The notes beneath the pieces are model-generated. The model searched no databases. It saw nothing but the letters and a program-made list of their open reading frames with translations, and had not been told where the DNA came from. Shown here one piece after another: positions 1-33,478 of a DNA stretch of 33,478 bases. Numbering within the stretch: position 1 is the stretch's first letter; the number at the start of each line of letters is the position of its first letter. The stretch is from a virus, in IMG/VR virus record IMGVR_UViG_3300020438_000137, positions 1 to 33,478 of that record, one strand, 5' to 3'. A program made the translations under genes and the position numbers.

Positions 1-24
1 TACCCTTGCCTTGCGTTTGCCCAT
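1..24 (-). CDS. Possible start of a gene running off the left edge
   Basis: An ATG at 24 opens an eight-codon reading frame (MGKRKARV) that leaves the window. It lies about 50 nt downstream of the sigma70-like promoter at 72-99, which otherwise has no gene to serve. No clear Shine-Dalgarno sequence is visible, so the start is uncertain. The basic N-terminus says nothing about function. Confidence 0.3.
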
Positions 25-71
25 TCTCAAAACTGTTAGAGTAGATGAACCCTTAACTGTTTCGCTCTTCT

Positions 72-99
72 ATTATACACGATTCAATAGGTCTGACAA
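72..99 (-). promoter_or_regulatory. Sigma70-like promoter for a gene beyond the left edge
   Basis: Read on the minus strand, TTGTCA is followed after 16 nt by a perfect TATAAT, preceded by GTG. It sits just after the stop codon of the small gene ending at 116 and points leftward. The 13-nt block ATCGTGTATAATA around its -10 recurs at 5195-5207. The form suggests recognition by the host major sigma factor, so early expression is inferred. Confidence 0.6.
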
Positions 100-115
100 C
101 CACCTAGTGTACACT

Positions 116-337
116 TTACAAATTGTCCTGTGGTATGTCCGAATTCATTGCTTCAATAGTATCAGCAATCATAATACTATATGTCTCCCTAGTTTTCATT
201 TCTAACTTGAGTAGAAACTTACACATATTCTGCAATTCCTCTACATCATCACACCTATCAATCTCTCTTGATATTTTCTCATATTCAAATTCTTGTGCGG
301 TATTCCTTAATGGGATACTGTTAGGGTCGAATTTCAT
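116..337 (-). CDS. Small conserved-type phage protein, unknown function
   Basis: A 73-aa acidic, soluble, probably helical protein with many Glu, Asp and Lys residues and no membrane segment or recognised motif. Its ATG overlaps the stop of the upstream gene by 4 nt (ATGA), which implies translational coupling. It is the last gene of the minus-strand run that begins at 5204. It has the look of the small hypothetical proteins common in T4-like cyanophages, but I cannot name a function. Confidence 0.7.
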   Translation of the reverse strand: MKFDPNSIPLRNTAQEFEYEKISREIDRCDDVEELQNMCKFLLKLEMKTRETYSIMIADTIEAMNSDIPQDNL

Positions 338-597
338 CGATTCTTTTTAGGTGAATGTCCATGTGCAATTCCTAGTTCATGCATTTTAGCGTGTTCATCT
401 ATCTGATCTTTCAAATTTTTCTTCCCTGCACCAAATGTATTGTAAAGTCCATAAACAATTAACGAGAAGACAAGTAAACCAAAGAATAATATAAATCCTT
501 GATCGGGTGTAAGATTAAGATGATTGATTAGAGGTGTTTTGCACTTAGTCCATGTTCCTGGTAAATGATATACAGGTGGGCATGATAGAAAGATCAT
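334..597 (-). CDS. Small single-pass membrane protein, unknown function
   Basis: An 87-aa protein with one strong hydrophobic segment at about residues 33-52 (GFILFFGLLVFSLIVYGLY), followed by a basic and His-rich tail ending HGHSPKKNR. The N-terminal part contains two cysteines and several prolines. An AGGAG lies about 10 nt before the start, inside a possible 23-aa upstream ORF whose stop overlaps this ATG by 4 nt. By topology it could be a small inner-membrane protein. No family was recognised. Confidence 0.7.
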   Translation of the reverse strand: MIFLSCPPVYHLPGTWTKCKTPLINHLNLTPDQGFILFFGLLVFSLIVYGLYNTFGAGKKNLKDQIDEHAKMHELGIAHGHSPKKNR

Positions 598-665
598 TTT
601 TTAAATACTCCTACTTGTTTTAAAATGTAAATTGTTAATAGTGTCCAAAATATAATATACCACAT
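594..665 (-). CDS. Putative 23-aa membrane micropeptide
   Basis: A short ORF of 23 codons fills an otherwise empty 71-nt gap. It begins 3 nt after the stop of the gene at 669-956 and ends with an ATGA overlap onto the gene at 334-597. The product is one hydrophobic stretch (MWYIIFWTLLTIYIL) followed by a short basic tail ending FKK, so it would be a single-pass membrane peptide with the lysines in the cytoplasm. The tight spacing on both sides supports translation, but its length makes it uncertain. No family is recognised. Confidence 0.45.
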   Translation of the reverse strand: MWYIIFWTLLTIYILKQVGVFKK

Positions 666-668
666 ATA

Positions 669-956
669 TTACATACCATTCCAGAATGTATCTACTGGGG
701 ATGCCATGTTCCTTGAAATAAAATATAAACCTACATTACATGCAAACCAGTTGATGTTTACAACCCATGCCTGTCTCCAACAGTATTTTCTGTTGTTCTG
801 GACTATGTAGTTGTTTCTCTCATTCATTGATTCATCAACGGATAGAGGTCTAACCTTGATCAACTGTTCTAATCCTAGTGAGATTAGAAAACCAATAGCA
901 TAAATGTAAAATAACAGATTCAATAGACTTGCCATTGAGAATAAAAATGAGATCAT
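669..956 (-). CDS. Small membrane protein, unknown function
   Basis: A 95-aa protein with an N-terminal hydrophobic segment (about residues 4-27) and a second, weaker one near residues 63-80. The region between them is charged and polar. It starts 2 nt after the stop of the gene at 959, consistent with coupling; an internal ATG at 935 is an alternative start. It belongs to a set of small membrane proteins downstream of the halogenase-like genes. No known domain is recognised. Confidence 0.65.
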   Translation of the reverse strand: MISFLFSMASLLNLLFYIYAIGFLISLGLEQLIKVRPLSVDESMNERNNYIVQNNRKYCWRQAWVVNINWFACNVGLYFISRNMASPVDTFWNGM

Positions 957-958
957 AA

Positions 959-1288
959 TTAACGATGTAAAAGTTTTTGTATGGGTACTTGTTTTATTTT
1001 ATCTATCACATCCACTTCAACTCTCTCTACAATTTTATCAAGTACATCGATGTCAATGTGCATGAATGGTGGAATGATACCTAACAATCTTAGCAAACCA
1101 TCAACGAATAGTGCGAGTGCGGTAAACCCTAATATCATACTAATAACAGTAGCATCACGATTATGTTTACGCATTGACTCTTCATCAATCCGTTGTGCTT
1201 CTGCTACCGCAACCTCGACTGCATGAGCAATCATCCTATCCACCTCTTCCTTAGTGTAGGTATACTTTTTTATTCTTTCTTCTGTCAT
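959..1288 (-). CDS. Membrane protein with charged N-terminal helix, unknown function
   Basis: I place the start at ATG 1288 because a full Shine-Dalgarno sequence (AGGAGGT, 1292-1298 on the complement) stands 3 nt upstream; the longer frame from 1339 has no such site and would overlap the previous gene. The product is 109 aa: a charged helical N-terminus (MTEERIKKYTYTKEEV), one hydrophobic segment near residues 50-73, then an amphipathic tail rich in Val, Ile, Asp and Lys. No family is recognised. Confidence 0.7.
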   Translation of the reverse strand: MTEERIKKYTYTKEEVDRMIAHAVEVAVAEAQRIDEESMRKHNRDATVISMILGFTALALFVDGLLRLLGIIPPFMHIDIDVLDKIVERVEVDVIDKIKQVPIQKLLHR

Positions 1289-1332
1289 TTGACCTCCTAT
1301 GTCTGTAAGGGGGAATTCCTTAATTAGAGTTT

Positions 1333-2718
1333 CTACCATGTTATTGGGTCGAGGTTGATTTCTCCGAACGGTTCGGATGTTGGTGGTAATAATTCAGTCA
1401 TTAGTGGGAATAGGTGAGCATAAGGTGAACCGAGACCATTAATAGTTTCAGTAAATATCTGATAATTTCCTAACAATCTGTAAGGTTCATCAGATACAGC
1501 AGTTTGTTTTTGTCTTAAACGCTGCTCATCTTCGGATAGTCTCCTAAAATAATCTAAACGAATGTTCTCATGTATAGGTATAAGTTCATTCATTTTAAGA
1601 TACTCATGTTGTATGAGATTTGTGGATATATCAAAATATTCTCTGTTCTCTAAACATAAACATGCATTAGTTCTAGTTTGTTCCCAGAACTTAGTTTTAT
1701 ATTGAGAACCTTCCTGTAGATAGAAACCTAAAGATGCAGCACAATCAATTTTGCCATCTTCATATCTATCTTCCACATCTAATCTTTGATATTCTGTCTG
1801 TTGTCTCTCAGGATCTTGAAACAAATACTCTGCTATTGCTTCTGCTATGTCTCCTTCAAGATAGTTTTTAAAGTTGTTTAACTCATCATTAAACCCCAAC
1901 GCACGACCACATCTTGCATATCTGTTATTAGAATGAATACAATAATCTGATAACATATTATCATATTCTATTGCTTTTGGCAACTCACCTACACTTATTT
2001 CACAATGCTCATTGAAATCTTTAATAGCATCATCAAGTGTTGTTAAATTCTTATCATATGAATATATCCATGTTTGAGCATCTTTAATGGGGATGCCTGT
2101 TAAATATCCATGTTTACCTGCAATATGTGCAGTGTAATTCCATTTACCCTCTACCTTTTTATTAACAGTTAGAGTTGCATTTGTTGGTTTATATAATGCT
2201 TCACTATAAGAATTATGATCCCATATTGCACCTCTAGTACAATCAATTACAAAATCATACTGTTCTCCAAGTATTTTAACATGATCTTGTTGTACATCAA
2301 TATATTCTACATGACTATCAATCATTCTTACATTTTTTGCAGTATTGGTATAACTATTCCAAAATAAATCTACAAGTTTTCTACCATTTAAGTGCCAACC
2401 TACATGAGTTGGTTCATACATTACATAGAAATTATGAGGTGTTATATTACCAAACCCAATAAACTTTTTACCCCACTTCTGTTTACCATCTAACAATCTT
2501 GATAGATGTACTGTACTTAATGTAGTATTCTCTCCAAGTATTTCTCCCCACTCGGATTCAGTTTGTATCCCATAGTCATCAATAATATGAGAACAATCAC
2601 GAATCCAAACTATTTCATCGTCCTGATATACTCCTTCAAGAGTATCTCTATGTGACACGCAATTCAATAATACTTGTACTGCATCAGTACCACCAATAAT
2701 AGCAATTTTTCTAGTCAT
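1333..2718 (-). CDS. Degenerate paralogue of a flavin-dependent tryptophan halogenase
   Basis: This 461-aa protein follows the halogenase-like gene at 2722-4029 after 3 nt and lines up with it along its length: KWGKKFIGFG matches FGNRFVGWG, FVIDCTRGA matches FVLDCSGGR, GYLTGIPI matches GWMFGIPL, and GRALGFNDEL matches GNALGFLDPL. The FAD-binding GxGxxG is lost (IIGGTDAVQ), as are the GIGES and WxF motifs, although a lysine at the catalytic position (about K81) may remain. It has probably diverged from a duplicate and may no longer bind FAD. A partner or regulatory subunit of the intact copy is possible. The family assignment rests on the alignment with its neighbour. Confidence 0.7.
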   Translation of the reverse strand: MTRKIAIIGGTDAVQVLLNCVSHRDTLEGVYQDDEIVWIRDCSHIIDDYGIQTESEWGEILGENTTLSTVHLSRLLDGKQKWGKKFIGFGNITPHNFYVMYEPTHVGWHLNGRKLVDLFWNSYTNTAKNVRMIDSHVEYIDVQQDHVKILGEQYDFVIDCTRGAIWDHNSYSEALYKPTNATLTVNKKVEGKWNYTAHIAGKHGYLTGIPIKDAQTWIYSYDKNLTTLDDAIKDFNEHCEISVGELPKAIEYDNMLSDYCIHSNNRYARCGRALGFNDELNNFKNYLEGDIAEAIAEYLFQDPERQQTEYQRLDVEDRYEDGKIDCAASLGFYLQEGSQYKTKFWEQTRTNACLCLENREYFDISTNLIQHEYLKMNELIPIHENIRLDYFRRLSEDEQRLRQKQTAVSDEPYRLLGNYQIFTETINGLGSPYAHLFPLMTELLPPTSEPFGEINLDPITW

Positions 2719-2721
2719 AAG

Positions 2722-4029
2722 TTATGTAAATGTAGGAAACTTGTTAGCATAATCTGCACTCATTCCTCTAGTAAATGAACTGAAATTATAGTAGTCACGA
2801 CAGAAATCGAAAGTAAACTCAACATCAAGAAGATCGTTAACAAATAACTTTTTCATTTCTGGGTCATCACCTATAATATTAAACAAATCATCTGTAAATG
2901 TTTGTTCATCACTTATTAAACGACAAGGATTTATCTCCTTATTATTTAATATGTCTCTAGCATTTTTCTGGATTTGTTGCCAGAATGGGGTGTCATGTTC
3001 TGAACCAAAATGATACATCCATGCAGAATTTAATAACCAATCCCCAACAACCTCCTCATAATACCAACTGTTGATATTATTAACAAGGTCTATATTATTA
3101 TATGTATCGCCAAGAGCATAACTTGCCATCTTATCTGTCACATTATCATAATACATACCTGCCAACGCTTCAAGTGGGTCAAGAAATCCCAACGCATTAC
3201 CATTACGAGCATATCTACCACTATGATGCATTAGATAGTTAGAGAATCTAGATTTCCAAGTAAACTTATTATATTGATATCCATCCTGAGGTACTAAACT
3301 TCTAAACTCTTGTTGTGCTTCCTCTTCTGAAGTTAGATTTGAATTATATGCATAACCATAAGTTCTCCTACTCTGCAATGGAATTCCAAACATCCAACCA
3401 TTTCTAGTAGTTTGTGTTAATGTATAACCCCAGTCTGCAGGTTCTGGTAATCTAGTAGCAAGAACTGTATTACATGTTTCAAAAGGTGAATCAAAATAAT
3501 AATCATCATTTACCAGTGATCTGCCACCACTACAATCTAATACAAAATCAAATACCTCACCATCAACAACAACACCAAAGCAATGCCCACCTATAGGATC
3601 TTGATCGAAAGATATTGACTTTATCTTAGTATCTCTTGCTTCAAAGTTATAGCAACTCTCATTAGTTAAATGCTCAATAAAGAAACTACTGAATAATCTG
3701 GTATCAAAATGAATAGCAGCAGTACTCATAGGAAAATATCTGGTGAAGTCTCCACCATTTTTACCCCATCCTACAAATCTATTACCAAACTTGATAGTGG
3801 CATCAAAATAATCTTTAGAATCATATCTCAAATATGATGGTGGACTAGCAATTTGTCCTGATAAAGATGGTGTTGTTGACTCTCCAATACCAAATATGTC
3901 CACTGATGTATCATATATCCACACGATTTTATAATCATTCTCTGTATCTGCCTTGGTTCGTTCTTCTATCAATTGTAGAATAGAATTAATACCAATAACA
4001 CCTGCACCAATTACAGCAATCTTTTTCAT
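2722..4029 (-). CDS. Tryptophan halogenase-like flavoprotein
   Basis: A 435-aa FAD-dependent halogenase-family protein. The Rossmann motif GAGVIG is at residues 8-13, GIGESTTP begins at 47, and K80 in TIKFGNRFVGW sits where the catalytic lysine of PrnA lies (K79). DCSGG is at about 165, GWMFGIPL (a variant of GWxWxIP) at 211-218, and GFLDPLEAL matches the usual GF-DPLE motif. The family uses FADH2, oxygen and halide to make hypohalous acid, which is passed to the lysine. Members usually have about 500-540 residues, so this one is short. Its ATG overlaps the upstream stop by 4 nt. Similar genes are known in T4-like cyanophages; the substrate is unknown. Confidence 0.8.
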   Translation of the reverse strand: MKKIAVIGAGVIGINSILQLIEERTKADTENDYKIVWIYDTSVDIFGIGESTTPSLSGQIASPPSYLRYDSKDYFDATIKFGNRFVGWGKNGGDFTRYFPMSTAAIHFDTRLFSSFFIEHLTNESCYNFEARDTKIKSISFDQDPIGGHCFGVVVDGEVFDFVLDCSGGRSLVNDDYYFDSPFETCNTVLATRLPEPADWGYTLTQTTRNGWMFGIPLQSRRTYGYAYNSNLTSEEEAQQEFRSLVPQDGYQYNKFTWKSRFSNYLMHHSGRYARNGNALGFLDPLEALAGMYYDNVTDKMASYALGDTYNNIDLVNNINSWYYEEVVGDWLLNSAWMYHFGSEHDTPFWQQIQKNARDILNNKEINPCRLISDEQTFTDDLFNIIGDDPEMKKLFVNDLLDVEFTFDFCRDYYNFSSFTRGMSADYANKFPTFT

Positions 4030-5204
4030 TGTATTCCAAAGAGAATGTTTGCTTTCCTAAAGTCATCATCAACAAACTTGATAGCATAGTTGTTAGTAGA
4101 AACAACATATCCTTCTGGAGTTGTTGGTGTGCTTCCTATATATGTTCTTATCTGACCAACCTTATTTAACTGTGCTATGACCATTCTCTTGGCATCACGA
4201 ATAGAAATGTATGATGCAAATGTAAAATATATCTCATTCTGATACCTAGCAATAAAGTTGAGACCCTCTAACTTCATCTGTTTATATCTCTCTTTACCTT
4301 TAACACTTGTTTTAGCATTCATTTCTGCATCTAATCTGTCAGAATAAAACTTAGCAAACTGTGCAACTGTCCTTCTAGTGTTTAGAATACTTTTGCCACT
4401 ACGAATCTGTTGATTAAAGAACTGCTTGAATAGTATTGGCATTAAGAACCTTGACTGTCCATGACTCTGCATGATATCAAGAAACCTTGATGCTCTCTTG
4501 AGTGAACCTTCTGCACGATTGATAGTAGCAATATACTTGATCTTCTGAGTATTATCAAAACGACTAATACCTTGAGCATCCTTAAAGTTAGCATTGGGGA
4601 TGAATATATCTTCAGTTCCTACAAATAATGGTGCTTTATATACTGCCTTACAGTCCTGTATTGTGCTACCCTGATATACTGTATGGAATACAATACCAAT
4701 CTTTGCTTTCTCTACTGCCATACCTTGACTTGATTTGCATGATACTGCATAGGTAATAGCATTAGGATTAAATGTAATAACTCTATGTCCACCAATATTA
4801 GCATATCTCTTATCTCCTGATGAGAATAGTAAGTCTCCTTGAATAATACCTTTGATATTTAATTGAGAAAGATACTTAAGACAATCCTTTAACTTATTAC
4901 GAAGTATCTCTGCTTGATAGAAACGATCAATATCTACATCGTCATAACATATTTTAGGTGTAACCTTATTGAATACTGATTTAGTACCAACAAAGAATTT
5001 GCCAGTAACAGGATCTGTGCCACAAATAATTGCAGGAGCACCATCCCACTTGGTACTAACACTTAAATCAGACTTACTGCCTGTAAGCATATTACCAAAT
5101 GATCTGAGTACAGAAACGACACTAAATCCACCAGCAGTGCCAGCATTGAGGATTTCGTCTTCTAGGTGTTCAAGATGGGTATTCTTCATACCTATATTAT
5201 ACAC
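4026..5204 (-). CDS. KWDG-motif protein, possible nucleotidyltransferase or ligase-like
   Basis: A 392-aa protein whose N-terminal half carries TKWDGAPAI (about residues 52-60), which resembles motif I (KxDG) of DNA/RNA ligases and capping enzymes, where lysine takes the nucleotide. Further on are FVGTKSVF, GIIQGDLLF and IGIVFHTVY, which could correspond to later motifs of that fold. I believe this is a family of uncharacterised phage proteins (possibly DUF6267). The GTG at 5204 has GAGGT 6 nt upstream; an ATG at 5189 (MKNTHLEHLED) is the alternative start and may be the conserved one. It heads the halogenase gene run. The enzymatic role is inferred. Confidence 0.75.
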   Translation of the reverse strand: MYNIGMKNTHLEHLEDEILNAGTAGGFSVVSVLRSFGNMLTGSKSDLSVSTKWDGAPAIICGTDPVTGKFFVGTKSVFNKVTPKICYDDVDIDRFYQAEILRNKLKDCLKYLSQLNIKGIIQGDLLFSSGDKRYANIGGHRVITFNPNAITYAVSCKSSQGMAVEKAKIGIVFHTVYQGSTIQDCKAVYKAPLFVGTEDIFIPNANFKDAQGISRFDNTQKIKYIATINRAEGSLKRASRFLDIMQSHGQSRFLMPILFKQFFNQQIRSGKSILNTRRTVAQFAKFYSDRLDAEMNAKTSVKGKERYKQMKLEGLNFIARYQNEIYFTFASYISIRDAKRMVIAQLNKVGQIRTYIGSTPTTPEGYVVSTNNYAIKFVDDDFRKANILFGIQ

Positions 5205-5207
5205 GAT
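5195..5207 (-). promoter_or_regulatory. Candidate -10 element, ATCGTGTATAATA
   Basis: A perfect TATAAT preceded by ATCGTG, identical over 13 nt to the -10 region of the promoter at 72-99. No good -35 is visible 16-18 nt upstream. If it works as a promoter, transcription would start close to the ATG at 5189, giving a nearly leaderless message. It would drive the run from 5204 to 116. Confidence 0.4.
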
Positions 5208-5252
5208 TTTACCTCATAATGGGGGTTGAGTGGACACTTAAATGACTGACTA

Positions 5253-5852
5253 TCACTTGAATCCAGGACCATTTGCCCAGACTACCAAACTTCTACGAAT
5301 ACCAGAAGTAACAGGTTGAACCCTATGTAATACATAACTGGGAAATATTATAACATGCCCTCTACTATTTACTGCTGTCTGTACTTCACCATCATGTAAC
5401 TGCAATTCACCACCAGTATACTCACTAGGGTCACTCAACTGAACTGTCATGCTCAATTTTCTTGGTGGTACATCTGACTGCATATTATTATCTACATGCC
5501 ATCTATAAAATCCTTTATCGTCTCCTTCATATACTGTGTATTGTATATGTTCATGAAATCCACGGATATCAAACTTCCAGAACATACCATTAGTTACTCT
5601 TAATATATTACCTAAACGCTCATATAACCATTTTGTATCTTTATTGCATTCTATCCATGCAGTCTTAGATGTACGAATACTATCAACTACACTGGTATCA
5701 CTATCATTACCAACTGTAGCAGGTCTTGGATTAAGGGACTCACCATGATTAATAATGCGATGACACTCATTTAAGGTGAATCCATCTTCCCATGTTTGAT
5801 ATGATGTCTCACCCTGAAAATTAGGGCAAGGACTCAAAGGATAAATTGACAT
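5253..5852 (-). CDS. Prolyl 4-hydroxylase-like 2OG-Fe(II) oxygenase
   Basis: A 199-aa protein of the 2-oxoglutarate and Fe(II)-dependent dioxygenase superfamily. The iron ligands are H119-x-D121 (RWHVDNNM) and H176 (YVLHRVQPV), and the 2OG-binding arginine is R186 or R187 (SGIRRSLVVW). The layout fits the prolyl 4-hydroxylase/PKHD type. These enzymes couple decarboxylation of 2-oxoglutarate to hydroxylation of a protein side chain or small molecule. It begins 8 nt after the stop of a collagen-like Gly-X-Y protein with many Gly-Thr-Pro triplets, so that protein is an attractive substrate (inference). No Shine-Dalgarno is visible, so coupling to the upstream gene is likely. Confidence 0.85.
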   Translation of the reverse strand: MSIYPLSPCPNFQGETSYQTWEDGFTLNECHRIINHGESLNPRPATVGNDSDTSVVDSIRTSKTAWIECNKDTKWLYERLGNILRVTNGMFWKFDIRGFHEHIQYTVYEGDDKGFYRWHVDNNMQSDVPPRKLSMTVQLSDPSEYTGGELQLHDGEVQTAVNSRGHVIIFPSYVLHRVQPVTSGIRRSLVVWANGPGFK

Positions 5853-5860
5853 AATAAAAA

Positions 5861-7564
5861 TTAGTAGATGATCTTGATATCTCCATTATTCGGTTTAACT
5901 TCATACTTACTACCATTGACTGCACGACCTGCGTTACCACCCTGTGACCCACCTGCTTCACCCCAGTCACCACCAGGACCACCAGGTTGACCAGGACCAC
6001 CAGGTTGACCAGGTGTTCCAGCATTTCCTGGTGTGCCAGGTGTGCCAGGTGTTCCACTACCTCCAGGTTGACCATCACCGCCTGGTGTGCCACTTGATCC
6101 ACCACTACCAGGTGTGCCAGGTGTGCCAGGTGTACCAGGTGATGCTGCACTACAACTTGCTGAACCGCCAGGTGTACCAGGTGTTCCACTACCTCCCGAA
6201 CCACCGCCACCGCCAGGTGTACCAGATGAACCAGGTTGTCCACTTCCACCAGGTGTACCAGGTGTTCCAGCACCTCCACCTCCACCAGGTGTTCCAGGTG
6301 TACCAGGTGTTCCAGCACTTCCTGCAATATTTCCAGTTTTATAATTCCAACCACGACCAGGTGCAGCAATACCACCTATACCATGAACACCACCTTGCCC
6401 CGAATAACCGCCAGGTCCACCAGATCCTCCTGAACCTCCTCCACCACCAGATCCTCCTGAACCACCTTGTCCACCACCACCGCCAGATCCTCCTGAACCG
6501 CCAGATCCTGCAGATCCTCCAGATCCTCCGAAACATGCTACTTTATACTGTGATGTTGTCCTTGCTTGTCCACTACTTGTTGCTTGAGATGATGTCCTAC
6601 CTTGAATTTGTCCACGACGACTACGAGGCCACCCACCAAATCTCCTACGACGAGAACTCCTATTTTGATTAGTTGTTCTATTTTGTACTGTAGCTCTCTG
6701 TTGGAATGTGGTTCTTTGCATACCAGGTGAACCTGATGAACCTGATGAACCATCAGATCCTGAACCACCATCACCTCCTGAACTACCATCGCCACCACTA
6801 CTACCACTAGAACCGCTACTACCAGGTGAACCAGGTGAACCAGAAGTCGCTCCACTACCATCTGAACCATCTTGACCATCAACACCGTCTTTTCCACCTC
6901 CACCACCACCATATATTCTAGCGTCTGATCCTTCACACTCTACAAATACTTTTCTTATTGCTGGACCTGCTGGTTGATTAATATTAAAAGCATGTCCACC
7001 AGGTTGATTGATAGCACCACCAGCACCATATACACCATAAGATGCAGGTGCATTGTTAACAAATAATGTTAAATTAGATGATGGTTGATCTGCAACAGCA
7101 GCAGGGGATGATACACTATTGCTTACAAGTCTACCCTTAATCTTAAGATACTTTGTTATATTTTTATTTAAGTTTGAGTTCCAATCAGCATTTACACTGG
7201 GGGTTGTAGGACTACTCAAAGTAGTAGCATTAAAATTATATTCCTCTGTCAGTGCATCTTGTTCAATTACATATTCTTTAATGACTCCTCTAACATCCTG
7301 CGGTGTAATTGCACCACTGGTAGGTACACCAACATTCTCAGTAGAATCTAAAACATATGGTAGATGCGAATTGCTTGATGATGGATATTTACCTTGACTA
7401 AAATCATATGGTGCATCAAGGTCTGTTTGTCTGTGTAATTCTGAGGCAGAAATAGATTTGCTAGTATCACCTATAGCAGCACGAATCTCACCAAATGAAA
7501 TTTGTGTGCCAGGTGTACCAGTAAGTAGTTGTTGAGTTGTTTTACTCCAATTATTTGCTGCCAT
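5861..7564 (-). CDS. Collagen-like glycine-rich tail fibre or adhesin protein
   Basis: A 567-aa protein. The N-terminal part (about 1-215) is non-repetitive and starts like other cyanophage structural proteins (GTQISFGEIRAAIG). Three glycine-rich blocks follow: Gly-Ser/Asp triplets (216-280), GGSGGSG repeats (345-400), and a long collagen-like block of GTP, GQP and GGP triplets (about 410-535). A basic Arg/Gln/Thr-rich insert separates blocks one and two. The C-terminus ends in a short non-repetitive cap (YEVKPNNGDIKIIY). GAGGA lies about 6 nt before the ATG. Such repeats form collagen triple helices or polyglycine-II folds at phage fibre tips. The host receptor is unknown. Confidence 0.8.
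   Translation of the reverse strand: MAANNWSKTTQQLLTGTPGTQISFGEIRAAIGDTSKSISASELHRQTDLDAPYDFSQGKYPSSSNSHLPYVLDSTENVGVPTSGAITPQDVRGVIKEYVIEQDALTEEYNFNATTLSSPTTPSVNADWNSNLNKNITKYLKIKGRLVSNSVSSPAAVADQPSSNLTLFVNNAPASYGVYGAGGAINQPGGHAFNINQPAGPAIRKVFVECEGSDARIYGGGGGGKDGVDGQDGSDGSGATSGSPGSPGSSGSSGSSGGDGSSGGDGGSGSDGSSGSSGSPGMQRTTFQQRATVQNRTTNQNRSSRRRRFGGWPRSRRGQIQGRTSSQATSSGQARTTSQYKVACFGGSGGSAGSGGSGGSGGGGGQGGSGGSGGGGGSGGSGGPGGYSGQGGVHGIGGIAAPGRGWNYKTGNIAGSAGTPGTPGTPGGGGGAGTPGTPGGSGQPGSSGTPGGGGGSGGSGTPGTPGGSASCSAASPGTPGTPGTPGSGGSSGTPGGDGQPGGSGTPGTPGTPGNAGTPGQPGGPGQPGGPGGDWGEAGGSQGGNAGRAVNGSKYEVKPNNGDIKIIY
5960..6330. repeat. Collagen-like triplet repeats (Gly-Thr-Pro block)
   Basis: Tandem near-identical short units of the type CCAGGTGTACCAGGTGTT encode Gly-Thr-Pro, Gly-Gly-Pro and Gly-Gln-Pro triplets on the minus strand. 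A shorter related block at 6420-6535 uses the unit CCAGATCCTCCTGAACC (Gly-Gly-Ser-Gly), and another at about 6720-6870 encodes Gly-Ser-Pro/Ser triplets. Such repeats readily gain and lose units by slippage or recombination. Confidence 0.8.
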
Positions 7565-7573
7565 TTAATTTCC

Positions 7574-10381
7574 TCAAACTAAGTTCAATGTAGCAGATCC
7601 TATACCAGGTAATGTGATATAAACTTTAGTACCACTACTATCTAGTTCGATATCTATAGCGGATGTTCCTGTAGAAACATATGATCTATAGTGAGTAGCA
7701 ACTCCAATACCTTGATTGGTTTTGTACTGATGTTTATTGAAAGTCTTATTGTACCACATATGTGCAGTACCCCATCCAATTCCTTGAGCTCCTACCTCAT
7801 CATAAGGTTGAATGATGTTTGCAACTCCTTGTTCAGCAGTTAATCTCTCTGCCTGAGTAGTAACACCACCTATGAAACCAAGTTCCTGCACATATTGAGC
7901 AGGATCGTCACCTGTATTTAATACAGTTGAAAGACCAACCCAATTATCATTACTATTTTTAACAGCAACTGTATTACTTGCAGTATCAAAGAATAAACAA
8001 CCAGTACCCTGAACTGATCCATTTGGAACTGTATTGTTAGGATCATCATTAAAGTAACTTGGTATTCTTAAGAATCCACTAGTAACAAATCCTAAGTCAA
8101 GAGTTGTGCGTGGTTTATTAGTTTCAAATCCAACACGAGCAGGACCAGCATCAGTACCACCTATACCTGTATGATATGAATGGAATACGGTTTCTTTATA
8201 TACTTCCAACATATTACCATCATTATTTCCCACCATTGTACCGATACCGACACCACCTTCAAATACTGTCTCACCATTGATAAAGTTACCTGAAGCATCT
8301 CTTCCATATCCAACATATAGAGCAACACTACTATCTCTCTTACCTGCAGTAGTACCAATACCAATACCACCACCAGGTGAGTCATCAACAAAGATTTCAG
8401 CATTATCCCATAACGCTATACCCTCAGTAATACCTAAAGTAGATAGAGAAGTATTAAATCCTAGTCTAGTTAATTTAAGATTACTATTATTACCACCAGT
8501 TATATCAATATCAAAGAATGTAGATACACCAGCAGTTGATTGGAAGTAGTTATTTGATGTAGTAGGACCTGTAAGATTTAATCCACCACCAGTAATTTCT
8601 CCAGTTCTAGCATTTAATCCTGTGCAACTTATAATACCTGTACCTGCATCCAGAGATTTACATGATACAAATCCACTAACACCATTTAATAATATCGAAC
8701 CAAATGTTGCTATGCTTCCACCAGTGTAATTGAAATTACCACCAACATCAAGATCCCCAACAGTAATTGCACCAGTTGTAATAATACCACTCAAGTTAGC
8801 AAAGAGTGTACCTGCAGCAGATACTTGTGTTGTTGCGTCACCAAAGTTTATTTGTGATCCAAATGTAGTTGTTCCACCAATAGAAAGATTTTGTCCAACT
8901 GATAGATTTTTACCTGCCGACTGTACTAGATTTCCTGTTATAGTTGTATCATGTAATGTGGCACTAGATGATGTAGTTCCTGAAATAATACCAGTCGCAA
9001 TAATTTCTGCAGCAGTCACATCTGTAATATTTACAGATCCGCCAAATGTACCACCAATTGATAAGTTACCTTCAACTGATAAGTCACCACCAAATGAACC
9101 ACCACCTGAGAAATCAGCACCACCAATAACACCCATACCCCTGCCTAGAGCAGAAGATGTGGCACCTACACCTAAGAAGTTACCTACCGAGACCTCTCCA
9201 CCAAATGTAGATACACCAGTATTTCTAATGAATATACTATTAATACCTAAAGAATCTATATCATCTACTGTAATGTCTGGACTGTTGGTTAATCCTGCTG
9301 CTACTGTAGCAACTCCATCAATGTCACCAACTAAGTTACCATAGAATCCACCAGCAGCACCCATTGAACCTGTGACTGTACCAGTTCCAACTACATCAAG
9401 ATTGAATCCTCTTGATCTTGATGTACCTATACCAACATTTGCCTCTCTTGTTATTATTACTCTAGGAACATTATCAGTTCCATTGTCTCCCCAAAATTCT
9501 ACCTGTCCACTCTCAGTACCACCAGTTCCAGTAACACCACCGTTATATAATATCTGAGCAACTGCAGTGTCATCAATAGATGAACCTGTAGAAGTCTCAA
9601 TAAATCTTACACCAACTCTCTTATCTGCATTTACAAAATCTTGATTAAAGTCAATAGTCTTACTATCTCCTTTAAATGTTAAACCACCAGATGTTCCAGT
9701 TACAACACCAGAAGCAATATCCAATGCTCCAAATGAACCGACACCAGCAGTCTCAAAATTACCTGTACCACCTGTGATTGATTGAATACCACTAATGGAT
9801 CCAACCATTTCAATATTACCCTGTTGGGCGTTACCTATTAGATTTAACTTTTTAAGAGATACCTCTTCAAATGTACCTATACCACTAATAGCATCAAGTT
9901 TTATAATATCACCAACAGCAAAATCTGCCTGAGGTAGTGTTACAGATATACCAACAGGTCTAAAAGCATTGATAGTACTACCAGCACCAGGATAAGGATT
10001 AGTCCATACTGCAGTAGGAAGATCTGTTAGATCAGCACCTGAACCACTGAATAATACCGCAGTTACCTTACCAGTATTAGCATCAACAGTAACTCCTGTA
10101 GTCCCTACGCCAACTTGGAATGTTGCTTCAGGAATTGTAGTTCCTATACCTACCGAATTTCCAACAGCAACATTAATATTACCGTAAAATGTAGATTGTC
10201 CAACAACATTTATATCTCTTAAATTCGCCTGATTCTCGACAATGATCGATCCTCGAACATCGAGTTCCTCTCTTGGAATGGTAGTTCCGATACCTACCAG
10301 TCCATTGTTAGAGACTAGATCATTGGCATCAACCTGAATACCATCTCTAAAATTAATGATAGTCTTATAATTGGTAGGCAT
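7574..10381 (-). CDS. Large repetitive tail fibre or structural protein with VGIGTT repeats
   Basis: A 935-aa protein rich in Gly, Thr, Ser and Val, with recurring VGIGTTIP and related motifs (for example near residues 30, 75, 315, 690 and 715) and many LSVEGNLSIGGT-like strands. This pattern is typical of beta-helical, trimeric fibre proteins of cyanophages. Charged residues are sparse and there is no catalytic signature. The C-terminus (about 800-935) is less repetitive and could be the head domain. A GATAAATA element lies 28 nt upstream of the start, overlapping the stop of the 1748-aa fibre gene. Which fibre it forms cannot be told from sequence. Confidence 0.8.
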   Translation of the reverse strand: MPTNYKTIINFRDGIQVDANDLVSNNGLVGIGTTIPREELDVRGSIIVENQANLRDINVVGQSTFYGNINVAVGNSVGIGTTIPEATFQVGVGTTGVTVDANTGKVTAVLFSGSGADLTDLPTAVWTNPYPGAGSTINAFRPVGISVTLPQADFAVGDIIKLDAISGIGTFEEVSLKKLNLIGNAQQGNIEMVGSISGIQSITGGTGNFETAGVGSFGALDIASGVVTGTSGGLTFKGDSKTIDFNQDFVNADKRVGVRFIETSTGSSIDDTAVAQILYNGGVTGTGGTESGQVEFWGDNGTDNVPRVIITREANVGIGTSRSRGFNLDVVGTGTVTGSMGAAGGFYGNLVGDIDGVATVAAGLTNSPDITVDDIDSLGINSIFIRNTGVSTFGGEVSVGNFLGVGATSSALGRGMGVIGGADFSGGGSFGGDLSVEGNLSIGGTFGGSVNITDVTAAEIIATGIISGTTSSSATLHDTTITGNLVQSAGKNLSVGQNLSIGGTTTFGSQINFGDATTQVSAAGTLFANLSGIITTGAITVGDLDVGGNFNYTGGSIATFGSILLNGVSGFVSCKSLDAGTGIISCTGLNARTGEITGGGLNLTGPTTSNNYFQSTAGVSTFFDIDITGGNNSNLKLTRLGFNTSLSTLGITEGIALWDNAEIFVDDSPGGGIGIGTTAGKRDSSVALYVGYGRDASGNFINGETVFEGGVGIGTMVGNNDGNMLEVYKETVFHSYHTGIGGTDAGPARVGFETNKPRTTLDLGFVTSGFLRIPSYFNDDPNNTVPNGSVQGTGCLFFDTASNTVAVKNSNDNWVGLSTVLNTGDDPAQYVQELGFIGGVTTQAERLTAEQGVANIIQPYDEVGAQGIGWGTAHMWYNKTFNKHQYKTNQGIGVATHYRSYVSTGTSAIDIELDSSGTKVYITLPGIGSATLNLV

Positions 10382-10407
10382 TATCTTATGCTAAGGAGAC
10401 CTTTTTA

Positions 10408-13400
10408 TTATTTATCTGAGCTCAGATCATCTACCTGTTTGGAGAGATCCTTGACTGCTTCAATGAGTAGAGGAATTAATTTGTTGTAGTGAACGCCTTT
10501 AGTTCCATCTGGTTTTGTAGATACTGCATCAGGAAGTACAGACTCAACATCTTGAGCAATAACTCCAATGTCATGTCCTTTGTAATTAGGATTACCATCC
10601 TTCCAATCAAATTCAGTACCACGAATTTTCATTACCTTAGCAAGTGGGTTATCTAAGGTAGAAATATTATCTTTTAATGTAGCATCAGATGATTGACCAT
10701 AGAATGCAACAATATCATCACATACATGCAAAGGTCCTCCACAGAATGTTACGAATCCAGCAGAAGAATATACATTTTGTGAGAATGATGTAAATCCATT
10801 CATGTTGACTTGATTATCAAATACTACATCAGCAGTATATCTTGTATCAGTAGCAATCGCAACAGCAAAACCTGGTGCAGCATTTAGTACAAGATCAGAT
10901 CCACATGCAGGATCGGTAGTAATTTCAGATTTATTAGTACCAACACCAACTTTGACGCAATTTAATTTAGCACCAGTTGGGAATGTACCAGTAATTTCAA
11001 TGCTTCCACCTAATTCTACAGTGCCACTTGTGACCATATCATCAGTGAAACTAACATCATTAGAGAATGCTACAGGACCATCAAACTGAGATAGTATATT
11101 CTGCTGAGGACCACCCTCAACAATAATTCTCTGTCTGACGATAACTTCATCAAATACCACAGAGTTACTTGATACTGCTTCACCAGTAACACTAGGAATA
11201 GGAATATTGAATGATGTTTCTTTACCAGTAGAAGAGTTAATTCTCTTATTACCAATATAGAAATCACCCCTGTTATTCAAACCAGTGTAAACTACAACAC
11301 CAGCAGATCTTTCTTGTGCCTGTGATAGATACTCTTCATCGTCTGATAGAGTTCTGTTTTGTACCTGAGGTAAACCAGTTGAGTAGTTACCTGGACCATA
11401 ACCAAGATATTCAAATGTGTGACCTGACGCACGAAGTATAGATGGTCTTCGTAACTCTAGAGCTAAAGCATCTACTTTTCTAATCAATGAATTATTGACA
11501 TGAGCTGCTGGTAATGTACCAAGTACACCTCTAATAACATTGAGAGCATCGCCACCAGCACCTACTGTTCCTTGCTGTACAACTCTTACAATCTCCTTGT
11601 CTATTTCAAGATAATCACCTAATCTAAATCTTAGATCAGTACCAATACCTGAATTAGGAACTTGTAACCTAATAGAAGTAGATAAGTTAGTAATCTCTTC
11701 TTTTAATGTTGCAGTCTCACCAGCATATAAGTTTTGATATCTTGAACCAATAGTTTCTTCAATAGATACTGACTGATTATTTGCAGCATATGTCTGCTGA
11801 TATACTTTATGTCCAGCAGCATAATTAATATCATTAACAGTGGTTGTAGTAAATGTAGTAACTCCAGCAATAGTGTCTATAGTAAACTCACCTATATTAT
11901 TGCTGTTGGTGTCTACAACTCTAAACTTAGATCCCTTTCTCAATCCATGAGGTGTGGATGTAGTTATGGTTGTAATACCAGTAGTAATATCAAAATGAGT
12001 AGAAGCTATCGAAACAGCAGGACTATTTCTATACAAATACTGTCCATGAACAATCAGAGGATCACCAGCAGTTACAGCAATAGCAACACTATTTTTATTA
12101 GGTACAGATGTTATCCTGTACAATCCATCAGATGTAGTTCCTATTCCAGTAACAGAAACAACATCACCAATAGCATTTGAGATACCAGATGTAGGAACAC
12201 CAATCTGAGCATTGGCGAATCCTTCAACAGTTAATGTCTCACCACCTTGGAATCCTGAACCAGGTGCAAACACCTCAAATCCAGTGATAGTAGTAGATCC
12301 AAGACCAACTGTAACAGTTGCAGTTGCACCATTCCAGTTACCACCACTAAGTAATCTAGTGTTATACTCTGTAGTTACAGCATATCCAACACCACTTACG
12401 AGATTCTCATGAATCTTGAGTCCATTGAAGTCATGCTGATTATCAAATGTAATAGTACATACACCAGCAGATACATCGCTAACTGCTGAAATACCATAAC
12501 CAATATTAAATGTCTTGTTGAACTTATCAAGTGTTTCTCTTGTTATAGAATTAAGTTGATCATTGATATCAACCTTTCCTATTGGTTCTCTACGAGCAAA
12601 TGATAAAGCAGCAGGAGCATTCTCTACAATATTATCTCTATCCTGCTGTGGATACAGATAAGTAACATTTTGTCTGTAAGTTTTGTTATTAAATTCTTGA
12701 GGTGGTGCATAGTCACAACTTAGTAAATCTAAGATGTATACACCATCATTTGCACCAGAAACATAAGGTTCTATAGTATTGACACGATAGACAGTAAAGT
12801 TCTTATTATTGTCATTGATAGAGAATCTTGGTTGGAATAGATTTCTACTATTAGTAGTATCTACAAATGTACCAGTATTTCTTTCAACGCCATTAATATC
12901 AGTGGTGCTATGTGCAAACTGATAAGAATCAATAAGAGCAGTTACTGCGAACGATCCATTATATCCTAGACCATCAGTACCACTAGTATTATTAGAATCT
13001 TTAACATCTACAACTTTAACAATATCACCAACTTCTACATTGTGAGGTTGCTCGGTTCTAATAGTTACTATACTAGACGACTCACTAGCAAATGCAATGA
13101 AACCTGGATTTCTTGCAAAATTAGTATCATTAAGAGTTATAGTAGTAGCAGAAGCATCAGAAGTTTTTGCATATCCTACTAGAGAAGAACTTTGGAATAT
13201 GAATCCCTCAACAGGATCTCTTGAATTAGTTGCTTCTTTTGGTATAACATAACGGATCTTGTAAAGTTTGTCCTCAATAGATCTCTTATCCTCAAATCTT
13301 TTAACCTGTGCTATGTTTGTACCATCAATACCAACTAAATTAGCATTAGTTTGAATTTGTGGGTAGATTGCATTAGCAGTATCGACATGAATAAACCATC

Positions 13401-15654
13401 TACTTTGAGAAGAATCCCATTGTATTGGGTGTCCAATATCATTACTAGATTTATCAGATACTCTACTCTCAACCCTGAGACTGCTACCACCATATATTTC
13501 AATGGGTACATCATTAATAGCATTAGAGAATGTGGATGCAACCTTAATGTTAGTAGGAGATACTACAATAGCATAGTATATCTTATTGAATTCAATATTT
13601 TCAGGTAAATCACCATCATCACTAAAGATTCTTATCTTTTCACCAGTGATTAAACCAATAGCATCAACAGTTAATTGGAATAATGTATTAGGGACAGTTG
13701 CCAAAGTTGTTTTGACAGCAGATTTAGTACCAACTGCAGCAGTATTAATACCAGATGTCTCTATCTTGTTGTCAAGCATCAAGACATTAGCAGTATAATC
13801 TGTTGCTCCTATAGCAACATGTAATTTTTCATCATGTCTAGCACCAACTCTAAATCCTTGAGATAAACTTAAAGGTGGATTATCTTCCTTATCAAAGGAG
13901 AAGATGTACAAGTGACTTGATAATCCTACTTGTTGAGTCTTATCAACATCTAACTGATAGAAACTGACACTATCAATTTTTGCAGCAGATGTATCTACAG
14001 TTTGTGGTGTAGTAATATGTGTAACATATCCTTGATCGTCTCTTGGGAATGCGTCAGGTCTGAATCCATCACCAATTAAAGCAAACTGTCCAAAGTTAGA
14101 GTTAGAGTTAGTAATAGATGCGTCAGCACCACTCTGTCCTAAGAAATGAGCATTGTAACCAATAGCAAATACTGAAACTATCTGTACAACAGCATTGTTT
14201 TTAATAGTAACATGAGCTTGTTCCCACCCAGTACGATATACTGCTCCACTATCTAAGTGATAAACAGTTGATGCATTAGTTGATGATGATTGAGCACTCA
14301 AATCAGCACCAGTAACTTTAGTATATGCTATTCCTTCGTATAATCTAGACTCTTTATTGTATTTTACAAATGCTCTGTCATCTTTTTGTAGTGATATACC
14401 AGTGAACTGAGCAACAACCATTGAACGGAATCCAGTTGCCTTTGCACCATCAGTAATCATGCCCTGCATACCATAGACTGATCTCAGTGAGATATTAAAG
14501 ATATATGGAGATGCACCTGTTACTGTATCAGCTTCGATAGTTGCTACTGCATTTGATATATTAGATGGTGTAGCAGGTAAATTATTAGGGAATGTGGATA
14601 AAGTATATGTAAATGTAGTAGGATCTATTATAGATTGTACGATAGTAGAAATATTATACTGAGATACACTAACTCCACTAATTTTTAATGGCGTACCCTC
14701 ACTTAATTCGTGTGGTTGTTGTGTTGTTACTGTTACTTGTGATGTAGCAGTGGTACCATCACCAGAAATAATACTCGCAATTTGTATTGGGTCATTTCCT
14801 AAAGCACCAACAATTTCATATTCTGGTCTAACTGTATCAAAATCTCCCTCATTCTCTGGCCATTCATATGTAACAGCACGACCTGTTGGTTCTTGATATG
14901 CATAACTTAACTTGTAATAATACATGCTAAGGTCTGTTTTATCATATCCCTTAACTTCATTAAGACCATCAGCATACTCAAAGCATGTTAATTTATGATG
15001 AGAAAATATTGGGAATGATCTATTATCTTCATTGAACTGTTGGTGATCAGTATATACTAAACGATCACCTTTCCCATCAAACATTGAGAACTGCCAGAAA
15101 TAACAAGCACCAGTTATTCTGAATAATGCTGCAGTAGGAACATCATCGTCTGTAGGGTTAGGTACATATAGAGGAAATACTTTAGTCTTTCTTAGGTCAA
15201 GACCAACAATAGAAGTACCACGAGGAACTATACATCCACCATTTATTGAGTTAAATCTATAAAGTATATTATTTTCTACAGTCAGATCAAATTCCGAAGA
15301 TAAATTTAATCCAAATTCAGCACTAGCAAGAGAAGATGCACCTAAAGGAGAGACACCAACTGCCCTTGTAGGATCACTAGGATCTTTCTTAATAGCAAAT
15401 CCTGGTCTATTATCAATATAATGATCACCAGGAAATAGTAATATAGTTGTCTTATCGTTTATATCGTTATCAAATCCAGTCTGATATGAAAATCGAGCAG
15501 ATTCTAATAGTGCTCTTTGAATAGTTCTAAAAGGCTTCGTTAGGGAGTTACCCTGATTGGTTATACTGTCTGTCGCATCCAAGTCATTTGGATTAACATA
15601 GAGAATCTTACCTTCAGTATTCTTTATAAAGTTCTCTAGCTTATTAAGTGGCAT
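10408..15654 (-). CDS. Long tail fibre with C-terminal S74 intramolecular chaperone
   Basis: A 1748-aa protein, the largest in the window. The N-terminus (YVNPNDLDATDSI, then SLTKPFRTIQRAL) resembles the pectate-lyase-like start of many cyanophage fibre proteins. The middle consists of beta-rich repeated modules such as STPHGLRKGSKF and TEQPHNVEVGDIV. The last 93 residues from S1656 form a peptidase S74 domain: SDATLKDNI, DIGVIAQDVESVLPDAV, then a coiled-coil end. This domain promotes trimerisation of the fibre and cuts itself off before the Ser-Asp, so mature protein would be about 1655 residues. It is the first gene of the fibre operon; only a weak Shine-Dalgarno (TTTAGAG) is seen. Confidence 0.85.
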   Translation of the reverse strand: MPLNKLENFIKNTEGKILYVNPNDLDATDSITNQGNSLTKPFRTIQRALLESARFSYQTGFDNDINDKTTILLFPGDHYIDNRPGFAIKKDPSDPTRAVGVSPLGASSLASAEFGLNLSSEFDLTVENNILYRFNSINGGCIVPRGTSIVGLDLRKTKVFPLYVPNPTDDDVPTAALFRITGACYFWQFSMFDGKGDRLVYTDHQQFNEDNRSFPIFSHHKLTCFEYADGLNEVKGYDKTDLSMYYYKLSYAYQEPTGRAVTYEWPENEGDFDTVRPEYEIVGALGNDPIQIASIISGDGTTATSQVTVTTQQPHELSEGTPLKISGVSVSQYNISTIVQSIIDPTTFTYTLSTFPNNLPATPSNISNAVATIEADTVTGASPYIFNISLRSVYGMQGMITDGAKATGFRSMVVAQFTGISLQKDDRAFVKYNKESRLYEGIAYTKVTGADLSAQSSSTNASTVYHLDSGAVYRTGWEQAHVTIKNNAVVQIVSVFAIGYNAHFLGQSGADASITNSNSNFGQFALIGDGFRPDAFPRDDQGYVTHITTPQTVDTSAAKIDSVSFYQLDVDKTQQVGLSSHLYIFSFDKEDNPPLSLSQGFRVGARHDEKLHVAIGATDYTANVLMLDNKIETSGINTAAVGTKSAVKTTLATVPNTLFQLTVDAIGLITGEKIRIFSDDGDLPENIEFNKIYYAIVVSPTNIKVASTFSNAINDVPIEIYGGSSLRVESRVSDKSSNDIGHPIQWDSSQSRWFIHVDTANAIYPQIQTNANLVGIDGTNIAQVKRFEDKRSIEDKLYKIRYVIPKEATNSRDPVEGFIFQSSSLVGYAKTSDASATTITLNDTNFARNPGFIAFASESSSIVTIRTEQPHNVEVGDIVKVVDVKDSNNTSGTDGLGYNGSFAVTALIDSYQFAHSTTDINGVERNTGTFVDTTNSRNLFQPRFSINDNNKNFTVYRVNTIEPYVSGANDGVYILDLLSCDYAPPQEFNNKTYRQNVTYLYPQQDRDNIVENAPAALSFARREPIGKVDINDQLNSITRETLDKFNKTFNIGYGISAVSDVSAGVCTITFDNQHDFNGLKIHENLVSGVGYAVTTEYNTRLLSGGNWNGATATVTVGLGSTTITGFEVFAPGSGFQGGETLTVEGFANAQIGVPTSGISNAIGDVVSVTGIGTTSDGLYRITSVPNKNSVAIAVTAGDPLIVHGQYLYRNSPAVSIASTHFDITTGITTITTSTPHGLRKGSKFRVVDTNSNNIGEFTIDTIAGVTTFTTTTVNDINYAAGHKVYQQTYAANNQSVSIEETIGSRYQNLYAGETATLKEEITNLSTSIRLQVPNSGIGTDLRFRLGDYLEIDKEIVRVVQQGTVGAGGDALNVIRGVLGTLPAAHVNNSLIRKVDALALELRRPSILRASGHTFEYLGYGPGNYSTGLPQVQNRTLSDDEEYLSQAQERSAGVVVYTGLNNRGDFYIGNKRINSSTGKETSFNIPIPSVTGEAVSSNSVVFDEVIVRQRIIVEGGPQQNILSQFDGPVAFSNDVSFTDDMVTSGTVELGGSIEITGTFPTGAKLNCVKVGVGTNKSEITTDPACGSDLVLNAAPGFAVAIATDTRYTADVVFDNQVNMNGFTSFSQNVYSSAGFVTFCGGPLHVCDDIVAFYGQSSDATLKDNISTLDNPLAKVMKIRGTEFDWKDGNPNYKGHDIGVIAQDVESVLPDAVSTKPDGTKGVHYNKLIPLLIEAVKDLSKQVDDLSSDK
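10409..10416 (-). promoter_or_regulatory. T4-type late promoter element, GATAAATA
   Basis: Matches NATAAATA, the late promoter form reported for T4-like cyanophages. It lies 28 nt before the ATG of the 935-aa fibre gene and overlaps the stop codon of the 1748-aa gene. Confidence 0.55.
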
Positions 15655-15685
15655 CTCTAAAGTTCAAGAAAGTACTTGCTTCAGT

Positions 15686-15693
15686 TATTTAGT
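15686..15693 (-). promoter_or_regulatory. Candidate late promoter element, ACTAAATA
   Basis: A near match to the TATAAATA late element, 32 nt upstream of the ATG of the 1748-aa fibre gene, within the 70-nt divergent intergenic space. A similar CCTAAATA precedes the exported-protein cassette at 18666-18673, which makes a recurring variant plausible. Confidence 0.35.
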
Positions 15694-15697
15694 CAAC

Positions 15698-15723
15698 GAT
15701 AAATACATCGGTGACGATAAATA
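15698..15723 (+). promoter_or_regulatory. Tandem GATAAATA late promoter elements
   Basis: Two copies of ACGATAAATA, 18 nt apart, at 15696-15705 and 15714-15723. The first lies 19 nt before the ATG at 15725 and is well placed as a late promoter for that gene. The second abuts the start codon and could only serve the next gene (15996) or be an accidental duplicate. Confidence 0.5.
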
Positions 15724-15724
15724 G

Positions 15725-15982
15725 ATGGACTTTCAAAAGATAGCATCAACAGGAACGGCAGTAGCAGTAGTTGGTACTGGTGCATTTGTCGGTGGTGGTC
15801 ATGTCATTGACCAACAAACAGGTGGTCCTCAAAAGAGACAAGATGCACAAATAGAACAAATTAGACAAGTAGTTAGAGAAGAAGTATATTTGCAGTTGAT
15901 TAACGCATGGCCAAAATCTTCTGGTCCTGTCAAAGGATTAAAACCACCTGTAGACTACAAAAACCAAATTCCGACTAAATGA
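15725..15982 (+). CDS. Small membrane-anchored protein, unknown function
   Basis: An 85-aa protein with an Ala/Gly/Val-rich hydrophobic segment at about residues 7-28 (GTAVAVVGTGAFVGGGHVI), followed by a charged amphipathic helix (about 37-58) and a Pro/Lys-rich tail. It opens a two-gene plus-strand unit behind a GATAAATA late element. The next gene starts 13 nt after its stop. The arrangement suggests late expression, perhaps as a minor virion or membrane-associated protein, but no family is recognised. Confidence 0.65.
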   Translation: MDFQKIASTGTAVAVVGTGAFVGGGHVIDQQTGGPQKRQDAQIEQIRQVVREEVYLQLINAWPKSSGPVKGLKPPVDYKNQIPTK

Positions 15983-15995
15983 ATAAATCGTTATT

Positions 15996-16868
15996 ATGGA
16001 ACCATTTGAAATACCCAACATAGAAACTGATGGTGTTAGTATACCTAACATCCAGATCAATGGCACCAATGTTAGGATCATTCCTTATACTGGCGTGAGA
16101 GGTATTGGTAATAATTATGTACAAGATAATCGTGTATGGTTGATTACTCCACCGCAATCAGTACCGTTAGCAGTTCCTGTTACTGAAAGAATAGGAACTC
16201 CTATTGTTGATATGCCTGGTTGTGTAAAAGTCCATAAAGAAAACGCAAAAAATCCAGCAAATAAAAATAAAATGCTGGTAGATAATGACCCTAAGGGTAA
16301 TGTAGTGTTGTGTGATAATGGTATGCCATATTATCAACCACCTGATTATGATGCTAGAGATTTAACTTGGCAAACTATTAATACTGAAGAACCAGAAGCT
16401 TCTGGTGTAGATACTGGAGAACCACCTGCCCCTGATCTAAACACCCCAGAACCGCCTCCAACAGACAGACCTAAAGAAGAGATAGAATGTCCTCCTATCA
16501 ATGGAAGACGCATTGGAGACCTAAATCAAGACGGTACAGAGAGAGTAACTGGTCATAAATTAACACCCGATGGTCTAATCTGTGAGACATTATGGGAAGA
16601 TGTTCCACCATTGCAACAGTATGTGCCATCGATAGCAGTGATATCAACGACTGCTACAATTGCGACTGTGGCAACTGCGTCTGCCCTATTTGCCAAACCC
16701 CTAGCAGATCTGCTCCTGAAGGTTGTGAAACCTGTAGTGAAGAAGACGATTGCGAAAGTTCAGAAGATGCTTGGGAAGACTCCTCCAAAGTTGTCTCGAT
16801 CCGATATTGTTCGGGATCAGTATCGGGAGAAGAAAGGGTTACCTCCTCTGAAGGTGAAGAAGAAGTAG
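15996..16868 (+). CDS. Probable phage structural or membrane protein with basic tail
   Basis: A 290-aa protein. The N-terminal third is beta-rich, with a repeated IPNI motif (IPNIETDGVSIPNIQING). The centre (about 125-165) is rich in Pro, Glu and Asp. A hydrophobic segment at about 209-235 is followed by a very basic tail (VVKPVVKKTIAKVQK ... LKVKKK). Similar proteins occur in other cyanophages as uncharacterised or virion proteins, as I recall. Its last 215 nt overlap the 3' end of the convergent gene on the minus strand. No Shine-Dalgarno is evident. Function unknown. Confidence 0.7.
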   Translation: MEPFEIPNIETDGVSIPNIQINGTNVRIIPYTGVRGIGNNYVQDNRVWLITPPQSVPLAVPVTERIGTPIVDMPGCVKVHKENAKNPANKNKMLVDNDPKGNVVLCDNGMPYYQPPDYDARDLTWQTINTEEPEASGVDTGEPPAPDLNTPEPPPTDRPKEEIECPPINGRRIGDLNQDGTERVTGHKLTPDGLICETLWEDVPPLQQYVPSIAVISTTATIATVATASALFAKPLADLLLKVVKPVVKKTIAKVQKMLGKTPPKLSRSDIVRDQYREKKGLPPLKVKKK

Positions 16869-17676
16869 GTTGTGTCCATTTAGGTTGTGGTATCTGATGC
16901 TCATGAGGAAGTATCTTACCGCCAGGTGATGTTACCATAACATCAGCACATATACTATGATAAGGAGAAGCAGGATGGAAAAATATTCCTGCTTTTTTTA
17001 ATTCACCACAATTTTTTAATCTTGCAATCTCAAAGTCTAATCTCTTGTTAGAGACTAATTGAGTTTGCATTGCTATTTGCTGTTCAGCTGCCTGTTTACA
17101 CAAATTCTGCATTTTCTTGTTCAATGGTATTGATAATGTAGCAGATAGACCAGCATTGAACGACTGGTTTGCTCTCATGTCAGTCCTTACAGGTTTATAC
17201 CACATTGGATCCAAATTACCATTAGTCACAGCATCTGGTATACCGTCTCCTGCAGGTACATCAACATTTATTTGCATATCTGCACCATCGTCAAACCATC
17301 TACTACCATCTGTTTTGGTTCGGGTGTCGTACCATGTCTCCCAAGGATAGTTCTTGACTGTTACTGTTTGAGTAACTGTTTTACCAGTTGTATCTGACAA
17401 ATTATATTGTGGTTCGTTATAAAAATCTTCCCAAGGATCCTTTCTACTATCAGCAAACTGGATGTATGGTGTCATGTTAAGAGTCGTACTTTGACACGAT
17501 ACTTGTCCACCGTAGGTGTTAGTTACATATGGACCTTGTAAAACTTGTATTGCCTGGTTGGTCACTGAGCCTGAACTATTGGCGATTGGATTAGCAGTGG
17601 CACTAACACCGCCAACACCCTCAGCTAAGGCTTTTATTGGTAACAGATAGTTAACGCCCAAAAGCGTTGCTATCAC
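16654..17676 (-). CDS. Exported protein with signal peptide, third gene of secreted cassette
   Basis: The best start is GTG 17676, which overlaps the stop of the preceding gene as GTGA and gives a 340-aa product beginning with a Sec signal peptide (MIATLLGVNYLLPIKALA, cleavage before EG). A longer open frame to 17982 reads through the upstream gene out of frame and is rejected. The mature part has a Trp/Tyr-rich region (DPWEDFYNEP, YPWETWYD), a helical segment with QNLCKQAAEQQIAMQTQL, four or more cysteines, and a Ser/Glu/Gln-rich tail of about 70 residues that lies antisense to the plus-strand gene. No enzyme motif is seen. Periplasmic or virion location is inferred. Confidence 0.7.
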   Translation of the reverse strand: MIATLLGVNYLLPIKALAEGVGGVSATANPIANSSGSVTNQAIQVLQGPYVTNTYGGQVSCQSTTLNMTPYIQFADSRKDPWEDFYNEPQYNLSDTTGKTVTQTVTVKNYPWETWYDTRTKTDGSRWFDDGADMQINVDVPAGDGIPDAVTNGNLDPMWYKPVRTDMRANQSFNAGLSATLSIPLNKKMQNLCKQAAEQQIAMQTQLVSNKRLDFEIARLKNCGELKKAGIFFHPASPYHSICADVMVTSPGGKILPHEHQIPQPKWTQPTSSSPSEEVTLSSPDTDPEQYRIETTLEESSQASSELSQSSSSLQVSQPSGADLLGVWQIGQTQLPQSQL

Positions 17677-18143
17677 TGGGTAAATGTACTTGTCGTATCT
17701 GTGACGCTTTGGATAGTGGTCACTCTCTGTATTATTGTTTGATTCGTTAGCCCAGGTCCTTGATAACTTTGCGTAAATTGGAACGCTGCTCCAGGATTTG
17801 AGATTGTAAAATTGTTTTGTGCTGACATGTCTAAAGCATCGAACGAAGAAGTTACACTGCCTGTTATGGCTGCGTCTCCTGTCCCTACGCTTGGATTGAC
17901 GGTTACTGTTGATGTAGTTGTTGGAGGATTTAAAGCCGCACCATTGTTGTCGATGCCTACCCCAGTCACTGAGTATTCCCATCCTGTCCTATAATCTATG
18001 GAATTTATGGTTTCCGTCACTGTACTTTCAGTTTCGGTATGGCTCGTCATAGAGCCTTGCTGAAAATTGGGGACCACTGGCACTGCTCTTGCAGTTCCAG
18101 TACTACCTAATAATACAACTAATATAGTTATAAGCCTTTTCAT
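17673..18143 (-). CDS. Exported Thr/Ser-rich protein, second gene of secreted cassette
   Basis: A 156-aa protein with a clear Sec signal peptide: basic start (MKRL), hydrophobic core, and an AXA cleavage site (GTARA, then VP). The mature part is rich in Thr, Ser, Val and Asn and probably all beta (TSTVTVNPSVGTGDAAITG). It resembles the product of the gene just upstream in signal peptide, composition and the shared FxFxQSY motif (FQFTQSY here, FSFSQSY there), so the two are probably paralogues. Its TGA overlaps the GTG start of the next gene by 4 nt. A weak Shine-Dalgarno (TAGGT) precedes the ATG. Function unknown. Confidence 0.75.
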   Translation of the reverse strand: MKRLITILVVLLGSTGTARAVPVVPNFQQGSMTSHTETESTVTETINSIDYRTGWEYSVTGVGIDNNGAALNPPTTTSTVTVNPSVGTGDAAITGSVTSSFDALDMSAQNNFTISNPGAAFQFTQSYQGPGLTNQTIIQRVTTIQSVTDTTSTFTQ

Positions 18144-18146
18144 GAC

Positions 18147-18641
18147 CTATCTCACGGTTACCTCGGTTACAAACTGAGTCGTAGCTGAAGTATTAGCTCC
18201 ACCTGCTGCTACACTACTAAATGTGTGAGCACTAGATGTTTGACCTGCTAAGCTGCCAACAGTGCCACCAGCAGTACTACTAATATTACCAAAGTTAACA
18301 GCGTTGCCCACAGTTGGAGCTGCAGTTGGAACAGCGTCAGCTGCTGTGTAGGACTGGCTAAAGCTGAATGCTGAGCCTGCTGTGTCTTGTGTTGCTGCAA
18401 TCGTTCCTGGAGAATATACACCAGCAGTGATTGTACCAGCACTAACAGTTGAAGTAGTCGTACCATCAGTTGTATCAATATTACTACCAGAAATCGCAAA
18501 AGATGACCCTATTCTTTCAGCAGAAGTATGGGCACCTCCCACGCTCAATTGTACACTGGATGCAAATCGAGATGTAATATCGGCTCTCGCTGCAAGCGGA
18601 GCACTCATCAAAAGCATTATTAAAGGTAAAATCCTTTTCAT
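18147..18641 (-). CDS. Exported Ser/Thr/Ala-rich protein, first gene of secreted cassette
   Basis: A 164-aa protein starting with a Sec signal peptide (MKRILPLIMLLMSAPLAARA, cleavage before DI). The mature part is low in charge, rich in Ser, Thr, Ala and Gly, and looks like a beta-sheet exported protein. It carries FSFSQSY, shared with its neighbour. A CCTAAATA element stands 24 nt before the ATG. The three genes from 18641 to 16654 are spaced 3 nt apart or overlap and form one unit. Exported proteins are uncommon in phages outside lysis functions; a periplasmic or envelope role is inferred. Confidence 0.75.
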   Translation of the reverse strand: MKRILPLIMLLMSAPLAARADITSRFASSVQLSVGGAHTSAERIGSSFAISGSNIDTTDGTTTSTVSAGTITAGVYSPGTIAATQDTAGSAFSFSQSYTAADAVPTAAPTVGNAVNFGNISSTAGGTVGSLAGQTSSAHTFSSVAAGGANTSATTQFVTEVTVR

Positions 18642-18665
18642 TGGAATTAGTGCTTTAAGCCTCTC

Positions 18666-18673
18666 TATTTAGG
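18666..18673 (-). promoter_or_regulatory. Candidate late promoter element, CCTAAATA
   Basis: A variant of the TATAAATA late element, 24 nt upstream of the ATG at 18641 in the short gap between the metabolic operon and the exported-protein cassette. Position and similarity to the element at 15686-15693 support it; the first two bases deviate from consensus. Confidence 0.4.
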
Positions 18674-18686
18674 CATTTGTACTTTG

Positions 18687-19559
18687 TCATTTTTTATACA
18701 ATCTACCACCTATATCAATATGTTTATCATTTAATACGGTACGCACTGGTGGTTCATAATCATATGTAAAATACTGACGACCTCTTCTAGGCACTTGAGT
18801 CTGCCATCCCTTATGATTAATCCATCCACTCTCACTAGATGTAGTGTATTTCTCTACTTCTTCTTCATTTCCATCCCATTGCCAATCAGTACAAGCATCA
18901 ACTGTAAGAATAGGAATCATTGTATTCCATGCAGACATTCTAAGAAATGCATCATGCCATTTTTCAAATACTAACCATGATGGATTTTTTTGATCAGTTT
19001 TTGCCCCATTAGTTGCATGTAACATTACATCAATTCCTCCCAATTCTTTATATAAAGTAGTTATTGCTTTATTAGAAACAGGATCTTCTCCATATCCCCA
19101 CATATCATTACATATCAATCCAGCACCAAGACAATGTTTCCCATTTTCTTTATCGAGATCAATGAAAGTAAATGCATCTAAGTGTGGATCTCTACCTAAA
19201 GCTGCTTCCATATCAACAGTAAGAGTCTTATAAGTAGCACCTCTCAATATACCATCAGGATTATAATGTCTAATCTCATTTCTAAAGATATTCCCCTTCA
19301 TTTCAGGTTCTATAAAATTAGTACCTAAGTGTAAATATATACCAGATTTTTTTTGATATTCCTCAACTTCTTTTAAAGCATCCTTTAATTCATCTAATCT
19401 TTCAACCCAACTATTCTCCCACCCTGATAAAGCAGCTTCTGGTGTTAAAAGATGATCGACTTTGTTTTCTTTCGCCCAATCAATAGCTTTAAAGATTTCT
19501 TTTTTGTTAACCTGTATGTTAGTTCCTACAGGAATTTGAGCACCACCGAATCTAATCAT
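18687..19559 (-). CDS. Carbon-nitrogen hydrolase (nitrilase superfamily)
   Basis: A 290-aa member of the nitrilase/amidase superfamily with its full catalytic triad: E41 (LLTPEAALSGW), K111 (ATYKTL) and C150 (GLICNDMWG). The family hydrolyses amides or nitriles, or condenses an amine with an acyl group, through a cysteine thioester. Start at ATG 19559 is chosen because it gives the usual N-terminus (MIRFGGAQIPVGTNI) and overlaps the upstream stop by 8 nt; the longer frame from 19616 has no support. It is the last gene of the talC operon. The substrate cannot be told; roles in polyamine or amide nitrogen metabolism are possible. Confidence 0.85.
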   Translation of the reverse strand: MIRFGGAQIPVGTNIQVNKKEIFKAIDWAKENKVDHLLTPEAALSGWENSWVERLDELKDALKEVEEYQKKSGIYLHLGTNFIEPEMKGNIFRNEIRHYNPDGILRGATYKTLTVDMEAALGRDPHLDAFTFIDLDKENGKHCLGAGLICNDMWGYGEDPVSNKAITTLYKELGGIDVMLHATNGAKTDQKNPSWLVFEKWHDAFLRMSAWNTMIPILTVDACTDWQWDGNEEEVEKYTTSSESGWINHKGWQTQVPRRGRQYFTYDYEPPVRTVLNDKHIDIGGRLYKK

Positions 19560-20049
19560 GTCCGTAATAATTAAAATTAATAACTTGTCTGTAGGAATCA
19601 GTTGATGTGGTTCCACTATGCATAGTTTCTCTAGGAAAAATTACCATGCGATTAGCAACACTTTCAACTTTTTTCCCATTCTTGAAGTATGTATATCCGT
19701 TGCAAGTATTAGCATAATATACAGCAGTATAGTCACCAAAATTACCATCAGTATGCAAATCTTGTTCTATAATTTTTGCATTTTTAATATTAAAATTTGC
19801 TTTGATTCTTACCCAAGATCTTATGTTTAGTGCCCTCTCAAAATAACTAGCAAGTTCTGGAGTAAGACAAATTTTATTATGAAATTTACCCCATGCCCAT
19901 ATAGGACTCACCATTTGATATTTTATTGGATCTGATTGATCTTCGGGATTAACTACATGATCATTATAAAACCAAGGAATAATATTTTGGAGTAAAAATA
20001 CTACTCTTTCATGTTCTTCCTTGGGTAAAAAGTTATCAAGAACCTTCAT
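19552..20049 (-). CDS. 2OG-Fe(II) oxygenase family protein
   Basis: From ATG 20049 (MKVLDNFLPKEEHERVV) the product has 165 residues. The iron-binding triad is H99-x-D101 (DLHTDGNF) and H144 (ETMHSGTT), with R154 (SYRQVINFNY) for 2-oxoglutarate. The start overlaps the previous stop by 14 nt, and its own stop overlaps the nitrilase start by 8 nt, so the genes are coupled. It is distinct in sequence from the prolyl-hydroxylase-like enzyme at 5253-5852. T4-like cyanophages commonly carry several such oxygenases of unknown substrate. Being in the talC operon, a small-molecule or early host target is possible. Confidence 0.8.
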   Translation of the reverse strand: MKVLDNFLPKEEHERVVFLLQNIIPWFYNDHVVNPEDQSDPIKYQMVSPIWAWGKFHNKICLTPELASYFERALNIRSWVRIKANFNIKNAKIIEQDLHTDGNFGDYTAVYYANTCNGYTYFKNGKKVESVANRMVIFPRETMHSGTTSTDSYRQVINFNYYGHD

Positions 20050-20233
20050 TGTTGTTAGTCTTATACATCCTATCCAACACTTCATCTAATTCAGACTTAT
20101 GAAAGATAGGTTCATCAGCACCTACATTGCCATTTACTAATGGCCAAACGAATCCATCTGCTGTGATGGTAAAATAGTCCTCAGGATGCTTTTTAGCATC
20201 TAAGTCTATGTCGGGGTGATCGTCTCTAGACAT
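20036..20233 (-). CDS. Small acidic protein downstream of talC, unknown function
   Basis: A 65-aa protein beginning MSRDDHPDIDLDAKKHPEDY. The ATG at 20233 overlaps the talC stop by 8 nt; the frame is open further upstream to 20263 but that part lies inside talC. It is polar, with a short hydrophobic stretch (FTITADGFVWPLV) and a helical C-terminus, and no known motif. Tight coupling to talC suggests expression with the metabolic genes. Confidence 0.65.
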   Translation of the reverse strand: MSRDDHPDIDLDAKKHPEDYFTITADGFVWPLVNGNVGADEPIFHKSELDEVLDRMYKTNNNEGS

Positions 20234-20882
20234 TCTCCTGTACCGATTTCCAGTCTGCATCAAACAACTGTAATCCTTTATCTGTTAGTACATGGTTGTA
20301 CATCTTATCAAATACTGCAGGTGGCATTGTAACTACATGAGCACCATTAGCAAATGATTGAGATACACTATTCACATATCTAATAGAAGCGGAAAGAATC
20401 TCAGTGCCTTTTATGTTCTGAACATTATATATCTTAGATATTCTTTGAATTAGATCTAATCCAGCAATTGAATTGTCATCAAGTCTACCTACAAAAGGAG
20501 AAACATATCTTGCACCTGCTTTTGCTGACAATATTGCTTGTGCTTCATCAAATATTAATGTCACATTTACTCTAATCAGTTTTGCTGACAATTCCTTACA
20601 TACTGCTAGTCCATCGGGTGTACAAGGAACTTTAATAGTAGCATGTTCTTTTCCAAACTTTTCAATCAGTCTCTTAGCTTCATAATACATTTCATGAGTG
20701 TCACCAACAACTTCCATACTTATATCAGGTATCCCCATGTCTATGAGTTCTTGATATACCTCTTCTGGATCACGACCACTCTTCATGATAAGAGTTGGAT
20801 TTGTAGTTACACCGTCAATAAGTCCAGTAGCGTAATACTTTCTAATCGTTTCTGTATCCGCAGTATCTAAAAAGATTTTCAT
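20226..20882 (-). CDS. talC: Transaldolase (TalC/fructose-6-phosphate aldolase-like)
   Basis: A 218-aa single-domain transaldolase of the short type used by cyanophages. It keeps D6 (FLDTAD), the TTNPTL motif (26-31), the Schiff-base lysine K84 (ATIKVPCT) and a typical ending (HVLTDKGLQLFDADW). The enzyme moves a dihydroxyacetone unit between sugar phosphates in the non-oxidative pentose phosphate pathway. In cyanophage infection it is thought to help make ribose-5-phosphate and NADPH for nucleotide synthesis. It overlaps the previous gene's start-stop junction by 1 nt (TAATG) and is transcribed from the sigma70-like promoter at 21555-21583. A CP12-like gene in the same window supports the same metabolic shift. 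Confidence 0.95.
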   Translation of the reverse strand: MKIFLDTADTETIRKYYATGLIDGVTTNPTLIMKSGRDPEEVYQELIDMGIPDISMEVVGDTHEMYYEAKRLIEKFGKEHATIKVPCTPDGLAVCKELSAKLIRVNVTLIFDEAQAILSAKAGARYVSPFVGRLDDNSIAGLDLIQRISKIYNVQNIKGTEILSASIRYVNSVSQSFANGAHVVTMPPAVFDKMYNHVLTDKGLQLFDADWKSVQENV

Positions 20883-21112
20883 TAAGTAGTTCCTAAAGCA
20901 ATTTTACTGAATCCTATTGTTAATAGGAAGATGAACATGATTACCACATCCCACATTTTGTTCTTTATATAGAATGGTAAAGCGAGTAGTTCAAATACAA
21001 CATTGAAGCAAGCACCAAGATAAGTGCTGACATGTAATGTTATAAAATATCCTAATATTATACCATATGTCCCTACCATTCTAGCAGAGATTATAAGTTT
21101 ATTTGTGTTCAT
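20882..21112 (-). CDS. Small multi-pass membrane protein, unknown function
   Basis: A 76-aa protein with two to three hydrophobic segments, at about residues 13-30, 33-48 and 54-72. It overlaps the upstream gene by 14 nt and shares one base with talC (TAATG), so it is part of the talC operon. No family is recognised. It could be an inner-membrane or thylakoid protein. Confidence 0.7.
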   Translation of the reverse strand: MNTNKLIISARMVGTYGIILGYFITLHVSTYLGACFNVVFELLALPFYIKNKMWDVVIMFIFLLTIGFSKIALGTT

Positions 21113-21296
21113 CTACTAAAATTTCTGTATATACGATCTCATCTTCATCTAAAGTCGATTTAATAAAATTCAACACATTCATAAATTCTGCATAAGTTTC
21201 GTTTTCAAGTACTCTTCTCTCTCCCTTACTAGAGACGCAGCATACTCTACGAGAGCATACATCTACAACAACTTTTTCGACAAATTCTTCGGTCAT
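21099..21296 (-). CDS. Small cysteine-containing protein, unknown function
   Basis: A 65-aa protein, first gene after the leader RNA. The N-terminal half has three cysteines (VDVCSRRVCCVSSKGERR) in a beta-strand-like context and the C-terminal half is acidic and helical. No Shine-Dalgarno is visible before the ATG. It lies only about 15 nt beyond the U-tract of the hairpin at 21313-21358, so its translation and transcription may depend on passage through that hairpin. Confidence 0.65.
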   Translation of the reverse strand: MTEEFVEKVVVDVCSRRVCCVSSKGERRVLENETYAEFMNVLNFIKSTLDEDEIVYTEILVDEHK

Positions 21297-21311
21297 AATA
21301 AATCATTAAAA

Positions 21312-21548
21312 TAAAAAAAGACCATCTGCCCCACTTAGTAGTTGCATCTTAGGTCTTTAAAAAAAGGAGGGAGGTTGGGTTCCTGTATACCAACAAAGAA
21401 TGGGCATTACTACAGAGTAAATACATTCTTGCCTGAGACCCGACTGGTAAGTCGATTCTGCTTTCGCAGCAGCACCACCTGTGTCTCATCACCTTAACCA
21501 GCAGTATGCCAGTAAGTTTATTCAGTCACTCCCGATGTTGCGTCCAAC
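21312..21548 (-). ncRNA. Putative structured RNA or 5' leader upstream of the talC operon
   Basis: This stretch is gene-free. The transcript predicted from the promoter at 21555-21583 folds by eye into several elements. One is a three-way junction closed by TGAGAC/GTCTCA (21434-21439 with 21483-21488), with two inner hairpins: CTGC-GAAA-GCAG, with a GNRA tetraloop, and CGACT-TACC-AGTCG. Next is a nested hairpin AAGAATG/CATTCTT (21396-21402 with 21424-21430) enclosing TTACT/AGTAA. Then comes a GTTGG/CCAAC hairpin (21374-21394), and finally the hairpin with a U-tract. It could be a free-standing small RNA of about 240 nt or a regulatory leader. It matches no RNA family I recognise. Confidence 0.6.
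21313..21358 (-). terminator. Intrinsic terminator or attenuator hairpin
   Basis: On the minus strand AAAGACC (21358-21352) pairs with GGTCTTT (21323-21317), followed by further T residues and an AT-rich run. The loop contains additional short pairings (TGC/GCA and ACT/AGT). It lies between the structured RNA and the gene at 21296, so it would either end a small RNA or attenuate the operon. Confidence 0.55.
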
Positions 21549-21554
21549 TCTTGT

Positions 21555-21583
21555 ATAATAACAGACTCCTCACAGGTTGTCAA
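21555..21583 (-). promoter_or_regulatory. Near-consensus sigma70-like promoter
   Basis: TTGACA (21583-21578) and TATTAT (21560-21555) are separated by 17 nt, with an extended -10 TG (CTGT before TATTAT). This is the strongest promoter in the window. Transcription would begin near 21548 and run through the structured RNA into the talC operon. Recognition by host RNA polymerase, hence early expression, is inferred. Confidence 0.75.
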
Positions 21584-21622
21584 CCCCCTATGATAATTAA
21601 CATGCATTGTCTCTACCATTAT

Positions 21623-21667
21623 AAAAAATCCGATCAACATGACATTGATCTGAACAAGTGGATTTTT
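21623..21667 (-). terminator. Terminator of the baseplate operon
   Basis: A strong inverted repeat: AAAAATCC pairs with GGATTTTT, and inside it GATCAA pairs with TTGATC. On the minus strand a T-rich tail follows. It lies 21 nt after the stop of the last spike gene and just before the talC-operon promoter, so it separates late from early transcription units. By symmetry it might also act on the plus strand. Confidence 0.65.
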
Positions 21668-21687
21668 AATTAAACAACGAATCATTA

Positions 21688-21981
21688 CTATGAAACTGTC
21701 AACACTGTATCTGCAGCTGTAAGTGCGTTACCTAATTTACTTCCAGATATAGTAAATGTTTGACCACCTACTTTTATTTTTAAAGTTCCTTGTACCTCTA
21801 ATGATCCCTCTACAATCATATCACCAGTTATGGTAGCTTTACCAGATACATTTAGATTACCCTCAACATTGAGATCACCCTCAAATTTTGTATCAGAAAG
21901 AAAATTGGTCTCATCAGGAAACTCAACTGAACCACCAAGTATGGTTTTCTCTGAGCCATCCTTGGCTTTACTCATTCCCAT
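21688..21981 (-). CDS. Short beta-helical protein, possible spike tip
   Basis: A 97-aa protein whose centre (about 30-75) consists of short regular strands (FEGDLNVEGNLNVSGKATI, then VEGSLEVQGTLKIKV), as in a small triple-stranded beta-helix. It starts with ATG 21981 sharing one base with the previous stop (TAATG) and has a strong Shine-Dalgarno (AGGAG, about 7 nt upstream). It is the last gene of the baseplate operon, right after the spike protein, which suggests a spike-tip or spike-associated role like T4 gp5.4, though it has no visible PAAR motif. Confidence 0.65.
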   Translation of the reverse strand: MGMSKAKDGSEKTILGGSVEFPDETNFLSDTKFEGDLNVEGNLNVSGKATITGDMIVEGSLEVQGTLKIKVGGQTFTISGSKLGNALTAADTVLTVS

Positions 21982-23000
21982 TATTTCTCTCCTAGTTTAT
22001 CAGTTAGATTATCTATACTACTACTTACATTCCCTAAACCACCTTCAATAGCACCAGTAATCTTACTGCTATCAAAGTTACCTAATTTGTTAGTTAGATT
22101 ACTTAGTTGTCCTTTTGATAAATTAGTTAACTTATCTAAACCGCCAGGTAATTTAGCACTCGCTAAATCTCCAAGTTTACCAGTAATACCTGGTAGTTGT
22201 CCTCCTAGTTTATCAGTCAAACCTCCCAATTTATCAGTAATACCTGGTAATTGTCCTCCAAGTTTATCAGTCAAACCTCCAAGTTTATCAGTTAAACCAG
22301 GTAATGAATCTGATGCAGCAGAGAACAGTCCTCCTAACTCGTCAGTAAGTTGTCCACCTAATGCACCACCAAGTCCAGTTTCAGATAATACAGAGTCAGC
22401 AATCGATCCTCCAAATCCACCACTAAGCATAGATGAGAATGCACCTTTACCCTTAGTCAATGTAGTAATTGAAGCATCAGCACCAAATGCTGCTTGAAGA
22501 ATATTGTTAGGAACATAAGAACCTGCAAACATAGTAAGACCAAAAGTTTTATGTATTAAATTACCTCTCTTTCCTGTTGCAGAACAAGTATTTGCTTTTA
22601 AATGAACTCTACCAGATCCTGCACTAATGTTAACATTTCTTCCTGCGTTTAAATCAAGATCTTGAGATGCTTTGACCATAATATTTTTAGCTGCCACATT
22701 TACCGAACCATTATCAGCATTAATAGCAATATTTCCACTAGCAGCACTTACTCTAATATCAATTTTTTGTGGTGAATTTTTATCACCAGCACGAATCTCT
22801 AATACTTTGTCAGTAGTAATTCTAGATAATCCACCTTGAGTATGATCGATCAAAAATACATCATCATTATCATTGGTAGCATATATTTTAAAAACTTCTG
22901 CACCACTAGCACCAACTTGAGGATGTCCACTATCAATCCTGAAATGTGGACCTCTACAGTCAATGACTCTTCTGTTATAATTTTTTTGTTGTGCAGCCAT
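21981..23000 (-). CDS. Baseplate central spike protein (gp5 C-terminal-like beta-helix)
   Basis: A 339-aa protein. Residues about 45-145 have the alternating strands of a VgrG/gp5C-type spike helix (KIDIRVSAASGNIAINADNG, VNVAAKNIMVKASQDLDL). Downstream (about 215-300) is a run of LTDKLGG and QLPGITDKLGG repeats, which look helical and amphipathic. In T4 the spike helix is the C-terminal part of gp5; here it is encoded in its own gene, directly after the gp5-like gene (TAATG overlap). The repeat segment has no counterpart I recognise. Role in puncturing the outer membrane is inferred from position and fold pattern. Confidence 0.7.
   Translation of the reverse strand: MAAQQKNYNRRVIDCRGPHFRIDSGHPQVGASGAEVFKIYATNDNDDVFLIDHTQGGLSRITTDKVLEIRAGDKNSPQKIDIRVSAASGNIAINADNGSVNVAAKNIMVKASQDLDLNAGRNVNISAGSGRVHLKANTCSATGKRGNLIHKTFGLTMFAGSYVPNNILQAAFGADASITTLTKGKGAFSSMLSGGFGGSIADSVLSETGLGGALGGQLTDELGGLFSAASDSLPGLTDKLGGLTDKLGGQLPGITDKLGGLTDKLGGQLPGITGKLGDLASAKLPGGLDKLTNLSKGQLSNLTNKLGNFDSSKITGAIEGGLGNVSSSIDNLTDKLGEK
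22140..22300. repeat. LTDKLGG-encoding tandem repeats
   Basis: Units of about 21-45 nt, with cores such as CCAAGTTTATCAGT and AATACCTGGTAATTGTCCTC, recur in direct order and encode the Leu-Thr-Asp-Lys-Leu-Gly-Gly repeats of the spike protein. The copies are close enough in DNA sequence to suggest recent duplication. Confidence 0.65.
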
Positions 23001-25126
23001 TAGATACAGTCGATTGCAGAAATAATACCAACCTGAGTATCAGTTGGAATATTACCAAATAAGGGTCTTAATTTAGCACCATTACCAGTCTTACTCTTAA
23101 CTATAATTGTAGGAAGTGCTTCATCAAACCTCAATATATTTAGAACCTTAACCTGAGTAATACTACCAGTAGTAGGATCTATGATAGGTTCATATATTGG
23201 TGTAGTCTTACCAAATCCAGGTCCAGTAACAAATGTAGATACTCCTACTGGAGTTCCATCTGGGAAACTAACATCGACTGCAGTAGGAGTATCTATGAAT
23301 ACATTACCAGATGTACTAATGCCAGGAAGTACAATAACATCTCCTGGTTGATATCCTGATCCACCAGTTTCTACTTGAATCGTAGTAATTCCTAATTGAA
23401 CTGGTGTATCATCATCTACCTGTGCAGGATAATTTTCTCCAATAGAATCCATAACAATAGCTTTTATACCACCCTCATCATTAAGAATAGCATGACCAAC
23501 AGCACCATATCCTATATCACATTTGTCTCTAAAATTAACTATAGGAGGATAACGATATCCAGAACCAGGTGTTGAGATTGTAGCACCTAAAATACTTGCA
23601 GTTCGTTTTACTCCACCAACTAATTTTCTTAATCCAGGTGTATTATCTACAAAATATCCAAGAAGAGGTTTGGCAATACCACCAGATCCACCACCACCAA
23701 ATATCTCAATATATGGTCCTGTACAATTCTTTTTCTCCCCACCATAACAACCGCCAGGAATAGTACCACTACCAGTATCTTCCAATAAACTACCGTCACC
23801 AAAGATATCCCACTTACCCCATTTCTGTTCAAAAGCATTAGTTAGATCAGCAGCACCCTTAGATATATTCATTGCATTCATAACATATGCAAAAGGATCG
23901 TCTCCTTTCTCTTCACTACTACCACCTACAACATATTGCTTATCTGATGGACACTTACCGTTATTAGTTTGATTACAATCAAGGAATGAAGCAATATCCT
24001 CAATGTTACCAGCAGCACTTGTTAAAAAGTCTCCCACCTTAAATCCTGGTGCGATAATTTTTGCTACTGTAGATAACGGACCTGACATTAAATTATCAAT
24101 ACTATCCGTAATTGTATTTAAAAATGCACCAGTAAACTGAGCACCCATACATCCAGCATAATCTCTTCCTTCATCTATAAATCCTTTCAATAAATCTTCA
24201 ATTGTACCACCCAATCCTTCAACTACTTTAGAAGCAACACAACCAATAGACTCTTGTAAGAATGCTGTAGGAGGAACCATAGCAGTTTGTCCTGCAACTC
24301 CTGCTCTGTGAGCAGCAGTACTAGATTTTGTTACTGCAAATACTATTCGGTAAATTTTTTGATATAATTTTTCTAATCCTTGAGCACCAAGACCCTCTAT
24401 TTTATCAAAGAGTTTGGTAAACATGGTACCAACAAATTTATTTGCCTGAACCTCAATAAGATCAGAAGCAGATCTAATTTCATTCTGTAAACTGGCACCA
24501 GCTAAAGATAACTGCTTAACTTTTAACCCTAAATTTTCGACAGTATTTGCCATCTCTGAGATAGGATTGCTTTTACAAGTATCAGCAACTTGTACCTTGA
24601 TTCCACCACCTGCTGAATCTAATAATCTAGAATTAGTAGAACTACTTGGTGGTGTCTGTGAAAATTTACTATCTTCGTTTCCTTCGCTTATTGGATTTCT
24701 AGCATTAGTAGGTGTATATTCAGTGAATCCTGTAAAAGGTGAGAATGGTGTACTATAATCAGCATTATTAACCAGTGATGTTCTACCAAAATGACCAATA
24801 ATTAATGGTATTTGAGCAGCATCACCATCTAAGAAAAATCCAAATACAGTATCACCTTGCTGCAACTTAACTGATTGGGCAAATTGTGCTCCACCACTAC
24901 CAGATGTTACAGGTAATAAGACCTGTGCATATGGAAGTTGATCGTTAGGGATATCCTCATTGAAAGGATGATACCCCATGATACGAACCTTATATCTATT
25001 TCCTATTCCCTCTCCTTTTGCTACTTGATCTTCCTGTGAATCAACAGGGGGTATCTGACCGACCCACCAACGGAATCCGTCTCTACCTAAAAATTGACTG
25101 TTGCCTAGGATCGATGCGTCTATCAT
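23000..25126 (-). CDS. Baseplate hub protein, gp5-like OB-fold, without lysozyme domain
   Basis: A 708-aa protein. Its N-terminus matches the OB-fold of T4 gp5: FRWWVGQIPPVDSQEDQ, then RYKVRIMGYHPFNED, LPYAQVLLPVTSG and GDTVFGFFLDGDAAQIPLIIG. No T4-type lysozyme signature is seen in the rest. The middle (about 180-380) is helical; the C-terminal part has repeated beta modules with GSGY/GxGF motifs (STPGSGYRYPPIVNF, VETGGSGYQPGDVIV). The spike helix is in the next gene. It follows gp27-like and CP12-like genes and shares one base with the latter (TAATG). It should join the gp27-like protein in the hub. Confidence 0.8.
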   Translation of the reverse strand: MIDASILGNSQFLGRDGFRWWVGQIPPVDSQEDQVAKGEGIGNRYKVRIMGYHPFNEDIPNDQLPYAQVLLPVTSGSGGAQFAQSVKLQQGDTVFGFFLDGDAAQIPLIIGHFGRTSLVNNADYSTPFSPFTGFTEYTPTNARNPISEGNEDSKFSQTPPSSSTNSRLLDSAGGGIKVQVADTCKSNPISEMANTVENLGLKVKQLSLAGASLQNEIRSASDLIEVQANKFVGTMFTKLFDKIEGLGAQGLEKLYQKIYRIVFAVTKSSTAAHRAGVAGQTAMVPPTAFLQESIGCVASKVVEGLGGTIEDLLKGFIDEGRDYAGCMGAQFTGAFLNTITDSIDNLMSGPLSTVAKIIAPGFKVGDFLTSAAGNIEDIASFLDCNQTNNGKCPSDKQYVVGGSSEEKGDDPFAYVMNAMNISKGAADLTNAFEQKWGKWDIFGDGSLLEDTGSGTIPGGCYGGEKKNCTGPYIEIFGGGGSGGIAKPLLGYFVDNTPGLRKLVGGVKRTASILGATISTPGSGYRYPPIVNFRDKCDIGYGAVGHAILNDEGGIKAIVMDSIGENYPAQVDDDTPVQLGITTIQVETGGSGYQPGDVIVLPGISTSGNVFIDTPTAVDVSFPDGTPVGVSTFVTGPGFGKTTPIYEPIIDPTTGSITQVKVLNILRFDEALPTIIVKSKTGNGAKLRPLFGNIPTDTQVGIISAIDCI

Positions 25127-25395
25127 TAATCGTCGTATACTCTACATTCTAGTGAATCTGGATGATTGTCACAATAAACTTCTAGATGCTTATCTTCATG
25201 TCTTGTATGCCAATCATTAATCTTAGCATTACCAGGATTCTCTTCATCCTCTTCATGGGAATGAAATGCATCATTGTGCATCTTGAGATCTTCCTCGGTA
25301 TATTCAATCATACCATGATTAACATGCTCTTTTTTATCCTTCGGATCTATGTAAACTTCGTGGTTTAGATCGTGATTTGGTACTTTGGTAGTCAT
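25126..25395 (-). CDS. CP12-like protein with novel His-rich N-terminus
   Basis: An 89-aa protein whose last 19 residues (LEVYCDNHPDSLECRVYDD) match the C-terminal module of CP12, including the cysteine pair C75 and C84 with the usual eight residues between. CP12 binds GAPDH and phosphoribulokinase and switches off the Calvin cycle; the C-terminal module docks on GAPDH. The N-terminal 65 residues are rich in His, Asp and Glu, and the first cysteine pair and the AWD motif of host CP12 are absent. It sits between gp27-like and gp5-like genes, 2 nt and -1 nt from them. Cyanophages are known to carry cp12, often with talC. The name rests on the C-terminal match. Confidence 0.8.
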   Translation of the reverse strand: MTTKVPNHDLNHEVYIDPKDKKEHVNHGMIEYTEEDLKMHNDAFHSHEEDEENPGNAKINDWHTRHEDKHLEVYCDNHPDSLECRVYDD

Positions 25396-25397
25396 AG

Positions 25398-26702
25398 TTA
25401 TTTTTGTGGGTAAAGTCCGTGGGTATCCCTAACAACTTTTAATGCTGTGTATGATGCATTAGGTAAAAATAAATGAGTGAGATCCTTTATAATATATATC
25501 CCACTAATCCTATCGTCTGTTACAGGTTCATCATCAGTAGTCTTAGGGAAGAATACCATTATAGCATCACCAGCAACTAGAGTGGTGTTAGTAGGAACTG
25601 TCAAAGTCACTTGTGTGTTGAATAGCATACCATATCTTGTAATAGCCTGTGATGTGCTATCGACTTGATCGTAATTAATTGCTGTTGATACACCTACATC
25701 CAATGTTCCAACATCATACACTGAACTAATAATTCTAGAAGCCATCATGTTGGCTGGAATGTTTTCTGGATCAGCAACCTTAGGTTCTTCTTCTTCAGGA
25801 ACTCCTAGAGTTGATGCTGGTTTTTCTTTAAATACGGAATTCTGTGGTTGAGTAAATTCAAAAGTAACTGGATTAAAAAATATTCGGTATGTAGATTTAA
25901 CACCGCTATGCAAATCAGTAAGAACATCAGAATCCTCTTGAACTGAAAATGCCAAAACCTTTGTAGCATTTTGCAAAGAATCTTCTAATGAAGGATCTAC
26001 TGATTGAGAATAATAATATTTTTGTAATTTATCTTTTTCCTCTACCGCTTTTTCTATCATATTCTCAACAGATCTAAAATGAAATCCTTTTCTAGTTTGC
26101 CAAAAGAAAAATCCAGCACTTCTACTTGTTGCTCCTACAGGAATTGCTTTAGATGCTAACCATAATATAATAGTAAAAGGTTTTCTTAAATTACCAATAA
26201 AATTATAAATGTTTTCAGTTTCTTCAAATTTTTCTTGCTTTAAAGGTTCTACTAATTTAACAATCTCAGAAATACTTTTATCTATAGTTTGCCCATAGAA
26301 TTTTTTAGTTACTCTGCTTTGTTCATTACTAAGAGATTCTCTAGAGACAAGATGTAGAGTAAAAGTCTCAATTCCTTTATCTGATATGACATTAGTTACC
26401 TTATTAACATACAAAACATTTTCAAGATGTTCCTCTTGTTCTGCCTCTGCCTCAACAGGAGTCTTTACTTTGTAATATACTCTCTCTCCACCACGAATAG
26501 GTAAACCATTATATAATCCCCCACCATCTATAGTATTACCAGTATTAACTACATCTACTTTAGCAGTACACATTGGAGACATTATAGTTTCAAAGTACTG
26601 TAATGTAGTAATACCACCAATAAGACTGACAGTTTTATTACCGTCAGCCGAAGTTATAGTAAATTCTTCAAAGATAGAAGCAGCAGTCGGTGATATTGCC
26701 AT
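25398..26702 (-). CDS. Baseplate hub protein, gp27-like
   Basis: A 434-aa protein judged gp27-like by domain pattern and place. The N-terminal part (FEEFTITSADGNKTVSLIGG, then LQYFETIMSPMCTAKVDV) and YVNKVTNVISDKGIETFTL resemble the first barrel-like domain of T4 gp27 and of VgrG/gpD proteins. The C-terminal part (YGMLFNTQVTLTVP, DRISGIYIIKDLTHLF) corresponds to the second. T4 gp27 forms the trimeric hub ring between tail tube and spike. Length is close to T4 gp27 (391). It shares one base with the preceding stop (TAATG) and lies two genes before the gp5-like gene. Confidence 0.7.
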   Translation of the reverse strand: MAISPTAASIFEEFTITSADGNKTVSLIGGITTLQYFETIMSPMCTAKVDVVNTGNTIDGGGLYNGLPIRGGERVYYKVKTPVEAEAEQEEHLENVLYVNKVTNVISDKGIETFTLHLVSRESLSNEQSRVTKKFYGQTIDKSISEIVKLVEPLKQEKFEETENIYNFIGNLRKPFTIILWLASKAIPVGATSRSAGFFFWQTRKGFHFRSVENMIEKAVEEKDKLQKYYYSQSVDPSLEDSLQNATKVLAFSVQEDSDVLTDLHSGVKSTYRIFFNPVTFEFTQPQNSVFKEKPASTLGVPEEEEPKVADPENIPANMMASRIISSVYDVGTLDVGVSTAINYDQVDSTSQAITRYGMLFNTQVTLTVPTNTTLVAGDAIMVFFPKTTDDEPVTDDRISGIYIIKDLTHLFLPNASYTALKVVRDTHGLYPQK

Positions 26703-28189
26703 TATGAGAAATGTTTATTAAATTGATTAATTTTCTTTATTGGGTTTTCTGCAACTACAACAACACTAGAACTAGATTCATTATCAACATCAAGTTCCCC
26801 AAGATTATTTGGTCCACCAGTATTTATTTCTTTTTTGGGAATGTCAATGGGAACGGTGACAATTCTACCACCAGTTGGTCCTATTAGATTCATCTCATCA
26901 GCATACTTCATACCTTTAAGGAATTTTATTGCATCAGCACCCTCAACTTGAATAGCGTCTGTATTAACCTTAAATTTATCATGAAGAAGTACCTCAAGTT
27001 GTTGATAATCAAAGTTTTGCGTCGTTGATCTGCTATCGTTTTGATGAAGTGCTAAAAACTCTTCCTTTGCTTCTTCTTTAGAGTATCCATCATATCCAAA
27101 TCCTGGTGGTGTAAATCTTGCTGTTGCACTAGATTTTCGATATATGTTACTTCTTTTCTTTTTGGTTTTATTTACAACTATCTCTTTGTCAGTATCAGAA
27201 TTATCTACTTTTTCAACTTCTACAGGAACAATTTTATTGTCTAATTTAATTTCAGATTCATTAGAGTTATTATTAGTATTAAGATCTATCGGTTTGATAT
27301 CAGTATCTATTTCTTCACTATCACTAAACTCATTAGTCCCAAAGAATTCAGCAGGAGACATAGTATTTCTATCAATTTGATTTTTTAATATTTGCTGATC
27401 TTTATTATTCTCATTTTTATTGATCTCATATACTTTATTAACTTCAATTTCATACTGTTTCTCATCTATTTCACCACTATCTCTTTTTTGTTGCAATTCT
27501 ATTACCTTGTTTTGTCTCACATTAGACACTTCAGTAAATTCTTGATCATTTTTAGGCAATCCTTCAACTGACGCTCTACCTTCTTTTTCAGCCTTCTCTA
27601 TATCCTTTTTAAGTCTTTCTTGATCTGCATTCCAATCTTTAGATAAAGTTTCAACTGATTTATTCAATTCATCCATCTGTTTTTCAACTTCATCTTTCTC
27701 TTCTTCAAATCCAAACTGTTTTTTGATACCAGATATCCAATCTTTAACTGTCTTTATAATGACACTACTAACTGCTTTTACTTTATCAATAATATTATCT
27801 ACCCATTCTTTAACATTTTTTAACCATCCAACAATTTTTTGTATCTCTTCAATAATTTTTGGTATATTAACAACAAGAAATCCAACTAATAATGCTCCAG
27901 CAGCACCAAGTATTCTCTCCATGAAAGATTTACCTGCAGCAGCAACAGCTCCTACCCCCTTTCCTATTAAATTTTTAGGTTTCTTTGCTTCAATTAATTT
28001 TTCCGATTCTGCTTTCTTTTTCTTTGTAAACAATCTTCGGAGAAATCCCTCTTTCTTTTTAGTTGCCTTTTTATCTCGTTTAATTTCTTTACCTAAAGCT
28101 TTACGGATACCCTGAGTAGTTTCTCTGATAGCAAGAATACCAAACCCAATCTCCGTAATATCTCCTTTAGTAGGCATTAAGGTTGCCAT
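26702..28189 (-). CDS. Tail or baseplate protein with coiled coils, unknown
   Basis: A 495-aa protein: Lys-rich N-terminus (about 30-75), a hydrophobic segment (about 90-112, ILGAAGALLVGFLVVNIPKII), then amphipathic helices and a long charged coiled-coil region (about 165-275), an acidic Asn-rich linker, and a polar C-terminal domain. It shows some resemblance in layout to the upstream 584-aa protein, as two membrane-interacting tail-lumen proteins might. It sits where T4 encodes gp28/gp29. Candidate roles are a tape-measure partner or hub protein; no direct family match was recognised. Confidence 0.6.
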   Translation of the reverse strand: MATLMPTKGDITEIGFGILAIRETTQGIRKALGKEIKRDKKATKKKEGFLRRLFTKKKKAESEKLIEAKKPKNLIGKGVGAVAAAGKSFMERILGAAGALLVGFLVVNIPKIIEEIQKIVGWLKNVKEWVDNIIDKVKAVSSVIIKTVKDWISGIKKQFGFEEEKDEVEKQMDELNKSVETLSKDWNADQERLKKDIEKAEKEGRASVEGLPKNDQEFTEVSNVRQNKVIELQQKRDSGEIDEKQYEIEVNKVYEINKNENNKDQQILKNQIDRNTMSPAEFFGTNEFSDSEEIDTDIKPIDLNTNNNSNESEIKLDNKIVPVEVEKVDNSDTDKEIVVNKTKKKRSNIYRKSSATARFTPPGFGYDGYSKEEAKEEFLALHQNDSRSTTQNFDYQQLEVLLHDKFKVNTDAIQVEGADAIKFLKGMKYADEMNLIGPTGGRIVTVPIDIPKKEINTGGPNNLGELDVDNESSSSVVVVAENPIKKINQFNKHFS

Positions 28190-29943
28190 TAATCAAACAC
28201 CCCATAATTAGATCCAGCTAAATCTCTATAAAAATTATCAGTGTCAGTAATAGCAAAAGAGGGTACCTCTGTACTGGCAGAATAAGAAGAATTAACTAGA
28301 CTAGTATTGGATTCGTCCTCACTATTGATATCAAATGGAACTACACTTATCTTATCACTGAAATTATCATAATTAGAGAGAGTATTTGCAGTTGTTAATT
28401 TTTCATTTGAAAAAGCTGCAGCAGTAGAACTAAGATCTAGATTTTTAGATAGATTGTTAGAGGAAGTAGAATTAAAGTTTTTACCTTCTGGCATCCTTCC
28501 TATATCCTCCTTAAGATCTTCATTTAAGGCTCCTAAGTTAGAAAATGTTGAAATAGCTTTCTGCCTTAATCCTGATATATTACCTTCCTTAACTTGAACT
28601 GCATCTAGAATCGGACCTGGTTTTACTACTTTACCCCACCAATCAGTGTTATAAAGTAAAGTAGAAGCATTATGTCTTCTTAGGAACATATCCATATAAT
28701 TTTTACCGTCATTTGACATGCCTTTTCGTGCAGCCTTAACCTCATCCATAAATTGAATCATCTTACTCTTATGACCTTCTTGCGTACTCATTAAACCTGC
28801 AATTTTCTCTTGTATTGACTGTGGCAACTCATCCATAGTTCTTTTACCATCCATCAAGGTAGTGATCTCTTTTGCCAACGAATAAAACTTAGACCATTCA
28901 CCTCTAAAATTAGTAATAAGATCTGGTATCTTGTTAAATAATTTCGTATCTTTGTCACTCATGTTTGCAGCATCCCATTGATCCCAATTACCAGTATTAG
29001 ACATTCTGAGTCTATTATTATAAGCCAGTAATAACTTTGCTGCGTCATTGCTCATGCTCATAATTCCAAGTTGAGCATCATTTTTCATCTCACCATTATC
29101 ATTCAGTAACTCTGGATTTGCTTCAAGTAAAGCACCAATTCGTTCTCGTTCATTTATTCGATATTGTTTCATACCAACTTTAGAAATTTCTTCTATTGCT
29201 TCTTGGTTGATAGGAGCATAAGATCCAACACCTTCCAAATCAGGACCATATTCACCTTTTAACATTTTATAAAGTTCAGTTCCTGTATACGCTATACCAA
29301 CAGCAGCAATAATTCCCAACCAAACATAAGGATTACCCAATGCTGCTAAAATACCACTAAACGATCCACCTACTCCAAGACTACCTATCAAACCACCTAT
29401 TGCAGAAGTAAGAAGTGGTAATCCTACATTTACAGCAAGAAATATTCCTCCAGCAGCGGCCAATACTATTCCAACATCTCTTGCTAATTTTTTAAGGATA
29501 CTTTTATCTCCGTCCATCCAAGCTTCTATACCCTGTAGACCTTTCATAGCAATCGTACCTATCCCCAATACACCCATTACTTTCAATAACCGTTCAAAAA
29601 CACCCATTGTAACTTTCTTGATCTTCTCTATTGGTTTAAGTATTGTATTGCTTAAAACCCCCTCAAGGACTTTTTCCATCCCAGATTTTTTCTTTGCATC
29701 TTCTTCTTGTTGTTGTTTTTTTATCTCTTCATCATCTTCTGCTTTCTCATTCTTTGCTTGTGCTTGTAATAAATCAGCAATTGCTCCTAGATTTTTATGA
29801 ATAGCAAAAATATTTTTATTAAGTCCTACAAAACCTTTTGATTTTTCATCCGAAGAATTTCCAGCAAAATCCCTATCAGTAGATGCTCGTTGTCGATCTG
29901 TTCTACTAGATTTTGGAAATACTTTCTTGGGATCTACCGCCAT
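28189..29943 (-). CDS. Candidate tail tape-measure protein
   Basis: A 584-aa protein with a charged N-terminal coiled coil (about 45-90), hydrophobic and Gly-rich segments (about 105-225, including VGIVLAAAGGIFLAVNVGL and YVWLGIIAAVGIAY), and a polar helical C-terminal half. It follows directly after gp26 and the 58-aa frameshift-type ORF, which is the place of the tape measure in tail gene clusters that use a G/GT chaperone pair. Its length is close to T4 gp29 (590), the tape measure of T4. Starts at ATG 29943 sharing one base with the previous stop (TAATG). The assignment is by order and architecture, not by sequence match. Confidence 0.55.
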   Translation of the reverse strand: MAVDPKKVFPKSSRTDRQRASTDRDFAGNSSDEKSKGFVGLNKNIFAIHKNLGAIADLLQAQAKNEKAEDDEEIKKQQQEEDAKKKSGMEKVLEGVLSNTILKPIEKIKKVTMGVFERLLKVMGVLGIGTIAMKGLQGIEAWMDGDKSILKKLARDVGIVLAAAGGIFLAVNVGLPLLTSAIGGLIGSLGVGGSFSGILAALGNPYVWLGIIAAVGIAYTGTELYKMLKGEYGPDLEGVGSYAPINQEAIEEISKVGMKQYRINERERIGALLEANPELLNDNGEMKNDAQLGIMSMSNDAAKLLLAYNNRLRMSNTGNWDQWDAANMSDKDTKLFNKIPDLITNFRGEWSKFYSLAKEITTLMDGKRTMDELPQSIQEKIAGLMSTQEGHKSKMIQFMDEVKAARKGMSNDGKNYMDMFLRRHNASTLLYNTDWWGKVVKPGPILDAVQVKEGNISGLRQKAISTFSNLGALNEDLKEDIGRMPEGKNFNSTSSNNLSKNLDLSSTAAAFSNEKLTTANTLSNYDNFSDKISVVPFDINSEDESNTSLVNSSYSASTEVPSFAITDTDNFYRDLAGSNYGVFD

Positions 29944-30119
29944 TAGCCACTAGCTTGTTGGTTTTTTAGATTCTCTTCTTCAATATATTGTTCCAAGAGA
30001 CTGATGTATATATCTCGTTCCCAAGGAATCATGTTTTCGATATCACTCAAACTATATTTATGATGCTGCATCAGGGCGAAATTAATTTTATAATACGCCA
30101 CGATATCTTGGTGCAACAT
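29943..30119 (-). CDS. 58-aa tail assembly protein (gp51/GT-extension-like)
   Basis: A short ORF with ATG 30119, 2 nt after the gp26 stop, filling the space between gp26 and the 584-aa gene. The product is helical, starts MLHQDIVAYYKINFALMQHH and contains IPWERDIYISLLEQYIEEE; a P-W-x-E-R/E-R-D-I-Y type motif is common in small tail-chaperone extensions. The slippery sequence at the end of gp26 is in the right phase to fuse this frame to gp26 by a -1 shift. It may be made as part of that fusion, alone, or both. In T4-like annotation it could correspond to baseplate hub assembly protein gp51. Confidence 0.7.
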   Translation of the reverse strand: MLHQDIVAYYKINFALMQHHKYSLSDIENMIPWERDIYISLLEQYIEEENLKNQQASG

Positions 30120-30121
30120 CG

Positions 30122-30835
30122 CTAACTGAAAAAAGCTGCTAAACCCTCCAACTTCACTTCACTTTCTACTTTTGTATTAGGATTAGTAATCATAACAGAA
30201 TGCTGTAGTTTAGGCATAGTATTGAAAAACTTCTCCACCTGCTTAAATGAATTTGATGGTAATGTCTCTACAAACGCAAGCCATTCTTTTTTAGAATGAT
30301 CCTTTGCAGACCATGTTTCTTCATCTGTAAAGATCATATCTATACAAGAAGCAATAACCTCAAATGATGCAGTTACTTGGTCACTTTCTCCGAAGTTTTG
30401 ATTAACAAATTCAGAGAGAGACGGATATCTCATCCTGAGAGTCAAATTATCATCTAATTTAATATCTTTATTATGTTCTGGGTTTTCTATAATTCCAATC
30501 TCATCAATACTTACTGATATAGCAACTTTAGTTTCACCATCATCAGGGCAAGTTGCCATGACCTCAATAGTTTCACCAACAGACTTACCACGAACATGAA
30601 GGAATAGATATTCAATGTCGAATGTGGATAACTTATCTACTCTAATTCCACGAGTATTGATACATGCAGTTAGAACATCTTTAATTGCTCTACCAACTTG
30701 ATCCATATTATCACTTTCCATTGCCATAACAAGAACTTTTTCTTCTTTGACTAGGAAAGGTCTATATGTAATTTTTTTACCTGACGAAGGAATAACCAGC
30801 GTATAGGTCGGGGTAACAATTTTAGGTAATGGCAT
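30122..30835 (-). CDS. 26: Baseplate hub subunit gp26-like (T4_baseplate family)
   Basis: A 237-aa protein from ATG 30835 (MPLPKIVTPTYTLVIPSSGK), with AGAGG about 8 nt upstream; the longer frame to 30907 overlaps the ho1 gene and is not used. The N-terminal YRPFLVKEEKVLVMAMES segment is the hallmark of the T4 gp26 family. In T4 it belongs to the baseplate hub pathway; by gene order it also looks like a tail-assembly chaperone. It overlaps the end of ho1 by 14 nt. The end of the gene carries a TTTTTTC slippery heptamer two codons before its TAG stop. Confidence 0.8.
   Translation of the reverse strand: MPLPKIVTPTYTLVIPSSGKKITYRPFLVKEEKVLVMAMESDNMDQVGRAIKDVLTACINTRGIRVDKLSTFDIEYLFLHVRGKSVGETIEVMATCPDDGETKVAISVSIDEIGIIENPEHNKDIKLDDNLTLRMRYPSLSEFVNQNFGESDQVTASFEVIASCIDMIFTDEETWSAKDHSKKEWLAFVETLPSNSFKQVEKFFNTMPKLQHSVMITNPNTKVESEVKLEGLAAFFS
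30128..30134 (-). promoter_or_regulatory. Putative -1 ribosomal frameshift site (TTTTTTC)
   Basis: On the minus strand the gp26 frame reads GCT TTT TTC AGT TAG, so T TTT TTC is an X XXY YYZ slippery heptamer in the correct phase. A -1 slip continues as CAG TTA GCG ATG, that is, in frame through the start codon of the 58-aa ORF, giving a fusion of about 297 residues. A weak CGAT/ATCG stem could form 6 nt downstream. This recoding layout is typical of phage tail chaperones. Confidence 0.65.
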
Positions 30836-31508
30836 CAGTATTTCCTCTAAGTACTCCACAGAAGTAAGCAACTGCAGATTTGAACGCATTGCCATCCAGT
30901 TCATCAAACATGTACATATTCAAACGAAATGCGTAGTTTGCTTCAGTAACGATAGCAGACACCTGTGATTCTGTCACAGGCAACTTATTTAGTGTGGCAC
31001 GATATGCGTCTTTAAATTCTTTTTTGTTGTCTATATCAGGGAACTTATAAAAGTCTAGACCACCATCAGTTAACTTTAGAGCTTTCTCTGCAATATTCTT
31101 AAGAATCTGTCCACCAGATAGATCTCCAAGATATCTTGTATAATGATGTCCTATAAGAAGTTCTGGTTCGTCATGAGAAACCTCACGAATACGGTTAATG
31201 TATTGTTCGCATGCCTTTGAAGGATAAATGTTATCTCTCCAGTCAGCACCAAAAAAGTACTCACAATCCTTTGCTAATGCATCATGACGATAAAGTTCTT
31301 CAATATCTAATGATCCAATAAGAGGATCTTCTTTTAATCTTCTAACTTCTGATTCTATAGTATGATATATGAAATAATAATTGGCAACAAGTTGTCCATA
31401 TTTTTCCTTATTTACTACACCACGAAGGAAGGAAGAAACAAACTTAGTATTCTCTGCAGCAGAGTGAGATTGTTTAGTTCCTACTTTTAAATCTTTGGCA
31501 AGTCCCAT
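30822..31508 (-). CDS. ho1: Heme oxygenase
   Basis: A 228-aa biliverdin-forming heme oxygenase. The proximal heme ligand is H15 (GTKQSHSAAENT), and the distal helix carries GDLSGGQ at 128-134, both diagnostic. It opens heme to biliverdin IX-alpha with oxygen and reduced ferredoxin, the first step toward phycobilin pigments. Cyanophages carry ho1, often near a bilin reductase such as pebS, but no reductase gene is present in this window. Its own sigma70-like promoter lies at 31531-31559, inside the end of the upstream gp54-like gene, and its stop overlaps gp26. It thus interrupts the baseplate gene order. Confidence 0.95.
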   Translation of the reverse strand: MGLAKDLKVGTKQSHSAAENTKFVSSFLRGVVNKEKYGQLVANYYFIYHTIESEVRRLKEDPLIGSLDIEELYRHDALAKDCEYFFGADWRDNIYPSKACEQYINRIREVSHDEPELLIGHHYTRYLGDLSGGQILKNIAEKALKLTDGGLDFYKFPDIDNKKEFKDAYRATLNKLPVTESQVSAIVTEANYAFRLNMYMFDELDGNAFKSAVAYFCGVLRGNTDAIT

Positions 31509-31530
31509 ATAATAATAAACACTACCATAT

Positions 31531-31559
31531 ATTATAACACATTTATTATGCTATGTAAG
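31531..31559 (-). promoter_or_regulatory. Sigma70-like promoter for ho1
   Basis: CTTACA (31559-31554), a 17-nt spacer, and a perfect TATAAT (31536-31531) with an extended -10 (TGT before TATAAT). The start would fall about 15-20 nt before the ho1 ATG at 31508. Its -35 and part of the spacer lie within the last codons of the upstream gene. Early expression of ho1 apart from the late baseplate operon is inferred. Confidence 0.65.
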
Positions 31560-32352
31560 GACCGTCTGGAAACCCTGAAGTAGCATCGTTATTTTGATCC
31601 CTCTTTACATCAACTTCCACATTCTTTATTTTTGTAGTCTTATCCATACCTACAGCATTACCAGCATGATCTAAGAAATCTTTAGGATAAGGATTGGTTG
31701 CCATACCACTATTTTGATTGCTTCTTGTATCCTGTCTTCTAAGATTACCAAAGAAGTATCTATCATAAGCAAATGATACTGATATTTCTAAAATTTGACT
31801 TTGATCATAACTAACTGAAACAGGAGTAATGTTGACAGGAAATGCACTGAGGAATGTATATTCTACACTAGCACCATGATTCTTATCAAATTTTTGAAGA
31901 CGCATTGTATCACATTTATATTCTGCAGGAAACTTCATTCTATGATAAAAAGCTTTTCTACTTCTATTACTATCTGATCCACTTGAAATAAATTCTTGCC
32001 ATAGTTCAAAGAACTTAATTACTCTATAATCATCATCAACTATGAAAGTAAATGCTGAGTCTGTATATATTCTTGTATGAGCATACTTTTGATTAATACC
32101 CATATAGTTACCATTGATCTGAGCTGTAGCATATGCAGTTCCTGGTAACTGTGCATTCTTACACAATAAACCTAAATCTCTAAAAACAAATGAATTATCG
32201 ATTAGATCATTACTATTCATCTTGATATAGTTCAACAATTGCCAAGGCAATGCTGGAAATGATAACTCGTAATGACTTGTTGTTGCTACTTTTGTAAACA
32301 ACGGTAAGATGTCGGAAGTTCTTCTTAATCTTGGCGATCCATCTCTTGACAC
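31546..32352 (-). CDS. 54: Baseplate tail-tube initiator, gp54-like
   Basis: A 268-aa protein of the T4 tube-like fold. The segment around residues 70-125 (QLPGTAYATAQINGNYMGI to VIKFFELWQEFI) and the C-terminal part AFPVNITPVSVSYDQSQILE / ISVSFAYDRYFF match the pattern of T4 gp54 (CIPISVSAPELSYD ... VTFAYRV). In T4, gp54 and gp48 start tail-tube growth on the baseplate; gp48 shares the fold, so that is the alternative name. The start is GTG 32352, with AGGT 7 nt upstream. It is transcribed divergently from gp4 and leads the tail cluster. Confidence 0.75.
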   Translation of the reverse strand: MSRDGSPRLRRTSDILPLFTKVATTSHYELSFPALPWQLLNYIKMNSNDLIDNSFVFRDLGLLCKNAQLPGTAYATAQINGNYMGINQKYAHTRIYTDSAFTFIVDDDYRVIKFFELWQEFISSGSDSNRSRKAFYHRMKFPAEYKCDTMRLQKFDKNHGASVEYTFLSAFPVNITPVSVSYDQSQILEISVSFAYDRYFFGNLRRQDTRSNQNSGMATNPYPKDFLDHAGNAVGMDKTTKIKNVEVDVKRDQNNDATSGFPDGPYIA

Positions 32353-32360
32353 AATAAATA
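32353..32360 (+). promoter_or_regulatory. Late promoter element, AATAAATA
   Basis: Matches NATAAATA, 20 nt upstream of the gp4 ATG at 32381 and immediately next to the divergent gp54-like start. It fits late expression of the head completion gene. Confidence 0.5.
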
Positions 32361-32380
32361 CCTAAAGCGGTTATAGTACG

Positions 32381-32815
32381 ATGGCTTATTCAGGTAAGTT
32401 CAGACCTATTAATATTGAAAAGTATAGAGGGAACCATCTAAACATTATTTATCGTAGTTTGTGGGAACGCAAATTTATGAAGTATTGTGATAAGAACCCG
32501 AACATACTAGAATGGGGTAGTGAAGAGGTAATTATCCCATATCGTAGTCCTTTGGATAATCGTATTCATAGGTATTTTCCAGACTTTTATATTAAAGTTC
32601 GTGAGAACACTGGTCAGATTAAAAAGTATATTATAGAGGTTAAACCAAAGAAGCAATGTATAGAACCACAAATTAAAAAGAGAAAAACTAAGGCATATGT
32701 CCGTGAAGTATATGAATATGCTAAGAATCAAGCAAAGTGGAAAGCAGCAAAAGAATATTGTCTTGATAGGAGTTTAACTTTTAAAATTTTGACAGAGGAT
32801 CATTTAGGAGTATGA
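32381..32815 (+). CDS. 4: Head completion protein gp4-like
   Basis: A 144-aa protein matching the T4 gp4 (50/65) family in length (150 in T4) and motifs: YSGKFRPINIEKYRGNH, IYRSLWERKFMKYCD, WGSEEVIIPY and YFPDFYIKV ... YIIEVKPKKQ. This family has an endonuclease-like fold, with E/D and ExK residues in PDFY and IIEVKPK positions as in restriction-type nucleases. It acts at the portal neck when the head is finished after DNA packaging. A late element AATAAATA stands upstream; its stop overlaps the next ATG by 4 nt. Confidence 0.9.
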   Translation: MAYSGKFRPINIEKYRGNHLNIIYRSLWERKFMKYCDKNPNILEWGSEEVIIPYRSPLDNRIHRYFPDFYIKVRENTGQIKKYIIEVKPKKQCIEPQIKKRKTKAYVREVYEYAKNQAKWKAAKEYCLDRSLTFKILTEDHLGV

Positions 32816-33159
32816 GTAGATTACAACCTATAATTGATGAGATGAATGGTTTAGAAGAACCAGATGATCTCATGTTAAAAATTACAGAAGCGTTAACAGA
32901 TATAGAAATTATTCCCGAACCAGGAAATTTTTATACTTTTATATACAGAGCAAAGACACCCAACATTAGGTATGATGAATTTCCTCTAATAGCGTGTACT
33001 GAAGTGCAAAGATGGGGATTCAAGGGATTTAATTATCACTGGAGTACAATGAGAAATTATACTTGGGAAGAGGTTTTGGGACAAATGCATCTCGTGCTAT
33101 CTAGTGAAATTTCAGATGCCAGATCTATACCTTATGCCAAATTTAGAATGTCACTATAA
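32812..33159 (+). CDS. Conserved-type phage protein after gp4, unknown function
   Basis: A 115-aa acidic protein. The N-terminal 30 residues are helical; the centre carries PEPGNFYTFIYRAKTPN, IRYDEFPLIAC and WGFKGFNYHW, a pattern (tyrosine-rich strand, then Y-D-x-F-P) I associate with small proteins of T4-like phages. Its start overlaps gp4 by 4 nt (ATGA), so it is co-translated with the head completion protein. A baseplate wedge role (gp53) follows gp4 in T4, but length and motifs do not support that clearly. Its stop lies within the late element for the next gene. Confidence 0.65.
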   Translation: MSRLQPIIDEMNGLEEPDDLMLKITEALTDIEIIPEPGNFYTFIYRAKTPNIRYDEFPLIACTEVQRWGFKGFNYHWSTMRNYTWEEVLGQMHLVLSSEISDARSIPYAKFRMSL

Positions 33160-33162
33160 ATA
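33155..33162 (+). promoter_or_regulatory. Consensus T4 late promoter element, TATAAATA
   Basis: An exact match to the T4 late promoter sequence, 24 nt upstream of the ATG at 33187 and overlapping the stop codon of the previous gene. It is the clearest late element in the window. Confidence 0.65.
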
Positions 33163-33186
33163 AAAAAAATTAAATATATTGACCTT

Positions 33187-33478
33187 ATGCTTTCCACTCA
33201 ATATCGTTTGAGGTTAGCAGCAATCTGTAAGGATATCGCTGCAGGAACCGATGTTAGTCTAGATGACATGATCTGGGCAGAAAAACTGTCAAAAGCAAAT
33301 ACGAGTGCAAGAGGGATGCTGCAAACAGCAAGGAAAATGGCAACGAATCCAGACGAGTCTTTTCTGAATAACTTGAATATAGGAGACCCCGATTCAAGTA
33401 ATCACCGCAGGGGTTTCGGAAGTCCAGAAGAAGTGGTGGACTGGTTTCATCAAGAAAGGTCAGATGACTGGAGGCAAA
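33187..33478 (+). CDS. Unknown protein, cut by the right edge
   Basis: An open frame from ATG 33187 gives 97 residues without a stop before the window ends. It begins MLSTQYRLRLAAICKDIAAG and has a helical N-terminal half (DDMIWAEKLSKANTSARGML) followed by a polar part ending GSPEEVVDWFHQERSDDWRQ. Preceded by the best late promoter in the window (TATAAATA). Codon use and composition match the neighbours. The family resembles small helical proteins found in other cyanophages; function unknown. Confidence 0.75.
   Translation, partial: MLSTQYRLRLAAICKDIAAGTDVSLDDMIWAEKLSKANTSARGMLQTARKMATNPDESFLNNLNIGDPDSSNHRRGFGSPEEVVDWFHQERSDDWRQ

Follow-up and report, generated by a model that had tools for sequence, protein, structure and literature searches.

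A full-length manA RNA with a predicted promoter and a companion hairpin ahead of a phage talC operon

What is the RNA encoded ahead of the talC operon of a T4-like phage, and does it control the genes that follow it? The locus lies in a 33.5-kb IMG/VR virus record (IMGVR_UViG_3300020438_000137), whose full 33,478 nucleotides are called the window here. An earlier note, made from the sequence alone, had described the minus strand from 21687 to 21297 as a gene-free stretch holding an operon terminator, a promoter, and a series of hairpins, and had proposed that its product is either a small RNA or an attenuating leader of the talC operon. We read and folded this stretch, searched the whole window against the RNA family database Rfam 15, and compared 234 related loci.

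The window carries T4-like tail and baseplate genes, talC, and halogenase-like genes. Two adjoining genes (1333-2718 and 2722-4029, minus strand) match tryptophan halogenase (phrog_2928), an unusual cargo beside tail genes.

RESULTS

The RNA belongs to the manA family

The family manA (RF01745) matched the stretch with 185.5 bits against a cut-off (GA) of 55.2 (E = 2e-50), over model positions 1 to 192 of 192, and was the only match above threshold in the window (Table 1). We regard it as close to certain that the stretch, in which the earlier note had recognized no known RNA family, encodes a full-length manA RNA. manA was described as a candidate riboswitch by Weinberg et al. in 2010 (PMC2864571) and is included in Rfam 14 (PMC7779021).

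Table 1. Features of the manA locus and the following operon (window positions; all on the minus strand)
Feature	Position	Strand	Basis or remark
Small ORF, 55 aa, phrog_2587-like	21518..21685	-	PHROGs match, E = 2.1e-5
Hairpin AAAAATCC...GGATTTTTT, formerly read as operon terminator	21623..21667	-	inside the small ORF
Sigma-70-type promoter TTGACA-N17-TATTAT	21555..21583	-	11/12 consensus matches; best match in 8 kb
manA RNA (RF01745)	21364..21549	-	185.5 bits; covariation on 66 relatives
manA parts: P1 hairpin, outer helix GGGAG/CUCCC, three-way junction, nested hairpin, CUGUA/UACAG kissing-loop pseudoknot	within 21364..21549	-	
GAAA tetraloop hairpin CUGC-GAAA-GCAG of the junction	21458..21469	-	stem covaries strongly; loop mostly GNRA in relatives
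U-tract after manA outer helix	21359..21365	-	sequence
Companion hairpin 3' of manA	21316..21359	-	62.1 bits with model R1; no Rfam match; covariation
U-tract of companion hairpin (predicted intrinsic terminator)	21313..21319	-	sequence; kept or lost by downstream gene
First gene of the operon, DUF7294 / phrog_662	21099..21296	-	start about 16 nt after U-tract
Second gene, phrog_2318	20882..21112	-	
talC, transaldolase / fructose-6-phosphate aldolase family	20226..20882	-	phrog_440, PF00923

The minimum-energy fold of 21549-21300(-) contained the three-way junction, the GAAA hairpin, and the nested hairpins that had been picked out by eye, all of which are also part of the RF01745 match, as well as the U-tract hairpin before the next start codon. 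The folding energy was not unusual compared with shuffled sequences (z = -0.71) and the z-score is uninformative, so the evidence for a structured RNA comes from homology and covariation. The earlier note had made its proposal depend on conserved and covarying stems in relatives, and these were found. On 66 diverse relatives, with the CUGUA/UACAG loop-loop pairing added to the Rfam structure, 93.8% of the pair cells were standard and 28 of 57 pairs changed on both sides (shuffled mean, 13.6; none of 500 shuffles as high), and structures slid along the alignment all scored far lower. The loop-loop pairing switched to AUGUA/UACAU (C-G to A-U) in 8 of the 66 sequences, with 90.6% of its cells paired; we infer that it is the pseudoknot to which the discoverers attached a question mark in 2010 (PMC2864571). 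Since a corrected manA alignment is already reported by Rfam to support 48 covarying pairs (PMC7779021), our covariation result is a confirmation and not a discovery.

We then looked into the distribution of manA. A pattern for its conserved core was found in at least 119 viral contigs and one genome contig, and blastn with manA matched 37 phage records, all from cyanophages or marine viruses, 12 of which were retrieved with their flanks. Further loci, numbered up to L240, came from later scans for the companion hairpin described below, and manA boundaries were set by profile searches. manA was absent from 399 of 400 host-family genomes, and the single match lies on a 189-kb contig with neighboring phage genes (a late sigma factor, an SbcC-like nuclease subunit, and a helicase). 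Because the sole genome match has such neighbors, manA is phage-borne within this 400-genome sample.

A dedicated promoter precedes manA

The predicted promoter of the window, proposed in the earlier note with the same boxes and spacing, proved to be a general feature of manA loci: a match of at least 10/12 lay within 85 nt 5' of manA in 147 of 148 nonredundant loci, compared with 3.9% of windows picked at random on the same contigs. As the -10 box ends at a near-constant distance from P1 across loci, the transcript should start at this first hairpin, at about 21548 in the window. A search of open-access papers turned up no RNA-seq or start-site data for the phages concerned.

Two variants of the promoter region were observed. 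In 52 of 148 loci (e.g., L007, L111, and L129; example, GAGGGTTGACACCCTCTTTTTTT), terminator and promoter are fused: a GC hairpin holds the -35 hexamer TTGACA in its loop, and its U-tract serves as the promoter spacer; such a terminator-like hairpin would insulate manA from upstream transcription. In 15 of 148 loci (e.g., L092, L054, and L077), the -10 box reads TATAAATA, a possible T4-type late promoter overlapping the sigma-70 one.

Contrary to what had been stated, the stretch is not gene-free. A small ORF matches phrog_2587, and its homologues in L044, L093, and L121 finish at the equivalent manA position; in all four loci the ORF reaches with its 3' end into the manA promoter and P1, covering in the window the first ∼25 nt of the RNA. 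The hairpin taken for an operon terminator does exist, yet its role as a terminator is doubtful because it lies inside this ORF. The gene preceding the RNA (21688-21981, minus strand; weak bactofilin-like or baseplate-like match) ends in TTGACAGTTTCATAG, which is the manA -35 box in L113. This identity suggests that the small ORF plus manA were brought in by a recombination swap.

A companion hairpin follows manA in a subset of loci

The U-tract hairpin of the window, AGACC-UAAGA-UGC-...-GGG-GCA-GAU-GGUCU (21359-21316, minus strand), is conserved as a 45-nt element whose asymmetric internal loop is invariant, although both pattern searches used to collect it fix the core, so that this invariance is partly by construction. 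Against Rfam 15, with E values up to 10, its only matches were at chance level and on the opposite strand. Among the loci then collected, the hairpin lay 9 to 19 nt after manA in 118 of 119 core matches, the remaining one being cut by a contig end; variants with an AACC/GGTT outer pairing lay 6 to 14 nt after manA in 20 of 21 cases, the twenty-first being L240. Wherever it could be checked, the hairpin was thus 6 to 19 nt 3' of manA. Both-side changes occurred in 4 of its 12 pairs (17 cells versus 5.8 in shuffles, on hand-chosen rows): the outer pair switches from G-C to A-U, and compensatory changes are seen in the inner stem.

Among loci recruited by manA alone, 33 of about 123 carry the hairpin. 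It is either present or absent, since loci without it hold no diverged remnant above 16.8 bits, compared with 62 for the window. Hairpin-bearing loci diverge by as much as 30% in their manA domains. In L113, the first downstream gene of the window stands right after manA and the companion hairpin is missing, so the two RNA elements are separable. In isolate phages, the hairpin had no blastn match (the query is short and this search weak alone), and a scan of 12 isolates with R1 found none.

The U-tract of the companion hairpin depends on the downstream gene

A U-tract stands right behind manA in 92 of 148 loci, compared with 3.7% of random windows. The second U-tract, that of the companion hairpin, ends at 21313 in the window, about 16 nt before the start codon at 21296, confirming the hairpin and U-tract that had been noted there. 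Among the 45 loci with hairpin and U-tract, the start codon lies 12 to 40 nt downstream in 37 (median, 25). Such a gap leaves no space for a promoter, so the next gene would be reached only by read-through; this spacing is attenuator geometry, as judged from the sequence.

The U-tract was kept in 28 of 28 nonredundant loci located before talC (9 loci), phosphomannomutase (7; PF03332), hsp20 (7), mannose-6-phosphate isomerase (3; PF01050), or purS (2). It was missing in 18 of 19 loci before gp32, where the start codon is found at a fixed 36 to 41 nt (P = 4e-12 for the dependence on the downstream gene, inexact since loci share descent). In hsp20 loci, 84 to 106 nt follow the terminator, enough for another promoter. 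Attenuation is not the mechanism at every locus, because neither the companion hairpin nor another terminator was seen in 56 of 141 loci and 25 loci have the hairpin without a U-tract.

manA occurs once per genome and changes neighbors

All 23 records with a match hold a single manA, and 13 of them are full isolate genomes: each of the 22 records of a first set had exactly one and, among 11 further isolates, S-SSM7 had one and the other ten had none. The first genes after manA fell into 33 clusters over 222 loci, with gp32 (66), phrog_431 (25), talC (23), phosphomannomutase (14), hsp20 (13), phrog_9772 (13), mannose-6-phosphate isomerase (10), and purS (7) as the main classes, start sites being called mechanically and hairpin-carrying classes being inflated by hairpin-recruited loci. 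Singletons were many and include glycine decarboxylase and a carbamoyltransferase. Within the genus Eurybiavirus, manA lies after gp23 in P-HM1 and MED4-213 and before gp32 in P-HM2. In P-RSM6 it stands before talC. PhotoRC-II, searched in 16 of the records surveyed for manA, was present in 14 and had psbA after it in 14/14. The mobility of manA is better explained by a portable module than by a sensor serving a single pathway.

Other RNAs were seen or searched beside manA. A tRNA-Gly directly follows manA in S-SSM7 (L302), and a tRNA-like sequence is found within a few nucleotides in L002, L027, and L073 as well; this adjacency may mean processing of a joint transcript. In L044, L103, L117, L120, L122, and L124, a sequence beginning with (A)CGTTCATCC and resembling the glutamine riboswitch stands in tandem after manA; a search with RF01739 gave no match to it in P-SSM4 or P-SSM3, and the glutamine riboswitch, tried as a second comparison RNA, remained mostly below the cut-off and was set aside. 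The wcaG RNA gave no match in manA genomes, and neither did its control.

DISCUSSION

We favor, with moderate confidence, the view that in the window phage manA is a portable, cis-acting 5' leader gated by a terminator. Host-type sigma-70 RNA polymerase would start at the promoter of manA, at about 21548, and make first the folded manA domain and then the companion hairpin. Were the hairpin to form, the polymerase would stop at the U-tract and release a short RNA of about 235 nt; were it prevented or bypassed, transcription would run into DUF7294, phrog_2318, and talC. Candidate inputs are a metabolite bound by manA, a factor acting on the internal loop of the companion hairpin, or the state of the RNA polymerase. 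This view is supported by the full-length RF01745 match, its covariation including the pseudoknot, the promoter in 147/148 loci, the hairpin with its spacing and both-side changes, the 12- to 40-nt gaps, the gene-dependent U-tract, and the separability of hairpin and manA in L113; termination in vivo, conditional read-through, and the direction of the response are our inferences. Against such a leader stand the terminator-less loci, the hairpins without a U-tract, and the hsp20 loci with room for a promoter; moreover, a pathway-specific regulator would hardly be expected to stand, as a single copy per genome, before more than 30 unrelated gene families.

A broader proposal, which we hold only tentatively, is that manA is not a mannose-type riboswitch leader and is instead a relocatable phage RNA cassette, one per genome, that would work in infected cells either in trans or on RNA polymerase. 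Promoter, structured RNA, and, in one lineage, a second RNA domain gating termination would be its parts, plugged before different operons.

The two functions offered in the earlier note, small RNA or attenuating leader, are both serious, and the short distance from U-tract to start codon together with the gene-dependent U-tract favors attenuation. The small RNA, a free-standing phage gene made of promoter, RNA, and terminator and acting in trans on host or phage targets, seems to us rather unlikely. It would make the genes after manA incidental and the Rfam type "cis-reg" wrong. It is kept alive by the promoter present whatever the neighbor, by the single copy in each of 23 records, and mainly by neighbors that change even within Eurybiavirus while PhotoRC-II stays with psbA; the U-tract right behind manA in 92/148 loci and the tRNA behind manA in S-SSM7 also agree with it. 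Yet unconditional termination 12 to 40 nt before a start codon would silence the next gene, the U-tract is lost depending on the gene, and the many terminator-less loci would make a leader-mRNA.

We give somewhat less credence still to an action of manA on the transcription or stability of the following genes that involves no metabolite, either by modifying RNA polymerase for read-through, as the epsC/EAR and put RNAs are reported to do, or as a structured 5' end that protects phage mRNA. In its favor, the RNA opens with a hairpin at its predicted start, terminators follow it, and the downstream genes are unrelated; in addition, Weinberg et al. report that the epsC motif, which their study also lists as a riboswitch candidate, has antitermination activity (PMC2864571). 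The large invariant loop and junction sequence, however, exceeds the needs of a protective stem, as does the metabolic bias of the U-tract class. Finally, hairpins arising by chance in AT-rich intergenic DNA, for which only the shuffle-like folding energy would speak, are refuted as an explanation by the 185.5-bit family match, the covariation, and the near-universal promoter.

Set against Rfam and the open-access papers found, four features of manA loci appear to be new: the promoter of their own, the companion hairpin, the dependence of its U-tract on the downstream gene, and the single copy with changing neighbors. manA is among the better-supported candidate riboswitches, and we found no ligand reported for it in the open-access papers searched. 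Its own promoter, single copy, and, in one lineage, gate hairpin define exact test constructs (start site, gate, and U-tract). Because talC, phosphomannomutase, and mannose-6-phosphate isomerase are frequent in the U-tract subset, hexose phosphates are the first candidate ligands to consider; as the neighbors change while the manA RNA does not, a ligand should not be inferred from neighboring genes.

Comparison with known systems

The RNA of the window resembles RF01745 in its full-length match, its helices, and its T4-like cyanophage setting near a fructose/mannose-type sugar gene. The Rfam model, in contrast, ends just past the outer helix and has neither a dedicated promoter nor a companion hairpin.

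The 11-nt GAAA tetraloop receptor reads CCUAAG...UAUGG, with a bulged U. The companion hairpin has a similar CCUAAG...(G)A[U/G/A]GG, with a variable base at the place of the bulged U, but differs by a G for U and an extra A. Its identity with the receptor was rejected, as the canonical sequence is not matched and there is no link to loop type; docking of the manA GAAA loop into it was likewise rejected (GNRA/other loops, 54/19 in loci with the hairpin versus 46/29 in loci without; P = 0.12).

As in riboswitches and attenuators with a terminator expression platform, a structured domain is followed by a predicted intrinsic-terminator hairpin 12 to 40 nt before the start codon. Here, however, the hairpin has an invariant internal loop of its own and persists without a U-tract before gp32, the neighbors of manA are functionally unrelated, and no ligand of manA is reported in the papers searched. 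A further system for comparison is the PhotoRC-II RNA (RF01717), another single-copy structured leader of the same cyanophage genomes; it always precedes psbA (14/14), whereas manA changes neighbors.
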